Below the pieces are notes generated by a model, which ran no database searches, was not told where the DNA came from, and saw nothing but the letters and a program-made list of their open reading frames with translations. From Gammaproteobacteria bacterium (lineage in GTDB: Bacteria; Pseudomonadota; Gammaproteobacteria; HK1), in NCBI GenBank assembly GCA_021773635.1, contig JAJFJV010000025.1, positions 124,001-188,000 of the forward strand: a DNA stretch of 64,000 nt. The letters run 5' to 3'. The first letter of the stretch is position 1; the number at the start of each line of letters is the position of its first letter. The translations under genes were made by a program, and so were the position numbers. This document shows, one piece after another, positions 1 to 64,000 of the stretch.

Positions 1-296
1 GATGGCGCCCAACGGATCAGGCCCAGCGTCAACAGCACATAACCTCCGAGATACCCTACAAATTTCTCAAGAAATGCCTCGGCTTCGGTATCACCGATAA
101 CCACCAGGTTGTTGAGAGAATCAAAGTTGTCGGTAATATCGAGCAAGGTTCCGAACAGCAGCAGGGAAAAGCCCAGCAGGATTTGGTTCCAGCCTGAACA
201 AGAGAGAAAATTCTTGTGCCTCCCCAGTTTCCAGAGGAATCCCACCAGCACCAGCAGTACACCCGCGCGGATGCTTTCCAGGATTATGTCTAGCAA
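1..296 (-). CDS. N-terminal part of a membrane sensor protein (runs off the left edge)
   Basis: Reading leftward from a TTG at 296-294, an open frame continues to the window edge (98 codons) and encodes a strongly hydrophobic N-terminus with about three membrane helices. The middle carries a run reading LLFGTLLDITDNFDSLNNLV, and the visible part ends LIRWAP. The TTG is preceded by AAGGAG seven bases upstream, and an in-frame TGA lies four codons before it, so no longer start is possible. From memory, this kind of N-terminus is found in front of PAS and GGDEF output domains; that output part is outside the window, so the function is inferred. It lies 66 bases downstream of the EAL response regulator on the same strand, so it is probably the last visible gene of that operon. 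Confidence 0.6.
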   Translation of the reverse strand, partial: MLDIILESIRAGVLLVLVGFLWKLGRHKNFLSCSGWNQILLGFSLLLFGTLLDITDNFDSLNNLVVIGDTEAEAFLEKFVGYLGGYVLLTLGLIRWAP

Positions 297-362
297 GTGT
301 CCACTCCTTCAATTCAAAGACGCCAGGAAGAGCATCACCAAGCTGTGGTAAAAGGGGATATC

Positions 363-2534
363 TTAAACATTGGTGTTAAAGGTTTTTTCTTCGACCATCA
401 ACTGGAGAAAGTCTGCAACCGGCATGGGTCGTGCGAAATAAAAGCCTTGCACCGAGTCACACTGGCACGCGCGCAGGAAAGCGAGCTGCTCTTTGGCATC
501 CATGCCCTCGGCGATTACCCTTAATTCCATGCTGTGGGCAAGGGCGATCACGGCCTGGACGATGGCGGCGCTCTTTGGGTCGCGAGTCATCTGGATGATG
601 AACGAGCGGTCCACCTTGAGGGTCTCGATGGGGAAGCGACTGAGTGAAGAAAGGGACGAGTGGCCGGTGCCAAAATCGTCCAGAGCCAACCCCAAGCCGC
701 GTTCGCGAAAGGCATCCATGACTCCACTGAGCTGATCCACATTCTCCATGACGATATTTTCCAGCAGCTCGATTTTCAGGCTCCTTGGATTAGCGCTGGT
801 CTCTGCGAGGACCTGGTCAACCATCTCGACGATTTTCGGCTCGCGCATCTGATTGCGGGAAAAATTTACGCTCAAGCTGAAGGGATTAACGGGGAATCCG
901 TTTTTCTCCATTTTTTTCAGCGTGGTACATGCGCGATGCAGCACCCATTCTCCCAGCGGTACGTCGAGGCCCGTTTCTTCCGCCAAGGGGATGAATTCCC
1001 CCGGGGAGATGAGTTTGCCGTCTGGGGGCTGCCAGCGCACCAATGCCTCCGCGCCCTCGATGCGACCCGTATCCATGGCGATCTGCGGCTGCAGGTAAAT
1101 GAGCAGCTCCTCGTTGTCCAGCGCCCTGCGCAGTTTTTTCTCCAGGGAGAGGCGGCGCATCGCCGTGGCGTTCATGTCGGCGGTAAAAAACCGGTAGCTA
1201 TTTCCTCCCTGTGCGATGGCCTGACGCACGGCACTTGTCACGTTCTTGAGCAATGTCTCCGGGTCATCACCATTCTCCGGAAACAGGCAGATACCTATGT
1301 TAGCGCTTAGATGAAACTCGTGATTTTCTATCACCAACGGTGCCTTGAAGTCAGTCAGGAACTGCTGGGCGAGGCGGGAAACACGAGTGGTGGTCGGAAA
1401 CCAGGTTATCAGGATGCTGAATTCCTGGGGTCCGGTGCGAGCGATGGTATCCCCGGCCTCGGTATATTTCGCAAGGCGTTGCGCCGCCAGATCGATCGAT
1501 TTATCTGCCGCCGTCTGGCCGAGGGTCTCTTTAATGAGCCCGAGTTTGCTCAGGCGAATGGTCAAAATGGCCAGAGGTTTTTTTTGGGGGCCAAAAATCC
1601 CGGTAAAGTGGGTGACGCGGTCCGTGAACAGTCGAAGATTGGGTAATCCGGTTGACTGGTCGAAATAGGCCAGGTGCTCGATGTGCTGCTCTGCCTGCTT
1701 CAACTCGGTGATATTGGTGTGCATGGCAATGGCGCCGGCGCCGGATCTGCCTTGCAGAGTCACATTGTAGTGCCGCTCCTCTCCATCGGCCCGGCATGCG
1801 TGTTCAAAAATCAATCTCCGGCGTTTGCCGGAAAGTACAGCCTCCAGGTCACTAACCAGTTGCGGCATGTTCTCGTCGGTGAAGCAATGGGCCTTTTTGC
1901 AGATAGCCAGATAATCACTTTCCCCGCCAGAGTCATCGTAATTACCCAAATCACAGGAGAACCGGAGCCAGCGTTGGTTGGCTGCAATGATCTTGCCCGC
2001 ATTATCCAGCAAGGCGACCTTGGCGGGCAGACCGTTAAGAATATCGGTTTGGGTGTCCAGGGCCTGGTGCAGTTCCACGGTGCGCTGGTCGACGCGCTCC
2101 TCCAGATTAAGGTTGAGTTGACGCAAGCGATTCTCGGCCTGGTGGAGGCCCACCTGCACCTCCACACGGCTGATCAGAATGGTCAGATCGACCGGTTTGA
2201 CCACATAATCATTGGCTCCGGCCGAAAGGGCCGCGAGGATATCCGCGCGCTCATCGCTGGCGGTCACCATGATGACGGGCAGTTCGGTGGGCGAGTGTTG
2301 TTCGCGGAGTCTTCGGAGCACCTCCATGCCGTCCATTTCCGGCATCATCAAATCCAGCAGCACCAGGTCGATGCCACCCGCCGTCACTTTATCCAGTGCC
2401 GCCTGGCCACCGGCCGCCTCATGCATCTCGTAGCCCTTGCGGGACAGGCGGGATAGCAGCAGGTCCCGGTTGTTCCGATCATCATCGACCACCAGGATGC
2501 TGGCCGGTTCTGAATGCTTGTCCCGTGCGCCCAT
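363..2534 (-). CDS. Response regulator with PAS, degenerate GGDEF and EAL domains (probable c-di-GMP phosphodiesterase)
   Basis: A 723-residue cytoplasmic signalling protein. Receiver domain at about 12-128 (acidic pair D17/D18, phospho-acceptor D61, T91, K113), a short coiled coil, PAS at about 165-280, GGDEF-like domain at 285-455 and EAL domain at 465-715. The GGDEF signature reads RTGPQEF (366-372), so cyclase activity is unlikely. The EAL domain keeps EAL (496-498), ELLEN, DDFGTG, LKVD, AEG and QGFYFARP, so hydrolysis of c-di-GMP to pGpG is plausible. A longer frame begins at 2711, but it runs back over the upstream gene. The ATG at 2534 has GGAAGGAA in front and its product opens directly into a receiver. 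It is third among the regulators downstream of the kinase gene. Confidence 0.88.
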   Translation of the reverse strand: MGARDKHSEPASILVVDDDRNNRDLLLSRLSRKGYEMHEAAGGQAALDKVTAGGIDLVLLDLMMPEMDGMEVLRRLREQHSPTELPVIMVTASDERADILAALSAGANDYVVKPVDLTILISRVEVQVGLHQAENRLRQLNLNLEERVDQRTVELHQALDTQTDILNGLPAKVALLDNAGKIIAANQRWLRFSCDLGNYDDSGGESDYLAICKKAHCFTDENMPQLVSDLEAVLSGKRRRLIFEHACRADGEERHYNVTLQGRSGAGAIAMHTNITELKQAEQHIEHLAYFDQSTGLPNLRLFTDRVTHFTGIFGPQKKPLAILTIRLSKLGLIKETLGQTAADKSIDLAAQRLAKYTEAGDTIARTGPQEFSILITWFPTTTRVSRLAQQFLTDFKAPLVIENHEFHLSANIGICLFPENGDDPETLLKNVTSAVRQAIAQGGNSYRFFTADMNATAMRRLSLEKKLRRALDNEELLIYLQPQIAMDTGRIEGAEALVRWQPPDGKLISPGEFIPLAEETGLDVPLGEWVLHRACTTLKKMEKNGFPVNPFSLSVNFSRNQMREPKIVEMVDQVLAETSANPRSLKIELLENIVMENVDQLSGVMDAFRERGLGLALDDFGTGHSSLSSLSRFPIETLKVDRSFIIQMTRDPKSAAIVQAVIALAHSMELRVIAEGMDAKEQLAFLRACQCDSVQGFYFARPMPVADFLQLMVEEKTFNTNV

Positions 2535-2544
2535 CCGTTCCTTC

Positions 2545-3810
2545 CTAGCTGTTTTTTTCTGTTGTTGTGGGTGTTGTTTGCTCGCCCCGGTGTTCCCGCA
2601 ATACCGCGACCAGGTTATTGATGTGATTGACGCGAAGGATCGCGTACAGCCGTTCCACGGCAAGATCGGACAAGCGGGTTCCTGCACGGATGTAGACGCG
2701 GCCGTCTTCAAGCGCCAGGTCTGACATCAGGGTGTCACCGGGCAGTAGTGCCGAGGGGCGCAGCTTGATAACCCCGTCTTTCTCTTGTACTTCTCCGGGG
2801 GCATCGTCTTTGACAGTGCTCTGGTGCTCGAGGCAGGTCCGGACCTGCGCCAGCACCTCGGGATCGTAGCGTTCCGCGTGCTCCAGTAATTTCGCGAAGG
2901 CCTCGGGGCCCGGCCTCGGGCCGGCGGTGACTTCGGCCAGGTCGGTGAGTACCTTGAGGATCCGTGCATGACGGGGAATTTCTTTGCCCTTGCGCTCACC
3001 CGGAGGGGACTCGCTGCCGTCGAAGTTCCGGTGTTGGAAATAGACAATTTCTGCCACGTTTTCAAGGCGCGGAATGCGCTCAATCAGCTTGCGCCCCACC
3101 GCGGGTATATCCGCCTTGATGGCGGCCTCCTGGGGCGATAGTTCCTCTCCGGAGAGGATTTTCGGCAACACCTCCTGCGGCAGCGCCACCATGCCAAGCG
3201 GTGACAGCTGGGCGGCAAGCTCCAGCTCCCATTGTGCGTCGACAGGCGCATGTTTACCGAGGCAGCGCACCCATTCGCGCAACCGGGTGGCCCGGCTGAA
3301 GGCCTCCGGCGCCGCCAGTTCGAGCACATCGCCCAGCAGCCGCATGCTGCCCCCGAGGGTATGGGTCAGGATTTTCTTCTCGGCAGCCAGGGCCTGTTGC
3401 AGCTTGCAGCTGGTCTGCTGGAGGGAGAGATGGGTCTGTACGCGGGCGAGGACAACCGGAAAGTCGATGGGCTTGGTAACATAGTCGTTGGCGCCGAGTT
3501 TCAGGGCCTGAACGATATGTGCGCTGTCATCCAGGGCCGTCGCCATGATGATTGGCAGGCCGGTTGCGCTGTGATCCCTGCGCAGTTGGGTGAGCACCTC
3601 CATGCCGTTCATCACGGGCATCATGATGTCTAACAGAATGAGGTCAATACCACCCGCTTTGACTCGATCCAGAGCGGCGCTACCACTATCCGCCTCGGCT
3701 ATCCGGTATCCCTTGCGGGAGAGGCGTTGCGCCAACAGATCCCGGTTACGTTCTTCATCGTCCACCACCAGCAGTGTGGCCGGCTCCGCTGCTGTCGTGG
3801 TCACGCTCAT
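2545..3810 (-). CDS. Response regulator with degenerate HD-GYP-like output domain
   Basis: A 421-residue protein. The receiver at 12-130 keeps D17/D18, D61, T91 and K113, so it should accept a phosphoryl group. It is followed by a helical linker and an HD-GYP-like region at about 175-330. That region has the family layout, but the metal-binding HD is replaced by QLSPLG (201-206) and the HHE-type segment reads QHRNFDG (259-265). It probably has no hydrolase activity and may act as a ligand-binding or protein-contact domain. A C-terminal stretch of about 90 residues is not recognised. The start overlaps the preceding receiver gene by ATGA (3807-3810), which suggests translational coupling. Its receiver is very like that of the next gene, consistent with duplication. 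Confidence 0.82.
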   Translation of the reverse strand: MSVTTTAAEPATLLVVDDEERNRDLLAQRLSRKGYRIAEADSGSAALDRVKAGGIDLILLDIMMPVMNGMEVLTQLRRDHSATGLPIIMATALDDSAHIVQALKLGANDYVTKPIDFPVVLARVQTHLSLQQTSCKLQQALAAEKKILTHTLGGSMRLLGDVLELAAPEAFSRATRLREWVRCLGKHAPVDAQWELELAAQLSPLGMVALPQEVLPKILSGEELSPQEAAIKADIPAVGRKLIERIPRLENVAEIVYFQHRNFDGSESPPGERKGKEIPRHARILKVLTDLAEVTAGPRPGPEAFAKLLEHAERYDPEVLAQVRTCLEHQSTVKDDAPGEVQEKDGVIKLRPSALLPGDTLMSDLALEDGRVYIRAGTRLSDLAVERLYAILRVNHINNLVAVLREHRGEQTTPTTTEKNS

Positions 3811-4169
3811 TCCAGCAGCGCCTCTATCTTGGCCAGCAATCGGGGCAGTTCCACCGGCTTGGTATCGAAATCGTCACAGCCGGCTGCCAGCGCCTGATCC
3901 CGATGAGAGGTCATGGCGTGAGCGGAGAGGGCGATGATGGGAATGGCTGCGGTGGCCGGGTCCGTCTTCAGACGCCGGGTGGTTTCCCAGCCGTCAATCT
4001 TCGGGAGTTCCAGGTCCATCAGGATCAGTGACGGTTCTATCTCAGCGACCCTGAACAGGGCCTCGGCGCCGTCAAAGGCCAGTACCACCTCGTAGCCCTT
4101 GCGGGTGAGGCGTCGGGAAAGCATATCCCGGTTCAACTCGTTGTCTTCCACCAACATGATCTTGCTCAT
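3807..4169 (-). CDS. Stand-alone receiver protein (CheY/DivK-like)
   Basis: A 120-residue single receiver domain with no output domain. Conserved residues are E8/D9, phospho-acceptor D52 in LILMDLELP, the serine in IIALSAHA, and the lysine in DTKPVEL. It could be a phosphate sink, a shuttle, or a protein-protein signalling module like DivK. It overlaps the kinase gene by four bases (ATGA at 4166-4169) and the next regulator by four bases, so the three are almost certainly co-transcribed and co-translated. Its RRLTRKGYE segment resembles those of the two following regulators, which suggests a shared origin. Confidence 0.88.
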   Translation of the reverse strand: MSKIMLVEDNELNRDMLSRRLTRKGYEVVLAFDGAEALFRVAEIEPSLILMDLELPKIDGWETTRRLKTDPATAAIPIIALSAHAMTSHRDQALAAGCDDFDTKPVELPRLLAKIEALLE

Positions 4170-7100
4170 TCCGCGACTCCTTTTTCTTCTTCTTTTAAAT
4201 TTTCCAAAGGCTGAAGCGATGGGCTTCCGGGCGGCTCCGAAGTGAAGTCACCATGCGGGTTTTCCACTTCACGGGGCAATCGGGCCGTGAAGGTCGAGCC
4301 CTGTCCCGGGACACTCTCGGCCTCGAGGCGGCCGCCCATCAGCTCACAGAGTTTGCGGGCGATGGCGAGCCCCAGGCCGGTGCCGCCATACTGCCGGGTG
4401 GTCGAGCCATCCGCTTGAATGAAGGGTTCGAAGATCTTTTCCAGCGCTTCCGCGCCGATGCCGATGCCGGTATCCGTAACCGAAATGCTCAATAGGTCTC
4501 CAGGCCCTGGCGAGACATGTAGCCCGATGGTTCCCGCTTTGGTGAATTTCATCGCGTTGCTGAGCAAGTTGGACAGGACCTGTCGCAAGCGCGTTGGATC
4601 CGTGCTTATCTCACCGGCATCGTCCGGGCAATGCAGGTCGAGGGCGAGGCCATTGCGCTCTGCCAGTGGCCGGAATTCGCTTGCCAGGGTTGCCAGCAGC
4701 GGGGCGACGGCAAGGCGCGAGCTATCGAGAACTGTTTTTTCCGCCTCGATCTTGGACAAGTCCAGAACTTCGTTGATGAGCTCCAGCAGATGTCGCCCGG
4801 CGCCCCTGATTTTTCCCAGGTCCGGGATGAACTGCTGCTGGTCCTGTTCTTCGGCATCCTCTTCGAGCATCTCGCTATAGCCGATGATGGCGTTTAACGG
4901 TGTGCGCAACTCGTGGCTCATATTGGCGAGAAAAACCGATTTCGCGTGATTGGCCTGTTCTGCCTGTTCCAGCGCCTGCTGCATCTCCCGCTCCGCGCTC
5001 TTGCGTGCCGTGATGTCCAGAAAGGTCACCACGGCGCCGACAATTTTACCGTCACGGTGAATAGGGTGGGACCAGTATTCGGTGGCAAAGGAGGAGCCGT
5101 CCGCCCGCCAGAACACCTCGTGATCGGCATGCGTGCCCAGGCCTTGGCGAAAGGCCTGGTAGATCAGGCACTCCGGGTTGGGGTAGGGCGTTCCATCCAC
5201 CCGGCTATGGTGAGCCAGGGCGTGCATATTACGGCCTAGCAGATCCGCCTCCTCCCGGTAACCCAGCATGCGCTGGCAGGCGGGATTGCTGAAGGTGCAG
5301 TTACCCTCGAGGTCGATACCGTAGATGCCCTCGCTGGCGGAATTCAGTAACAGGCGGGTCCGTTCCTCGCTCTCGCGCAGTTGCTCCTGCGCCAGCTTAC
5401 GCTCGGTAATTTCCTGCTTCAGGCCGACGAAGTGGCGCGTTTCTCCGTCAGCAGAGCGGATGGGGATGATGGAAACCTCATCCCAGTAGATCTCGCCGTT
5501 CTTGCGCTTGTTGCAAAGCTCACCCTGCCACTCGCGGCCGGCCTCGATGGTTTCCCACAATTCCTTGTAAACCGTATCGGGGATCTGGCCGGACTTCAGA
5601 AATCCCGGGTTTCTGTCCAAGACCTCGTCCCGCGTGTAGCCGGTCACCTGGCTGAATCTCCGATTGACGTATTCGATCTGACCTTGCGGGTCGGTAATCA
5701 ATACCTGGGCCGGGCTGTGCTCCACCGCGAGGGAGAGCTTTCTCAATTCCGCGGATTGTGTTTCCAGTGCAATGGCCGAGGCCTTGCCCGCACTCAGTAC
5801 CAGTGCCGTGGCCCAGATGCCGAGAAAGGTGTAGAGGCGGTTGGTGAGCGGTGCCCACGCGTGCGTGTCTCCGTAGGCATAGCCGATGATGGCGAGCACG
5901 GTGGTGGCAAGTGCAAGCACTACAAGGTGTCGTCGCCTGGGGAACCACCAGCCCACCAGTACCAGAGTCGCATAGAGCACGCCTTCCGAGACCCCGGTGG
6001 GAGTCTGAAAGTCCAGTGCCAGGACAAAAAGGCCGAGGCCAGCGCTAAGGACCAGCAGGCCCGGGGAGAGTTGTGACGTTGCCTCGGGCGGCCGGAAGAG
6101 GCCGCGGAGTGGCCCGAAGGACTCGGTGGTCGGCGCCCCGATGCGTAAAAATAACAGCATGCCAAGGCCAATCAAACAAAGAGCAATGGCACCGGCGATG
6201 GCGCCCGCCTGAAGGATGGGGGTTCGCAGTTCGGCCATATTGATTTCGGCCACCAGGCCAAGACCCAGTGCGTCCACCCGGCAATAGGCACCAAGCACCT
6301 CGATACCGCGATGATCCGGGCCAATCAGTGTTCCACGTTCTCCCGCCAGTCCCCGGCGCATGCTCTGCATGGAGGGCTCGTTCGGAGGAACGAGCAAAAT
6401 GTCTTGTGAACCGTAGCGGCTGCGCACCAGGATAGCGATACTGTCTCCCTGGTGCTGTCCCAGCACGAATTCACCGCTTCGCCCAAAGCCGGATTCCTGG
6501 CCCAGGGCAACGCGTACCTGGCCTATGGTGCGCTCAAGCGGAGCTTCGACGTCAAATTGCCTGTTGAAGGCGAGCATTGCCTCCATCAGTTCCCCCTTGC
6601 CCTCCACCAGTTCCGTGAGTGCTGAACGCTGGGTGTCTACGGAGGTGAGGTACAGGGTCCAGAGTGAGGTGCCCATCGAAGTTGCCGCCACCAGCGCCAT
6701 GGTCAGAATGAGGTGCCAGAGTCGTTCCCTGGCCTGGATGCCGGAGGCCTTACGGGTGGAGGGCAGACCGATTTGCCGGAACAGCAGCACACCGAGGACG
6801 ATGATAAAAAGAGTGCTGGCGGCAGTAATAGCGCCTGCCCGGAGAAAGGGCCTGCGAAACTCCGCCAGGTCAATCTTGGCGACCAGACCCAGGCCGAAGT
6901 GTTCCAGAGGGGCGTAGGCAGCCAGTACCCGGGTCGCACGGTAATCCTTGCCGAGTATCACGCCGGCCTGTCCCGCAAGGGCCTGACGCATGGGTTCTGC
7001 CTCGGTGCCGGTCCAGGTGACCGGGGGGATGCCCTGTTTGAGATGGCGCGATGGCAGCAGGAAGGTGATTTGCTCGCCCACGCGCCGTCCAATGACAAAT

Positions 7101-7393
7101 TCACCACTTTTTCCAAAACCCTCGTGGCCTTCCAGGACCTTGATGATCGGCGCCAGGGTGCGCGCGAGGTCCCCTTCAAGCTCGCTTTGTTCCTCGGCTG
7201 CGTGGAGGAGCTCTTCCACCAATTGCGCCTGGCTTTGCAGCAGGTCTACAAGGCGGGTCTGCCGGGCCTCGAACAAGGGCTGATAGAGCATCCCCATGGA
7301 CGTCAGCATGGTAGCGATGGCGATCAGCACCATGATACCGATAAGGTACAGGTGGCGCTTATTTGTGCTATCGCGTTGCGTTATTTTAACCAC
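4166..7393 (-). CDS. Membrane sensor histidine kinase with duplicated extracytoplasmic sensor module
   Basis: About 1075 residues. In order: TM helix, sensor module 1, TM, TM, sensor module 2, TM, a group of about four TM helices, two PAS domains (about 550-795), HisKA with His at about 827 in [10 protein letters not shown], and HATPase with N box ([10 protein letters not shown]), G1 (DTGIGIG) and G2 ([10 protein letters not shown]). Modules 1 and 2 are clearly repeats: both have GFG(K/R)SGEFV(I/L)G, a LAG...G..LG/IG segment and GLGLVA(K/E)I. There is no attached receiver, so the three regulators encoded downstream are the likely partners. The frame also opens at a GTG at 7438, but that start lies inside a perfect inverted repeat and lacks a ribosome site. 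The GTG at 7393 has AGGA eight bases upstream and leaves a short positively charged N-terminus before the first helix. Confidence 0.85.
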
Positions 7394-8107
7394 TCGGCTC
7401 GTCCTGGTTTTCGAGGGCCGGCATCCGTTCCAATGCACGCAAACTCAGAGGCTTGCGTGCATTGTGATAGGACACAACCCGCACTTTTTAAAGGTGGTTT
7501 CCGATCGGGCTGCCGCAGATCGTTATGGCGCACCGGATCGGGGGTGACGTGCTTTCCCGGATGTTTGCGCAACAGAACGCCGGAGCTTGCCGGTATGCGG
7601 CAGAGAGGAACCCGAAACGGTCCCTCCAGTCCATCTGGAGAAAGACACACCGCGGGGTTTGGGCGGGGGTTACCGGGACGAGCCCGTATGAAGGCGACGC
7701 ACCGGAAAATACTTTTACTGTTAGAGGCTTATCGGATGTCAGGCCGATTTCTTTAGCCGCCGCCTGTTTTTTGCAGGCCTGCGGCATACACTCCATCCCT
7801 GGAGCGGGTAGTGGTCGGGTTATTAAACGTCTCGCCCGGCCAGCGCACGTGCTTCAAAACATAATCCAGTGGGCGAATTTTGGCCAGTGAGGTGTCACTG
7901 GTCATGGCGGAGGTGTGGTCAATGGTTTGGCCGATACCGCCTTGAGCCTGTTCGCTGTACCCACTTGGCCTGCATGGTGTCTCGTACGGCTCATTCTTTC
8001 CGGCACCGTTTTTTGTCGTACCCGGGCCAGAATGAGGCCAACGATAGCGTGCCGCCGGGCTAAAGTATGCGAGTATTGGGGTCGTTAGTTGACGAAGGTA
8101 GCAAGTA
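7394..8107. other. Intergenic region of about 0.7 kb without a clear gene
   Basis: This lies between the divergent kinase gene and the gene starting at 8108. Several open frames of 60-120 codons overlap here on both strands (for example 7525-7890 plus, 7488-7796 minus and the 3' half of 7753-8277 minus). None has a good ribosome site or a recognisable domain. Besides the 7431-7464 inverted repeat, small palindromes occur (CTCCAG-N5-CTGGAG near 7625 and GCAGGCCTGC near 7773). It should hold the promoters of both flanking genes, but no convincing -35/-10 pair was seen. A decayed gene or an intergenic repeat family cannot be excluded. Confidence 0.4.
7431..7464. promoter_or_regulatory. Perfect 12-bp inverted repeat upstream of the sensor kinase
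   Basis: CAATGCACGCAA (7431-7442) and TTGCGTGCATTG (7453-7464) are exact reverse complements separated by 10 bases. The repeat lies 38 bases upstream of the chosen kinase start and covers the alternative upstream GTG. It could be a dimeric repressor or activator site, or a hairpin in the kinase leader RNA. No T-run follows on the minus strand, so a simple terminator is unlikely. Confidence 0.55.
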
Positions 8108-8758
8108 GTGGAGTTTATGGCAGTGTCTTTTACGCAGGAGTTATCGAGTATTTTGTTGCTGGAATTGCTCGCCGTTCTGAGCTTGATTCCCATGGTATGG
8201 GGTGTGCTCACTTTTCTGCGCAAACGGCGTGATCGCGCCGGGGTGCGGGCACTGATTGCCGCGGTGCGGGAGGGCAAGGAGGAAAATGCACGGCTGACTC
8301 GGAGCTGGCTGGAGCAGGAGATGGGGCTGGAGGGTGCTGCGGTGACTCAGTCCATGAAGGAACTCGGTGTCGCCCGTACCACCTTGTTTCAAAGCATCAT
8401 TAATCTGTACCTCACCCGTGACGCAGGCAGCCTGGCTGCGCTTGCGGGAGAGCTGGACGCCCTGACGGGCGGCTATCAGGCCCTACGGCCCGTTGCACCG
8501 GAAGCGAAGATGGCAGCTGCAGCGGATGAGCCGGCTTCCGCTGCAGCGCCTGAGCCGGAGGCCGCGACCGACTTGCAGCGTGAAAATGAACGTCTGTCCG
8601 GGGAATTGCGTATTAGCAAGGAGACCATCGGCGGCATGCTGGATGAATATGCCGAGATGTTCAGCGGAAGTGATGACGACAAGCGAAAGGAAGCCCCGGA
8701 AAAGGCTGCGGCGGGTACCGCGCTGGAAGGCGAGGAGGATGGAGAGGTTGAGCTCTAG
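8108..8758 (+). CDS. Membrane-anchored coiled-coil protein of unknown function
   Basis: A protein of 216 residues with one N-terminal membrane helix (about 13-37), a basic KRRDR stop-transfer segment, a helical cytoplasmic body, an Ala/Glu/Pro-rich linker (about 133-155), a short coiled coil (QRENERLSGELR) and a highly acidic C-terminus (GEEDGEVEL). I do not recognise the family; the layout suggests a structural or scaffolding role at the inner membrane. The GTG at 8108 has GAAGG nine bases upstream. The ATG at 8117 is an alternative but has GGAG only three bases away. The stop is two bases from the stop of the convergent transporter gene. Confidence 0.7.
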   Translation: MEFMAVSFTQELSSILLLELLAVLSLIPMVWGVLTFLRKRRDRAGVRALIAAVREGKEENARLTRSWLEQEMGLEGAAVTQSMKELGVARTTLFQSIINLYLTRDAGSLAALAGELDALTGGYQALRPVAPEAKMAAAADEPASAAAPEPEAATDLQRENERLSGELRISKETIGGMLDEYAEMFSGSDDDKRKEAPEKAAAGTALEGEEDGEVEL

Positions 8759-8760
8759 CT

Positions 8761-10083
8761 CTAGTCGAGGGGGCGACCGCCCCGTCGCCACTGCCCCAGG
8801 CGGGCAACAAACTCGGGTGCCCAGCAGAAAAGCAGTCCGGCATACAACACATTCATCAGCGCCAGAGTGAGGAGCAAGCCGGGTATTTCCAGGCCAGCAC
8901 CCAGCAGGGTGATGGCAAACAGTGCGCTCAGTACCATGTACAGGGCACTGAGTATATTATTGCCGGCTATTACCCGGGCGCGGTGGTGGGTGGCCGTGCG
9001 GCTTTGCACCATGGCGTAAAGCGGGACGATATATAGCCCGCCGCTCAGGGAGAGCAGGCCAAGATCCAGCAGGACCCTCCAGTAAGTCGCCCGGGAAAGA
9101 AAATCACTGATCCCCAGCAGCGTGCCTGCAGCTATGCCCGATGGGGCGGCCAGTCCGAGATCCAGTCCAAAGAGACTCAGCCCCAAGGCACCCAGAGGCA
9201 CCAGTCCCGGCTCTACTTGCCCGCCTGAAAGCCGCGCCGCAAGCATGGCTCCTGCACCGATCCCCAGGGAAAAGGTGGTGAGCAGCAAGACCACGACCAT
9301 CTCGTCGCCTCCCAGGTGCAGGCGGGTTAAGTTGGGAATCTGGGTGAGCAGCAGGGCACCGAAGAACCAGAACCAGGAGATTCCGAGTATGGCCGCAAAT
9401 ACGCGTTTGTCCGCTACGGCATCACCCAGTATCTGACGGGTCTCGCGCCAGAGATTCATGGGCAGGGGGCGCCAGGGTGCGGCGGGTGCTGCCGGGGGGA
9501 TGGCCCGGCTGGTCCACCAGCCACCCAGTGCCACGCAGAGTACGGCCGTGGCGACTATCCAGCGCCCGCTTTCCCCCATGGCCACCAGCAGTCCCCCGGC
9601 CAGGGTGCCGAGCAGAATGGCGAGAAAGGTGCCCATGGCCACCAGCCCGTTGCCCTCCACCAGCTCCTTGCTCGGCAGATGCTGGGGCAGGATGGCGTAT
9701 TTCACCGGCCCGAAAAAGCTTGACTGGGTGCCCATGAGAAACAGCACCGGAATCAGTATCCATAGTTTGCCGCTCACCAGCCCCACTGCGCCGACCAGCA
9801 TGATGAACACCTCCAGCGCCTTGATGCGCCGGATCAGCGTGGCCTTGTCCATCTGGTCTGCCAGTTGCCCGGCGCTGGCGGAAAACAGAAAGAAGGGCAG
9901 GATGAATAGCCCGGCGCTCAGGTTAATGAGCAGGTGGCTGCCTTTTGCGGAGAGCGCACTGGCCTGATAGGCGATGAGGATGACCAGTGCGTTCTTGTAG
10001 AGATTGTCGTTAAAAGCCCCCAGGAACTGGGTCAGAAATAGCGGGCCGAGGCGGCGTTTCGCAAGCAGGCGAAAGGGGTTCAT
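8761..10083 (-). CDS. MFS transporter, LplT-like
   Basis: A 440-residue inner membrane protein with about 12 helices. The N-terminus (RRLGPLFLTQFLGAFNDN) is the hallmark of the LplT/Aas-linked MFS branch, whose members flip lysophospholipids inward across the inner membrane for re-acylation. No acyltransferase domain is fused and no aas-like gene is adjacent, so the substrate is inferred from family only. The gene follows peptide deformylase on the same strand after 30 bases and may be co-transcribed with it. It converges with the membrane-anchored coiled-coil gene. Confidence 0.8.
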   Translation of the reverse strand: MNPFRLLAKRRLGPLFLTQFLGAFNDNLYKNALVILIAYQASALSAKGSHLLINLSAGLFILPFFLFSASAGQLADQMDKATLIRRIKALEVFIMLVGAVGLVSGKLWILIPVLFLMGTQSSFFGPVKYAILPQHLPSKELVEGNGLVAMGTFLAILLGTLAGGLLVAMGESGRWIVATAVLCVALGGWWTSRAIPPAAPAAPWRPLPMNLWRETRQILGDAVADKRVFAAILGISWFWFFGALLLTQIPNLTRLHLGGDEMVVVLLLTTFSLGIGAGAMLAARLSGGQVEPGLVPLGALGLSLFGLDLGLAAPSGIAAGTLLGISDFLSRATYWRVLLDLGLLSLSGGLYIVPLYAMVQSRTATHHRARVIAGNNILSALYMVLSALFAITLLGAGLEIPGLLLTLALMNVLYAGLLFCWAPEFVARLGQWRRGGRPLD

Positions 10084-10113
10084 GGGTTCTTCACCAGCAC
10101 GGCCTGGCTGACA

Positions 10114-10635
10114 TCAGGTGCCGACAGCATCGATTTCCTCGCTAAAGCCGAAGTCCCTCAATTCAGGAATCCGCTGCGGGTAGAGCAGGCCGTCAAGATG
10201 GTCACATTCGTGTTGTACTACGCGGGCGTGAAAGCCGCTGACCTTGCGATCAATGGGCTGCCCGTTCGCACTGTAGCCACGGTAGCGAATATGCCGAAAG
10301 CGTGGCACCCGGCCACACATGCCCGGAATGCTGAGGCAGGCCTCCCAGTCTGCTTCCATGGCTTCTCCCAGTGGTTCAATGAGGGGATTGACGAGTACCG
10401 TGGGAGGAACAGTTTCGGCATCGGGATAACGGGGGTTATCCGCCACCTCGAAGACCACCACCCGCAGGCTGACCCCAATCTGCGGGGCCGCCAGGCCAGC
10501 ACCGTCCAGGGCCTGCATGGTGTCCCACAGATCGGTGACCAGTTGATCGAGTTTCCGGCTCGGGATCGGATCCACCGGAGTGGCCACCTGCTGAAGTAAT
10601 GGATGGCCCATGCGCAACACTTCTACGACCGCCAT
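10114..10635 (-). CDS. def: Peptide deformylase
   Basis: A metalloenzyme of 173 residues that removes the N-formyl group from nascent proteins. All three family motifs are present: GAGLAAPQIG, EACLSIPG (metal-binding Cys) and QHECDHLDG (two His ligands and the catalytic Glu). An open frame continues 24 bases further upstream, but the ATG at 10635 has AGGAGA at good spacing and the family N-terminus (VVEVLRMGHPLL) follows. The canonical def-fmt pair is not present here. This may be a second deformylase, and its essentiality cannot be judged from the window. Confidence 0.93.
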   Translation of the reverse strand: MAVVEVLRMGHPLLQQVATPVDPIPSRKLDQLVTDLWDTMQALDGAGLAAPQIGVSLRVVVFEVADNPRYPDAETVPPTVLVNPLIEPLGEAMEADWEACLSIPGMCGRVPRFRHIRYRGYSANGQPIDRKVSGFHARVVQHECDHLDGLLYPQRIPELRDFGFSEEIDAVGT

Positions 10636-10734
10636 AGCTATTCTCCTGTTACCCGCCAATGAGGATGTCTCCGGTTTGGGGAGCCTTCCCCCGGATGATA
10701 GACTCTGCGGCTATTCACAGCAGCGAGAGACAGT

Positions 10735-11481
10735 ATGGCGGGACATAGTAAATGGGCCAATATCCAGCACCGCAAGGGGGCCCAGGATGCCAAACGCGGC
10801 AAGCTCTTCACCAAGCTGATTCGCGAGGTGACCATCGCGGCCCGCTTGGGCGGTGCCGACCCGGGTGCCAATCCGCGCCTGCGTACCGCCATCGACAAGG
10901 CGCTGGGCGGTAATCTTGCCAAGGACACCATCGAACGTGCAGTCAAGCGTGGCGTGGGTGACAAGGATGCCCAGAATATCGATGAAATCCGCTATGAGGG
11001 CTACGGCCCTGGCGGAGTTGCGGTCATTGCCGATTGTATGACCGACAACCGCAATCGCACGGTTTCCGAGGTGCGCCACGCCTTTGCCAAGTGCAATGGG
11101 AATCTGGGCACCGACGGCTCGGTGGCCTATCTCTTTGCCAAGGTCGGGCAGCTCAGCTTCGATGCCGACGTGGATGAGGATACCCTGATCGACGTGGCCC
11201 TGGACGCGGGCGCCGATGATGTGGTGGCTAATGACGACGGCTCTGTGGACGTATTGACGGCGCCGGATAGCTTTAATGATGTTAAAGAGGCCCTGGAGAC
11301 GGCGGGCTTGGAGGCGGTACAGGCGGAAGTGACCATGCGACCATCCACCAGCGTGCAGTTGAGCCTCAAGGAGGCTGGCGGCATGGTCCGTTTGCTGGGC
11401 ATGCTGGAGGAACTCGACGATGTGCAGGAGGTCTATTCCAACGCCGATATCTCCGAGGAGATCCTGGCTCAGCTGGACTGA
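10735..11481 (+). CDS. yebC: YebC/PmpR family protein
   Basis: A 248-residue protein beginning with the invariant [21 protein letters not shown]. The family binds DNA and has been described as a transcriptional regulator (PmpR); recent work also links members to relief of ribosome stalling. It precedes ruvC by 20 bases, the standard gammaproteobacterial arrangement, so it is probably the first gene of a yebC-ruvCAB transcription unit that may extend into tol-pal. The 99-base gap to the divergent def gene should hold both promoters. Confidence 0.95.
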
Positions 11482-11501
11482 GGTCGGGCTGAGTACCTTA
11501 C

Positions 11502-12005
11502 ATGGCGCGCATTCTCGGTATAGACCCGGGCTCCCGTATCACCGGCTATGGTTTGCTGGAGTTCTCCGCTAACAAGGTCAGCTATGTGGCCAGTGGTTTT
11601 CTGAAAACGGGCAAGGGCAGCCTGCCCGAACGCCTGCGGGTCATCTATGAGGGCTTGAACGGGATCGTGCGTGAACATCAACCCGATGAGGTGGCGGTGG
11701 AACAGGTTTTTATGCACCGCAACGCGGCCTCGGCACTGAAACTGGGTCATGCCCGGGGTGCCGCGGTACTCGCCGGGGTGATGGAGGATAAACCGGTGGC
11801 TGAATACAGCCCGACCCAGATCAAGCAGGCCATCACCGGCAAGGGCCATGCCAGCAAGGAGCAGGTGCAGCACATGGTACGGGTGTTATTGGGTCTTGCA
11901 GAAACTCCCCAGGAGGATGAGGCCGATGCCCTCGCGGTGGCCTGGTGTCATGGCAGCATGCGCCAGACTCAACGGCGCATTGCGGCGGCAGGAGCCGTGC
12001 AGTGA
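11502..12005 (+). CDS. ruvC: Holliday junction resolvase RuvC
   Basis: A nuclease subunit of 167 residues that cuts Holliday junctions symmetrically in the RuvABC complex. It begins MARILGIDPGSRITGYG, with the first catalytic Asp in GIDPG, followed by the Glu in VAVEQVF and the acidic pair in EDEADALAVA. Length is normal. Its stop overlaps the ruvA GTG start (GTGA at 12002-12005), indicating translational coupling. Confidence 0.96.
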   Translation: MARILGIDPGSRITGYGLLEFSANKVSYVASGFLKTGKGSLPERLRVIYEGLNGIVREHQPDEVAVEQVFMHRNAASALKLGHARGAAVLAGVMEDKPVAEYSPTQIKQAITGKGHASKEQVQHMVRVLLGLAETPQEDEADALAVAWCHGSMRQTQRRIAAAGAVQ

Positions 12006-12604
12006 TCGGCTGGTTGCGGGGTACGTTGCGCGCTCGCCAGGCACCGTGGCTGATACTCGATGTCGGGGGGGTGGGCTATGAGTTACAGGCCCCCATGACC
12101 ACCTTTTATGACTTGCCCACGAGCGGCAGTGAAATCAGCCTTTATACCCATCTGGTCGTGCGTGAAGATGCCCATGCGCTCTATGGTTTCGCCCATGAGG
12201 CCGAACGTGACATCTTTCGTGCCCTGCTGCGGGTCAACGGCGTGGGGGCCAAGGTCGGGCTGGCGATACTGTCCGGGCTCGATGCCAACACCCTGACCCG
12301 CTGTATCGCTGAGGAGGATGCGGCGCGCCTGACCACCATTCCGGGAATTGGCAAGAAGACGGCGGAACGATTGGTTATGGAGTTACGTGATCGCCTGCCC
12401 GCTGGCGGTGGCTCTGTGGGTGTCTCGCTGCCCCGTGCTGATGGGGAGGCCATAGCCGTCGAACCGATAGCGGAGGCGGTAAGTGCCCTGATAGCGCTCG
12501 GCTTCAAGGCCCCGGAGGCAAGCCGTCGGATTCGGGCTATCAGTGAGGAAGGACTGGCCTGCGAGGAATTGGTGCGCCGGGCCCTGCAGGCGGTGACTGC
12601 TTGA
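12002..12604 (+). CDS. ruvA: Holliday junction branch migration protein RuvA
   Basis: A 200-residue protein whose tetramer binds four-way junctions and loads RuvB. The N-terminal OB fold starts MIGWLRGTL, the helix-hairpin-helix region holds [13 protein letters not shown] and [13 protein letters not shown], and the C-terminal RuvB-binding domain ends the protein. Translation starts at a GTG inside the ruvC stop. An upstream ATG at 11945 lies within ruvC and is not used. The stop codon shares one base with the ruvB start. Confidence 0.96.
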
Positions 12605-13641
12605 TGGACCCGGAGCGCCTGATTAATAGCGATTCCAGTGAGCAGGAACGTCTGGTCGAGATTTCCATGCGACCACATTTGCTGGCCGATTATGTGGGCC
12701 AGGAACGGGTGTGCAAGCAGATGGGCATTTTTATGGCCGCTGCCTCGGGCCGTAAGGAGGCCTTGGACCACCTGCTGATATTCGGCCCCCCCGGCTTGGG
12801 CAAGACCACCCTGGCCCACATTGTTTCCAACGAGTTGGGGGTGAACCTGCGTCAGACCTCGGGGCCGGTACTGGAGCGACCGGGTGATCTGGCCGCGTTG
12901 CTGACCAACCTGGAACCCCACGATGTGCTCTTTATCGACGAGATCCATCGCCTCAGCCCGGTGGTGGAGGAGATTCTCTATCCGGCGATGGAGGATTTTC
13001 AGCTCGACATCATGATCGGTGAAGGCCCTGCCGCCCGCTCTATCAAGCTGGATTTGCCCCCTTTCACCCTGATCGGCGCCACCACCCGTGCGGGTCTGCT
13101 GACCTCACCCTTGCGGGATCGCTTCGGCATCGTGCAGCGCCTGGAGTTTTATGACGAAAAGGAGCTCAAGCGCATCATTCTGCGTTCCGCCGGGGTTTTA
13201 AGTATCGAGATTTCGGATACCGGTGCGGCGGAGCTGGCGTGCCGTTCCCGGGGTACCCCGCGGATCTGTAATCGCCTGCTGCGGCGGGTGCGTGACTATG
13301 CCGAGGTCGAAGGTGAGGGGCGGATTAGTCAGGAGATTGCCCAGCAGGCGCTGGAGATGCTGGAGGTGGACGGTGCGGGTTTCGATATCATGGACCGAAA
13401 ATTACTGTTGGCCATTCTGCAAAAATTCGATGGGGGTCCGGTGGGGGTCGACAATCTGGCGGCCGCCATCAGCGAGGAGCGCGGCACTATTGAGGACGTA
13501 CTGGAGCCCTATCTCATCCAGCAGGGGTTCCTTATGCGCACCCCCCGCGGGCGTATGGCCACCCAGCTTGCCTGGCGGCACTTCGGTTTGAATCCGCCCC
13601 CGGCAGGCGCTGCCCCAGAGTTGTTTTCGGGCGGAGTCTGA
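12604..13641 (+). CDS. ruvB: Holliday junction branch migration ATPase RuvB
   Basis: An AAA+ motor of 345 residues that drives branch migration with RuvA. Walker A is GPPGLGKTT, Walker B is LFIDEIHRL, sensor 1 lies in GATTRAG and the C-terminal winged-helix domain is complete (TPRGRMAT). The ATG at 12604 uses the last base of the ruvA stop (TGATG). A TTG three bases earlier keeps the same frame but is less likely. The next gene, ybgC, starts two bases after the stop. Confidence 0.97.
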
Positions 13642-13643
13642 CC

Positions 13644-14051
13644 GTGGCTGAGTTCAGCTGGCCGCTACGGATATACTACGAGGATACCGATTGCGGCGGC
13701 GTGGTGTATCACGCCAAATATCTCTGTTTCATGGAGCGCGCGCGCAGTGAATGGTTGCGTGCACTGGGTTTTGAGCAGGATGTGCTGCGCCAGGAGTTGG
13801 CGGTGTTGTTTGCGGTGGCGCGTATCACTGTGGAGTTTTTGGCGCCAGCCCGCTTCAACGACCAACTGGAGGTGGGCGTGCGCCTGGTGCGTGCTCGTCG
13901 GGTGAGTCTCAATTTGGCACAGGAAATTCGACGGGCGGGAGAGTTGCTGTGCCGGGCCGAGGTTCAGGTTGCCTGCCTGCAGGCGGAGAGCCTGCGTCCC
14001 CACCCCATTCCCTCGCAACTGTTGGCGGAATTCAGGAGTCTGAGTCTATGA
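13644..14051 (+). CDS. ybgC: Tol-Pal-associated acyl-CoA thioesterase YbgC
   Basis: A hot-dog-fold thioesterase of 135 residues. The active-site segment YEDTDCGGVVYHA with catalytic Asp is near residue 15. YbgC proteins hydrolyse acyl-CoA or acyl-ACP and in gammaproteobacteria are encoded first in the tol-pal operon, as here. It starts at GTG two bases after ruvB and ends 16 bases before tolQ, so the ruv and tol-pal genes look continuous. Confidence 0.93.
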   Translation: MAEFSWPLRIYYEDTDCGGVVYHAKYLCFMERARSEWLRALGFEQDVLRQELAVLFAVARITVEFLAPARFNDQLEVGVRLVRARRVSLNLAQEIRRAGELLCRAEVQVACLQAESLRPHPIPSQLLAEFRSLSL

Positions 14052-14067
14052 AGCGGGTATCGTTAGC

Positions 14068-14742
14068 ATGAAGGCGGATCTTTCATTGATTGAAATCATC
14101 GGCAATGCCAGTGTGCTGGTACAGCTGGTGATGCTCTTGCTGCTTGTCGCCTCCTTTATTTCGTGGATGATAATCTTCCGTAAACGCACCGTACTCGGTG
14201 AGGCCAAGCGTGCCGCCGATCGCTTTGAGGATTTGTTCTGGTCGGGCCAGGATCTGGCGACCATTTACAAGCAAATCGATGAGCGGCCCCATGAATCCAA
14301 TGGTATGGAAAAGATATTCCATTCGGGCTTTCGAGAATTTGCCCGCCTGCGCCAACAAAGCAATGTCGAACCCATGGCGGTGCTTGAAGGCTCGGCCCGG
14401 GCCATGCGCGTGACCCTCTCACGCGAACTCTACGAGCTGGAATTACACCTTTCTTTTCTCGCTACCGTGGGTTCTACCAGTCCCTATGTGGGCTTGTTTG
14501 GGACCGTCTGGGGAATTATGAATTCATTCCGTGCGCTCGGTTCCGCCAACCAGGCAACCCTGGCGATGGTCGCACCAGGTATCGCCGAGGCGCTGATCGC
14601 CACGGCCATGGGCTTGTTTGCAGCGATTCCCGCGGTGATCGCCTACAACCGTTATGCCAATGATGCGGAGCATCTGACCAACCGTTATGACACCTTCGTG
14701 GAGGAGTTTTCCACCATCCTTCAGCGCGAGGCCCACGTCTAG
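14068..14742 (+). CDS. tolQ: Tol-Pal system protein TolQ
   Basis: An inner membrane protein of 224 residues with three transmembrane helices in the MotA/TolQ/ExbB pattern: one near 17-37 and two in the C-terminal half around TVGSTSPYVGLFGTVWGIM and IAEALIATAMGLFAAIPAV. With TolR it forms the proton-driven motor that powers TolA during outer membrane constriction and cell division. Length and order match the family. Confidence 0.97.
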   Translation: MKADLSLIEIIGNASVLVQLVMLLLLVASFISWMIIFRKRTVLGEAKRAADRFEDLFWSGQDLATIYKQIDERPHESNGMEKIFHSGFREFARLRQQSNVEPMAVLEGSARAMRVTLSRELYELELHLSFLATVGSTSPYVGLFGTVWGIMNSFRALGSANQATLAMVAPGIAEALIATAMGLFAAIPAVIAYNRYANDAEHLTNRYDTFVEEFSTILQREAHV

Positions 14743-14759
14743 TCAGACTGTCAGCACTC

Positions 14760-15191
14760 ATGGCCAGACATCGCATACGCAGACGCCCCATCGCGGAAAT
14801 CAATGTGGTTCCCTACATTGACGTGATGCTGGTGTTGCTGGTGATCTTCATGATCACCGCACCGCTGCTATCCCAGGGCGTTAAGGTAGAGTTGCCGCAG
14901 GCGCCCTCGAAGGTACTGGAGCGCTCGGATCAGGAGCCACTGGTGGTGAGCGTTAACCGCTCCGGAGAGATGTTTCTTAATTATGGCGACGGTCAGGATC
15001 GGCCGCTTGCCCCTGAAGTGTTGCTGCCCCGGGTCGGGGCCTTGCTACGCCACCGGCCTGGCATTCAGGTTCTGGTCAAGGGAGATCGGGACGCCGCCTA
15101 CGGCACCGTGGTTGAAACCATGGCCCTGTTGCAACAGGCGGGTGCGGGCAGTGTGGGTTTGATTACCGAACCGCCCGAGGTCAAGCGTTGA
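14760..15191 (+). CDS. tolR: Tol-Pal system protein TolR
   Basis: A 143-residue protein with a short cytoplasmic N-terminus (MARHRIRRRPIAEINVVPY), one membrane helix carrying the proton-binding Asp (YIDVMLVLLVIFMITAPL), and a periplasmic ExbD/TolR domain. It couples proton flow through TolQ to TolA movement. The stop overlaps the tolA start by four bases (ATGA-like junction at 15188-15191). Confidence 0.96.
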   Translation: MARHRIRRRPIAEINVVPYIDVMLVLLVIFMITAPLLSQGVKVELPQAPSKVLERSDQEPLVVSVNRSGEMFLNYGDGQDRPLAPEVLLPRVGALLRHRPGIQVLVKGDRDAAYGTVVETMALLQQAGAGSVGLITEPPEVKR

Positions 15192-16144
15192 AACCCGTGG
15201 CTGCCGGAACTCTGCGCGCCGGCTTTTATTCACTTCTCATCCATCTCGGATTGCTGGGCTTGCTGGTTTTTAGTCTCGACTGGAAGGTCCCTCCACCGAT
15301 GCCTGCCAGCAGCCAGTCACAGCCCATCCAGGCGGTGGCCATGGATGAGGCCCAGGTGGCCATCGAGTTGAAACGCCTGCGCGCGACTGAGGTGAAGAAA
15401 AAGAAACAGCAGAGTGCACGCCTCAAAAAGCTGGAAAAGAAGGCGCGGGCAGCGGAAAAACGCCGTAAGGCCGAGGAGAAGAAGCTCGTACAGTTGAAGA
15501 AAAAACTGGCGACGGAAAAGAAACAGGCGGCGGCTGCGCGCAAGAAAGTAGCTCAGAGGAAGGCCGAGGAGAAAAAACGACTCGCCAGGGAAAAACAAAA
15601 AATTGCGCTGGAGAAAAAACGAAAGGCCGAGGTAGCTCTCAAGAAGGAAACACTGAGAAAGGCGGAGGAGAAAAAACGACTCGCCGCGGAGGAACGTAAA
15701 CGCAAGCTCGCGCAGCAGAAAAAGCAAAAGGCCGAAGCAGCGCGTAAAGCGGCTGAGCAAAAGAAAAAGGCAGAGGCAGCCCGGCTCAAGGCGGAGCAAC
15801 GTGCACGGCAGGAGCAGTTTGCCAAGGAACAACGGGTTCTCGACGAGCGCCGCCAGACGCTGCTAAATCGGGCGCGAAGTGAATACAATGAGCGTATACG
15901 TGCGAAAGTGACGCGCCACTGGATCCGACCTGCAGGGTTACCTGGAGGACTAAAAAACACCTTGCGAGTAGAGCAAATTCCAGGTGGGGAAGTGGTTTCG
16001 ATCCGCATCCAGAAGAGCAGTGGCAACCTGGCCTTCGATCGCTCAGTGGAGGCCGCCGTCAGGAAGGCCTCGCCCTTGCCCTTGCCACGGGACCCCTCCT
16101 TATTCGATCGCGTACTGATGATTACCTTTGATCCGGAGCAATAG
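15188..16144 (+). CDS. tolA: Tol-Pal system protein TolA
   Basis: A 318-residue protein with one N-terminal membrane helix (about 11-28), a long Lys/Ala/Glu-rich helical rod spanning the periplasm (about 60-225, with many AEEKKRLA-type repeats), and a C-terminal globular domain (YNERIRAKVTRHWIRP onward) that contacts TolB, Pal and colicins. The rod explains the strong purine bias of the DNA and the long spurious open frames on the opposite strand. Confidence 0.95.
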   Translation: MKPVAAGTLRAGFYSLLIHLGLLGLLVFSLDWKVPPPMPASSQSQPIQAVAMDEAQVAIELKRLRATEVKKKKQQSARLKKLEKKARAAEKRRKAEEKKLVQLKKKLATEKKQAAAARKKVAQRKAEEKKRLAREKQKIALEKKRKAEVALKKETLRKAEEKKRLAAEERKRKLAQQKKQKAEAARKAAEQKKKAEAARLKAEQRARQEQFAKEQRVLDERRQTLLNRARSEYNERIRAKVTRHWIRPAGLPGGLKNTLRVEQIPGGEVVSIRIQKSSGNLAFDRSVEAAVRKASPLPLPRDPSLFDRVLMITFDPEQ

Positions 16145-16145
16145 C

Positions 16146-17438
16146 TTGATTCGAACTTTCTTTGCCCTGACCTTGTCCATCGTTTTGTTGCGACCGGCGT
16201 GGGGCGTGCTGGATATTACCGTTACCCAGGGCCTGGAAGGGGCCTTGCCGGTGGCGGTGGTGCCATTCTTGCGAGTAGGTGGCAGTGCGCCGCCGCCTGT
16301 GGATCTGGCCGCGGTCATCTCCAGTGACCTGGCGCGTAGCGGTCGTTTTAAACCTTATCCCGTCCAGGACCTGCCAGCTCGTCCCGGGCGCGCGGAGGAC
16401 ATTCGTTTTCGTGACTGGCGGCTGCTTGGCAGCGAGTATCTGGTGGTTGGGCAGATCGAGGCCGTGGGCAAAAATAGTTACACCACGCGCTTTCGTCTTT
16501 TCGATGTTTTCAAGGGGGCGCAGCTAAGCGGCTTCCAGTTTGAGACATCGGCGGCCGGATTACGTCGTACTGCTCACCAGATCAGCGACATTATCTATCG
16601 CGAGCTCACCGGTGAGCCGGGGGCCTTCAATACCCGCATTGCCTATGTGACCGACTTGGTCGGGGGTGGGGGCAAACGGCGATATGTACTGAATGTGGCG
16701 GATAGCGATGGCCACAATGCCTTTCCCGTGCTGGAGTCGGGAGAGCCATTGATGTCTCCCAGCTGGTCTCCTGATGGTTCAAAACTCGCCTATGTGTCTT
16801 TCGAGCACAAAAAGCCGAGCATCTTTATCCAGGATCTCGCCCAGGGTAGCCGGCGGCGGCTGAGTTCCTTTCCCGGGATCAACGGGGCGCCGGCCTGGTC
16901 TCCCGATGGGTCACGGATGGCCATGACCCTGTCCAAGGACGGCAATCCGGAAATCTATATCTTTCACTTTGGTGCCGCTCGCTGGCAGCGCCTGACGCAC
17001 AATGCGGCCATAGATACCGAGGCGGCCTGGGCGCCGGATGGCCTGTCTATCGTTTTTACCTCCGACCGTGGGGGCACCCCGCAGATCTATCGGATGCCGA
17101 TTTCTGGGGGCCGTGCCCATCGCCTGAGCTTTGAAGGTCGCTATAATACGCGCGCAAGTTTTTCCCCGGACGGGAAGCGGTTGGCCCTGTTGCATGGCGA
17201 CAACGGCAACTTTCGTATCGCGGTATTTGACCTGGAGACGCAGGATTTACGGATTCTCACCGATTCCCGTCTCGATGAATCACCGAGTTTTGCACCCAAT
17301 GGCAGCATGATTCTCTATGCCACCGTGAAAGGTGAAGACACCGTCCTGGGGGCGGTATCTGTTGATGGGCGAGTCCGACAGCAATTGGCTGTCGAGAAGG
17401 GAGGGGTCCGCGAACCCGCCTGGTCGCCATTCCAGTAA
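16146..17438 (+). CDS. tolB: Tol-Pal system beta-propeller protein TolB
   Basis: A periplasmic protein of 430 residues with a Sec signal peptide (LIRTFFALTLSIVLLRPAWG), an N-terminal alpha/beta domain and a C-terminal propeller with repeated SWSPDGSKLAY, AWSPDGSRMAM and SFSPDGKRLAL blades. It docks onto Pal and receives the TolA signal. The TTG at 16146 has GGAG seven bases upstream, just inside the tolA end. A TTG at 16128 in the same frame has no such site and would extend the signal peptide. Confidence 0.94.
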   Translation: MIRTFFALTLSIVLLRPAWGVLDITVTQGLEGALPVAVVPFLRVGGSAPPPVDLAAVISSDLARSGRFKPYPVQDLPARPGRAEDIRFRDWRLLGSEYLVVGQIEAVGKNSYTTRFRLFDVFKGAQLSGFQFETSAAGLRRTAHQISDIIYRELTGEPGAFNTRIAYVTDLVGGGGKRRYVLNVADSDGHNAFPVLESGEPLMSPSWSPDGSKLAYVSFEHKKPSIFIQDLAQGSRRRLSSFPGINGAPAWSPDGSRMAMTLSKDGNPEIYIFHFGAARWQRLTHNAAIDTEAAWAPDGLSIVFTSDRGGTPQIYRMPISGGRAHRLSFEGRYNTRASFSPDGKRLALLHGDNGNFRIAVFDLETQDLRILTDSRLDESPSFAPNGSMILYATVKGEDTVLGAVSVDGRVRQQLAVEKGGVREPAWSPFQ

Positions 17439-17491
17439 ATTTTTTTCTGCCTCCGCATGAGGTGGAATTCATTACATCAAGGAGTATTTCC

Positions 17492-18037
17492 ATGAATCAG
17501 TGGCTAAAAAATTCTATTGCAGTTGCTTCGTTGTTATTACTGGTTGCCTGTGAGGGCACCATGGGAACCAAAGAGGATGCCGCGGCGGCTGCCGGTACGG
17601 AAAAGGCTGGCACAGCGACCAGCACGGGCGCTGCCCAGGCCAAGCCATTGGTGGGCAGTGCGGTGTTTCAGGGACATCCCCTGGATGACACCAAGGGTGT
17701 TTTGAGCGCCCGGATCATCTACTTTGATTTCGACAAGAGCGATATCAAGAAAGAGTTTCGCGCCACCATCGAAGCGCACGCGCGCTATCTGGCAAACAAT
17801 TCTTCTGCCTCGGTGATACTGGAAGGCCATGCCGACGAACGTGGATCACGCGAATACAACATTGGCCTGGGTGAGCGTCGGGCAAAAGCGGTTCGTCGCC
17901 AGATGGTTTTGCTCGGAGCGGCAGAGGCGCAGTTACAGACCCTGAGTTATGGCGAGGAGCGGCCGGCGGTCGAGGGACACGATGAGTCCGCCTGGCAGCT
18001 TAACCGGCGGGTGGAAATCAACTATCAGAGTCGGTAA
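17492..18037 (+). CDS. pal: Peptidoglycan-associated lipoprotein Pal
   Basis: An outer membrane lipoprotein of 181 residues. The lipobox LLVAC puts the lipidated Cys at 20, followed by an Ala/Gly/Thr-rich linker and an OmpA-type peptidoglycan-binding domain (IYFDFDKSDIK, ILEGHADERGSREYN, LGERRAKAVR). It anchors the outer membrane to the cell wall and is the partner of TolB. The ATG at 17492 has AAGGAG seven bases upstream. An in-frame ATG at 17462 would spoil the signal peptide. Confidence 0.96.
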   Translation: MNQWLKNSIAVASLLLLVACEGTMGTKEDAAAAAGTEKAGTATSTGAAQAKPLVGSAVFQGHPLDDTKGVLSARIIYFDFDKSDIKKEFRATIEAHARYLANNSSASVILEGHADERGSREYNIGLGERRAKAVRRQMVLLGAAEAQLQTLSYGEERPAVEGHDESAWQLNRRVEINYQSR

Positions 18038-18940
18038 TTGCCGGTGAATGAAACCTTGAACCGGCTTCCGCCGTTGGGGAGCATCCTGAAGCTGAGCCCG
18101 AGTAGCGCTTTAGTAGCGCTGCTCCTCGGTCTTGCCTGTGTCATTACCCCGGTTAAGGTGTTGGCACAGGTGCCGGTGGAGCAACGTGGTACTCCGGTGA
18201 CTGTGGACGGCAGACTGACTCTGGAAGAGCGCACCGTACGCCTTGAGCGACTCCTCAATTCACGGACCCTGGTGGAGATCGTGGAAGGTCTGGAACGTTT
18301 ACAGCGCGAGATCCAGCAGCAGCGGGGGGAACTGGAGCTTGTACAGCATACTATCGCCCAGCTGAAGAAGCGTCAGCGCGAACTCTATCTGGATGTGGAT
18401 CGGCGTTTGCAGCGTCAGGAAAGCCTGAGCACGGCGGCCCCCGCCCCGGGTGTTGCTCCGGCGGCGAGTCCCGCCAAGTCCGGGACAAGCTCCGGGAAGA
18501 CAGTGCCGGCAAATGTTCCGACCACCGGGGTGGAGGAGCAGAATGCCTATCAGCAGGCCTTTGACGAGCTTAAGGCGGGCCGTTACAAGCGGGCAATCAG
18601 CGCCTTTGATGCCTTTTTGTTGAGTTATCCCTCTGGAGACTATGCAGACAATGCGCGCTATTGGCTGGGTGAGTCACACTACGTTACTCGCCACTTCCAG
18701 GCGGCCATTGCGGCCTTCACCCAGCTGATGGAGCAGCATCCCGGCAGCCCCAAGTATGCAGGTGCCTTGTTAAAAATCGGCTTTAGCCACCACGAACTCG
18801 GCCAGAAGGCCAAGGCCAGCCAGGTGCTTAATGATCTGGTGGCCCGCTATCCCTCTTCGACCTACGCCCGTCAGGCGCGCAAGCGTCTGCAACTGATGCG
18901 TAGCGAGAGCCAGGCCGGGAAGCCCCCGAAGCAGCCCTGA
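18038..18940 (+). CDS. cpoB: Cell division coordinator CpoB (YbgF)
   Basis: A periplasmic protein of 300 residues. A signal peptide ends near ITPVKVLA, a coiled-coil trimerisation segment (about 65-130) follows, then an Ala/Pro/Ser-rich linker and three TPR units (NAYQQAFDELKAGRYKRAI onward). CpoB links Tol-Pal action to PBP1B during septation. It is the last gene of the tol-pal group. The start is uncertain: a TTG directly follows the pal stop (18038) and a GTG lies at 18044; neither has a strong ribosome site. Confidence 0.9.
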   Translation: MPVNETLNRLPPLGSILKLSPSSALVALLLGLACVITPVKVLAQVPVEQRGTPVTVDGRLTLEERTVRLERLLNSRTLVEIVEGLERLQREIQQQRGELELVQHTIAQLKKRQRELYLDVDRRLQRQESLSTAAPAPGVAPAASPAKSGTSSGKTVPANVPTTGVEEQNAYQQAFDELKAGRYKRAISAFDAFLLSYPSGDYADNARYWLGESHYVTRHFQAAIAAFTQLMEQHPGSPKYAGALLKIGFSHHELGQKAKASQVLNDLVARYPSSTYARQARKRLQLMRSESQAGKPPKQP

Positions 18941-18960
18941 CGCGCGTTCTGCATAGCACA

Positions 18961-19602
18961 GTGGCTAGCTGTCGGGTCTACGAAATATTTCTCTCGTTAC
19001 AGGGAGAATCCACTACCCAGGGTTATCCCACGGTATTCGTACGCCTCAGCGGCTGTCCGTTGCGTTGCGTCTGGTGTGATACCGCCTATGCCTTTAGCGG
19101 TGGTGAGCGTATGGAGTTGGTGGAAATACTCGCCGCCGTTGCCTCCCATAAGGTTCCTTATGTCACCGTCACCGGAGGTGAGCCACTGGCGCAAAAGGAT
19201 TGTGCCGAGCTGTTATCCCGCCTTTGCGATGAGGGCTATATTGTTTCGCTGGAGACCAGTGGTGCTTTGGATATAGCTGCGGTGGATCGGCGGGTGCAGG
19301 TGGTCATGGATCTGAAGGCGCCTGGTTCCGGCGAGGTGGCACGTAACCGTATGCATAATCTCCACTGGTTATCCCCGGATGACCAGATAAAGTTCGTAAT
19401 TGCCGATCGGGGAGACTACGAATGGGCCCGAAAGCAAGTGATGAGCCACGGGCTCGTCAATCGCTGTGGTCTGTTGTTCTCTCCGGTCTGGGGCGAATTG
19501 GCGCCAGAGCACCTTGCGGGCTGGATACTTGAGGACTGTTTGCCGGTGCGAATGCAATTGCAGCTGCACAAGCTGTTGTGGGGCGATGTGCCGGGAACCT
19601 AG
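18961..19602 (+). CDS. queE: 7-carboxy-7-deazaguanine synthase QueE
   Basis: A radical SAM enzyme of 213 residues that makes 7-carboxy-7-deazaguanine from 6-carboxytetrahydropterin in the queuosine/preQ0 pathway. The cluster-binding CX3CX2C motif is CPLRCVWC, preceded by SLQGES and followed by VTGGEPLAQ. It starts at GTG with no clear ribosome site, and the next gene queC begins directly after its stop. Its place after tol-pal is common in gammaproteobacteria. Confidence 0.93.
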   Translation: MASCRVYEIFLSLQGESTTQGYPTVFVRLSGCPLRCVWCDTAYAFSGGERMELVEILAAVASHKVPYVTVTGGEPLAQKDCAELLSRLCDEGYIVSLETSGALDIAAVDRRVQVVMDLKAPGSGEVARNRMHNLHWLSPDDQIKFVIADRGDYEWARKQVMSHGLVNRCGLLFSPVWGELAPEHLAGWILEDCLPVRMQLQLHKLLWGDVPGT

Positions 19603-20295
19603 ATGACGATGACAGACAAGGTGGTGGTACTGGTCTCCGGGGGGCTTGATTCAAGCACCTGCCTGGCCCGTGCGCGGGCGGCGGGGCATGAGTGTATCGC
19701 CCTGAGTTTTGATTATGGACAGCGCCACGGCGCGGAACTGCAGGCGGCGCGGAACATAGTGGAGGTGCTCGGGGCCAGTGAACACCGGATCATGCGCCTT
19801 GGCCTGGACCAGTTTGGCGGTTCAGCACTGACCGAGCCGGGAATGGCAGTGCCTGAGACACCCGTTGAGGGCATCCCGGTCACCTATGTGCCGGCCCGCA
19901 ATACGATATTTCTCTCTCTGGCACTGGCGTTGGCCGAGGCTGAAGCCGCGAGCGAAATATATATCGGGGTCAACGCAGTGGATTATTCAGGCTATCCCGA
20001 TTGCCGGCCAGAATTTATCGAGGCCTTTCAACGGGTGGCGGATCTGGGCACTCGCACCGGATGCCAGGGTGGCGGAGTGATGATACAGGCGCCCCTGATC
20101 GGGATGAGCAAGGCCGAGATTATCGCCGAGGGCAATCGCCTCGGGGTGGATTTTTCCCTTACCGTCTCCTGTTACCAGGCCGATGATGAGGGGCGTGCGT
20201 GTGGGCGCTGCGATGCCTGCCGGTTGCGCCGGGCGGGGTTCATGGCCGCCGGTTGCGTCGATCCAACCCGCTATCTGGAAGATTCGTCAGGATAA
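19603..20295 (+). CDS. queC: 7-cyano-7-deazaguanine synthase QueC
   Basis: A 230-residue enzyme that uses ATP and ammonia to convert 7-carboxy-7-deazaguanine to preQ0. The PP-loop is [12 protein letters not shown]. The zinc-binding cysteines are in [20 protein letters not shown]. It starts directly after the queE stop and overlaps the convergent rapZ gene by nine bases at its 3' end. Confidence 0.95.
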
Positions 20296-21144
20296 CTCAC
20301 GATGCCGCACCAGTACTTCCGCAGGTGCCTTCGCAAAGTGTTTTGCCAGTCGTTCCGCAAGGTAGACCGAGCGATGTTGACCGCCGGTGCAGCCAATAGC
20401 GATGGTCATATAGGCCCGGTTATCTGCTTCAAACTCGGGTAACCAGCGTTCCAGCAGGTGCTCCAGATCCCCATACATCTCCTCCACCGGCGCTTGCGCC
20501 GAGAGGAAGTTAGCCACCTCCGGGGCACGTCCTGTCAGGGGGCGAAGCTCCGGGTTCCAGTAAGGATTGGGCAGGCAGCGCACATCGAAAACCATATCGG
20601 CATCGGTGGGTATCCCGTGTTTGAAGCCGAATGACTCAAACAGTAATGAAAGGCGTTGAGTGGGGCGGCGGTCTACGCGTTGGCGCATCAGGTCCCGCAA
20701 CTGATGGAGGTTGGTTCGGGAGGTGTCGATACAGATATCGGCGCAGCGGCGGAGTGGCGTCAGTACCTCGCGCTCACGCTGGATGGCCTCGGCCAGAGAC
20801 ATCTGATCGGTGGTCAGGGGATGCTTGCGGCGGGTTTCGCTAAAACGTTTGATGAGTATGTCATCGTCTGCTTCAACGAACAGAAAGTCGCTGATTACCG
20901 ATTCTGCCCGCAGCTTCTCAATCATCTCCGGGAAGCCACGCAGGGAGGCGACAGGATTGCGGGCATCGATGCTGACTGCGGCCCGCTTGTGTACCGGTTG
21001 TTCACCCTTGCTAAGTTCCTCGGCAAAGGCAGGGAGCAGGTTTACCGGCAGATTATCAATGCAGTAATAACCGAGATCTTCCAGTGCATGCATGGCGACA
21101 CTCTTGCCCGAACCGGAGAGACCACTAACGACAATGAGCCTCAT
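20287..21144 (-). CDS. rapZ: RNase adapter protein RapZ
   Basis: A protein of 285 residues with an N-terminal P-loop ([10 protein letters not shown]) and a C-terminal domain containing [15 protein letters not shown]. In enterobacteria RapZ guides RNase E to the sRNA GlmZ and senses glucosamine-6-phosphate. Whether that sRNA circuit exists here is unknown. It follows ptsN by 33 bases. The npr gene that usually comes next is absent: the 3' end instead overlaps convergent queC. Confidence 0.95.
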
Positions 21145-21177
21145 GGCAATCTGCTTTGTGCAGAAATCAGAGTCCCC

Positions 21178-21633
21178 CTAGTTTTCGTGAGTGCTAAGTA
21201 GGCCATATATCTCCTCTGTTGATGATGATTCCCTTAGCTTCGCGCGCAGCTTGTCATCACTGAAGCGGCCCGCAAGCTCGGCCAGAATTTCCAGATGTTC
21301 GTCGGTGGAGTCTTCCGGAACCAGCAGACCAAACATCAGATCCACGGGGGCGTGGTCCAGTGCGTCAAAGTCGATGGGCCCAGCCAGTCGCATAAAGGCA
21401 CCCATGGCCTGCTTTAGTTCCGGCATGCGGGCGTGGGGGAGGGCGATACCCTCTCCCAGCCCGGTACTTCCCAGACGCTCGCGCGCCAACAAGGCATCAA
21501 AGACCTGCTGCGACCCCAGTTCAGGATCGCCCTCGGCCAGTATTCCACTAAGGGTTTCCAGGGCCTTTTTCTTGCTGTTTGCCTGCACCTGGGAGTGGGT
21601 GCGTTTCAGGGTGAGCAGTTTATCTACACGCAT
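21178..21633 (-). CDS. ptsN: Nitrogen PTS enzyme IIA (PtsN)
   Basis: A 151-residue EIIA-Ntr protein. The phosphorylated His is H67 in GIALPHARMP. It is the terminal acceptor of the PTS-Ntr chain (EI-Ntr, NPr, EIIA-Ntr), which regulates potassium transport and other processes rather than carrying sugar. Neither ptsP nor npr is in the window, so its phosphoryl donor is encoded elsewhere. It lies between hpf and rapZ, the standard arrangement. Confidence 0.95.
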   Translation of the reverse strand: MRVDKLLTLKRTHSQVQANSKKKALETLSGILAEGDPELGSQQVFDALLARERLGSTGLGEGIALPHARMPELKQAMGAFMRLAGPIDFDALDHAPVDLMFGLLVPEDSTDEHLEILAELAGRFSDDKLRAKLRESSSTEEIYGLLSTHEN

Positions 21634-21661
21634 GTTCTGATTCGTTTTCCGGAGCCGTCAG

Positions 21662-21988
21662 TCAGACCGCGCTCTGCCCTTTGAGGTTGTCATCCGTGCG
21701 GTGATGGTCCTTGCGTTTTTCCTTGTGTCGCCGTACCTGCCGGTCGAGCTTGTTGGCAAGGGCGTCAATGGCGGCATACATATCTTCCGCCGTTGCCTCG
21801 GCGAACAGCTTGCCGCCAGCGACGTGAACCGTAGCTTCGGCCTTCTGGCGCAACTTTTCCACCGAGAGTACGACATGGGTATTGCTGACTTTGTCGAAGT
21901 GACGTTCTAACCGGGAGAGTTTATTGCCCACGTAGTCCTTGAGGGCCGGGGTAACATCCACATGTTGTCCAGTGAGATCTATATGCAT
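21662..21988 (-). CDS. hpf: Ribosome hibernation promoting factor (short HPF)
   Basis: A 108-residue protein beginning MHIDLTGQHVDVTPALKDYV, typical of the YhbH/HPF family, which binds the 30S decoding region and stabilises inactive ribosomes in stationary phase. It lacks the long C-terminal dimerisation domain of long HPF. The ATG at 21988 has AGGAG seven bases upstream. It lies directly downstream of rpoN, as in most gammaproteobacteria. Confidence 0.95.
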   Translation of the reverse strand: MHIDLTGQHVDVTPALKDYVGNKLSRLERHFDKVSNTHVVLSVEKLRQKAEATVHVAGGKLFAEATAEDMYAAIDALANKLDRQVRRHKEKRKDHHRTDDNLKGQSAV

Positions 21989-22043
21989 TTGTTAACTCCT
22001 GTCTTTGGTATTTCGGGTTCGGCACCAGGGCCGAAACAATCGT

Positions 22044-23483
22044 TTACATCAGTTGTTTGCGTTCGCTTGACGAGGGAATCGTTAGCGCATCACGATATTT
22101 TGCTACGGTCCGGCGAGCGACATTGATGCCTTGCTCTACGAGAATTGCCGCGAGCTTGTTGTCGCTCAGAGGCTTGCGAGGGTTTTCGGCCTCGATAAGT
22201 TTTATAAGCAGGGCACGAATGGCGGTGGACGAACACTCACCCCCTGCCTGGGTAGAGACGTGGCTGGAAAAGAAATATTTGAGCTCAAAAATCCCCCGTG
22301 GGGTGTGCATGTACTTGTGCGAGGTAACCCGCGAGATGGTGGACTCGTGCATTTCCACGGCCTCGGCAACGTCATGCAGGACCATGGCCTTCATGGCCTC
22401 GGGACCATACTCGAAAAAGGCCTGTTGACGCTCGACAATACAGCGAGCCACCTTGAGCAGGGTATCGCTGCGGCTTTGCAGGCTTTTGATAAACCAGCGC
22501 GCCTCCTGTAGATGGGTCTTGAGACAGGTATTGTCGCGGCTATTGTCGGCACGGCGGACCATGCTGGCGTACTGGGCATTGACCCGGATGCGCGGCAATA
22601 TCTCGGTGTTCAGCGTCACCCGCCAGGCCCCTTTAACTTTCCGAACCAGCACGTCCGGTACGATATATTCGGGAGGAGTGGCGTGGTTGACCGAGCCCGG
22701 GCGTGGTTGCAGGGTCTGAATATATTGCACCAGTTCCTGTAATTCGTTCTCACCCAGCTTCATGTGGCGCATGAGTCGGGCATAGTCCTTGGAGGCCAGT
22801 AGCTCGAGGTGCTCCGAGACCAGCCTGATGGCTTGCTCGCGCCACGGGGTACCCACGGGGGCCTGTTGCAACTGTAATAGCAGACACTCGCGCAGATCCC
22901 GGGCCCCGACCCCCAGCGGATCAAAGTTCTGCACCTGATGGAGTACGGCCTCGATATCCTCCAGCTCAAGATCGGCTTGTGCCGGTTGGATAATTTCCAG
23001 GATCTCTTCGGGCGAGATACTGAGATAGCCATCGTCGTCAATGGCGTCAATGATGGTTTCGGCGATTACCCGGTCGTTGTCGCTGAAGTGGGAAAACTCC
23101 ATCTGCCAATACAGGTGTTCGCGCAGCCCCTCTTCATGATGCCCCTGATTTTCGAACTCCATGCTGGTATGGCTGTTGCTGGCGGGGGCCGCTGCGGGGC
23201 TGCTGTCATAGACATCCTCCCAGTTGCTGTCAGTGGGCAGCTCTTTGGGAATATCCGTGGGTTGCACATCCTCTTCAGCGTGCAAGCCATTCGGTTCGTC
23301 AGTGGTGCTCGCTTCACTCTCGGCTTCATCTTCCGACAATTCCAGCATCAGGTTGGAGTCGAGGGCCTGCTGGATCTCCATACGCAGATCCAGGGTGGAT
23401 AGCTGCAGTAGGCGGATGGCCTGTTGCAACTGTGGCGTCATGGCCAGCTGTTGCCCGAGGCGTAATTGAAGAGTGGGTTTCAC
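22044..23483 (-). CDS. rpoN: RNA polymerase sigma-54 factor RpoN
   Basis: A protein of 479 residues. The N-terminal region is Gln/Leu-rich ([20 protein letters not shown]), then an acidic linker, the core-binding domain, and the C-terminal DNA-binding region with the RpoN box ARRTVAKYR, which reads the -24 promoter element. Translation starts at GTG. Its likely targets include the glnA promoter at 37675-37690, with NtrC (40875-42272) as the activator. Confidence 0.97.
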
Positions 23484-23558
23484 TATAAGCGTTTTGTCGT
23501 TGGGACTAACTGAATTCTAGTCCAGTGGTGGAGGTGAATAAACCAGATATCCATGATT

Positions 23559-24284
23559 TTAGAGCTTGAAATCCTGTCCCAGGTAGACCTCTCGTACCCG
23601 TTTGTCGCAGGAAATGGCCTCCGGTGGCCCCTGACAAAGAATATGACCTTCGTTAACGATGTAGGCGCGGTTACAAATGCTCAGGGTTTCCCGGACGTTA
23701 TGGTCGGTGATGAGCACGCCGATGCCACGATCGCTGAGGTAGTGGATGATGCGCTGGATGTCCAATACGGAAATGGGGTCGACACCGGCGAAAGGTTCAT
23801 CCAGCAATATAAAGCGGGGTTCCGATGCCAGCGCCCGGGCGATTTCCACCCGTCGCCGTTCACCACCAGAGAGATTGCTGCCTAGATTATCGCGGATATG
23901 GCGAATGTGCAGTTCTCGTAGCAGGTTTTCCAGTCGGCGCATGCGCTGTTGGCGCGAGAGATCCGGGCGGGTTTCCAGTATGGCAAGGATATTTTCACTG
24001 ACCGTCAGCTTGCGGAAAACCGAGGGTTCCTGGGGCAGATAACCCAGACCTGCACGGGCCCGGACGTGCATCGGGGTGTGAGTCAGGTCGCGCTGATTGA
24101 GGCGAACGCTACCCTGATCGCAGGGGACCAGCCCGACGATCATGTAGAAACTGGTGGTCTTTCCCGCACCATTGGGCCCTAGCAAGCCCACAATTTCGCC
24201 ACTTTGTACGCTCAGGCTGACATCGTTGACCACGGTGCGCGACTGATAGCGCTTGCCCAGATGCTGGGCCGCGAGAATACTCAC
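23559..24284 (-). CDS. lptB: LPS export ABC transporter ATPase LptB
   Basis: An ATPase of 241 residues. Walker A is GPNGAGKTT, the signature is [15 protein letters not shown] and Walker B is [12 protein letters not shown]. It powers extraction of lipopolysaccharide from the inner membrane with LptFG (not in this window) and transfer to LptC and LptA. It follows lptA and precedes rpoN on the same strand. Confidence 0.97.
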
Positions 24285-24318
24285 GGATGGATCTGCTTGG
24301 AGATACTCGGGTCGCGGC

Positions 24319-24852
24319 TCACGGGCGTTTCTTGTTTTTCGGGTTAATGGTGATCTGGACCCTTGATTTGGGTGCTTGCCCCGCCTTTTGGTTGGGGCGT
24401 GATTCGGCCTTTACCTTGCCGTGAAATGTGTCGTACTCGATGCGATCGGCGCGAATCGTGTCGCTTCCCTGGGAGGCCTTGGCACGATCGATAAGGATCA
24501 TCAGATCCTTGTTGGCATAATATTCGATACGTCGGGCCTCGGCACGCTGAAACTCCTTCTTGCCATCGGGGCGCTGGCGAAAGCGGGCCGGACGACCTAT
24601 GGAGATGAGCTTGATGAGTTCATTTTGGTCATCGAAGTACATTTTGACCGTATCTCCGCTGATGCGGATGCTGCCCTGGGTGATGATGGCCTTGCCGCGA
24701 TAAACAGTCAGCCGTTTGCGATCGTCGGCATCCACCCGATCGGCCTCGATGTTAATCGGCTGTTCACTATCGGAAGTGAGCGCGTGTAGTGGGCCGTGCC
24801 ATAGCAGACCGAGCAGGATGGCAGTGGCGAGGGCGGCGAGGTTATTTTTCAT
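24319..24852 (-). CDS. lptA: LPS transport periplasmic protein LptA
   Basis: A 177-residue periplasmic protein with a signal peptide ([18 protein letters not shown]...HA) and an OstA-type beta-jellyroll ([21 protein letters not shown] onward). It forms the LPS bridge between LptC and LptD. The frame stays open back to 25062, but that part overlaps lptC and is not signal-like. The ATG at 24852 starts the signal peptide. It overlaps the lptC end by 11 bases. Confidence 0.93.
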
Positions 24853-25396
24853 AGCGGGTATGGACCTTGGACAAGAGTTCAACCCGGCCACGTTCCAGGT
24901 AAGCGCGCATTCCAATACCCCGGGTCTCGGTGGTGGGGGTGCGGATGACCACGGCCTTGTCGGTTTCACCGTAGTCGGAATCCGGGAGTACCCGGAGATC
25001 CCGGGTCTCAATATCGAGACGATGACTGTCGGCCGTCTCTTCGCGCCAGATCCTGACCGCACCGAGCAACAGAATCACCTTGCCATCACCATTGATCCAG
25101 CCGCGTTCCGAGCGCACGTACCACGGCGGTTTCTCCGGGTGGTGGAGTACGATGTAAGGCTGTTCCAGTTCATTGCTGTCGGTGTCCGGATAGTGAGCCA
25201 GGTGTTTGGCCTGCAGGGTTCGCTTCGGCGTTCCCCGGTTATCCATGGTGATGCTCTCGAAGTCTTGCATAAAAAAGTCCGCGGCATGTCGCTCGCCCGG
25301 AATATCTGCTTTTTCAGGTGTAGCCAGTTGCCGCTGTAGCCAGCCGGTTGCGGCGACGACTCCAAGGAGTAACACGTAGGGTAGCCAGCGTCTCAT
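24842..25396 (-). CDS. lptC: LPS export protein LptC
   Basis: A bitopic inner membrane protein of 184 residues. One N-terminal helix (about 5-21) is followed by a periplasmic jellyroll that receives LPS from LptBFG and passes it to LptA. Sequence conservation is modest, as usual for LptC, and the call rests on length, topology and position between kdsD and lptA. The kdsC gene normally found between kdsD and lptC is missing; only 12 bases separate the two. Confidence 0.9.
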   Translation of the reverse strand: MRRWLPYVLLLGVVAATGWLQRQLATPEKADIPGERHAADFFMQDFESITMDNRGTPKRTLQAKHLAHYPDTDSNELEQPYIVLHHPEKPPWYVRSERGWINGDGKVILLLGAVRIWREETADSHRLDIETRDLRVLPDSDYGETDKAVVIRTPTTETRGIGMRAYLERGRVELLSKVHTRYEK

Positions 25397-25408
25397 GGCT
25401 ACGGTTTG

Positions 25409-26380
25409 TTACAGGACTCCTGCGCGCAGCAGATCGTGCATGTTGAGCGCACCCACCAAATGTTTTTCGCCGTCCACTACCAACAGGGCATTGATTTTCT
25501 TGTCCTCCATCAGCTGCAGTGCCTCGGCTGCGAGGCAGTCGGTCCCGATGGTGATGCAATCGGGCGTCATCAGTTCACCCATATTGGCCCGATGTATATC
25601 CACCTGCTGATCGAGGGAACGTCGCAAGTCACCATCGGTAAATATCCCGATGACCCGATCCTGCGAATCAACCACCCCGGCGATGCCCAGACGTTTGCGG
25701 CTGATTTCCACCAATGCTTCACTCAACACGGTGTCCTCACTGACCCGGGGTATGTCCGGGCCGGTATGCATGACATCGCTAATATGCAGCAATAGCCGGC
25801 GCCCGAGGCGCCCACCCGGATGGGCACGGGCGAAGTCCTCGGGACTAAAGCCCCGGGCTTCAAGCAGGGCAACGGCCAGGGCATCTCCCATGGCCATGGC
25901 GACTGTGGTGCTCGCCGTGGGGGCAAGCCCCAGCGAACAGGCCTCATCATCGACACTGACATCGAGGGCAATATCGGCCATGCGGGCGAGTTGTGAATCA
26001 GGTTTTCCGGTGAGGGCGATGAGTGTTAGCCCGAGGCGTTTTATCGCCGGCAGAATGGCGAGTAGTTCCTGGGTGCTGCCGGAGTTGGAGATGGCAAGTA
26101 CTGTATCCCCGGGTAGCAGCATGCCGAGATCGCCGTGACTGGCCTCGCCGGCATGCACAAAAAAGGCGGGGGTTCCCACGCTGGCCAGGGTGGCGGCAAT
26201 CTTGCGGCATACGTGGCCGGATTTTCCTACCCCGGTGACCACGACTCTTCCCTTGCAGGCCAGCATTTCCCGGCAGGCCTGGGCAAATTGTTTATCGAGT
26301 CGTTGCACCAGCGCCGACAGGGCATTGGCCTCGGTTTCCAGCACGGCGGCGCCGAGCTTTATATAAGCGGCATCATTCAT
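25409..26380 (-). CDS. kdsD: D-arabinose 5-phosphate isomerase KdsD
   Basis: An enzyme of 323 residues that interconverts ribulose 5-phosphate and arabinose 5-phosphate, the first step of Kdo synthesis. The SIS domain (about 30-180) contains VTGVGKSGHVCRK, HAGEASHGDLGM and ISNSGSTQE. Two CBS domains follow (ISDVMHTG..., GELMTPDC...). The ATG at 26380 gives the length and N-terminus of known KdsD proteins. An open frame reaches back to 26473, into the yrbG 3' end, and is less likely. Confidence 0.95.
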   Translation of the reverse strand: MNDAAYIKLGAAVLETEANALSALVQRLDKQFAQACREMLACKGRVVVTGVGKSGHVCRKIAATLASVGTPAFFVHAGEASHGDLGMLLPGDTVLAISNSGSTQELLAILPAIKRLGLTLIALTGKPDSQLARMADIALDVSVDDEACSLGLAPTASTTVAMAMGDALAVALLEARGFSPEDFARAHPGGRLGRRLLLHISDVMHTGPDIPRVSEDTVLSEALVEISRKRLGIAGVVDSQDRVIGIFTDGDLRRSLDQQVDIHRANMGELMTPDCITIGTDCLAAEALQLMEDKKINALLVVDGEKHLVGALNMHDLLRAGVL

Positions 26381-26432
26381 GTCGGGCAGTGGTCTGTGAG
26401 CCAGTTCATAATTTGTCGCAAGTGTAACCGGT

Positions 26433-27401
26433 TCACAGGCTGCCGACATAAAGCCAGCCCTGATAAAGCACAAAGCTCAGCAGCAGTAGCCCACCCTCCC
26501 AGCGCACGATCCGTCCCGGGCCGCGAAACCCGTAGGCCATGATAAAAAGGGCGATGCTAAGGAGCACCATTACCGGAAAATCACGCTGGGTTATCTCGGC
26601 CGCCAGTGGGCCGGGAGCCAGGATTCCGGGCAGTGCGAGCACCGGTAACAGGTTGAACATATTGGAGCCGATGATATTGCCGATGGCGATATCATGTTCC
26701 TTCTTGCAGGCGCTCATCACCGAAGTGGCCAGCTCCGGCAGGCTGGTGCCGATGGCGATGACCGTGAGGCCAATAACCAGGTCGCTGATGCCAAGTGCCT
26801 GGGCTATTTCTACCCCACCCCATACAATGATGCGGGCACCAATGAGCAGCAGGACCAGCCCCGCAAGCAGCCATAGCAGTGCCTTTCCGCTGGAAAGGGT
26901 GGTGGGGATTTCATCGCGGAATTCGTCGTCTAGGGGATCTTGTTGATGTCGATTGTTGAGCCCGATCATGACCACTGCGCCTAGCAGCAGTAACGCGGCA
27001 GCGAGTAGCAGGCTGCCGTCCAGGCGTCCCAGTTCATTGTCGTGCAGGAGCCACCAGGCCAGCAGCATGACCGCGAACATCAAGGGATATTCCCGTTTCA
27101 GGCTGCGGGAGTTGACCATTAGCGGCGTGATCAATGCGCTGACACCCAGGACCAGGGCAATATTGGCAATATTCGAGCCGAGTGCATTGCCAATGGCAAG
27201 TTCGGGGTTGCCTTTCCACGCGGCCATGCCCGAAACGAATAACTCGGGTGCAGAGGTACCAAAGCCGACAATGGTCAGGCCGATGACCAGTGGGGGCAGG
27301 CCGCTGTTGCGGGCGGTGGCGGCGGCCCCGGTAACGAAGCGCTCGGAGCCCCACACCAGGAGGCCGATGCCGGTTCCAATGGCGAGTAGGTGAATAAGCA
27401 T
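26433..27401 (-). CDS. yrbG: Calcium/sodium antiporter family protein YrbG
   Basis: A 322-residue membrane protein with about ten helices and two inverted homologous halves. Each half carries the alpha-repeat motif of the CaCA superfamily (VIGLTIVGFGTSAPELFVS and VIGLTVIAIGTSLPELATS). It is predicted to exchange cations across the inner membrane; ion specificity is not shown. It is the first gene of the yrbG-kdsD-lptCAB-rpoN series. Confidence 0.93.
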   Translation of the reverse strand: MLIHLLAIGTGIGLLVWGSERFVTGAAATARNSGLPPLVIGLTIVGFGTSAPELFVSGMAAWKGNPELAIGNALGSNIANIALVLGVSALITPLMVNSRSLKREYPLMFAVMLLAWWLLHDNELGRLDGSLLLAAALLLLGAVVMIGLNNRHQQDPLDDEFRDEIPTTLSSGKALLWLLAGLVLLLIGARIIVWGGVEIAQALGISDLVIGLTVIAIGTSLPELATSVMSACKKEHDIAIGNIIGSNMFNLLPVLALPGILAPGPLAAEITQRDFPVMVLLSIALFIMAYGFRGPGRIVRWEGGLLLLSFVLYQGWLYVGSL

Positions 27402-27507
27402 GAGTCAGGCAGTCTATGGAAAGGTTGTGGATAGTAGCGAAAATGCCCGCGGGCGAATATAGGCGGCCATCAGCAGTGGCCAGAAATACGGGGTTCAGGA
27501 AGAAAAA

Positions 27508-28506
27508 ATGGCTTTACGTCTGCAATTGATTCGGCGCTGGCTAAATGAATACCTTGGCGATCAGGATTATCGCCTGGAGGTCGCCAGCGATGATGCCAGT
27601 TTCAGACACTACCTGCGGCTGCACCGGGACGGTCAGAGTTTCATCGTTATGGACGCCCCCCCGCCACAGGAGGACTGCGCGCCTTTTGTGGAGATTGCCG
27701 GACGGCTGCGGGATGCTGGACTAGAGGCCCCGGAAGTCCTGCATGCGGACATTCCCAGGGGTTTGTTGCTATTGAGCGACTTGGGGGAACGTCACTTTTC
27801 CGAGGTGCTGGAAGGGGACTATGGCGATACCTATTACGATGCAGCCATCGCCGCCCTGGTTCAGATGCAGTCGCGGGTTTCAGATGCCGGATTGCCCCCC
27901 TATGACCGCGGGCGTTTGCGAGCAGAGATGGCTCTCTTCCCCGAATGGCTGCTCACCGTCCATCTTGGTCTGGTGCTGAATGCGGATGCCCGGCAGGTGC
28001 TCGACGAGGCCTTTTTCTTTTTGGAAGAGGCTGCTCTAAAGCAGGCTCGGGTTTTTGTGCATCGTGATTATCATTGCCGCAATCTCATGCTGGGGTCCGC
28101 AGGTGTGCCGGGTATCCTGGACTTTCAGGATGCCGTTTCCGGTCCGCTGTGTTATGACCTCGTGAGCCTGCTGCGCGACGCCTATATCTATCTTCCGGAG
28201 GAGCGCCTGGATCGTTGTCTTGCGCATTATCACGCTACCGCCTGTGCCGCGGGTCTGCCGGTACCCGTGGCGCGGGAACAATTGCGCCGCTCTTTTGATC
28301 TCATGGGTGCGCAGCGGCATCTGAAAGTGGCGGGTATTTTTGCCCGCCTTTATCACCGTGATGGCAAGGCTCGCTACCTCAAGGATATTCCACGGGTTTT
28401 GACCTATCTGGTGGCGGTCTGCGGGGTCTACGATGAATTACACGCACTTGGGGTCCTGTTGCAGAGGCTGGCCGTCTGCGAGCGTGTGGAGGAGTTTCGG
28501 GCATGA
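27508..28506 (+). CDS. amgK: N-acetylmuramate/N-acetylglucosamine anomeric kinase AmgK
   Basis: A kinase of 332 residues of the aminoglycoside phosphotransferase fold. The catalytic loop is FVHRDYHCRNLM and the metal-binding segment is GILDFQDAVSGP. AmgK phosphorylates the anomeric carbon of MurNAc in the anabolic cell wall recycling route. The identification rests on the directly following, four-base-overlapping murU gene, its known partner. The start ATG follows an AGGAAG-like site. It is transcribed divergently from yrbG. Confidence 0.88.
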   Translation: MALRLQLIRRWLNEYLGDQDYRLEVASDDASFRHYLRLHRDGQSFIVMDAPPPQEDCAPFVEIAGRLRDAGLEAPEVLHADIPRGLLLLSDLGERHFSEVLEGDYGDTYYDAAIAALVQMQSRVSDAGLPPYDRGRLRAEMALFPEWLLTVHLGLVLNADARQVLDEAFFFLEEAALKQARVFVHRDYHCRNLMLGSAGVPGILDFQDAVSGPLCYDLVSLLRDAYIYLPEERLDRCLAHYHATACAAGLPVPVAREQLRRSFDLMGAQRHLKVAGIFARLYHRDGKARYLKDIPRVLTYLVAVCGVYDELHALGVLLQRLAVCERVEEFRA

Positions 28507-29186
28507 AGGCAATGCTGCTTGCAGCGGGGCGAGGGGAGCGGATGCGCCCGTTGACCGATGAGTGGCCCAAGCCGCTGTTGAAGGTCGGCGGAAAGGCCCT
28601 GATAGTTCATCTGGTGGAAGGCCTGGTCACCGCCGGATATAAGGATCTGGTTATCAACCTGGCCTACCGGGGTGAGCAGATAGAGAGTGTCCTGGGAGAC
28701 GGTACGCGCTATCGGGCGCGGATAGGCTATTCCCGTGAGGATGAGGCACTGGAGACCGGTGGCGGGATCTACCGTGCTTTGCCGATGTTGGGAGCAGGGC
28801 CGTTCCTGGTTGTTAACGCCGATATCTGGACTGATTTCCCCTTTGCAAAATTACGGCGGGAGCCTGAAGGGATGGCGCATCTGGTGCTCGTGCCCAATCC
28901 GTCTTACCGTGGTGAGGGCGATTTTTCCCTGCGAGCCGGGCGCGTGAATAATCACCCGCCCTTTGCGCTGACTTACACCGGGATCGGTATTTACCGCCCG
29001 GAACTATTTAATGCGTGTGGCGCCGGGGCTTTTGGGCTTGCCCCGTTATTGCGGGAGGCGGCGAAAAGCGGGCAGCTTGAAGGCGAGCGTTATATGGGCA
29101 GCTGGCGGGATGTGGGTACGCCCGACCGTCTGCGTGACCTGGATGAGTATTTAAGAGAAAAAAAAAGGCCTGAGCCCACCTTATAG
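28503..29186 (+). CDS. murU: N-acetylmuramate 1-phosphate uridylyltransferase MurU
   Basis: A 227-residue nucleotidyltransferase with the signature LAAGRGERMRPLTDEWPKPL and later VVNADIWTD and GSWRDVGTPDR. MurU makes UDP-MurNAc from MurNAc 1-phosphate, which lets recycled MurNAc bypass de novo UDP-MurNAc synthesis. It overlaps amgK by four bases (ATGA). Its last codons lie within the hairpin that terminates the convergent comEA gene. Confidence 0.9.
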   Translation: MKAMLLAAGRGERMRPLTDEWPKPLLKVGGKALIVHLVEGLVTAGYKDLVINLAYRGEQIESVLGDGTRYRARIGYSREDEALETGGGIYRALPMLGAGPFLVVNADIWTDFPFAKLRREPEGMAHLVLVPNPSYRGEGDFSLRAGRVNNHPPFALTYTGIGIYRPELFNACGAGAFGLAPLLREAAKSGQLEGERYMGSWRDVGTPDRLRDLDEYLREKKRPEPTL

Positions 29187-29202
29187 TGGTGGTGCCCAGG
29201 CC
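29158..29202 (-). terminator. Rho-independent terminator downstream of comEA
   Basis: Read on the minus strand, GGCCTGGGCACCACC and GGTGGGCTCAGGCC form a long hairpin with few mismatches (29202-29167), directly followed by nine T residues (29166-29158). It starts 14 bases after the comEA stop and overlaps the end of murU on the other strand. Confidence 0.8.
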
Positions 29203-29215
29203 GTAATGGCTGCGG

Positions 29216-29485
29216 TCACTTGGCCGCCAGATTCTCCCGGCTGTTCTCCACGGTTTTTTTACCTACACCCTTTACCCGGCTTAGCTCATCCACGGATTGA
29301 AATGGGCCGTGCTGGGTGCGGTAGGCAATGATGGCTTCGGCCCGTTTAAGGCCAACCCCCGAGATGGCCGCCGCCAGGGTTTTTGCGTCAGCGCTGTTGA
29401 TGTTGACGGGATCGGCCGCGAAGGTTGAATGAGCACAGAGAAAGAGCAGGGCGAACGCGAGCCCCAGAGATCGAAGCTTGGACAT
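29216..29485 (-). CDS. comEA: ComEA-type helix-hairpin-helix protein
   Basis: A protein of 89 residues with a signal peptide (MSKLRSLGLAFALLFLCAHSTFA) and a double helix-hairpin-helix domain (VNINSADAKTLAAAISGVG and RVKGVGKKTVE). Such proteins bind DNA in the periplasm during natural transformation, though short versions can have other roles. The ATG at 29485 follows AGGAGG at five bases. An upstream in-frame ATG at 29641 gives a non-signal N-terminus and is rejected. The frame ends before a strong terminator. Confidence 0.9.
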   Translation of the reverse strand: MSKLRSLGLAFALLFLCAHSTFAADPVNINSADAKTLAAAISGVGLKRAEAIIAYRTQHGPFQSVDELSRVKGVGKKTVENSRENLAAK

Positions 29486-29650
29486 GAGTGCCTCCTGGCA
29501 TGATGCAAAATGCGAGAATCCATTTTCCCGCACCCCGACCCTATCGCAAAGACCACGACTTCCGGGGTCAGGAAAAGGGAGAGGGATTGTAGGTACTTCG
29601 CCAGAGCCCTGTAGGAAATCAGGTGATCGGGTGTGCGACAAAGTCAGCCC

Positions 29651-29743
29651 CCTGCCTGATACGGGGCAGGAACGCCGTGCTGTGAGGCGCCTGTCCGGCA
29701 GGGCCCTGTCGGGCGGCTACAAGCAGCGCTGCTAACGCTTCAT
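29651..29743 (-). other. Hairpin-rich segment at the 3' end of rho
   Basis: The rho-comEA gap contains the palindrome AGCAGCGCTGCT just after the rho stop, and CCTGCC-N8-GGCAGG at 29651-29670. Neither is followed by a T-run. They may be 3' stabilising structures or a fragment of an intergenic repeat: the CTGATACGGGGCAGG core resembles part of the element at 52865-53023. Confidence 0.3.
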
Positions 29744-30988
29744 GGAGGCGTAGAACTCTGAATTTACCTTGGTCACCTTGAGGCGATCGAGGAGGAATTC
29801 CATGGCGGAAATTTCATCCATGGGATGTAGCAATTTACGCAGAATCCACAGCTTCTGGAGCGTATCTGGATCCGTAAGCAGTTCCTCGCGACGGGTGCCG
29901 GAGCGATTGATATTGATGGCGGGATAAATCCGCTTCTCGTGAAGCTTGCGCTCAAGGTGGATTTCGTTGTTGCCCGTGCCCTTGAATTCTTCGTAAATCA
30001 CGTCATCCATGCGTGAGCCGGTATCAACCAGTGCGGTGGCAATAATGGTCAGGCTACCACCTTCTTCGACGTTGCGCGCCGCACCAAAGAAGCGTTTCGG
30101 ACGCTGCAGGGCATTGGCGTCAACACCACCGGTCAGCACCTTGCCCGAGGAGGGCACCACGGTGTTGTAGGCGCGTGCCAGCCGGGTAAGGGAGTCGAGC
30201 AGGATCACTACGTTGTGCTGGTGCTCCACCAGGCGCTTGGCCTTCTCGATAACCATTTCCGCCACCTGGATGTGGCGTGTGGCGGGTTCATCAAAGGTAC
30301 TCGACACTACCTCGCCACGCACGGAGCGACTCATTTCCGTAACTTCCTCCGGGCGCTCGTCGATGAGCAGCACGATGAGGTAGCACTCGGGATGATTGGC
30401 GGCGATGGAGTGGGCGATGCTCTGGAGCATCATGGTCTTGCCCGATTTCGGGGGTGACACGATAAGCCCGCGCTGGCCCTTGCCGACAGGTGCCACCATA
30501 TCGATTACCCGCGGGGTCAGATCCTCGGTACTGCCGTTGCCGATCTCAAGGTTCAGGCGCTCGTCGGGAAACAGCGGGGTGAGGTTTTCAAACAGGATTT
30601 TGTTACGCGAATTTTCCGGTGCATCCAGATTGATCTTGTCTACCTTGAGCAGGGCGAAGTAGCGCTCTCCGGATTTTGGCGGCCGAATTTTCCCGGCGAT
30701 GGTATCGCCGGTGCGCAGGCTGAAGCGCCGGATCTGGCTGGGAGACACGTAGATGTCGTCGGGTCCTGCCAGATAGGAGCTGTCTGCCGAGCGTAGAAAG
30801 CCAAATCCGTCCTGGAGAATTTCCAGTACACCCTCGCTGTAGATAGGCTCTTTCTTCTTGGCCTGGGCCTTGAGAATGGCGAAGATGACTTCTTGTTTAC
30901 GCGCCCGGGCGATACCTTCGATACCCATTTCCTGGGCCATATTCAGAAGGACCGGGGCGGTCATTTGCTTCAATTCTGTTAGATTCAT
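29732..30988 (-). CDS. rho: Transcription termination factor Rho
   Basis: A hexameric RNA helicase of 418 residues. The N-terminal helical and cold-shock RNA-binding domain ([16 protein letters not shown]) is followed by the ATPase with Walker [11 protein letters not shown] and Walker [17 protein letters not shown]. Length is nearly the same as the E. coli protein. It lies 271 bases downstream of trxA on the same strand, the standard rhlB/trxA-rho arrangement. Confidence 0.98.
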
Positions 30989-31259
30989 GGATGCGAGACT
31001 GGTTGTAGATAGAGGCGAGTTTTAGCCGACAAACAGCCGGCATGGCTACCCCGCTTGGGGGTTCACTATAGGGATGGGAGTAATACAAAAGGTGCAGCAA
31101 GAACTGACTGAGGCGGACGTTAGCACGGGCACATCTGGCCGTCTACCCCCCAAGCGCCCTTATTTTCCGTGGAAATTTCCAGCCCGTGGGCCCTCCGAAA
31201 ACAGAGCGGTGGATATCAGCCTCCGGGGATGGAGATGTATCTCCCTTTTTCCTGCAGGA

Positions 31260-31586
31260 CTACAGATTGCTGTCGATAAAGGCGGCAAGCTGGGATTTTG
31301 AAACCGCACCGACTTTGGTTGCTTCCACGTTGCCATCTTTGAAGAGCATCAGGGTAGGTATGCCGCGGATGCCGTACTTGGGCGGGGTAGCTGCATTTTC
31401 GTCGATATTGATTTTTGCGATCGTCAGCTTGTCCGCGTATTCTGCCGCGAGTTCCTCCAGTACGGGGGCAATCATTTTGCAGGGACCACACCACTCGGCC
31501 CAAAAATCGACCAGTACCGGCCGGTCTGCCTGCAACACAACCTGTTCAAAACCGTCGTCACTCAGGTGGACGATCTCAGCGCTCAT
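31260..31586 (-). CDS. trxA: Thioredoxin
   Basis: A thioredoxin of 108 residues with the redox motif WCGPC at 32-36 and the cis-proline segment RGIPTLMLF. It reduces cytoplasmic disulfides and is divergent from rhlB, as in enterobacteria. The ATG at 31586 is the natural start. A 71-base gap to rhlB holds both promoters. Confidence 0.97.
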
Positions 31587-31657
31587 CAGTAGGGTTCTCC
31601 GCTTTGTTGGAACCCCATTGTCGGCGGAATCGTTTTATCAATGCAAGCTTGGATTTC

Positions 31658-32938
31658 ATGGAAAATAATGCTTTAACGGAAGTCTCCTTCAGCGATCTTG
31701 GCCTTGAGGAAGCTCTCCTTCGCGGGGTTCAGGATGCGGGTTTCAAGACCTGCATGCCGATACAGGCCCAGACCCTGCCCAAGGCCCTGGAAGGGGTGGA
31801 TGTGGCGGGTCAGGCCCACACCGGGACTGGTAAGAGCGCGGCCTTTTTGCTGGCCACTATGAATCGCTTGCTGCGTACCGAGCCTCTGCCGAAGCACCGC
31901 AAGGGATGGCCGCGCGCCATCATTCTCGCGCCGACACGGGAGCTGGCAATCCAGATTCATGCAGATGCCAAAGTGCTGGGCCGACACAGCGGCTTGCGCC
32001 TGGGGGTGGTTTACGGCGGTACTGGCTATGACAGTCAGCGCGATATGCTGCGCGATGGACTGGATATACTCATTGGTACCCCGGGACGCCTCATCGATTA
32101 TTTCAAACAGGGGGTGTTTGGCCTGGATGGTGTGCAGGTGATGGTGCTTGATGAGGCGGATCGGATGTTTGATCTGGGCTTTATCAAGGATATTCGCTAT
32201 CTGCTTCGGCGTCTGCCACCCGTAGATCTACGGCAGAATATGCTGTTTTCCGCGACCCTTTCGCACAAGGTCTCGGAGCTTGCCTACGAACACATGAATG
32301 ATCCGTTGGTCATCAACACGGCCGGTGACGAGGTAACGGTCAAGGGCGTTCGCCAGGTCCTGTATCACGTTTCCAAGGAAGAAAAGATTCCGTTGCTGCT
32401 GGGTCTGCTGCAGGCGATGAAGGTGGAACGCACCATTATCTTCGTCAACACCAAGCGTGGTGCCGAACGGGTCACCGATTATCTGGGTGTCAACGGGTTT
32501 GAGTCGGGCCTGCTCTCCGGCGATGTCCCACAGTCGAGGCGCTCGCACCTGTTTGCGAAATTTCGTGACGGCAACCTGCCGATCCTGGTGGCTACCGATG
32601 TGGCCGCACGCGGTTTGCACATTCCCGCCGTGAGCCATGTTTTTAACTTTGATCTGCCCCAGGATGCGGAAGATTATGTGCACCGGATCGGGCGTACTGC
32701 TCGTGCCGGCGCCGAGGGCGATGCGGTCAGTTTTGGTTGTGATCAGTACGTCTATTCACTGGCGGAGATTCAGGACTATATAGGTGACAAGATCCCGGTC
32801 GCCATGGTGGAAGATGACATGCTGGTAAAGCCCAAACACCCGAAGCGGCGTCCACCGCGCCCGCGTTCGGGCCCGGGTGGTCGGGGTGGACCACGGGGTG
32901 GTCGGCATGGGGGTGGCAGGCCTCCCCGGCGGCGCTAG
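31658..32938 (+). CDS. rhlB: DEAD-box RNA helicase RhlB
   Basis: A helicase of 426 residues with a Q-motif N-terminus (FSDLGL), Walker A AHTGTGKS, DEAD box VLDEADRMFD, SAT motif FSATLS and motif VI HRIGRTARAG. In enterobacteria it is part of the RNase E degradosome. The C-terminus is a basic Arg/Gly/Pro-rich tail (KPKHPKRRPPRPRSGPGG onward) likely to bind RNA. An open frame reaches back to 31415 across trxA; the ATG at 31658 gives the conserved N-terminus. Confidence 0.93.
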   Translation: MENNALTEVSFSDLGLEEALLRGVQDAGFKTCMPIQAQTLPKALEGVDVAGQAHTGTGKSAAFLLATMNRLLRTEPLPKHRKGWPRAIILAPTRELAIQIHADAKVLGRHSGLRLGVVYGGTGYDSQRDMLRDGLDILIGTPGRLIDYFKQGVFGLDGVQVMVLDEADRMFDLGFIKDIRYLLRRLPPVDLRQNMLFSATLSHKVSELAYEHMNDPLVINTAGDEVTVKGVRQVLYHVSKEEKIPLLLGLLQAMKVERTIIFVNTKRGAERVTDYLGVNGFESGLLSGDVPQSRRSHLFAKFRDGNLPILVATDVAARGLHIPAVSHVFNFDLPQDAEDYVHRIGRTARAGAEGDAVSFGCDQYVYSLAEIQDYIGDKIPVAMVEDDMLVKPKHPKRRPPRPRSGPGGRGGPRGGRHGGGRPPRRR

Positions 32939-32941
32939 TTG

Positions 32942-33610
32942 TCAGCAGAGGCGTTTGCGGAGCCAGGTACCTATCCCGGTCGTTTCTTCATGGATGACGT
33001 TATGGCCCATGGCATAACGATGCCACTCCAGCGCATAGCCCATAGCCAGCAGCCGATCACGGCATTGTTTGGCGAGGCTAATGGGTACTACCAGGTCGGC
33101 GCTACCGTGGGCCATGAAGATGGATAGTTCACGGTTATTGGTGCTCGCCTCGGCTTCGATGTCCACGACGCGCGGCAGATAGGTGGAAAGGGCGAGGATT
33201 CCTGCCAGTTTGGAGGGATAGCGAAGGCCACCGTACAGGGCAATGGCACCGCCCTGGGAAAAGCCGGCCAGAAGGATATTGTGGCTGGCGATGCCCCCTT
33301 CTATTTCCCGCTCGATGAGCGCATACAGTATTTGTACTGACTCTTCGATACCGTTGATGTCCAGCTGGGAATCAAAATCGGGCTGGCGAATGTCGTACCA
33401 GCCACGCATGATCTGGCCACCATTGATGCTGATCGGCCGATAGGGTGCGTGAGGGAAAATGAAGCGAATCGCGTGTCTCTCTGGCAGTTCCAGGGCACCG
33501 ATAATGGGGTGGAAATCCTCGCCATCGGCACCGAGGCCGTGCAACCAGATGACGGTAGCCTTGGCTTCATCTAGCGGCTCGACGATGATGGCATCATTTT
33601 CTTTTGACAT
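32942..33610 (-). CDS. Alpha/beta-hydrolase carboxylesterase (phospholipase/carboxylesterase family)
   Basis: A 222-residue hydrolase with the family start VIWLHGLGADGEDF, nucleophile motif GFSQGG, catalytic Asp in GSADLVVP and His in MGHNVIHEE. Members cleave short acyl esters and thioesters; the natural substrate is not known. It converges with rhlB, with three bases between the two stops. Confidence 0.92.
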   Translation of the reverse strand: MSKENDAIIVEPLDEAKATVIWLHGLGADGEDFHPIIGALELPERHAIRFIFPHAPYRPISINGGQIMRGWYDIRQPDFDSQLDINGIEESVQILYALIEREIEGGIASHNILLAGFSQGGAIALYGGLRYPSKLAGILALSTYLPRVVDIEAEASTNNRELSIFMAHGSADLVVPISLAKQCRDRLLAMGYALEWHRYAMGHNVIHEETTGIGTWLRKRLC

Positions 33611-33687
33611 GTCGCTAGTCTAACAGGGGTGTTTTAGCTCCCCGTATTAAAAAGTTGTGTTTTTCCAAGAGTGGACGGAATTAATTT

Positions 33688-33861
33688 ATGAAATATTTAG
33701 CCTCCTTGTGCACCGGGCTGCTGCTGGGAACCCTGCTTTCCACGCTCGCTGGTTGTGGCCAAAGTGGTCCCCTCTATCTGCCCGATGATGAGCCCTCCAA
33801 AAAGGCCGCTAAGACGGCAATGTTTTCCGTGGAGAATCCAGCATTCCATGGCCGCCTTTGA
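33688..33861 (+). CDS. lptM: Small lipoprotein LptM (YifL-like)
   Basis: A 57-residue lipoprotein with a signal sequence ending in the lipobox LAGC (lipidated Cys23), directly followed by GQSGPLYLP, the conserved signature of this family. In E. coli the protein assists assembly of the LPS translocon LptDE. The coding region overlaps the start of lysA by 14 bases in another frame. This gene is often annotated upstream of lysA/dapF in gammaproteobacteria. Confidence 0.88.
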   Translation: MKYLASLCTGLLLGTLLSTLAGCGQSGPLYLPDDEPSKKAAKTAMFSVENPAFHGRL

Positions 33862-35098
33862 ATATCGCGATGAGCAACTTTTTGTCGAGGGACTGGCGCT
33901 AGACGAACTTGCCAGGCGCTTTGGTACGCCGGCCTACGTCTATTCGCGCGCCGCTATTGAGGCCCAATGGCGGGCCTTTGATGAGGGGTTGGGCTCAATT
34001 TCTCATCTGGTTTGCTACGCCGTAAAGGCCAATTCCAATCTCGCGGTGCTGAACCTGCTCGCACGCCTGGGCTCCGGCTTCGATATTGTCTCCGGCGGTG
34101 AGCTGGAACGGGTGCTCTGTGCCGGGGGTGATCCGGGGAAGATTGTGTTTTCGGGGGTCGGGAAGAGCGAACAGGAGCTGTGCCGCGCGCTTGAGGTCGG
34201 AATACTCTGTTTCAACATTGAGTCCGAGGCCGAGCTCGAGCGCCTGAATCACTTGGCGGGGGAAATGTCCTGTCGCGCACCGGTCTCGCTACGGGTCAAT
34301 CCCGACGTCGATCCCAAAACTCATCCCTATATCGCCACGGGCCTCAAGGAACACAAATTCGGTATTGCCATGGAGGATGCCGTTGATTTGTATCGGCGTG
34401 CCCATGATATGTCGCACATCACAGTCCAGGGCATTGACTGTCATATCGGTTCTCAGCTCACAGAACTCGAGCCTTTTGCCGAGGCAACGCGCAAGGTGCT
34501 GGAGTTGGCCGATGAGTTATTGGCATCGGGTCTCGAGCTCACTCATCTCAATCTGGGTGGTGGCCTGGGTATCCGTTTTCGTGACGAAAACCCGGCAACA
34601 CCGGCGGTATATACCGGGCTCTTATGCGAGCTGGTGCGGGAGCGTCCATTCAAACTGTTGATAGAACCTGGCCGAGCCATCGTGGGTAACGCAGGCCTGC
34701 TACTCAGTCGGGTTGAATACATCAAGCACTCCGGCAGCAAACATTTCGCGGTGGTAGATGCGGCGATGAATGATCTGATGCGCCCGGCGCTCTATCAGGC
34801 GTGGCACGACATCGTACCTGTACACAAATGCACCGACATCGATAGCGAGACTTACAACGTGGTTGGACCGGTCTGCGAGAGTGGAGATGTCCTGGGGGCT
34901 GAGCGTGAACTTCGCGTCACTGCTGGCGATTTATTGGCGGTGCATTCGGCAGGTGCCTATGGTTTCAGTATGAGCTCCAGCTATAACTCACGTCCGCGAG
35001 CGGTGGAGTTGATGGTAGACGGGAACGAGGTGTACGTGGTGCGCGAGCGTGAACGGGTGGAGCAACTCCACGCGGGCGAGTTCCTGCTTCCGGATTGA
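33848..35098 (+). CDS. lysA: Diaminopimelate decarboxylase
   Basis: A PLP enzyme of 416 residues that makes lysine from meso-diaminopimelate. PLP Lys is in YAVKANSN, the phosphate-binding glycine-rich segment is LNLGGGLGI and the active-site Cys is in GPVCESGD. The frame opens earlier at 33755 but overlaps lptM; the ATG at 33848 (MAAFEYRDEQL) matches the family start. The usual downstream neighbour dapF is absent here. Confidence 0.95.
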   Translation: MAAFEYRDEQLFVEGLALDELARRFGTPAYVYSRAAIEAQWRAFDEGLGSISHLVCYAVKANSNLAVLNLLARLGSGFDIVSGGELERVLCAGGDPGKIVFSGVGKSEQELCRALEVGILCFNIESEAELERLNHLAGEMSCRAPVSLRVNPDVDPKTHPYIATGLKEHKFGIAMEDAVDLYRRAHDMSHITVQGIDCHIGSQLTELEPFAEATRKVLELADELLASGLELTHLNLGGGLGIRFRDENPATPAVYTGLLCELVRERPFKLLIEPGRAIVGNAGLLLSRVEYIKHSGSKHFAVVDAAMNDLMRPALYQAWHDIVPVHKCTDIDSETYNVVGPVCESGDVLGAERELRVTAGDLLAVHSAGAYGFSMSSSYNSRPRAVELMVDGNEVYVVRERERVEQLHAGEFLLPD

Positions 35099-36141
35099 TG
35101 ATGGCCAAGGCAAAGGCGGTAGCGCTCATTTCCGGAGGGCTTGATTCCCTGTTGGCGGCGCGAGTGGTGCTCGGCCAGGGCGTACACGTGGAGGGGATTA
35201 ATTTCTTCACCGGTTGCTGTGTCGAGGGGCATACCCACGCCATCCGCAAACGGGACTCTGAAAAGCCCAAGCGCAACAATGCCCTGTGGGTCGCCGAGCA
35301 GCTGGGTATCAAGCTGCATATCATCGATGTGGTGGAAGAATACAAAGACGTATTGCTCAACCCGAAGCACGGTTACGGTGCCAATCTGAATCCCTGTCTG
35401 GACTGCAAGGGCTTCATGGTGCGCAAGGCGGATGAGTGGGCCGTGGCCCATGGTTTTGATTTCCTCTTGAGTGGTGAAGTGATAGGGCAGCGTCCCATGT
35501 CGCAGCGCATGGATACCATGCCGGTGGTGGTGCGTGAGTCCGGTGCCGGTGAGCGCCTGTTGCGTCCGCTTTGCGCGAAACTTTTACCCCCGACCCTGGC
35601 GGAAACCCGCGGTTGGGTTGACCGCGAACAATTGCACGATTTTTCCGGGCGCAGCCGCAAGCCGCAAATGGCGCTGGCGGAGAAATACGGTTTTACCGAA
35701 TACGCCCAGCCCGCGGGTGGTTGCTGTTTTCTCACCAACCGTGAGTACAGCAGCAAACTTGGTGATTTATGGAACGCGCGTGGCCACCGCGAATATGAGC
35801 TCGATGATATTTTGTTGCTCAAGGTAGGGCGCCACTTGCGCCCGCGGCCCAATTTCAAGCTGATACTCGGGCGTGAAGAGGGGGAAAATAATTATCTGCG
35901 TGGTTACTGTAGCCAGTTTAGCCACCTGCGGATTCTCAGTCATCGTGGACCGCTGGGGTTAATTGACGGCGCTGCCGATCGGGATGATTTATTGCTCGCG
36001 GCCCGGCTGGCGGCCCGTTTTTGCCAGGGGCGGGATGCAGCGCAGGTGGAAATAGAGGTCCATGAGCATGGTGGTGAAACCTGGACCACCCTGGTGCGGC
36101 CGATGCCAGTGGCAGAAGTATTGCGGGAATGGTACGTATGA
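35098..36141 (+). CDS. PP-loop tRNA thiolation enzyme (ThiI/MnmA-like)
   Basis: A protein of about 347 residues. The N-terminal ATP pyrophosphatase loop is ISGGLDSLLAARV, and cysteines in FTGCCVEGH, CLDCKGF and AGGCCFLT are candidates for thiol chemistry or metal binding. The C-terminal part (GRHLRPRPNFKLILGREEGENNYL) resembles the RNA-binding NFACT-R-like module. This fits a tRNA thiouridine synthase, but which base is modified cannot be told. The start overlaps the lysA stop (TGATG), and the end overlaps the TusA-like gene by four bases, suggesting a functional pair: carrier plus thiolase. Confidence 0.8.
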   Translation: MMAKAKAVALISGGLDSLLAARVVLGQGVHVEGINFFTGCCVEGHTHAIRKRDSEKPKRNNALWVAEQLGIKLHIIDVVEEYKDVLLNPKHGYGANLNPCLDCKGFMVRKADEWAVAHGFDFLLSGEVIGQRPMSQRMDTMPVVVRESGAGERLLRPLCAKLLPPTLAETRGWVDREQLHDFSGRSRKPQMALAEKYGFTEYAQPAGGCCFLTNREYSSKLGDLWNARGHREYELDDILLLKVGRHLRPRPNFKLILGREEGENNYLRGYCSQFSHLRILSHRGPLGLIDGAADRDDLLLAARLAARFCQGRDAAQVEIEVHEHGGETWTTLVRPMPVAEVLREWYV

Positions 36142-36401
36142 GCGGTCAATCGGCCCCGGAGCATCTGGATGCGCGGCGTTTATTGTGCCCGCTACCGGTG
36201 ATTCGTACCCAGGACCGGATAGTGGATATGCGGGCTGGTGATATTCTGGCGGTATGCTGTTCCGACCCCGGCGCCCGCTACGATATTCCCGCCTGGTGTC
36301 GTATTAATGGCCACAAGATCCTCGAGATCAGTGAAGGGGATTACGAATTCACCATCACACTCCAGGTGGGAGAGAGCGATGCAGTCCAGCCCGGCGATTG
36401 A
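36138..36401 (+). CDS. TusA/SirA family sulfur carrier
   Basis: An 87-residue protein with the family signature LDARRLLCPLPVIRTQ, persulfide-forming Cys17. TusA proteins accept sulfur from cysteine desulfurases and pass it on to thiolation or sulfur oxidation enzymes. The ATG at 36138 overlaps the stop of the thiolation enzyme (ATGA), so this is probably its dedicated donor. A longer start at 36129 is possible. The 3' end overlaps the transporter gene by 23 bases. Confidence 0.87.
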   Translation: MSGQSAPEHLDARRLLCPLPVIRTQDRIVDMRAGDILAVCCSDPGARYDIPAWCRINGHKILEISEGDYEFTITLQVGESDAVQPGD

Positions 36402-37572
36402 GACACCCGGGGAAGAGATAGATAGCCAGGAACGCTATCGCGAGACTCGCCGTGTGACACTGGTGGGTTCGGTGCTCGATGTATTTCTCGTAATCATCAA
36501 GCTTTACGGTGGCTGGTTTGCCCATTCCCAGGCGCTTATCGCCGACGGCATACATTCCCTTTCGGACCTCGCCACCAATATCGTCGTACTGGTGGCCGCA
36601 AAGCATAGTCATCAGGACGCAGACGAACTGCATCCCTATGGGCATGGCCGGGTCGAGACCGTGGCCACGGTAATTCTGGGGTTCAGTCTGGTAGTTGTAG
36701 GTGGTGGCATTGCGTACGACGCGGTACATCGTCTGTTTACCCCGGAATTACTGCTGCAACCCGGTATCTGGGCACTGGTGATTGCCGCCTTCTCGGTGTT
36801 GAGCAAAGAGGCCCTGTACCACTACACGATACGTTCAGCTCGCCGTCTGCGTTCCAATATCCTGCGTGCCAATGCCTGGCATTGTCGCAGTGATGCCATC
36901 TCCTCCATCGTCGTAATCTTCGGGGTTGCCGGTTCCATGGCGGGTTTGCCCTATATTGATGCCATCGCAGCCATTGTAGTGGCGGGCATGATTGCCAAAA
37001 TCGGTGTCGATTTTGTCTGGAGCAGTACCCGGGAGCTCATTGATACCGGGCTTGATGCCGAGGCGGTGGACCACATCCGCGAGACCATCACCGCCGTGGA
37101 CGGGGTGAGTGCGCTGCACATGTTACGCACCCGCCAAATGGCCGGGCGGGTTTTTGTCGACGTACACATCATGCTGGAAGAGCCGCGGATCAGCGTCTCG
37201 GAAGGGCATCAGATCAGCGAGGTGGTGCGCGGGCGGCTGATTCGCAGCATTGATGACGTTTCCGATGTGACGGTACATATCGACCCCGAGGATGATGAAG
37301 AGGCGATGCCCAACCGGGCGCTTCCGTCCCGTGGCAAGCTGCTGAAGCGTTTGCAGGAATGCTGGCAGACTATTGACGCAGCGCGGGATATCCAGAACGT
37401 CACCCTGCATTATCTGGATGGAAAAATTTACCTGGATTTACGTTTGCCCCTGAGTTGTCTGGATGGGGGGCTAAGCAGTGCGACCCTGACCGAGACCTTT
37501 GCGGAGGCGGTTAGCCAGGAGGATGATATTGCCGAGGTGCGTTTGTTTTTCTACCAGGCGGAACAGCACTAG
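36379..37572 (+). CDS. Cation diffusion facilitator transporter with tandem C-terminal domains
   Basis: A protein of 397 residues with six helices. Metal-site residues of the CDF family are present: ADGIHSLSDL (two Asp) in the second helix and WHCRSDAISS (His/Asp) in the fifth. The first cytoplasmic domain (to about residue 290) is standard. About 100 extra residues follow (DAARDIQNVTLHYLDGKIYL onward) that look like a second, related domain, making it longer than FieF/ZitB. It exports Zn2+, Fe2+ or similar; specificity unknown. The ATG at 36379 has GGGAGAG upstream. Confidence 0.88.
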   Translation: MQSSPAIETPGEEIDSQERYRETRRVTLVGSVLDVFLVIIKLYGGWFAHSQALIADGIHSLSDLATNIVVLVAAKHSHQDADELHPYGHGRVETVATVILGFSLVVVGGGIAYDAVHRLFTPELLLQPGIWALVIAAFSVLSKEALYHYTIRSARRLRSNILRANAWHCRSDAISSIVVIFGVAGSMAGLPYIDAIAAIVVAGMIAKIGVDFVWSSTRELIDTGLDAEAVDHIRETITAVDGVSALHMLRTRQMAGRVFVDVHIMLEEPRISVSEGHQISEVVRGRLIRSIDDVSDVTVHIDPEDDEEAMPNRALPSRGKLLKRLQECWQTIDAARDIQNVTLHYLDGKIYLDLRLPLSCLDGGLSSATLTETFAEAVSQEDDIAEVRLFFYQAEQH

Positions 37573-37580
37573 AATGGTGC
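37566..37580. promoter_or_regulatory. Predicted NtrC binding site upstream of glnA
   Basis: GCAC-N7-GTGC, the core of the NtrC consensus, occurs as GCACTAGAATGGTGC at the very end of the transporter gene, about 110 bases upstream of the sigma-54 promoter. This is a normal distance for an enhancer that acts by looping. Only one such site was found. Confidence 0.7.
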
Positions 37581-37674
37581 ATATTAGCCATAGTGTGACC
37601 TGTTTTAGTGCGCAGCCAGGGGGCTTCATGGGATACTTCCCGCTGGCCATCCCGAATAACGTATAAATTTTATT

Positions 37675-37690
37675 TGGCACGAGTGTTGCT
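37675..37690 (+). promoter_or_regulatory. Sigma-54 promoter of glnA
   Basis: TGGCAC-GAGTG-TTGCT matches the consensus TGGCAC-N5-TTGCW exactly. The GG and GC dinucleotides are 10 bases apart as required. Transcription should begin near 37700, about 50 bases before the glnA ATG. The AT-rich stretch just upstream (ATAAATTTTATTT) could bind IHF. Confidence 0.93.
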
Positions 37691-37750
37691 AATACTCTTG
37701 TGTTCATCCATTGGAAGGCCCGATGGATCTTTAAATCTGGAGGAGTGTAA

Positions 37751-39160
37751 ATGTCCGCTGAAGATGTCTTGAAACTCATGCAGGAAAAAGAAGTGAAGTT
37801 CGTGGACCTGCGATTCACCGATACCCGTGGCAAGGAACAGCATGTGACCATGCCGGCTAATCAGATCGATGCCGACACCTTTGAAGACGGCAAGATGTTT
37901 GATGGCTCCTCCATTGCCGGCTGGAAGGGTATCAATGAGTCGGACATGATCCTGATGCCGGATGCCGACAGCGTGGTGATTGACCCCTTTACCGAAGAAG
38001 TCACCCTCAACGTGCGTTGCGATGTCTACGAACCGACCACTATGCAGGGTTATGAGCGGGATCCCCGTTCCACCGCTCACCGTGCCGAGGCCTATCTCAA
38101 GGCCAGTGGTATCGCTGACACCGCATTCTTTGGGCCAGAGCCGGAGTTCTTCGTCTTTGATGATGTGCGCTGGAATGCCGATATGCAGGGCGCCGGATAC
38201 AAGATTGATTCCGAGGAGGCGGGCTGGAACTCGGAGCGGGTGTATGAGGACGGCAATATGGGGCATCGCCCCGGCATCAAGGGCGGCTATTTCCCGGTGC
38301 CGCCAGTGGACTCCATGCACGATCTGCGTTCCACCATGTGTCTTGCGCTGGAGGAAATGGGGGTTCCGGTAGAGGTCCATCATCACGAGGTAGCCACTGG
38401 CGGCCAGAATGAGATTGGCACTCGCTTTAATACCCTGGTACGCAAGGCGGACGAGGTGCAGATCAACAAGTATGTGGTGATGAACGTGGCCCATGGTTAC
38501 GGCAAGACCGCTACCTTTATGCCCAAGCCGCTGGTGGGAGATAACGGCAGCGGTATGCACGTACACCAGTCGCTGGCGAAAGATGGCAAGAACCTGTTTG
38601 CCGGGGACAAATACGGCGGGCTATCCCAGACCGCGCTTTACTATATCGGCGGTATCTTCAAGCATGCCCGTGCCCTCAATGCCTTTACCAATGCCAGTAC
38701 CAATAGCTACAAGCGACTGGTTCCGGGTTTTGAGGCGCCGGTGATGCTCGCCTACTCGGCGCGTAATCGCTCGGCCTCGGTACGTATCCCCTACGACCCC
38801 AGCCCCAAGGGTCGGCGAGTTGAAATACGTTTTCCTGATGCCACCGGTAACCCGTACTTTTGTTTTGCGGCCATGTTGATGGCGGGTCTGGACGGTATTC
38901 GTAACAAGATCGAGCCGGGGGCGCCCATGGACAAGGATCTCTACGATCTGCCGCCCGAGGAAGAGAAAAATATTGCCACCGTGTGCCATTCGCTGGACCA
39001 GGCGCTGGATGCCCTGGACGCGGATCGTGAGTTTCTGCTGGCCGGTGGCGTGTTTACCAATGACACCATTGATGCCTACATTGCACTGAAGATGGAAGAA
39101 GTAACGCGTCTGCGCATGAGCACTCATCCGGTGGAGTTCGATCTCTATTACAGCCTGTAA
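37751..39160 (+). CDS. glnA: Glutamine synthetase, type I
   Basis: An enzyme of 469 residues that makes glutamine from glutamate, ammonia and ATP. Family motifs include [39 protein letters not shown]-like segment ([13 protein letters not shown]), [10 protein letters not shown] and the adenylylation site DLYDLPPEE (Tyr near 398). It is the GS-I beta type found in proteobacteria. The ATG follows GGAGGAG. Expression is expected from the sigma-54/NtrC promoter upstream. Confidence 0.98.
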
Positions 39161-39169
39161 GCGGAGGGG

Positions 39170-39197
39170 GTGGGCAAGGGCCGTGGTCCTTGCCCAC
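39170..39197 (+). terminator. Hairpin downstream of glnA
   Basis: GTGGGCAAGG and CCTTGCCCAC (10 bp, perfect) are separated by eight bases, nine bases after the glnA stop. No T-run follows, so it may slow or attenuate transcription, or stabilise the glnA transcript, rather than end it fully. It could thus set the glnA to ntrBC ratio. Confidence 0.55.
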
Positions 39198-39253
39198 TCC
39201 GGTTGCGGGCGGCGCCCGCTTGAAATTTCCTCATGGCCCCCTATTCTGTAACC

Positions 39254-39757
39254 ATGCGTTACTTGGGCATCCTCCTGCTGTTATTTAGCGTCACCCTGAC
39301 GGCACCCGCCAAAGAGATTTATCGGGCGGTGGGGCCGGATGGAAAGGTTATCTTTTCTGACACACCCATTCCGGGTGGCGAGGAAATTGAGCTCAAGCCG
39401 GTGCAGACCTATCCGGCACCCCGGTTACCCCCACGGCGGCCCCCCGTTAAGGCCAAGCCTGTGGTGGAATATGAACATTTCAGTGTGGCAACCCCGCTTC
39501 CAAATCAGAGTCTGAGAAATGCTCAGGGCCGTGTGCCCGTGCGTCTGAAACTGCTTCCGGAGCTGCGTGCGGGGCATATCGTCAGGTTATTTCTGGATGG
39601 CCAGCCTTTGGCCGGTGGAGAGCGCAGCCTTTTCCGAACCCTTGATAACGTCGATCGCGGTGCACATGAAATTTATGCCGTAGTAGTTGATAAGGATGAC
39701 AAGGAAATCATCCGTACGACACAGCTAAAGTTTTTTCTCCATCGCCAGTTTCGGTGA
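39254..39757 (+). CDS. DUF4124-containing periplasmic protein
   Basis: A protein of about 167 residues with a signal peptide (MRYLGILLLLFSVTLTAPA) and a DUF4124-type segment (EIYRAVGPDGKVIFSDTPI), followed by a proline-rich linker (RLPPRRPPVKAKP) and a beta-rich C-terminal domain. The function is unknown. It sits between glnA and ntrB, an arrangement that I recall from other Chromatiales-like genomes. An ATG at 39233 would add seven residues; neither start has a strong ribosome site. Confidence 0.8.
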   Translation: MRYLGILLLLFSVTLTAPAKEIYRAVGPDGKVIFSDTPIPGGEEIELKPVQTYPAPRLPPRRPPVKAKPVVEYEHFSVATPLPNQSLRNAQGRVPVRLKLLPELRAGHIVRLFLDGQPLAGGERSLFRTLDNVDRGAHEIYAVVVDKDDKEIIRTTQLKFFLHRQFR

Positions 39758-39765
39758 GGAGCTCC

Positions 39766-40878
39766 TTGAAGCACTCTGGTTGTGAAATGCCATCGAAGCG
39801 TAACTCCGTAGCCACTGCATTAGCCCCGGATTCATGGCGTGAAACCCTGCAATATCTCAGTACCGCAGTGCTTGTTTTTAACCACGATTTGCGTCTGCTG
39901 GCCATGAACCCGGCCGCTGAATCCCTGCTGGGTAGCAGCCGTGGGCACGCCGCAGGCCAGACTCTTGAGGTGCTGTTGCCCGAGGGAAAAAAACTGGCTG
40001 AAAGTCTGCAAGGTGCCCAGCATGCTGGCCGAGGGTATGCGGAGCGGGAACTGGAACTGCTGTTGCCGGGCGGTGGCAGGAAAATCGTGGACTGGGTGGT
40101 GACTCTCTTTCCCAATAATGCTTCTGAAGAGAATGTGTTGCTGGAGATTACAGAGCTGAATCGTCCTCGCCGCATCGCCCGCGAAGAGCAATTTATCCGT
40201 CAGGGAGAAAGGCTGCGCGTCCTGCTGCGGGAAATGGCGCACGAGATAAAGAATCCCCTCAGTGGCATCAAGGGCGCCGCCCAGTTGCTGGAGCAGGAAT
40301 TGAAGGATCCTGAATGGCATGAATATACCCGGGTGATTACCCACGAGGTGGATCGCCTGCAGGATCTCGTGGACCGCGTTGCCGGTCCGCAGGGGCAATT
40401 CAAACCGCGTGCGCTCAATATCCACGAAGTCACTGAGCGCGTGTATTTACTCATTGATGCGGAAAGCCCGCACGGGGTGCAGGTGGAGCGCGATTATGAT
40501 CCGAGCATTCCTGAGCTGCACGCCGATGCCGAGCTGCTTATCCAGGCGCTGCTCAATATTGCTCGCAACGCAGTGCAGGCGGTAGGTGAGCGGGGCCGGA
40601 TTATTTTGCGTACGCGAATTCTGCGCAAACTTACTTTGGGTCGACGCCACTATCCCCTGGTGGCCAGTATCGAGGTGGAAGACGATGGTCCCGGTGTGCC
40701 TGATGCCTACCGTGAAACCCTGTTCTTTCCCCTGGTGACCGGGCGGGTGGAAGGTTCCGGCCTTGGGCTCGCGCTGGCCCAGTCGGTGGCGCAAAGACAC
40801 GGTGGCCTGGTGGAGTACAGCAGTGACGAAATAAAGACCGTATTTTCTATTTTGTTACCCATTGAGAAAGCAGCATGA
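39766..40878 (+). CDS. ntrB: Nitrogen regulation sensor kinase NtrB (GlnL)
   Basis: A protein of about 370 residues with an N-terminal PAS domain, HisKA with phosphorylated His in MAHEIKNPLSGIKGA, N box NIARNAVQA and ATPase motifs EDDGPGVP and GSGLGLALAQ. It has no membrane helix, as expected. It phosphorylates NtrC in response to PII and nitrogen state. The start is uncertain: TTG at 39766 has GAGGAG close upstream, GTG at 39754 overlaps the previous stop, and ATG at 39787 is also in frame. The end overlaps ntrC by four bases. Confidence 0.93.
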   Translation: MKHSGCEMPSKRNSVATALAPDSWRETLQYLSTAVLVFNHDLRLLAMNPAAESLLGSSRGHAAGQTLEVLLPEGKKLAESLQGAQHAGRGYAERELELLLPGGGRKIVDWVVTLFPNNASEENVLLEITELNRPRRIAREEQFIRQGERLRVLLREMAHEIKNPLSGIKGAAQLLEQELKDPEWHEYTRVITHEVDRLQDLVDRVAGPQGQFKPRALNIHEVTERVYLLIDAESPHGVQVERDYDPSIPELHADAELLIQALLNIARNAVQAVGERGRIILRTRILRKLTLGRRHYPLVASIEVEDDGPGVPDAYRETLFFPLVTGRVEGSGLGLALAQSVAQRHGGLVEYSSDEIKTVFSILLPIEKAA

Positions 40879-42272
40879 GTAAAAAGGCTGAAGTCTGGGT
40901 GGTAGATGATGATCAGTCTGTGCGTTGGGTGCTGGAACAGGCCCTGCGCAAACGCGGCTATGGGGTGCGCAGTTTTTCAGAGGCGTCCAGCCTGCTGGGG
41001 CAACTCGGGCGTGAGCAACCGGCCGTTGTGCTTTCGGATGTTCGTATGCCGGACATTGATGGTCTGGCACTGATGCAGCAGATAAAGGCGCAATATCCGC
41101 GATTGCCGGTGATTATCATGACCGCCTATTCCGATCTGGAAAGCACGGTCTCTGCGTATCAGGAGGGAGCTTTTGATTATCTGGCCAAGCCTTTTGATCT
41201 GAAGCAGGCCGTAGAACTCGTGGGTCGAGCCATTGAACATGTGGATGATACCGAGGCTCCGTCGGACAGCGATGGTATTGCCTCCAGCCGCCAGATTATT
41301 GGCTCGGCGCCAGCCATGCAGGAAGTTTTCCGCTCCATTGGCCGGCTCTCCGGCTCGCATATTACGGTATTGATCACCGGCGAGTCGGGCTCCGGGAAGG
41401 AACTGGTGGCCGAGGCCCTGCATCGCCACAGTCCACGGGCAGACAAGCCATTTATTGCCCTCAATATGGCGGCAATTCCGCACGAGCTTATGGAATCCGA
41501 GCTATTCGGACATGAGCGCGGTGCTTTTACCGGTGCAGTGGAACGGCGCCGCGGGCGTTTTGAGCAGGCCGATGGCGGCACGCTGTTTCTGGATGAGATC
41601 GGAGATATGCCGGCAGCACTTCAGAGCCGGCTACTGCGCGTTCTTGCCGAGGGTGCTTTTTATCGAGTAGGCGGGCACTCCCCGCTCACCGTGGATGTAC
41701 GCATTATCGCCGCCACCCACCAGGATCTGGAGATGCGGGTCAGCGAGGGTTTATTCCGGGAAGACCTCTGGCACCGCCTTAACGTCATCCGTGTGCATGT
41801 ACCGCCACTACGCGAGCGTCGTGAGGACATCCCGCAGCTGGCAAGTTTTTTTCTGGAAACTGCCGGGCGGGAACTTCACGTCCCGTCCAAGGCGCTACGC
41901 AATAAAACGCTCGATCACCTCATGACCCTGCCATGGCCCGGCAATGTTCGTCAGCTGCTTAACGCCTGCCGCTGGTTGACAGTAATGGCCTCTGGTGAGG
42001 AGATTCATTTGCAGGATCTGCCGCCGGAACTGCAGAAAAAATCAGGGCAGTCCGAATCATCGTCAGATTGGGAATCTGCATTGCAACGCTGGGCCGAATA
42101 CCAGCTCACCCAAGGTACGGAGCCATTGCTTGAAAGTGCGGCGCCAAAGTTTGAGCGCGTGCTCATAGAGACGGCGCTACATTTTACCGATGGCCGTCGT
42201 CAGGATGCGGCAAAACTTCTGGGCTGGGGTCGTAATACGCTAAGTCGCAAGATTCGGGAGCTGGATATCTAG
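40875..42272 (+). CDS. ntrC: Nitrogen regulation response regulator NtrC (GlnG)
   Basis: A protein of 465 residues: receiver (phospho-acceptor in VLSDVRMPDIDG), AAA+ domain with Walker A GESGSGKE, the GAFTGA loop that contacts sigma-54, and Walker B GGTLFLDEIGDMP, then a Fis-type helix-turn-helix (RRQDAAKLLGWGRNTLSRK). It activates sigma-54 promoters, most likely including the one upstream of glnA. The ATG overlaps the ntrB stop. Confidence 0.97.
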   Translation: MSKKAEVWVVDDDQSVRWVLEQALRKRGYGVRSFSEASSLLGQLGREQPAVVLSDVRMPDIDGLALMQQIKAQYPRLPVIIMTAYSDLESTVSAYQEGAFDYLAKPFDLKQAVELVGRAIEHVDDTEAPSDSDGIASSRQIIGSAPAMQEVFRSIGRLSGSHITVLITGESGSGKELVAEALHRHSPRADKPFIALNMAAIPHELMESELFGHERGAFTGAVERRRGRFEQADGGTLFLDEIGDMPAALQSRLLRVLAEGAFYRVGGHSPLTVDVRIIAATHQDLEMRVSEGLFREDLWHRLNVIRVHVPPLRERREDIPQLASFFLETAGRELHVPSKALRNKTLDHLMTLPWPGNVRQLLNACRWLTVMASGEEIHLQDLPPELQKKSGQSESSSDWESALQRWAEYQLTQGTEPLLESAAPKFERVLIETALHFTDGRRQDAAKLLGWGRNTLSRKIRELDI

Positions 42273-42310
42273 GTTGCTCTCGTCGTTACCATGGGCATCA
42301 GGCCCGGCAA

Positions 42311-42448
42311 CTAATCCCCGCCAGCCTGATGGGTTGTGCCGGGGGAGTGGGCTGAATCCGAGCTGTTGAGCAGGCCCGCGTTCAGGGCAAAGACGATTGC
42401 GATAACAATGATCAATGCTTTGACGATGTCGATTAATGGAGTAAGCAT
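42311..42448 (-). CDS. Possible small membrane peptide (45 residues)
   Basis: An open frame on the minus strand starting MLTPLIDIVKALIIVIAIVF, with one likely membrane helix (about 6-26) and a short polar tail. It is oriented towards ntrC and converges with it. There is no strong ribosome site (only GAACAGAA before the ATG), so the coding call is tentative. It resembles other single-helix peptides in size and layout, but the family is not recognised. Confidence 0.35.
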   Translation of the reverse strand: MLTPLIDIVKALIIVIAIVFALNAGLLNSSDSAHSPGTTHQAGGD

Positions 42449-42798
42449 TTCTGTTCAGCTATGTTCGTAGATATGTGGTCAATGAGTGATTGGTGTACAC
42501 CGAAATAACGGGTGTGCCGGCTTCATAGCTAGTAGCGGTATAAGACCACCATACTTTAGCCCCGGTTCCATCTTTGTGACCGTTTACTCAACTTGAGTGC
42601 TCATGGGAATTTCCCCGGAGGCGTGCGTATAGTCGCGTTGAAGCATCTCGATGTGCTTGCCATACTTTGAGCAGGCGCTTCGTTGGTATGCCGCATAATG
42701 GGTGGGCCACGGTATTCTTTGCGAGGCAACAGGGTGTTCTGGTGGTCGTTGAGGAGGTCGCGGGGAATGCTGGCCTCTGTCTGCGGAAGGAGGCGGTT
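42449..42798. other. Intergenic stretch before the YbaK gene
   Basis: About 350 bases with no convincing gene. An in-frame extension of the YbaK frame reaches back to 42667 but lacks a ribosome site. No clear promoter, repeat or hairpin with a T-run was seen. Base composition is more AT-rich in the first half (to about 42590), consistent with a regulatory region. Confidence 0.4.
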
Positions 42799-43254
42799 AT
42801 GCCTGTACAAAAACTCAAGAATTTTCTCGACAAGAATCACGTCAAGTATGTGAGTGTCCGGCACTCACTGGCCTATACGGCTCAGGAGGTCGCTGCCTCG
42901 GCGCATGTGCCCGGGGTGGAGATGGCAAAGACGGTGATGATCAAGGTGGATGGCACGATGGCGATGGCGGTGTTGCCGGCGACCGCCATGGTACATGTGG
43001 AGCGACTGAAGGAGGCGATTGGTGTCCGTGCCGTGGAGCTGGCCAGTGAAAGCGAATTTCGCGACCTGTTCCCTGGATGTGAGACTGGTGCGATGCCGCC
43101 TTTCGGCAATCTCTACGACATACCTGTCTATGTGGCAGAGAAGCTGACGGAGGATGAAAGCATCGCATTCAACGCGGGTTCTCACACTGAGCTGGTGCGT
43201 CTCTCGCTTGGCGATTACAGACGTCTGGTAGATCCGGTGGTCATCGATTTCTGA
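42799..43254 (+). CDS. YbaK/ProX-type aminoacyl-tRNA deacylase
   Basis: A protein of 151 residues of the YbaK/aa-tRNA deacylase fold. The family removes misacylated amino acids from tRNA (for example Cys or Ala from tRNA-Pro). Visible features are the HSLAYTAQEVAASAHVPG stretch, KTVMIKVDG, FGNLYDIPVYV and FNAGSHTELVRL. The ATG at 42799 has AAGGAGG five bases upstream, deciding the start. The exact tRNA specificity is unknown. Confidence 0.9.
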   Translation: MPVQKLKNFLDKNHVKYVSVRHSLAYTAQEVAASAHVPGVEMAKTVMIKVDGTMAMAVLPATAMVHVERLKEAIGVRAVELASESEFRDLFPGCETGAMPPFGNLYDIPVYVAEKLTEDESIAFNAGSHTELVRLSLGDYRRLVDPVVIDF

Positions 43255-43294
43255 TGGATTTAGAGGGTGACAGGCGTATCTTTGGCATGAACGA

Positions 43295-43846
43295 ATGACC
43301 GGAGTTTGTGTGTTTTGCGGGTCCTCCAGTGGAGATACGGATATCTACGGGGAGGGTGCCCGGGAGTTGGGGCGGGTATTGGCGCAGCATGGCATCCGTT
43401 TAATTTTTGGTGGCGGACGTTCCGGGCTTATGGGAGAGATAGCCGGTGCTGTATTGGCGGCGGGCGGTGAGGCCGTGGGTATCGTACCCAGGGATTCGGG
43501 CGAGCATGAAAATACGTTTTCTGGTCTGACGGAATTACAGGTGGTGGATTCGACCCGGCAGCGAAAGGCGCGCATGGCTGAGTTGGCGGATGGTTTTATC
43601 GCTCTTCCGGGCGGCGTGGGAACGATGGAGGAATTTTTTGAAATCTGGTCCTGGGGGCGTATGGGTTTGCATGACAAACCCTTCGGTTTGCTCAACACAG
43701 CAGCCTATTACAGTCGGCTGATGGCCTTTATCAGCCATATGAGCGAAGAGGGTTTTCTCAGCCAGCGCGATCAGGCCCGGGTGATAGTGGAAGAAGATGC
43801 CGAATCTTTGGTATCCATCCTGGAAAAAGGCATTACTCAGGTCTGA
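43295..43846 (+). CDS. LOG family protein (TIGR00730-type)
   Basis: A 183-residue protein with the family motifs CVFCGSSSG, FGGGRSGLMG and PGGVGTMEEFFE. Members hydrolyse nucleoside 5'-monophosphates to the base and ribose 5-phosphate; the plant LOG enzymes activate cytokinins. In bacteria the role is often unclear and many members are annotated as lysine decarboxylase in error. It converges with hemB. Confidence 0.93.
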   Translation: MTGVCVFCGSSSGDTDIYGEGARELGRVLAQHGIRLIFGGGRSGLMGEIAGAVLAAGGEAVGIVPRDSGEHENTFSGLTELQVVDSTRQRKARMAELADGFIALPGGVGTMEEFFEIWSWGRMGLHDKPFGLLNTAAYYSRLMAFISHMSEEGFLSQRDQARVIVEEDAESLVSILEKGITQV

Positions 43847-43858
43847 GTTGCTATGTTG

Positions 43859-44896
<1,038 letters not shown>

Positions 44897-45009
44897 TTAA
44901 CAAAATTTACGTAGAAAATAATAGCCTGGGAGCAATTGCAACAGAGATGGAGATGACTGGCAAGCGGCAGATGATGATGGTGTTTCTGTGGGCGAGGGGG
45001 TTGGCTATC

Positions 45010-45037
45010 TTGCACATCCCGAAACAGGTTCTATAAT
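45010..45037 (+). promoter_or_regulatory. Sigma-70 promoter of the histone-H1-like gene
   Basis: TTGCAC (45010-45015), a 16-base spacer and TATAAT (45032-45037) give a near-consensus promoter. The start of transcription should be near 45044, about 40 bases before the TTG start codon at 45084. Confidence 0.75.
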
Positions 45038-45083
45038 TCGTTACCGATAATATTTATTTGCTATGTGAAACGAGGAGACGATC

Positions 45084-45833
45084 TTGGCTATTAAAGCAAA
45101 AGCAGGGGCTCGGAAGAAGAAGGTTTCCGCCGTTGGTAAAAAGAAGCGCGTAGCAAAGAAAAGGATAGTTGCGAGCGCAGCCAAAGCCGTGAGGAAGAAG
45201 GTTGTGCGTAAAAAGGCAGCGGCAAGAAAGAAAGTATCTGCCGTACGCAAGAAGGCAGCGGTACGAAAGAAAGTTTCTGTCGTGCGCAAGAAGGCCGTAG
45301 TACGGAAAAAAGTTTCGGCGGCACGCAAAAAGGCTCCGGTAGCAAGAAAAAAAGTTGTGGTTCGCAAGAAGGCCGCTGTGCGCAAAAAGCGCAGAGTGGT
45401 GGTGACATCACCGGCTATCGAGAAGTTGAACGCGCGAGTAGTCGTTGCCGAGGAGCGGTTGCTGAAAAGCAAGGCAGCCAGGGTTGCAGCACGAGAGAAA
45501 GTTCGGGTGGCCGTTATCAATGATCGGCGCGGGAAATCCGGGCGCACCCGCCTGGCTCTGGAGCGGGCACGTGCCGGGGCGCTCAAAGCCAAGAACCGGG
45601 TGACTGAGTTGACCGGGAAGCTCAATGCAGCGCGCGCTGGAGTTCGAGAGCAGGTGCGGCAGGAGAAGGGAGTGCTAAAACGCGGGGCTGATTTGGCGGC
45701 TGCGGTTGAGCGTTTCAGCAGACGTTTCCTGCGGGATTACGACAAGAAGCTGGCCAAGCGTGCCAAGGCCTTGGCTCGGAAAAAGCGTACGGTGAAGAAA
45801 AAACGGGTGGTACGGAAGAAGCGCGCTGCCTGA
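45084..45833 (+). CDS. Histone-H1-like lysine-rich DNA-binding protein
   Basis: A protein of 249 residues. Residues 1-110 are a low-complexity basic tail of repeated (V/A)RKKA(A/V)-type units; the middle (110-195) is helical with an Ala/Arg/Glu pattern, and the end returns to basic KKKRVVRKKRAA. This resembles bacterial H1-like or AlgP-type nucleoid proteins; a role in nucleoid compaction is inferred. The TTG has GAGGAG six bases upstream. The gene is monocistronic, between a strong promoter and a terminator. Confidence 0.75.
   Translation: MAIKAKAGARKKKVSAVGKKKRVAKKRIVASAAKAVRKKVVRKKAAARKKVSAVRKKAAVRKKVSVVRKKAVVRKKVSAARKKAPVARKKVVVRKKAAVRKKRRVVVTSPAIEKLNARVVVAEERLLKSKAARVAAREKVRVAVINDRRGKSGRTRLALERARAGALKAKNRVTELTGKLNAARAGVREQVRQEKGVLKRGADLAAAVERFSRRFLRDYDKKLAKRAKALARKKRTVKKKRVVRKKRAA
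45205..45395 (+). repeat. Imperfect tandem repeats in the basic tail of the H1-like gene
   Basis: Units of about 33-39 bases coding for variants of KKVSAVRKKAAVR recur about five times, with silent and conservative changes. This will make the locus prone to slippage and length change between strains. Confidence 0.65.
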
Positions 45834-45857
45834 GGGTCCTAAAAGGACACTTCCTGA

Positions 45858-45887
45858 TAAAAAAACCGGGCTTTGCCCGGTTTTTTT
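45858..45887. terminator. Bidirectional rho-independent terminator between the H1-like gene and cca
   Basis: ACCGGGC-TTT-GCCCGGT (45865-45881) is flanked by A-run on the left and T-run on the right, so it can end transcription from both sides. It lies 31 bases after the H1-like stop and touches the cca stop. Confidence 0.9.
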
Positions 45888-47022
45888 ATGGGTGTATCAG
45901 TAGCTGTTCGATAGCCTCTTTTCGCTGTTGGCGAAAAAGCTCAGAAAGTTTGATGTTATTTTCCTGTTCGTCACGGGCTTGCGGACGCCTGATCTGCGAT
46001 GCCTTGCGGAAGGCCTGTTCCAGGGTGGCAACGCCCTTCGTCTTTCCTCCTGATTGCGTGGCCGCGAGGGCGGTTGTAGCGATGAGAAAATCCCGGAATC
46101 GCGAGCTGCGGCGAAAGGCATCGAGTTTTTCAAGCAGGGCAAGCAACTTGCCAGCTTGAGGCCGGTTTTCAATAAGTGGGTAGGATGTGGCGACCAGGCC
46201 TGCCAGTTCCCGGTAACGTGTGGGGACTCGCAGCTGGCTGCAGATGTGATCTGCTTCCGTGGTGTTTTTGTCCAGGGCGATAGCACTCACCAGGACGGCG
46301 AAACGGATGGATGTTTTGGGCGTTATTTCCTGGGCATGTTCAAGGGAATTCAATATATCTTGCCCGCCGTCTGCCCATGCCGGGGACCGGGACAATTCCG
46401 GTAGCACGATTTTCAGGGCGCAGCATTGATGCAACAACTGAAAATAGACCGTAGCTGCAGGTTCTTCCAGCGCCCGACGGGTTTCCTGCCAGATACGTTC
46501 CCGTGACAGGCTGGAAAGCTCACCATTTTTTGACATGGAGCGCATCAAGTCGAGTGTTTCAGGTGCCAGACGGAAGCCTCGTGGGGCCAGGCGTGCAGCA
46601 AAACGTGCTACCCGCAAGACCCGCAGCGGATCTTCTGTGAAGGCGGGAGAGATGTGGCGCAGGCATTTGGAAACAAGATCGTGCTGCCCATTCAGAGGGT
46701 CAATCAATGTCCCGTCGGCATCTTCTGCAATGGCGTTGATGGTGAGATCTCGCCGCTGTAAATCCTCTTCCAGAGTAGTCTCGGGACTGGCGTGGATGAT
46801 GAAGCCCTGGTGGCCACTGGCGGATTTCGTTTCCGTTCGTGCGAGCGCATATTCCTCGCCGGTATGCGGGTGCAAGAAGACGGGGAAATTTGTATTTAGA
46901 CGGGTAAATCCCCGGCGCTCCATTTCCGCAGGGGTACTGCCAACTACGACCCAGTCACGATCCCGGACCGGTAGCTTGAGTAATTTGTCCCGGACTGCAC
47001 CACCAACAAGAAAAATCTGCAT
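45886..47022 (-). CDS. cca: CCA tRNA nucleotidyltransferase without HD motif
   Basis: A class II enzyme of 378 residues that adds or repairs the tRNA 3' CCA end. The head domain holds FLVGGAVRDKLL, the metal-binding RDRDW and RRDLTINAIAEDADG, and the neck has EDPLRVLRVARFAARL. Compared with the E. coli protein it lacks the C-terminal HD phosphohydrolase: the aligned segment reads FAVLVSAIALDKNT instead of a CHDLGK-type motif. The ATG at 47022 gives the conserved N-terminus; an open frame to 47067 overlaps the next gene. Confidence 0.92.
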   Translation of the reverse strand: MQIFLVGGAVRDKLLKLPVRDRDWVVVGSTPAEMERRGFTRLNTNFPVFLHPHTGEEYALARTETKSASGHQGFIIHASPETTLEEDLQRRDLTINAIAEDADGTLIDPLNGQHDLVSKCLRHISPAFTEDPLRVLRVARFAARLAPRGFRLAPETLDLMRSMSKNGELSSLSRERIWQETRRALEEPAATVYFQLLHQCCALKIVLPELSRSPAWADGGQDILNSLEHAQEITPKTSIRFAVLVSAIALDKNTTEADHICSQLRVPTRYRELAGLVATSYPLIENRPQAGKLLALLEKLDAFRRSSRFRDFLIATTALAATQSGGKTKGVATLEQAFRKASQIRRPQARDEQENNIKLSELFRQQRKEAIEQLLIHP

Positions 47023-47041
47023 CGCTATGGGTTCGCCCTTT

Positions 47042-49021
47042 TCAGATGATGCGCTCGTTACCACCATCTATGGGGAGCTGTACCCCCGTGGTTTTGGCAA
47101 ACAACGGCCCACACATTTCCGCTGCCAGCTCGGCCACGTCACGGCTTGATATTTCAACCCCAAGCAGGTTGCGACGTTTATATTCCGGCACACTCATTTG
47201 GTGAGCTGCAGCGCGTTTTTCGAGTACTTCCGGGGTCCAGATCCCGGTGTCAAAAACGGCATCCGGGTGTAGCAGGTTTACGCGTATTCCATCTTCAGCC
47301 CATTCGAGGGCGGCGATGCGTGCGAGCTGGCTGAGTGCCGCCTTGGCAGCTGAATAGGCGGCGGCACCGCGCCCGGGCGCGGGCACGTTTTTGGAGCCAA
47401 TGATCAATACCCGGCCACCACCGGGAGCCAGGCAGAGAAACGGGTGGGATGCTCGTAACAGGGCGAGGTTGGCGTCTACATTGATGGCCATGCTTTGCTG
47501 CCACAGCGTGTCGGTCAATTTATCGATGGTATGGCTTTTGGGGAAGATGCCGGCGTTGAGAAACAGCATGTCGAGGCCACCAAAATGATGGACCCCCTGA
47601 AGCAATGCGCTAGCCGATTGCGCGACATCCTGCAGATCGCACCGGATGCCAAAAAAGGCAGGGTGTTTTGAAATTGTCTGAATTCCAGGGTCGATATCTA
47701 TTCCGATCACGGCGCTGCCGCGGCTGAGCAGGCTCTCTACCGTAGCTCGACCTATACCGGAGGCGCCACCGGTTACGAGTGCAATTTCACCGGCAAAGCG
47801 GGGCGGATTTCCACCCCCGCGCAGCTTGGCCTGCTCCAGGTCCCAGTACTCCACTGCGAACAGTTCCGGACTGGCGAGCGCCCGGTAGCCGTCGAGGCGT
47901 TCCGCGCGCTCGATGACGTCCATGGTTTCCTCATAAAGGTCGCGCGCAATGAGGGCGCTGGCCATGCTCGTGGCGGCGGTGCACAGCCCGAATTCCGCAT
48001 CGAGGATGACTCGTGGTGCCGGATCGAGCATCTCCAGTTCGGCATTGGCTTGGGTGTTGTGTTGCTGAAAATAACGCCGATAGGCTTCTTCATAGCTTTC
48101 CACGTCACGGCCGAGCAGTGGCAGCCGTTTAGTGCGAATGATGTGATCGGGCGTGGCGGGTCCTTGCTGTGAGATCTGTCGTAAATCGGTGCGGGCGATA
48201 AAGTGCCGGATGCGGGCATCAGAGTGGCTCGGTAGTAGCATGGGGGCTCCGGCCGCCTGCGATACCGACCGGCGGAGCCCGGCGAGGGCAGTGGCCGACT
48301 CAATATCGATGGTAGTTTTGCCGGAATTTGATGTCTCGATCTCCCACGCATGGTGTTTTTTCAGATAGTCTTCTGCCCGGCTGACCAGCTCGATCATGCG
48401 CTCGTAGGATTCCCGTGGATCATCGGAAAAGGAAAACAGGCCATGATTCATCAGCACCATGCCGATGGTGTTTGGTCCCGCTTCCCGGGGGAAGTGTTCG
48501 GCACACAGGCGCGCGAGATCAAAGCCAGGCATGATGTAGGGGATGACCACCACTGAGTCGCCGTAGAGCTCACGAATACGAGCCTCGCCATTGGGGCTGT
48601 TGGTGATGCTGAGCAGCGCACTGGTGTGGGTATGATCCACATAGCGATAGGGCAGGATGGCGTGCAGGATGGCTTCTACTGAGGGCGTGGGGGCATCGGC
48701 ACGGGTCATGTGACTGCGTAATTCGTTCACCATGCGTTCGTCGGAAAGCTGTTCGAGCGTAGCAAGTTCCACCAGCGGCTCGAGCCGTACCGGGGCAAAG
48801 CCGGCCGCTTCGATATGCTCCAGATCCCAGCCGCTACCCTTGACGTAGAGGATCGACTCCTCGTTACCGTAGAGATCCTTTTCCACCAGTTTTACCGAGG
48901 TATTGCCTCCTCCGTGGAGCACCAGCGAGGACTCGCGGCCAAGTAGGCGCGAGCTATAAACCCGTGGGCCAAGCGGACCGGAGTACTGTGCGGCCTCAGC
49001 GTCATCCCAGCGGCTCAGCAT
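47042..49021 (-). CDS. Bifunctional class II aldolase / short-chain dehydrogenase
   Basis: A fusion of 659 residues. The N-terminal part (about 1-390) is a class II aldolase-like domain with the zinc-ligand segment VDHTHTSALL and HGGGNTSVK. The C-terminal part (about 405-659) is a short-chain dehydrogenase with VTGGASGIGRA and the catalytic YSAAK. Related fusions include RhaE-type rhamnulose-phosphate aldolase/lactaldehyde dehydrogenase. No other sugar genes are near, so the substrate is unknown. It stops 20 bases before cca starts. Confidence 0.85.
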   Translation of the reverse strand: MLSRWDDAEAAQYSGPLGPRVYSSRLLGRESSLVLHGGGNTSVKLVEKDLYGNEESILYVKGSGWDLEHIEAAGFAPVRLEPLVELATLEQLSDERMVNELRSHMTRADAPTPSVEAILHAILPYRYVDHTHTSALLSITNSPNGEARIRELYGDSVVVIPYIMPGFDLARLCAEHFPREAGPNTIGMVLMNHGLFSFSDDPRESYERMIELVSRAEDYLKKHHAWEIETSNSGKTTIDIESATALAGLRRSVSQAAGAPMLLPSHSDARIRHFIARTDLRQISQQGPATPDHIIRTKRLPLLGRDVESYEEAYRRYFQQHNTQANAELEMLDPAPRVILDAEFGLCTAATSMASALIARDLYEETMDVIERAERLDGYRALASPELFAVEYWDLEQAKLRGGGNPPRFAGEIALVTGGASGIGRATVESLLSRGSAVIGIDIDPGIQTISKHPAFFGIRCDLQDVAQSASALLQGVHHFGGLDMLFLNAGIFPKSHTIDKLTDTLWQQSMAINVDANLALLRASHPFLCLAPGGGRVLIIGSKNVPAPGRGAAAYSAAKAALSQLARIAALEWAEDGIRVNLLHPDAVFDTGIWTPEVLEKRAAAHQMSVPEYKRRNLLGVEISSRDVAELAAEMCGPLFAKTTGVQLPIDGGNERII

Positions 49022-49106
49022 GGATGCTTCCCGCTGGGGGTTGGCGCGTAGACTTGAAGTGGGTCGGGTTGATTCATAGACCTGGTTTTCTCTCTGTTGC
49101 AGGCAT

Positions 49107-49745
49107 TTACAGCCAGTAGGCGGTGCCGGTCATGATGCGGGAAACGAGGTGCATGGTCTTGCGCACGGGCCAGGGCAGCTTGGCACCACCGGCGTGGTGT
49201 GCCGCAGTGGCGTGTCGGCTCTCATCCTCGCGCATTTGTCTCAAGATGGCGTGACTTCCCCGGTCTTTACGAGGCAAACGTTGCAGATGACTGTCCAGAT
49301 GGGCCATCACCTGATGCTCGGTTTCCACCACGAAGCCCAGGCTCCAGCGATCCCCTGCGGCGCCCGCAATACTGCCGATAGCGAGAGAACCTGCGTACCA
49401 TAGCGGATCGAGATAGCTGGTATGCGAATCAAGCTGGCGCAGGCGCTGGCGGCACCAGATAAGGTGGTCTCCCTCCTCCCTGGCGGCCTGTTGCATGAGC
49501 TGCCTGACCGCTGGCTGATGGGCCGTTAGCCCGCCACCCTCGTACAGGGCCTGGGCGGCAACTTCACCGGCGTGATTGACACGCATCAATCCCGCTGCGT
49601 GGCGTGCTTCCCCGGCCGAAAGATCGGGGTGGGGGTGGTTGGCCCCCGGATTTTTCCGGCCACTTCCCCGGGCATGGCCAAACAGGGTGCGCAGGGCCTG
49701 GTCGAAGTGAGTAATGATGCGGTCCGGCAGATCGAGTTGTTGCAT
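49107..49745 (-). CDS. coq7: Demethoxyubiquinone hydroxylase Coq7
   Basis: A diiron protein of 212 residues with metal ligands in MRVNHAGEVAAQALYEG, REEGDHLIW, ETEHQVMAHL and REDESRHATAAHH. It carries out the last hydroxylation in ubiquinone synthesis and replaces UbiF in many bacteria. The ATG at 49745 is the natural start. It is divergent from the ABC transporter genes. Confidence 0.95.
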   Translation of the reverse strand: MQQLDLPDRIITHFDQALRTLFGHARGSGRKNPGANHPHPDLSAGEARHAAGLMRVNHAGEVAAQALYEGGGLTAHQPAVRQLMQQAAREEGDHLIWCRQRLRQLDSHTSYLDPLWYAGSLAIGSIAGAAGDRWSLGFVVETEHQVMAHLDSHLQRLPRKDRGSHAILRQMREDESRHATAAHHAGGAKLPWPVRKTMHLVSRIMTGTAYWL

Positions 49746-49856
49746 GGTGGTAACAGTCTGTGAATAGATACGGGGTACGTGGCGGTTATCTTATCGCAGT
49801 GAGTTTTTGAGACCAGACATTCATAACAGTTTGGCCGGGTTTTGGGGAGCGTTGGT

Positions 49857-50771
49857 TTGGCAATTATTGAGGCCCAGGGCCTGAGCAAATGTTATGGCGA
49901 GCAGCGCGTCGTCGATGCCTTGAGCCTCAGTGTGCCCGAAGGTATTTGTTGGGGGCTGTTGGGCCCCAATGGTGCTGGTAAGACCACCTTTTTGCGCATG
50001 CTCACGGGAAATACATCGCCCAGCGCCGGGAGTCTGCGGGTGCTGGGTTTTCCAGTACCCGGCAAGGCGGTAGAACTGCGTCGCCATATCGGCGTGGTTC
50101 CCCAGCAGGAAAATCTGGATGTGGACTTCAGCGTGGTAGAGAACCTGCGTACCTACGCCTCCTACTTCGGCATTTCCCGTTCCCGATTACAATCCAGAAT
50201 TCCCGAATTGCTTAAATTTGCCGCGCTTGAATCCCGCGCAGGATCTCCTGTCACTGCTCTTTCTGGGGGCATGCAACGCCGCTTGTCGCTGGCCCGGGCA
50301 CTGGTAAATGAACCGAAATTATTAATTCTCGATGAGCCTACTACGGGTCTCGACCCGCAAGCGCGGCAACTTATCTGGCAGCAACTGAGGGCCTTGCGTG
50401 CCCGCGGCATGGGGCTGGTGCTCACAACACATTATATGGAGGAGGCGACGCGCCTGTGTGACCAGGTGACCATCATGGACCATGGCCGTATTCTCGATAG
50501 CGACTCTCCCCAGAAGCTGATTGCCCGGCATATTGAGGCACAGGTGATAGAGGTCTACGGGAAAGGCCTGGATAGCTGGCACGGGGTCAGGGGGGAAGCC
50601 CTGGCAGAGCGCTTCGAGCGGGTTGGGGATACCTGCTTCTACTACGCTCGCGATGAACGTCCCCTGCTCGATGCCCTGCGCGGCCATCCCGAGTTAAGTT
50701 ATTTGCACCGGCCCGCCAATCTGGAAGATGTTTTTCTGCGACTTACCGGCAGGGAGTTGCGTGATGCCTGA
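49857..50771 (+). CDS. ABC-2 transporter ATPase, NodI-like
   Basis: An ATPase of 304 residues with Walker [10 protein letters not shown], signature ALSGGMQRRLSLARAL and Walker B LLILDEPTTGLD, plus a C-terminal extension typical of NodI-like exporters. With the following permease it forms a two-gene exporter; the substrate is unknown. The start TTG at 49857 has GGGGAG seven bases upstream; a TTG at 49842 is less likely. Confidence 0.9.
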   Translation: MAIIEAQGLSKCYGEQRVVDALSLSVPEGICWGLLGPNGAGKTTFLRMLTGNTSPSAGSLRVLGFPVPGKAVELRRHIGVVPQQENLDVDFSVVENLRTYASYFGISRSRLQSRIPELLKFAALESRAGSPVTALSGGMQRRLSLARALVNEPKLLILDEPTTGLDPQARQLIWQQLRALRARGMGLVLTTHYMEEATRLCDQVTIMDHGRILDSDSPQKLIARHIEAQVIEVYGKGLDSWHGVRGEALAERFERVGDTCFYYARDERPLLDALRGHPELSYLHRPANLEDVFLRLTGRELRDA

Positions 50772-51543
50772 TAGTTTATTGTCGGGCCGGGCCATGCGCT
50801 GGTTGCCGGTGTGGCGGCGCAACCTGCGAGTCTGGTTCAAACTGGCTGGTCCGGCGCTGGTGGGAAATTTTGGTGAGCCCCTGCTCTATCTGCTGGCGCT
50901 GGGCTACGGGCTCGGCAGTCTGGTGGGGATTGTGGGTGAGTTGCCCTATCTGGTCTTTCTTGCCTCCGGGATTATCTGCTCCAGCGCCCTGTTTACCGCC
51001 TCTTTCGAAGGCATGTACTCGGCCTATACGCGTATGGCCGTACAAAACACCTGGGAGGCCATGCTCGCCACGCCACTGGATGTGGGCGATATCGTGCTGG
51101 GTGAGCTGATCTGGGGGGCCAGCAAAAGCCTGATCAGCGCTGCCGCCATCCTGATGGTGGCAGCGGCACTCGGAGCAGTGGACGGTTGGCGGGCCTTATG
51201 GGCCTTACCCGCCATTTTTGCGGCGGGTCTGTGTTTTACCGCCATGGCCCTGGTGATTGCCGGGTTGGCGAAGAACTATGACTTTTTCCTCTACTACAAC
51301 ACCCTGTTTGTGACTCCCAGCCTGCTCCTCGGAGGTGTGTTCTTCCCTATGGAAGGATTGCCCCCTGCAGTGCGAGCTGTGGCTGAATGGTTGCCCCTGA
51401 CCCACACGGTTGCGATAGTACGTCCGTTGATGACTGGCACAGCACTCTCAGGAGTCGCTATTCACTTGTTAATACTGATGTTTTATGGCGGATTTGCTTA
51501 TCTGCTTGCCACCTTGCTGATCCGCAAGCGATTGCGTGGTTGA
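50764..51543 (+). CDS. ABC-2 transporter permease, NodJ-like
   Basis: A 259-residue membrane protein with about six helices and the ABC-2 pattern (NTWEAMLATPLDVGDIVLGE, LLGGVFFPMEGLP). It is the membrane partner of the preceding ATPase, which it overlaps by eight bases. The ATG has GGGAG seven bases upstream. No nodulation or capsule genes are adjacent, so the NodJ name reflects family only. Confidence 0.9.
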   Translation: MPDSLLSGRAMRWLPVWRRNLRVWFKLAGPALVGNFGEPLLYLLALGYGLGSLVGIVGELPYLVFLASGIICSSALFTASFEGMYSAYTRMAVQNTWEAMLATPLDVGDIVLGELIWGASKSLISAAAILMVAAALGAVDGWRALWALPAIFAAGLCFTAMALVIAGLAKNYDFFLYYNTLFVTPSLLLGGVFFPMEGLPPAVRAVAEWLPLTHTVAIVRPLMTGTALSGVAIHLLILMFYGGFAYLLATLLIRKRLRG

Positions 51544-51594
51544 TGCGGCTTTGGTGCCAGCTCCCGGGGTTGCCGTGCCAAGCCTGCTATTCGA

Positions 51595-51623
51595 TTGACA
51601 ACAGGGGAAGTCGGGGGTAGCAT
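51595..51623 (+). promoter_or_regulatory. Sigma-70 promoter of rplM-rpsI
   Basis: TTGACA (51595-51600), 17-base spacer and TAGCAT (51618-51623). The -35 element is perfect and the spacer is ideal. It lies about 85 bases before the rplM start, leaving a leader that could bind ribosomal protein. Confidence 0.7.
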
Positions 51624-51706
51624 TTCGGCCCTTTTTTGGGGAGCACAGACTGTGCCCGCTGGGCGGTGCGGCTCTCCTTTAGCCATTATTCAGATTGGGG
51701 ATTGTT

Positions 51707-52135
51707 ATGGGTACCTTTAGCGCGAAACCGGCCGAAGTGGAACGCGGTTGGTTCGTAGTCGATGCCGAGCAGAAAGTGCTGGGTCGCCTTGCCACCGAGG
51801 TCGCTCGCCGGTTGCGGGGAAAGCATAAGACCATCTATACCCCTAATCAGGATACTGGTGATTACATCATCGTTATCAATGCTGAGAAGGTGGCAGTTAC
51901 TGGCAGAAAGCGCACTGACAAGACCTACTATAGTCACAGTGGCTATCCTGGCGGCATCAAGTCCATCACCTTTGACAAGCTGATGGACAAGGCCCCTACC
52001 CAGGCTATCGAACACGCAGTAAAAGGCATGCTGCCCAGGGGTCCCCTTGGGCGTGCCATGTTCCGCAAGCTGAAGGTCTATGCCGGTTCGGAACATCAGC
52101 ACGAGGCACAGCAGCCCACTCAACTGGAGCTTTAA
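51707..52135 (+). CDS. rplM: 50S ribosomal protein L13
   Basis: A ribosomal protein of 142 residues with family segments [29 protein letters not shown] and [11 protein letters not shown]. The ATG at 51707 has GGGGA upstream; a start at 51695 would add four residues. It is followed by rpsI after nine bases, the standard pair. Confidence 0.98.
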
Positions 52136-52144
52136 GGAATTTCA

Positions 52145-52537
52145 ATGGCAGGCGAAACCTATTACAGCACTGGCCGACGCAAGTCTTCCACGGCACGCGT
52201 ACTACTCCGTCGCGGCACCGGCAATATTCTCATTAACAGCCGTCCCCTGGACGAGTACTTCGGGCGTGAGACCTCGCGCATGGTAGTGCGCCAGCCACTC
52301 CAGACCGTGGAGATGGCAGATACCTTTGATATTCAGGTCAACGTCAAGGGCGGCGGCGGCACGGGCCAGGCGGGCGCTATCCGCCATGGTATTACCCGTG
52401 CACTCATGCGTTACGACGAAAGCCTGCGTCCGGCCCTGCGCCAGGCTGGTTTTGTCACTCGTGATGCCCGCGAGGTGGAGCGCAAGAAAATTGGCTTGCA
52501 CAAGGCCCGTAAACGGCCACAGTTCTCCAAACGCTAA
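52145..52537 (+). CDS. rpsI: 30S ribosomal protein S9
   Basis: A ribosomal protein of 130 residues starting [19 protein letters not shown], with the conserved C-terminal tail [17 protein letters not shown] that reaches the P site. It is followed directly by the tRNA-Gln gene; the two may share a transcript. Confidence 0.98.
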
Positions 52538-52546
52538 AACGCAATT

Positions 52547-52620
52547 TGGGGGATCGTCTAGTGGTAGGACTGCGGACTCTGACTCCGCCAACCAAGGTTC
52601 GAATCCTTGTCCCCCAGCCA
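52547..52620 (+). tRNA. tRNA-Gln (anticodon CUG)
   Basis: A 74-base cloverleaf with a 7-bp acceptor stem (TGGGGGA/TCCCCCA), D arm, anticodon stem GCGGA/TCCGC with loop CTCTGAC (anticodon CTG, reads CAG), T arm with GGTTCGAATCC, and an encoded CCA end. It starts nine bases after the rpsI stop and is likely processed from the rplM-rpsI transcript. Confidence 0.97.
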
Positions 52621-52631
52621 TAGCTACAAAG

Positions 52632-52653
52632 ACGGCCCGAAAGGGCCGTTTTT
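52632..52653 (+). terminator. Rho-independent terminator after tRNA-Gln
   Basis: ACGGCCC-GAAA-GGGCCGT hairpin with a stable GNRA-type loop, followed by a T-run. It ends the rplM-rpsI-tRNA unit. Confidence 0.92.
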
Positions 52654-52864
52654 GTTGGCTGGGGGATAAGGGTGAGAACCGGGTTCGACAAAATTGTTTG
52701 GACCATTTTGGCGGGACCAAAATGGGACGCCGCAGGCGCCGCTTGCGGTGAGCCACAGGGATGTGGCGAATCAACAATTTTGAACCGCCAAAGGCGGGCC
52801 GTGGCCACCGCTGCTTTTGCCATAATTGCCATTGAATGGCGGGCGCGGCCCGCCCTACCAACCC
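52654..52864. other. Non-coding region with GC-rich degenerate repeats
   Basis: No gene is supported. The stretch contains GCCGCAGGCGCCGCTTGCGG and further palindromic parts (CGCCAAAGGCGGGCC, GGCGGGCGCGGCCCGCC), typical of intergenic repeat modules. Short open frames across it have no ribosome sites. Confidence 0.45.
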
Positions 52865-53023
52865 CCGTCATTGCCCACGAAAGCGGGTAATCCAGGGAAC
52901 AACGGCAGTGCGACCGTTGTTTGTCAGTCTCTAGATGTCTGATAGGCTCCCCTTCGTTCCCTGGATCCCGGCTCTGGGCACAGCCTGCCCCGTACTTGAT
53001 ACGGGGCTTGGCCGGGATGACGG
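52865..53023. repeat. MITE-like interspersed inverted repeat element
   Basis: About 159 bases bounded by CCGTCAT and ATGACGG. Inner arms CCAGGGAAC (52892-52900) and GTTCCCTGG (52957-52965) are perfect inverted repeats, and a central hairpin ACAACGG-N8-CCGTTGT lies between them. The right arm contains CCCCGTACTTGATACGGGG. The left end (GTCATTGCCCACGAAAGCGGGTAATCC) resembles the widespread GTCATTCCCGCGAAAGCGGGAATCC family of small repeats in proteobacteria. It codes for nothing obvious. Confidence 0.7.
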
Positions 53024-53110
53024 AAGATGCTGTAGGGCCGCTTTCTTTCCCACGTATACTAACCTCCGAACAGGCACATTTTTGTTGTTCGTATTGCTGG
53101 AGGTGTCAGG

Positions 53111-53389
53111 GTGAAGATCCACGAGTATTTGTTGAACTGTCGGGAGATTAGCCGTCTGTGCACCCAAAACGGCTGGCCGGATAACGATACTCTGGAGATA
53201 GAGGTGCTGGAAAGGAAAGGTTCCGAGGCGATAGTCACGGTTAATTTTGAGGAGATATTAATGCAGGGCTCGGGCTGTGAGGCGGGGCGGGTGCGCTGCT
53301 TTGGCAAGCTGCGCCTGCCGCTTTCCTCGTCGGGGGACGTGGAGGGGATGGAAATTCTATTGGGCAGCGGTGAGCGGTCGGCGGAGTGA
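53111..53389 (+). CDS. Small conserved-looking protein upstream of rmuC
   Basis: A protein of 92 residues beginning at GTG with GGAGG seven bases upstream. It is rich in charged residues with a predicted alpha/beta pattern (KIHEYLLNCREISRLC, LEIEVLERKGSEAIVTVNFEEIL) and four cysteines. I do not recognise the family. It is followed by rmuC after four bases and may share its transcript. Confidence 0.65.
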   Translation: MKIHEYLLNCREISRLCTQNGWPDNDTLEIEVLERKGSEAIVTVNFEEILMQGSGCEAGRVRCFGKLRLPLSSSGDVEGMEILLGSGERSAE

Positions 53390-53393
53390 AGAT

Positions 53394-54740
53394 GTGAATA
53401 CGGAAGATCCGATATTGTGGTTGCAACTGGCAACTCTGGGCGCGCTTCTCCTTGGGCTCTGGTTTCTTGGACGCCGGGTTGGTGGTGACGCCGCGGAACA
53501 GCGCGATGCCTCAGTACGCTTCGAGACGCGCTTGCAGGAGCATACGAAACGCATGGAGGAGCGGAGTGCCGCGCTGGAGGCACTGATACGGGGTCTCGAT
53601 CGTTCCCTGCGAGAGGATCGTGCGCTGGCACGGGAGGAGATGGGAGAGCGCCTCGGTGATTTCCGGCAGCGCTTCGAGCGTCGCCAGGGTGAAGCACTTA
53701 ACAGCTTGCAGGAGGCGTTACAAAAAGGGCTGCTGACCCTTGATGGCAAATTAAGTGAGGCCCTGGAACGCAATACCGAAAAGCTGGTGAAGCAGGTGGG
53801 GGGATTGACCGAGACGGCGGATCAACGTCTGAAGGAAATTAGTGGGCAGGTGGAGAAACGCCTTAGCGAAGGCTTTGAGAAGACCACGGAGACCTTCACA
53901 GATATAGTCAAACGGTTAGCACTCATCGACGCGGCGCAGAAGAAGATCACGGAATTGTCCAGCCATGTGATCAGCCTGCAGCAGGTGCTGGATGACAAGC
54001 GTTCCCGTGGTGCCTTTGGAGAGGTGCAGTTGGCGGGACTGGTGCGCAATGTATTGCCCGAGAGCAGCTTTGCCCTCCAACATACCCTTGGTAACGGCAA
54101 GATCGCGGACTGCATACTGTTCCTGCCGCCGCCCACGGGCAATGTGGCCATCGATGCCAAGTTCCCGCTGGAATCCTATCGGCGCATGACCGATAACAGC
54201 CTCGATTCAACCGAGCGGAAGATGGCGGAGCGCCAATTCAAATTGGATATTCGCAAGCACATCCAGGATATCTCCACAAAATATATCCTCCCCGGAGAAA
54301 CCTCCGATGGCGCGGTGATGTTTTTGCCGGCGGAGGCGGTATTTGCCGAGATTCAGGCCCACCATCCGGACCTGGTGGAGGAGGCGCAGAAGAGCCGTGT
54401 CTGGATAGTCTCGCCGACCACCCTGATGGCGATTCTCAATACCGCGCGAGCGGTGCTAAAGGACGAAGCGACACGCGAGCAGGTCCACGTTATTCAGGAG
54501 CATCTGGGCAAGCTGGCTGAGGATTTTGGTCGTTTCGAGATACGCATGGACAAGCTGTCCCGGCATATCGACCTTGCCCACAAAGACGTGAAGGAGGTGC
54601 ATACCTCGGCGCGCAAGATCAGCAGCCGCTTCGTCAAGATCGAGCAGGTCGAGCTTGAAGGGGCCACACCACGCATCTCCGGGGCGATGGCATCTCCGGC
54701 CCCCGGCGATGACGACGAGGCGCCTAGCGAATCAGGATAA
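53394..54740 (+). CDS. rmuC: DNA recombination protein RmuC
   Basis: A protein of 448 residues with one N-terminal membrane helix (about 7-24), a long coiled coil (about 40-200) and the C-terminal RmuC domain (RGAFGEVQLAGLVRNVLPES, FPLESYRRM, MFLPAEAVFAEIQ). RmuC limits DNA inversions and other rearrangements. The GTG at 53394 has GGAG seven bases upstream; an earlier frame opening at 53277 lies inside the preceding gene. Its 3' end overlaps the convergent protease gene by 17 bases. Confidence 0.92.
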   Translation: MNTEDPILWLQLATLGALLLGLWFLGRRVGGDAAEQRDASVRFETRLQEHTKRMEERSAALEALIRGLDRSLREDRALAREEMGERLGDFRQRFERRQGEALNSLQEALQKGLLTLDGKLSEALERNTEKLVKQVGGLTETADQRLKEISGQVEKRLSEGFEKTTETFTDIVKRLALIDAAQKKITELSSHVISLQQVLDDKRSRGAFGEVQLAGLVRNVLPESSFALQHTLGNGKIADCILFLPPPTGNVAIDAKFPLESYRRMTDNSLDSTERKMAERQFKLDIRKHIQDISTKYILPGETSDGAVMFLPAEAVFAEIQAHHPDLVEEAQKSRVWIVSPTTLMAILNTARAVLKDEATREQVHVIQEHLGKLAEDFGRFEIRMDKLSRHIDLAHKDVKEVHTSARKISSRFVKIEQVELEGATPRISGAMASPAPGDDDEAPSESG

Positions 54741-56085
54741 ACACTGAGCCCCGGCCACGGCGAACATTAAGGACCAGTGCATCACCACCCTTGCTGGCAA
54801 GCTGCTGAAATTCCTTCATGCTGCGTATACGGGTGCGGTTTACCGCGGTGATGATGTCTCCCTTGCGCAGGCCCGAGCGTGCCGCCGGGGCGTTCGCCTC
54901 TACATCCAGGACCACCACCCCCTCCAGCTTTCCGTAAAGCGGGCTGCCCTCGACTATATCGGCAAAGAGTGCCCCGGACAGGCGCGGGTGCAAGCCATCT
55001 CCGGAGATCACTTCCTGGCGATTTTCCGTGATCATGGCCTGCAGGCTGAGTGCCTTGCCGCCGCGCAATATTTCCAGGCGTACTGCCTGACCCACCCGTA
55101 GCAGGGCAATAGCGTTGCGTACGTCGGCAGCGGAGCGGATGAGTCGATCGTTGACCCCGGTAACGATATCACCGGCCTTCAGGCCTGCCTTGTCCGCCGG
55201 TGAGCCGTCGGTCACTTCAACCACCACCGCGCCCTCCGTCTGATCGATCCCGAAGGCCTCGGCAAGGGCGGGTGTCAGATCCTGTGCAGATGCACCGAGC
55301 AGGCCGCGCCGCACCTCCCCGAAGGTGACCAGCTGGGTCATGATGTCGCGTGCCATATTGATTGGAATGGCAAAACCGATACCGATACTTCCGCCCCCAC
55401 GGGCAAAGATCGCTGTATTGATGCCCACCAGTTCACCCCCCAGGTTCACCAGTGCACCACCGGAATTGCCGACATTGATGGAGGCATCGGTCTGGATGAA
55501 ATCCTCGAAACCCTCAATACCAAGGCCACTGCGCCCGAGGGCACTGACGATGCCTGAAGTGACGGTTTGGCCAAGGCCGAAGGGATTGCCGATGGCGACC
55601 ACGAAGTCGCCCACCCGCAGGTCGTCAGAATTGGCGAGTGGCAGGGCGGTGAGATTTTTCGCTTCAATACGAATTACCGCAACGTCGGTATCCGGATCGG
55701 TACCCACCAGCTTCGCCGCAAAGCGCCGTCCATCGCGCAGGGTGACGCTGATTTCCTGGGCATGCTGGATAACGTGGTTATTGGTGAGGATGAATCCCTG
55801 CGCGGCATCGACGATAACCCCCGAGCCAAGGCTCTGGGTACGGCGCTTGCGTGGACGGTCCGGGACATTGAAGAAGTGGCGGAAGAAGGGATCGCTGAGG
55901 AGCGGATTTTCCCGTACCACAACGGTTCCGTGGGCCGCTATATTCACCACCGCCGGAGTTGTTTGTTCCAGCATCGGTGCCAGGCTCGGGAGTGCTGCGC
56001 CTCCCGCGGTGGTTGGCAGGCTGGCTCTCACGTTGAGGCTCAACAGGCACGCGAGGATGAGCAATATACTGCCTGAGCGAGCCAT
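54724..56085 (-). CDS. degQ: DegP/DegQ-type periplasmic serine protease
   Basis: A 453-residue protein with a signal peptide (MARSGSILLILACLLSLNVRA), trypsin-like domain with catalytic His in LTNNHVI, Asp in DTDVAVI and Ser in GNSGGAL, and two PDZ domains. It handles misfolded periplasmic proteins. The ATG at 56085 has AAAGGA upstream. The frame opens back to 56133, but those residues are not signal-like. No regulatory genes are near. The DegQ rather than DegP name is a family-level choice. Confidence 0.92.
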   Translation of the reverse strand: MARSGSILLILACLLSLNVRASLPTTAGGAALPSLAPMLEQTTPAVVNIAAHGTVVVRENPLLSDPFFRHFFNVPDRPRKRRTQSLGSGVIVDAAQGFILTNNHVIQHAQEISVTLRDGRRFAAKLVGTDPDTDVAVIRIEAKNLTALPLANSDDLRVGDFVVAIGNPFGLGQTVTSGIVSALGRSGLGIEGFEDFIQTDASINVGNSGGALVNLGGELVGINTAIFARGGGSIGIGFAIPINMARDIMTQLVTFGEVRRGLLGASAQDLTPALAEAFGIDQTEGAVVVEVTDGSPADKAGLKAGDIVTGVNDRLIRSAADVRNAIALLRVGQAVRLEILRGGKALSLQAMITENRQEVISGDGLHPRLSGALFADIVEGSPLYGKLEGVVVLDVEANAPAARSGLRKGDIITAVNRTRIRSMKEFQQLASKGGDALVLNVRRGRGSVFILIR

Positions 56086-56137
56086 GGGCTTTCCTTTGTT
56101 GGGCATCAAGCACATTTTAAGATCATGAAACATATGG

Positions 56138-57034
56138 CTATTTTAAATTAACTCGTGGATTAAATGGAAGTTCAGAGGCGAATTCTCTATAGGCCTTTCT
56201 GGCGGCCTCGGTATCTGCTGGTGGGAGTTTGATGGCCAGGCTCACGTATTGGTTCCCCGGTTTATTGCCACCCAGCCCGCGCCCCTTAAGGCGTAGTCGG
56301 GTGCCGTTCCCGGAGCCAGCCGGAATGCTTAATTGTACCGGGCCCTTGAGGGTGGGTACCTGGACCTTTGCACCAAGGGCGGCTTCCCATGGCGTTACCG
56401 GTAATTGCAGATGGATATCCCGATCCTCCACGCGAAATAACGGGTGGGGGCTCAACTCCATTTGCAGAAAAAGGTCGCCGCGTCCGCCAACCCCTGCGGT
56501 GCCCTGACCCGGAAGACGTATCTGTTGGCCGGGAGTAACGCCGGAGGGGATGCGTACCTTGAGGGTGCGCGCGGGGCTGCCATCCTGGCTGGTTAATCTC
56601 AGGTTTCGCTCGGTACCGGCAAAGGCCTCCTCAAGGCTGATGCGAACGGTTACTCGTTCACTGTGCTTTTTGCGCGGGTGCAGGCCGCCATCGGCCATCC
56701 CTCCGCCAAACAGGGAGGAGAAAAACTCGCTGAAGGGGTCGGCTCCGGCAGTGCTATGACCAAAGCCACGGTTGCGGGTCTGCCAACCCGGTGGTGCGCG
56801 GAATTCCTGCCCTGCCTGCCAGTTTTCCCCCAATTGGTCGTAGGCGCGCCGTTTTTCCGGATCCTTGAGTACCGCGTAGGCCTCTTGTACTTCCTTGAAA
56901 TGCGCTTCGGCATCGGGTTCCTTGCTGACATCCGGATGGTATTTTCGTGCCAGGCGGCGGTAGGATTTTTTCATTTCTTTCTCGTCCGCCCCGCGTTTCA
57001 GGCCGAGAATTTTGTAGTAGTCCCTGTATTTCAT
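56138..57034 (-). CDS. cbpA: CbpA-type DnaJ co-chaperone
   Basis: A protein of 298 residues: J domain (YYKILGLKRGADEKEMKKSY, HPD motif in KYHPDVSKEP), a glycine-rich linker and the C-terminal substrate domains with no zinc-finger region, which separates it from DnaJ. CbpA also binds curved DNA in E. coli. It lies 52 bases upstream of the protease gene on the same strand. Confidence 0.9.
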   Translation of the reverse strand: MKYRDYYKILGLKRGADEKEMKKSYRRLARKYHPDVSKEPDAEAHFKEVQEAYAVLKDPEKRRAYDQLGENWQAGQEFRAPPGWQTRNRGFGHSTAGADPFSEFFSSLFGGGMADGGLHPRKKHSERVTVRISLEEAFAGTERNLRLTSQDGSPARTLKVRIPSGVTPGQQIRLPGQGTAGVGGRGDLFLQMELSPHPLFRVEDRDIHLQLPVTPWEAALGAKVQVPTLKGPVQLSIPAGSGNGTRLRLKGRGLGGNKPGNQYVSLAIKLPPADTEAARKAYREFASELPFNPRVNLK

Positions 57035-57128
57035 TTTTTAGCCGTTATTGCCTGTTTGTCCGGCTGCGCGCGGCCGGAGTTGCCGTATAATCCGCGCTCC
57101 ACCGTACAACGGAAACCGACACAGAACC

Positions 57129-57473
57129 ATGCCCAAGAAACACGTTTACAGAGTGGTATTTCACAACCAGGGAAAGGTCTATGAACTCTACGCGCGGAGC
57201 GTGAGTCAAGGCGAGCTGTATGGCTTTGTGGAGCTGGGGGAGATTATCTTTGGTGAGCGCAGCGGGGTGCTGGTGGACCCCTCCGAGGAGCGCCTCAAGG
57301 CAGAATTTGAAGCGGTAAAGCGCACACACATTCCCTTGCATGCAGTCATTCGCATTGACGAGGTGGAGAAGAGCGGGGCCAACAAAATTATCAGTAACGG
57401 AGAGGGGGGTGCCAAGGTGACCCCTTTTCCTGTCGGAGCTTACCCCCCGGGGGGAGATTCCGGCAATTCCTGA
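57129..57473 (+). CDS. DUF1820 family protein
   Basis: A 114-residue cytoplasmic protein beginning MPKKHVYRVVFHNQGKVYELYA, with further conserved text YGFVELGEIIFGERSGVLVDPSEERLK. This matches the DUF1820 family, common in gammaproteobacteria, of unknown function. The ATG at 57129 is chosen because the conserved sequence begins there. A TATAAT box at 57086-57091 may be its -10 element. Confidence 0.85.
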   Translation: MPKKHVYRVVFHNQGKVYELYARSVSQGELYGFVELGEIIFGERSGVLVDPSEERLKAEFEAVKRTHIPLHAVIRIDEVEKSGANKIISNGEGGAKVTPFPVGAYPPGGDSGNS

Positions 57474-57479
57474 GCGGCC

Positions 57480-57974
57480 TCAGCTAACCGCCTTGTGGTA
57501 GAGCCGCGCGTGCCCTGGAAAGATCCCGTGCAGGCGTCGGCTAAAGCGGCGAAATGCGGGTCGTGTCGAGCTGAAGTAAAGGTGGGCGGGACAGTTGCAG
57601 TCCGAGGCGCCAAAGCCCGGCAGCGGCATACTGGTGCCGGGGGAGGATTGCAGCACCTCGGCCCAGTGATGTTCGCGTGCCAGGGGATCAAAACTCCACC
57701 ATAGCTCCACCGGCACTGTTTCCCGGCGCAGATAGTCGATGTGCCAATGCGGCCTGCTGGTGACACGCAGGTGATGCCCCGTTCGCGCTGCCACCCCGCC
57801 CGGGCCAAAGGCACTACCCACGTAGACGTAGAAGCCCGGCATCAGAACCAGCGTTCCTGCGCGACCCACGCAGATCTCCCGACGTGCGGCAGACTGCAGC
57901 AGCAGCGCATAGCTGCCCGTCTTCGAGCCGGTCACCAGGTGGAGTGATTCAGTCGACGGCGAGCTTCTCTCCAA
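57480..57974 (-). CDS. GIY-YIG-type nuclease domain protein (DUF123)
   Basis: A protein of up to 164 residues. The core follows the DUF123 pattern: TGSYALLLQ, GFYVYVGSAFGPGGVAAR, HWHIDYLRR and a Cys-containing GASDCNCPAHLYF. The domain is fused to endonuclease III in some organisms; activity of the free form is not established. The TTG start at 57974 makes it overlap the small upstream gene by 26 bases; a GTG at 57935 would avoid this. Neither has a good ribosome site. Confidence 0.8.
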   Translation of the reverse strand: MERSSPSTESLHLVTGSKTGSYALLLQSAARREICVGRAGTLVLMPGFYVYVGSAFGPGGVAARTGHHLRVTSRPHWHIDYLRRETVPVELWWSFDPLAREHHWAEVLQSSPGTSMPLPGFGASDCNCPAHLYFSSTRPAFRRFSRRLHGIFPGHARLYHKAVS

Positions 57975-58125
57975 GCTGAGTCAGGGCATCCCGTTTTTCC
58001 TTCAGGCTGTTGCGAAAATCGAAGTTATCGGTATCGGCGATCTCGGTGCGCAGATCCGAGAGAAAACGTTCTACCACCTCGCGCAGCAAGGCTTGTTCTT
58101 GCGGGCTCAAGTTCAGGTCGGACAT
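57949..58125 (-). CDS. Small acidic helical protein (58 residues)
   Basis: Starts MSDLNLSPQEQALLREVVER and ends QLGEKLAVD; predicted almost entirely helical and rich in Glu/Asp/Leu. The ATG at 58125 has AGGGGG about six bases upstream, a good ribosome site. The following nuclease gene overlaps its end, suggesting coupling. I do not recognise a named family; similar small proteins occur in many proteobacteria. Confidence 0.7.
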   Translation of the reverse strand: MSDLNLSPQEQALLREVVERFLSDLRTEIADTDNFDFRNSLKEKRDALTQLGEKLAVD

Positions 58126-58221
58126 GATAAACCCCCTTTGTAGTCGTGCATGGCGCGCGTTCCCTGAAAGGCTGGCGGCCTAACCAAAAGATAGCAGAAC
58201 AAAGGGGGTGGAGTGGATGAA

Positions 58222-59040
58222 TCAGGGATTTTTTGCGAGTCGTTGCCCCGGCACGGGTGGACTGGGTGCGGCGTTGTTGGCAAGCAGACTGGAGACGGAC
58301 ACCAGGCGGACGCCATAATCATCGAGGCGCCTGAGTTCAGTCGCCAATACGGCCAGCGTTTCGGGGTGGGCATGACCGATGGCCAGGGCACCACCCTGCA
58401 ATTTGGCCAGCGCGATCAGGCGTTGGAACTGTTGGCCAATTGCGGTGGGTTCTTGTACATGGTCCAGAAAAATATCCCGGCCGAGGGTCGGGACGCCATT
58501 TTGGACTGCCGCCTTGCCGGCAACCGTGTCGGGACTGGTTCGGCTGTCGACAAAAAATAGCCGGGGATTTTTTTGCAGTGCTTTCATCACCCACTGCATC
58601 GGTTGCATGCGCTGGGTGAGCAGGCTGCCCATGTGGTTGTTGACACCACGAATGTACGGGACGGCCAGCAAGTCCTGTTTCAGCTTTGCCAGCAGTTCCC
58701 GCCGATCCTGGGTGCTGGTGAGACCACCGGGTCCGAGATGCTGCCCGGCTTCCGCCTCCATGGGCAGGTGCAGCATGACTTCCTTGTCAAGCAAATGGGC
58801 GAGACGGGCAAAACGTGCCGCATAGGGGGTGTGCGGCAAAAAGGCGTAGGTGACGGAACCGGGCAACTCCAGTGCCTGTAGCCCCAGATCCTTCTGGTTG
58901 CCCATATCATCGATGATGATGGCGATAGATGTGCGGTGGGGCGCCAGATCTGTTGCGTAGACTGACGGTATGAGGCCCAAGCCCAACAAGCTTGCCAGGC
59001 AGCCACACAACCATTGTTTGCAGGTTTCTGTCATGGCCAT
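58222..59040 (-). CDS. yibQ: Divergent polysaccharide deacetylase family protein YibQ
   Basis: A periplasmic protein of 272 residues with a signal peptide (to about residue 30) and the family core IAIIIDDMGN, LHLPMEAEAG, GVNNHMGSLLT, FFVDSRTSP and GHAHPETL. The NodB-type metal site is altered in this family, and the role in cell envelope metabolism is not settled. Its start shares bases with the ctpA stop (TAATG). Order envC-ctpA-yibQ is standard. Confidence 0.92.
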   Translation of the reverse strand: MAMTETCKQWLCGCLASLLGLGLIPSVYATDLAPHRTSIAIIIDDMGNQKDLGLQALELPGSVTYAFLPHTPYAARFARLAHLLDKEVMLHLPMEAEAGQHLGPGGLTSTQDRRELLAKLKQDLLAVPYIRGVNNHMGSLLTQRMQPMQWVMKALQKNPRLFFVDSRTSPDTVAGKAAVQNGVPTLGRDIFLDHVQEPTAIGQQFQRLIALAKLQGGALAIGHAHPETLAVLATELRRLDDYGVRLVSVSSLLANNAAPSPPVPGQRLAKNP

Positions 59041-60368
59041 TATTGCCGGGCGTTGAGAATAGTCAGTCCTTTGAGCAGATTAAGGGCCTGGTAGAGGGCG
59101 AAATCAGTGCCTGCCAGTGACTTGGGCGATTTTTTCTTGTCCACATCTTTCGCGGTTGTTTTCACGGTGTTCTTTTCTTTTTTGCCGTTACCGTTTTCCA
59201 GGTGACGAGCAAGATCGGCTTCCTTGATTCGGGCGACGCTCGAATCCTTTTTGCTGGAGACCCGCACGTTTTCTAACACAATGTCCGGGGTAATGCCCTG
59301 GGCCTGTATGGAAGTTCCCGAGGGGGTGAAATAGCGTGCGGTAGTCAGCTTCAGTGCGGAGCCATTTTCCATGGGCAGGATGGTTTGTACCGAGCCCTTG
59401 CCAAAGGTCTTGCTGCCCATGATAACGGCGCGTTTGTGATCCTGAAGCGCACCGGCCACGATTTCCGATGCCGAGGCGGAGCCACCGTTCACCAACACCA
59501 CCATCGGCGCGCCATTGAGTACGTCTGTGGGTTTGGCATTGAATTTTAGTTTTGCATCGGCCATGCGGCCCTCGGTGTAGACGATGAGGCCCTTTTTCAG
59601 AAATGCATCGGAAACGGCCACTGCGCCACTGAGTACGCCGCCGGGATTATTGCGCAGATCCAGCACCAAGCCCTTGATGCCATCCTTGCTCTCCGACTTC
59701 ATCTCCGAGATTGCCCGCTGCAGGGCCTCACTGGTGCGGGTCTGAAACTGGCTGATACGGAGATACGCGTAGCCCGATTCCAGCACCCGGCTTTTAACGC
59801 TGGTAACCCGGATGACTGCACGTACGATGGTGACTTTGAGCGGTTTGTCTTCGCCGTTGCGCAGCACCGTCAGGACGATTTTTTCGCCTGGTTTACCGCG
59901 CATGATTTTGACTGCATCGCTCAGGCTCATGCCCTTTACCGGGGTATCGTCCAGGCGGATGATCAGGTCGCCAGTCTGCATGCCGGCACGCTGGGCGGGG
60001 GTGTCATCGATGGGGGCAACCACCTTGACGAAGCCGTTTTCCATCCCGACCTCGATCCCGAGGCCGCCAAACTCGCCCGATGTCCCGACCTTGAGGTCCT
60101 TGTACTCATCGGGGATGAGGTAGGCGGAATGGGGGTCCAGCCCGGTGAGCATGCCGCGGATAGCGTTTTGTAGTAGCGCTTTGTCCTCGACGGGTTCGAC
60201 GTAATCTGATTTTATCTTGCTGAATATCTCGGAAAAGATGCGCAAGTCGTCCAGTGGCAGGGTGCTCTGCTTGCTGCGTTCCGCCAGTACACCCTGTCCC
60301 AGGGAAAGCAAAAAGCCGAGCAATAGCCCGGTTGCGAGTATGGCGTAATGACGAAAAGTCGATCTCAT
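59040..60368 (-). CDS. ctpA: C-terminal processing protease CtpA (S41)
   Basis: A protein of 442 residues with a signal peptide, PDZ domain (about 90-170) and S41 protease domain: catalytic Ser in GGSASASEIVAG and Lys in GSKTFGKGSVQT. It trims periplasmic or cell wall-related proteins. A Lys/Asn-rich insertion near 390-415 (ENGNGKKEKNTVKTTAKD) precedes the final helix. It lies between envC and yibQ. Confidence 0.94.
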   Translation of the reverse strand: MRSTFRHYAILATGLLLGFLLSLGQGVLAERSKQSTLPLDDLRIFSEIFSKIKSDYVEPVEDKALLQNAIRGMLTGLDPHSAYLIPDEYKDLKVGTSGEFGGLGIEVGMENGFVKVVAPIDDTPAQRAGMQTGDLIIRLDDTPVKGMSLSDAVKIMRGKPGEKIVLTVLRNGEDKPLKVTIVRAVIRVTSVKSRVLESGYAYLRISQFQTRTSEALQRAISEMKSESKDGIKGLVLDLRNNPGGVLSGAVAVSDAFLKKGLIVYTEGRMADAKLKFNAKPTDVLNGAPMVVLVNGGSASASEIVAGALQDHKRAVIMGSKTFGKGSVQTILPMENGSALKLTTARYFTPSGTSIQAQGITPDIVLENVRVSSKKDSSVARIKEADLARHLENGNGKKEKNTVKTTAKDVDKKKSPKSLAGTDFALYQALNLLKGLTILNARQ

Positions 60369-60457
60369 CGTGTTCTCCAGAAAAACTTGGCAAATCCCTC
60401 AGGGCGCCAAGGATACAGGCGTCATCAGAAACCGTACAGGTTCCTCAGGGGCGGCCG

Positions 60458-61660
60458 TCACCGGCTCGTGGCCGTGGTTACCGTAGCCCGTGGCAAACCC
60501 TTGCGGCACCATTTTTGCGGATTAACGGGTTTGCCATTACGGCGAATGGCGAAATAAAGGCCGCTCTTGGCCTGCCCCCCGCTGTCGCCAACGTTGGCGA
60601 TGATTTCGCCTTGATCAACCCAGTCGCCAGCTTCTTTTAACAGGTTCTCGTTGTGCCCATAGAGGCTCATAAAACCGTCACCATGATCGACGATGAGCAA
60701 CAGACCAAAACCGCGCAGCCAGTCCGCAAAGGCTACACGGCCACGGAAGATGCTACTGACTGCCTCACCATGGGGCGCCGCAATTTTCACCCCCTGGCGA
60801 CTTAGGTTTTCGCCACTGCCCAGAGTTCCAAAGCGGTGGACGAGGCGTCCTCTGGCGGGCCAGGGCAATTTGCCCCGGTATTTGGAAAAATGGGCGCTAC
60901 GCTGGAGCTTTTCCGGAATGTCGGACAATTTATGCTCCAGTTCCCTGAGCAATAATTCCAGGCGTTTTTTGTTGCGTAACAATTGTGCCAACTGGGTCTT
61001 GTCATCCCGGATTCCCCTGTCCATGCGGCCAAGAATCCGACGACGTTCACGGCGCTGTTTTTCCACCTCGGCCCGGGACAGGGTCTTGCGCGACTGCAGA
61101 TGGGCAAGGGCGGCTTTCTCCAGCCCGATGGTGGTTTCGGTTTCCTGCAATTGATTAAGTTGTTGTTGGAGTTCGGTGATTTGGTGTGCCCGGGCGCGGC
61201 TGAAATATTGGTGGTAGGTCATTACCCGGGCCAGGATCCGGGGGTCCTCCTGATTGAGTATCACCTTGAGGTAATCCTCGCGTCCGGTGGCGTAGGCCGC
61301 ACGCAGCTGGCGTTTTAGCTCACCGCGCGCGCTGCCTAATTTCTCCTGCTGTTGAGTGTGGCGGTTGCGGAGCACCTGGAGCAGGGCAGATTTAGCTGCA
61401 AGCCCTGCCTCTATGTCCCGCAATTGACGGCCCAGGACACCGAGGCGCAGCTCGTTCTTTCGCAGTCGTGCGGCGGTTTGCTCCCGTGAGGTGCGCTGGT
61501 TCTCCAGTTGCTTGCGCAGGCCACCTATCTCGAGTCCCAGGTTTTGCAACTGTTCCTTGGCTTCGCGTTCTCCGGCGAGGACCTTCCCGGGCAGAGCGAA
61601 GGCGATGCACAGGCAGATCAGCAGGCAGAAGGGCAGGGAGAGAGGGGTGTGGTCTGGCAT
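60458..61660 (-). CDS. envC: Murein hydrolase activator EnvC
   Basis: A protein of 400 residues with a signal peptide (to about residue 29), a long coiled coil (about 30-260) and a C-terminal M23/LytM domain that lacks the usual metal ligands (HRFGTLGSGENLSRQG) and ends GLYFAIRRNGKPVNPQKWC. Degenerate LytM of this type activates amidases AmiA/AmiB at the septum. The gpmI gene usually found upstream is absent; a divergent rhodanese gene is there instead. Confidence 0.94.
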   Translation of the reverse strand: MPDHTPLSLPFCLLICLCIAFALPGKVLAGEREAKEQLQNLGLEIGGLRKQLENQRTSREQTAARLRKNELRLGVLGRQLRDIEAGLAAKSALLQVLRNRHTQQQEKLGSARGELKRQLRAAYATGREDYLKVILNQEDPRILARVMTYHQYFSRARAHQITELQQQLNQLQETETTIGLEKAALAHLQSRKTLSRAEVEKQRRERRRILGRMDRGIRDDKTQLAQLLRNKKRLELLLRELEHKLSDIPEKLQRSAHFSKYRGKLPWPARGRLVHRFGTLGSGENLSRQGVKIAAPHGEAVSSIFRGRVAFADWLRGFGLLLIVDHGDGFMSLYGHNENLLKEAGDWVDQGEIIANVGDSGGQAKSGLYFAIRRNGKPVNPQKWCRKGLPRATVTTATSR

Positions 61661-61738
61661 GCTTCAGTTATACTAGCGCGTTTGCTGGCGGGTTCGTTTT
61701 GACTCGCTGTTGATTTTCGTTGTCCCGATGGAAGCACG

Positions 61739-62164
61739 ATGGAGCAGTTGACCCAATTTCTGATAAATCACTGGATATTATCCTTGGCCCTTGTGGCGCT
61801 TGCCCTGTTGGTGGGGCTCTCGTTTCTGGAGGGAAAGCTCCGCGGGGTGCATAAATTAAGCCCTATGGCGGCTACTGAACTGATTAACCGCGAGAGTGCA
61901 ATTGTGATCGATGTGGGGCCCCAGGGCGAATTTGATCAGGGTCACATACTCGATGCCCGGCATATTCCCATGGCGAGTCTGGATAAAGAATTACCCAAGC
62001 TGGAGCAATACCGCGAGCAGCCGATTCTCATGAGTTGTCGTAACGGGCAACGTTCGGCGAGTGCCGCCATGAGCCTGAGCAAACAGGGCTTCAGCCGGGT
62101 TCATGTTCTGGGTGGCGGCACCCTTGCCTGGCAGAACGCCAGCCTGCCCTTATCGAGAAAATAA
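61739..62164 (+). CDS. yibN: Membrane-anchored rhodanese-like protein YibN
   Basis: A 141-residue protein with an N-terminal membrane helix (about 12-30) and a rhodanese domain (IVIDVGPQGEFDQGHI, active Cys in MSCRNGQRSASA). It may move persulfide sulfur near the membrane. The usual order is yibN-grxC-secB-gpsA; here grxC is missing. Confidence 0.93.
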   Translation: MEQLTQFLINHWILSLALVALALLVGLSFLEGKLRGVHKLSPMAATELINRESAIVIDVGPQGEFDQGHILDARHIPMASLDKELPKLEQYREQPILMSCRNGQRSASAAMSLSKQGFSRVHVLGGGTLAWQNASLPLSRK

Positions 62165-62260
62165 ACATTTTAATCATGCCGGGGATGCCGCCAGATAACG
62201 GTGGCTTTCGATTCCTATCTCCGCGCTGTTGGCCATCTTAGGTATACCGGGAGTTCATCG

Positions 62261-62767
62261 ATGAATGACGAGACAGAAACTGAAACACAGGCCGGACAGG
62301 AGACCGTCCAGGGCGAGTTTTCCATCCAGAAGATTTATCTCAAGGATCTCTCCTTTGAGAACCCGGCATCACCGGCAGTATTCCGCTCCGAATGGAAACC
62401 GGAGATCAATCTGGAGATTAATAATGAGGCGAGCCGGATTGAGGGAGACCTGTTCGAGGTGATCCTGACCCTGACCCTGACGGCCAAGCTGGAAGACAAG
62501 ACGGCCTATCTGGTGGAAACTAAAACGGCGGGCATCTTTGGTGTCAAGGGTTTCGCTAATGAGCAGATGGGGCCTATGCTGGGAAGTTTTTGTCCCAATA
62601 TTCTCTTTCCCTACGCCCGCGAAACCGTCTCCGATGTGGTGACTCGGGGCGGGTTTCCGCAATTGCTGCTGACGCCGGTTAATTTTGATGCCCTCTATGC
62701 CCAGCACATGCAAAAAGCACAGGCTGAGCAGGGAACGGAGCAGGGTGCCGAGGACGCTGTACACTGA
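62261..62767 (+). CDS. secB: Protein-export chaperone SecB
   Basis: A protein of 168 residues that keeps secretory proteins unfolded and delivers them to SecA. Typical segments are FSIQKIYLKDLSFENP, YLVETKTAGIFGVKG, CPNILFPYARE and RGGFPQLLLTPVNFDALY. The ATG at 62261 has GGGAG seven bases upstream. An open frame back to 62201 is not supported. Confidence 0.97.
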   Translation: MNDETETETQAGQETVQGEFSIQKIYLKDLSFENPASPAVFRSEWKPEINLEINNEASRIEGDLFEVILTLTLTAKLEDKTAYLVETKTAGIFGVKGFANEQMGPMLGSFCPNILFPYARETVSDVVTRGGFPQLLLTPVNFDALYAQHMQKAQAEQGTEQGAEDAVH

Positions 62768-62796
62768 GTAGCCAGTTCTTATAAGGTCTTGCGGCC

Positions 62797-63810
62797 ATGG
62801 AAAAACTCCGTACTGGTATTGCGGTCCTGGGAGCGGGTTCCTGGGGTACTGCACTGGCAATATTACTCGCCCGGAATGGCGAGTCCCCGGTACTCTGGGG
62901 CAGGGATGCTTCGCGTATGGAGGCGATGGCGGAAACACGCCACAACGAGGCTTTTCTGCCGGAATATCCATTGTCACGGGACATCGGTCTTGAGTCCGAT
63001 CTGGAGACGGCTGTTAGTGAAGCCCAGGATCTCCTGCTGGTGGTTCCGAGCCATGCCTTTCGCGGCCTGTTGCACAGCATCTTGCCCGTTTTATCCGCCG
63101 AGACACGCATTGCCTGGGCTACCAAGGGCTTTGAGCCGGGTAGTGGAAAATTGCTGCATCAGGTGGCGGCGGAAGAGACTGGCCCCGAGCGCCCACTGGC
63201 GGTACTTTCCGGTCCCAGCTTCGCGGCAGAGGTGGCGGCGGATCTGCCGGGTGCCGTCACCATTGCCTCACGGGATGAATGTTTTCGGGAGCAATTGGCC
63301 GCCCGCTTTCACTCCCCTCGTTTTCGCGTCTATAGCAGCGACGATGTCGTCGGTGTCCAAGTGGGCGGTGCGGTAAAAAATGTGTTGGCCATTGCCGCCG
63401 GAATTGCCGATGGCCTGGGGTACGGGGCCAATGCCCGCGCGGCGCTGATTACCCGGGGGCTAGCGGAATTGATGCGTTTGGGCGAGGCCCTGGGGGGGCG
63501 CCGCGAGACCCTGATGGGGCTTTCCGGCCTAGGCGATCTGGTGTTGACGTGTACCGATGATCAGTCGCGAAATCGCCAGCTGGGGCTGGCCCTGGCACGC
63601 GGGATGGACCTGGCCGGCGCACGCCGCCATGTGGGGCGGGTGACCGAGGGTGCGGATACCGTCTACGAGGTGGTGCGCCGGGCTAAGATGCTGGGATTGG
63701 AAGTGCCGATTTCACAGCAGGTGGCACGGGTGCTGGACGGAGATGCCTCGCCCGAACACGCAGTGGAGAGCCTGTTGCGCCGGGACAGCCGCCCCGAGAC
63801 ACTCTCCTAG
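62797..63810 (+). CDS. gpsA: Glycerol-3-phosphate dehydrogenase [NAD(P)+]
   Basis: An enzyme of 337 residues that makes sn-glycerol 3-phosphate for phospholipid synthesis. Nucleotide-binding GAGSWGTALA near the N-terminus, then KGFEPGSG, LSGPSFAAEVA, GVQVGGAVKNVLAIAAGI (catalytic Lys) and GLSGLGDLVLTCT. It ends by overlapping the stop of the convergent EAL gene by four bases. Confidence 0.97.
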   Translation: MEKLRTGIAVLGAGSWGTALAILLARNGESPVLWGRDASRMEAMAETRHNEAFLPEYPLSRDIGLESDLETAVSEAQDLLLVVPSHAFRGLLHSILPVLSAETRIAWATKGFEPGSGKLLHQVAAEETGPERPLAVLSGPSFAAEVAADLPGAVTIASRDECFREQLAARFHSPRFRVYSSDDVVGVQVGGAVKNVLAIAAGIADGLGYGANARAALITRGLAELMRLGEALGGRRETLMGLSGLGDLVLTCTDDQSRNRQLGLALARGMDLAGARRHVGRVTEGADTVYEVVRRAKMLGLEVPISQQVARVLDGDASPEHAVESLLRRDSRPETLS

Positions 63811-64000
63811 CCTGCCAGCCGGACATCGGGCCGGCGTATTTCTTCCAGCGGCACGGGTTTTCCGATGCCATAGCCCTGCGCGTAATCCACCCCCAGTTCC
63901 TGTAGTGCACGCATGGTTTCCGGATTTTCCACCCATTCAGCAATGGTGCGGATAACCATGGTTTTTCCGACCTGGTTGATGGCCGCCACCATGGCGTGGT
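63807..64000 (-). CDS. C-terminal end of an EAL-domain protein (runs off the right edge)
   Basis: The last 64 or so residues of a protein entering from outside. Text such as VIRTIAEWVENPETMRALQELGVDYAQGYGIGKP is the final part of an EAL domain, with the conserved AE and QGYGIGKP. Upstream domains are beyond the window, so whether it is active or joined to sensor domains is unknown. The stop overlaps the gpsA stop. Confidence 0.9.
   Translation of the reverse strand, partial: HAMVAAINQVGKTMVIRTIAEWVENPETMRALQELGVDYAQGYGIGKPVPLEEIRRPDVRLAG

Follow-up and report, generated by a model that had tools for sequence, protein, structure and literature searches.

A PP-loop/NFACT-R_2 protein encoded beside TusA is a predicted tRNA 4-thiouridine synthase in Gammaproteobacteria lacking ThiI

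Gene organization of the locus

We analyzed a 64,000-nucleotide window of a gammaproteobacterial genome (contig JAJFJV010000025.1), in which genes for a PP-loop thiolase, a TusA protein and a CDF cation exporter follow one another as three same-strand ORFs (Table 1). The stop codon of the thiolase gene (36139-36141) overlaps the start of the TusA gene (36138) by 4 bases (ATGA), and the TusA gene ends (36401) 23 bases into the CDF gene (start at 36379), confirming the overlapping trio that an earlier note on this DNA had described. The LysA gene upstream ends at 35098 and shares one base with the ATG of the PP-loop gene.

Table 1. Coordinates of the genes and features at the locus, numbered from the first base of the window
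Feature	Position	Strand	Evidence
PP-loop/NFACT-R_2 tRNA thiolase gene, 347 aa, proposed s4U synthase	35098..36141	+	Pfam, curated cut-offs, AF2
PP-loop motif SGGLDS, aa 12-17, ATP pyrophosphatase site (predicted)	35131..35148	+	conservation 0.99-1.00, 143 sequences
PCLDC motif, Cys100 and Cys103	35392..35406	+	143/143
GGCC motif, Cys209 and Cys210	35716..35727	+	Cys210 143/143, Cys209 138/143
NFACT-R_2 RNA-binding domain, aa 244-346	35827..36135	+	PF18297
TusA sulfur-carrier gene, 87 aa	36138..36401	+	PF01206
TusA persulfide Cys17, CPxP motif	36186..36188	+	120/120 TusA neighbours
CDF cation exporter gene, 397 aa, FieF-like, common but optional companion	36379..37572	+	PF01545, PF16916

TusA pairing and conservation of the neighbourhood

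Compared with known TusA proteins, the product of gene 2 is by profile an ordinary family member (PF01206 in Pfam, E-value 3.8e-20, 71.9 bits against a cut-off of 28.6) that falls below the cut-off of the narrower TusA equivalog (46.5 bits against 78). The PP-loop gene and TusA were found as a pair in 76 of 80 retained relatives. Cultivable bacteria with the PP-loop gene include Thiohalophilus thiocyanatoxydans and Aquisalimonas lutea. We then used two genome samples, a class sample of 274 evenly sampled Gammaproteobacteria genomes and a phylum sample of 299 genomes (Pseudomonadota). TusA adjoined the PP-loop gene in 111 of the 129 testable class loci and was absent there from the other 18, where inspection of the next ORFs by eye revealed no substitute carrier; among further loci from the phylum sample, the two genes were adjacent in 30 of 43 and not adjacent in 13. 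The pairing is not chance, and the neighbourhood conservation that the earlier note had proposed as a check is present for the PP-loop/TusA pair.

TusA is known as the carrier through which sulfur enters the TusBCDE-MnmA route. Since gene 2 was the sole TusA match found in its own genome, it presumably feeds TusBCDE-MnmA as well, and is not clearly the "dedicated" carrier for which it had been taken.

Domains and structure of the PP-loop/NFACT-R_2 protein

Using Pfam, we matched the N-terminal part of protein 1 to the HUP domain of ThiI and MnmA (PF02568, E-value 7e-10; PF03054, E-value 4e-9) and its C-terminal part to NFACT-R_2 (E-value 4.5e-30, 104.3 bits against a cut-off of 26.9), so that an NFACT-R domain is fused to a PP-loop thiolase. 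These domains, with TusA as the partner, support the earlier reading of gene 1 as a thiolation enzyme, here of the tRNA type. Protein 1 missed the curated cut-offs of both MnmA (35.2 against 284 bits) and ThiI (TIGR00342; 37.7 against 264.5 bits, over residues 4-159 only), which together with a separate MnmA in the same genome rules out that it is an ordinary MnmA or ThiI, the outcome against which the earlier note had set its proposal. A Pfam scan up to an E-value of 10 gave no match to THUMP, the PP-loop motif being reached already at residue 12, and no rhodanese domain was found with Pfam. Protein 1 thus shares with ThiI the PP-loop domain, a complementary distribution (below) and the proposed product s4U but, unlike ThiI, has neither NFLD-THUMP nor rhodanese, and instead has the C-terminal NFACT-R_2 domain and a TusA neighbour. 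The NFACT-R domain and s4U as the likely product are both absent from the earlier note.

Protein 1 was modelled with AF2 (mean pLDDT 87.6, low at the Cys loops). Structure comparison of the catalytic domain gave the top Z to ThiI-RNA (4kr6, 16.1, against 14.2 for MnmA/TrmU 2hma), with ThiI and YcfA less than 1 Z apart, and Foldseek placed MnmA/TrmU structures first by E-value; given this near-tie and the Foldseek order, the fold alone cannot pick s4U. The C-terminal domain matched the NFACT-R domains of FBPS (5h3w, VIA Z 13.9) and RqcH (8s1u, 13.7).

Conserved cysteines and other thiolation genes of the genome

Cys100, Cys103 and Cys210 are invariant in PP-loop/NFACT proteins (each in 143/143 sequences), and positions 41 and 209 are Cys in 138/143, in line with the "extra cysteines" previously remarked upon. 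The catalytic cysteine pair of E. coli MnmA is Cys102 and Cys199. Cys103 aligned with the catalytic Cys of E. coli MnmA (ILC) and Cys210 with the MnmA persulfide Cys (GICF; MnmA chain 9hln). The three invariant residues also make up the CXXC plus third Cys of Fe-S dependent PP-loop thiolases, and the sequence suggests an Fe-S or persulfide site at Cys100-x-x-Cys103 and Cys210; a CxxC is found in MnmA chain 9hln too, so that of protein 1 is no proof of a cluster. An Fe-S site of the CXXC+C kind is used by Ncs6 and by the ThiI of methanogens (PMC5372739). Gene 1 resembles the CXXC+C Fe-S thiolases (methanogen ThiI, Ncs6/NcsA, TtuA, TtcA) in encoding a PP-loop, a CXXC and a third Cys but differs from them in its RNA-binding domain, and a cluster in its product is putative.

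The genome of the window encodes TilS and, away from the trio locus, MnmA, TusDCB, TusE/DsrC and TtcA, and a search of it for ThiI returned nothing; s2U34 and s2C32 therefore already have enzymes there, and s4U8 has none. With the genes of the standard route, MnmA and TusDCB-TusE/DsrC, located at other sites, the trio represents a separate route, and the earlier note was right to set it apart from TusABCDE-MnmA.

The same data bear on whether protein 1 could be a second enzyme of the MnmA or TtcA type, forming 2-thiouridine or 2-thiocytidine, or could thiolate tRNA at a different position. Its PP-loop and aligned cysteine pair are shared with MnmA (tRNA 2-thiouridine(34) synthase), MnmA/TrmU structures top the Foldseek ranking, and TusA is known from the MnmA route. 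However, the C-terminal domain differs from that of MnmA, the curated MnmA cut-off is missed, a true MnmA and TtcA are already encoded elsewhere in the genome, and the genes with which gene 1 shows exclusion and co-occurrence (below) are ThiI and an s4U eraser respectively, so we consider such an activity unlikely.

Distribution relative to ThiI and RudS

The modification s4U8 is abundant in tRNA and acts in the sensing of near-UV light and in tRNA quality control; its accepted writer is ThiI. The PP-loop/NFACT gene was detected in 138 of the 274 class genomes and ThiI in 21, with a single genome (G236) encoding both where 10.6 were expected (p 4.6e-6) and 116 encoding neither. The phylum sample yielded 46/299 genomes with PP-loop/NFACT, 109/299 with ThiI and 0 with both (16.8 expected, p 9e-11). 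Genomes are not independent samples, here or in the RudS counts below, and counting by family (class sample: PP-loop/NFACT in 84/169 families, ThiI in 18/169, both in 1) lessens the effect of kinship, of which part remains. PP-loop/NFACT and ThiI are nearly mutually exclusive. We dropped a further argument, taken from Pseudomonas, that ThiI and PP-loop genes occupy one glnA-linked locus, because GlnA was found beside ThiI in only 2 of the 21 class loci, in divergent orientation.

RudS strips s4U from tRNA, and ThiI-less RudS genomes were reported in 2024 with a writer gap left for groups A and B (PMC11417400). The prediction was fixed in advance, comparing the presence of DUF1722, the s4U-eraser domain of RudS, with that of the PP-loop gene among ThiI-negative genomes. 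In the class sample, the PP-loop gene was present in 61/62 such genomes with DUF1722 versus 76/191 without (by family, 48/48 versus 35/103), and in the phylum sample in 18/22 versus 28/168. The five exceptions across both samples, which have DUF1722 without the PP-loop gene, are all genomes 67-86% complete. Full-length TudS+DUF1722 was present in 57 of the 58 DUF1722 loci examined, and a search for DUF1722 in the genome of the window found none. We rejected the idea that RudS and the PP-loop gene share an operon, as the two were not adjacent in the class loci examined or in the 43 phylum loci; the lone RudS-neighbour match in class loci lies beside a ThiI gene (locus L176).

In E. coli and Salmonella, ThiI has a further role in making thiazole (PMC11417400), so the exclusion of ThiI by itself would fit a protein that replaces it in thiamine (thiazole) sulfur supply and modifies no tRNA. 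That role depends on the rhodanese domain, according to the title of a reference cited in PMC11417400, and protein 1 has none by Pfam; its RNA-binding domain and the link to RudS point to tRNA, leaving thiamine supply a highly improbable explanation.

Proposed function

We predict with good confidence that gene 1 encodes a TusA-fed tRNA s4U synthase that stands in for ThiI, most likely at U8. The observations on which we draw are the domains, the gene order, the invariant residues, the exclusion of ThiI and the co-occurrence with RudS, and it is the distribution evidence that supports s4U8 synthesis. A cysteine desulfurase would load TusA, which would deliver the persulfide sulfur; the NFACT-R_2 domain would grip the tRNA, in the role of ThiI's NFLD-THUMP, and the PP-loop domain would adenylate the uridine, most likely U8, with ATP. 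Cys100-x-x-Cys103 and Cys210 might hold an Fe-S cluster in the manner of Ncs6 and the ThiI of methanogens; alternatively, they might carry out an MnmA-like persulfide exchange.

In 2014, Burroughs and Aravind reportedly predicted in silico an NFACT-R/PP-loop and TusA-like tRNA 4-thiouridylation pathway, and gene 1 with its TusA matches the reported architecture and TusA link of that prediction. To it we add the exclusion of ThiI, the RudS test and the invariant CXXC+C. In the open-access literature searched, we found no experimental test of the PP-loop/NFACT enzyme.

We further think it fairly probable, from sequence and distribution, that this is a second s4U8 synthase, commoner in evenly sampled Gammaproteobacteria than ThiI (138 versus 21 of 274 genomes), predicted to be Fe-S-dependent and directly fed by TusA, and that it supplies the writer so far missing from those ThiI-less Pseudomonadota in which RudS is retained. 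Were this true for most ThiI-less Pseudomonadota with the gene, s4U would be far commoner than ThiI surveys imply, TusA would acquire a second direct client, and the RudS genomes described in 2024 as lacking ThiI would have their writer explained.

The CDF exporter

Protein 3 combines Cation_efflux and ZT_dimer domains (Pfam; TIGR01297, 233 bits). Of 123 class loci, 69 had its gene in the third position, in every case together with TusA, and 54 lacked it; in the mostly non-gamma loci of the phylum sample it was present in 6 of 41 and missing in 35. Two loci, L351 and L367, have it together with TusA at a distance from the enzyme gene. We regard the CDF gene as an optional passenger that follows TusA and not the enzyme, and to our knowledge it does not appear in the 2014 prediction.

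The earlier note had instead tied the sulfur pathway through this exporter to metal homeostasis, which its frequency in class loci, always beside TusA, would favour; PMC11302051 (2024) also connects TusA with iron homeostasis in E. coli. The loci that lack the exporter and the two in which it is apart from the enzyme gene argue against such a tie, as does the transport site, which differs from that of FieF, and we hold it to be very unlikely. The earlier note therefore stands in part, for the thiolation enzyme with a TusA partner, and not for the dedicated carrier or the metal link.

The four-residue transport site is H59/D63/H168/D172 in 69/69 sequences, an H-D-H-D arrangement in which H59 replaces the Asp of the D-D-H-D site of FieF/YiiP and which we take to be the zinc-type pattern. 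The exporter has a longer C terminus than FieF and is otherwise an ordinary family member by profile.

Identification of the gene trio and its neighbours

The earlier note had read three overlapping genes from the sequence, and these were confirmed at the positions in the table, with overlaps of 4 and 23 bases. Profile searches assigned a PP-loop domain of ThiI/MnmA type and an NFACT-R_2 domain to protein 1 (347 aa), TusA to protein 2 and a CDF exporter with ZT_dimer to protein 3. The genome around the window comprises 2.55 Mb in 46 contigs (completeness 99.6%). LysA overlaps the start codon of the PP-loop gene by a single base and may share a transcript with that gene in this genome. A 2014 RNA Biology paper by Burroughs and Aravind about NFACT proteins and their DNA-glycosylase fold reportedly predicted that this RNA-binding domain acts together with TusA-like proteins in a new tRNA 4-thiouridylation (s4U) pathway. 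We found no experimental follow-up of that prediction in the open-access literature searched; this analysis adds an almost complete exclusion of ThiI, a test based on RudS and the invariance of CXXC+C.

Coordinates of the trio and associated features
Feature	Position	Strand	Remark
LysA end/PP-loop start	35095-35100		window
PP-loop/NFACT-R_2 (protein 1)	35098-36141	+	window
TusA (protein 2)	36138-36401	+	window
CDF exporter (protein 3)	36379-37572	+	window
Glutamine synthetase GlnA	37751-39160		window; downstream of PP-loop-TusA(-CDF) genes
TusE/DsrC protein	L283:6815-7156		same genome, contig C17

Gene order in relatives

Of 191 relatives found in named genomes, 80 loci were kept, in 76 of which tblastn places TusA next to the PP-loop gene (hand count). 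In the class sample, NFACT-R_2 matched in 138/274 genomes and the PP-loop profile at 137 of these 138 loci; the exception, in a 1.4 Mb genome (L267, G046), is a PP-loop/NFACT remnant with an internal stop, and the open frame is intact in G190 of the same genus. TusA lay at most 300 bases downstream in 111 of the 129 class loci with at least 400 downstream bases, CDF was present in 69/123 (at least 1490 bases) and GlnA in 58/86 (at least 4500 bases), every CDF and GlnA locus also having TusA. For the phylum sample, we examined 43 loci of the 46 positive genomes, G000, G023 and G070 being already counted in the class; the PP-loop profile matched near full length in 42/43, TusA lay within 300 bases in 30/43 and at a greater distance of up to 3.1 kb in another 5, and CDF was present in 6/41. 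CDF stays behind TusA in L351 and L367 although TusA lies away from the PP-loop enzyme, as also in L352, which has two TusA-profile matches close together. A divergent PP-loop/NFACT subgroup has no adjoining TusA (L259, L261, L263, L264 and L265, plus L262 close to the end of its contig).

The exporter site H59/D63/H168/D172 was found in 69/69 CDF neighbours; FieF, by alignment, has Asp at the first position instead of H59, and we take the H-D-H-D pattern to be of zinc type. The proposed link to metal homeostasis is weak at these CDF frequencies. This analysis found no evidence for an exporter role in thiolation.

Distribution of ThiI and RudS

No ThiI was detected in the trio's own genome at E 1e-30. 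In the class sample (274 genomes), 138 had PP-loop/NFACT, 21 ThiI, 116 neither and one both (G236, the genome of L262), against an expectation of 10.6 for co-occurrence (Fisher p 4.6e-6); among the 169 families, the counts were 84, 18 and 1 with both (p 3.6e-5). In the phylum sample (299 genomes, some shared with the class sample), 46 had PP-loop/NFACT, 109 ThiI and none both, against 16.8 expected; the p-value of 9e-11 overstates independence because a few families dominate, and by family 18 PP-loop/NFACT and 17 ThiI families showed zero overlap.

RudS, a TudS+DUF1722 fusion, strips s4U from tRNA; according to its authors (PMC11417400), ThiI is present in 94% of DUF1722 species, and for two RudS groups without ThiI they suggest a ThiI of other architecture or no s4U. 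Our RudS prediction was set down before the test was run. The 73 DUF1722 genomes of the class comprised 61 with the PP-loop gene only, 10 with ThiI only, 1 with both and 1 with neither. Among ThiI-negative class genomes, the PP-loop gene occurred in 61/62 with DUF1722 vs 76/191 others (p 7e-19; 56/57 with DUF1722 at E 1e-15), and by family in 48/48 vs 35/103 (p 4e-17); all 58 class DUF1722 families had the PP-loop gene or ThiI. The 77 phylum DUF1722 genomes divided into 18 with the PP-loop gene, 55 with ThiI and 4 with neither, and among ThiI-negative phylum genomes the PP-loop gene occurred in 18/22 vs 28/168 (p 1.5e-9). The five exceptions, with neither the PP-loop gene nor ThiI, were 86% (G226), 78% (G408), 74% (G424), 83% (G476) and 67% (G528) complete, and listed genus-mates of each have the PP-loop gene or ThiI. 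Full-length fusions made up 57/58 fetched DUF1722 loci, with the TudS-part cysteines conserved in 57, 57 and 55 of the 57. No DUF1722 was found in the trio's own genome, and no RudS lay beside the PP-loop gene among the class and phylum loci examined. In L176 (G082), a TudS-like ORF adjoins the ThiI gene.

Conserved cysteines, predicted fold and proposed reaction

C100, C103 and C210 of protein 1 are invariant among 143 sequences, and C41 and C209 are Cys in 138/143. When the 43 phylum loci were aligned with the window sequence, Cys stood at positions 100 and 103 in 43/44, the one gap coming from a truncated sequence, and at position 210 in 44/44. The catalytic Cys pair of MnmA aligns with C103 and C210. 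An Fe-S cluster in protein 1 is plausible, because methanogen ThiI and Ncs6 bind [3Fe-4S] via CXXC plus a third Cys, as described in a review (PMC5372739); but a CxxC is also visible in MnmA chain 9hln in the alignment, and the motif does not prove a cluster. Cys17 of TusA is kept in 120/120 TusA neighbours.

The AF2 model of protein 1 (54 sequences; mean pLDDT 87.6, with low-confidence stretches at residues 41-50, 91-100 and 201-220) best matched by VIA the T. maritima ThiI-RNA structure 4kr6 (Z 16.1, rmsd 2.6, 167 aligned), tied with YcfA (15.6) and followed by LarE (14.8) and MnmA/TrmU 2hma (14.2); unlike VIA, Foldseek placed MnmA/TrmU first by E-value. The C-terminal part matched NFACT-R of FBPS 5h3w (Z 13.9) and RqcH 8s1u (13.7) by VIA. 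We infer substrate, position and chemistry, and our best reading of the whole scheme is that the PP-loop would use ATP to adenylate uridine 8, NFACT-R_2 would hold the tRNA, as the N-terminal part does in ThiI, and TusA would pass persulfide sulfur to a cluster or to Cys210.

Standard thiolation enzymes

Protein 1 scored 37.7 of 264.5 bits against the ThiI model and 35.2 of 284 bits against the MnmA model, which rules out a usual ThiI or MnmA. The standard route is separate from the trio, since the genome has MnmA, TtcA and a longer TilS-type protein (the latter two assigned from their size and motifs) as well as a tusD-tusC-tusB-tusE/dsrC cluster elsewhere. The trio's TusA is the only one in the genome and therefore presumably serves both this route and the PP-loop enzyme, so that the dedicated carrier envisaged in the earlier note is not supported. 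The TusE/DsrC protein encoded next to tusDCB carries a pair of C-terminal cysteines spaced by ten residues, as in DsrC rather than TusE.
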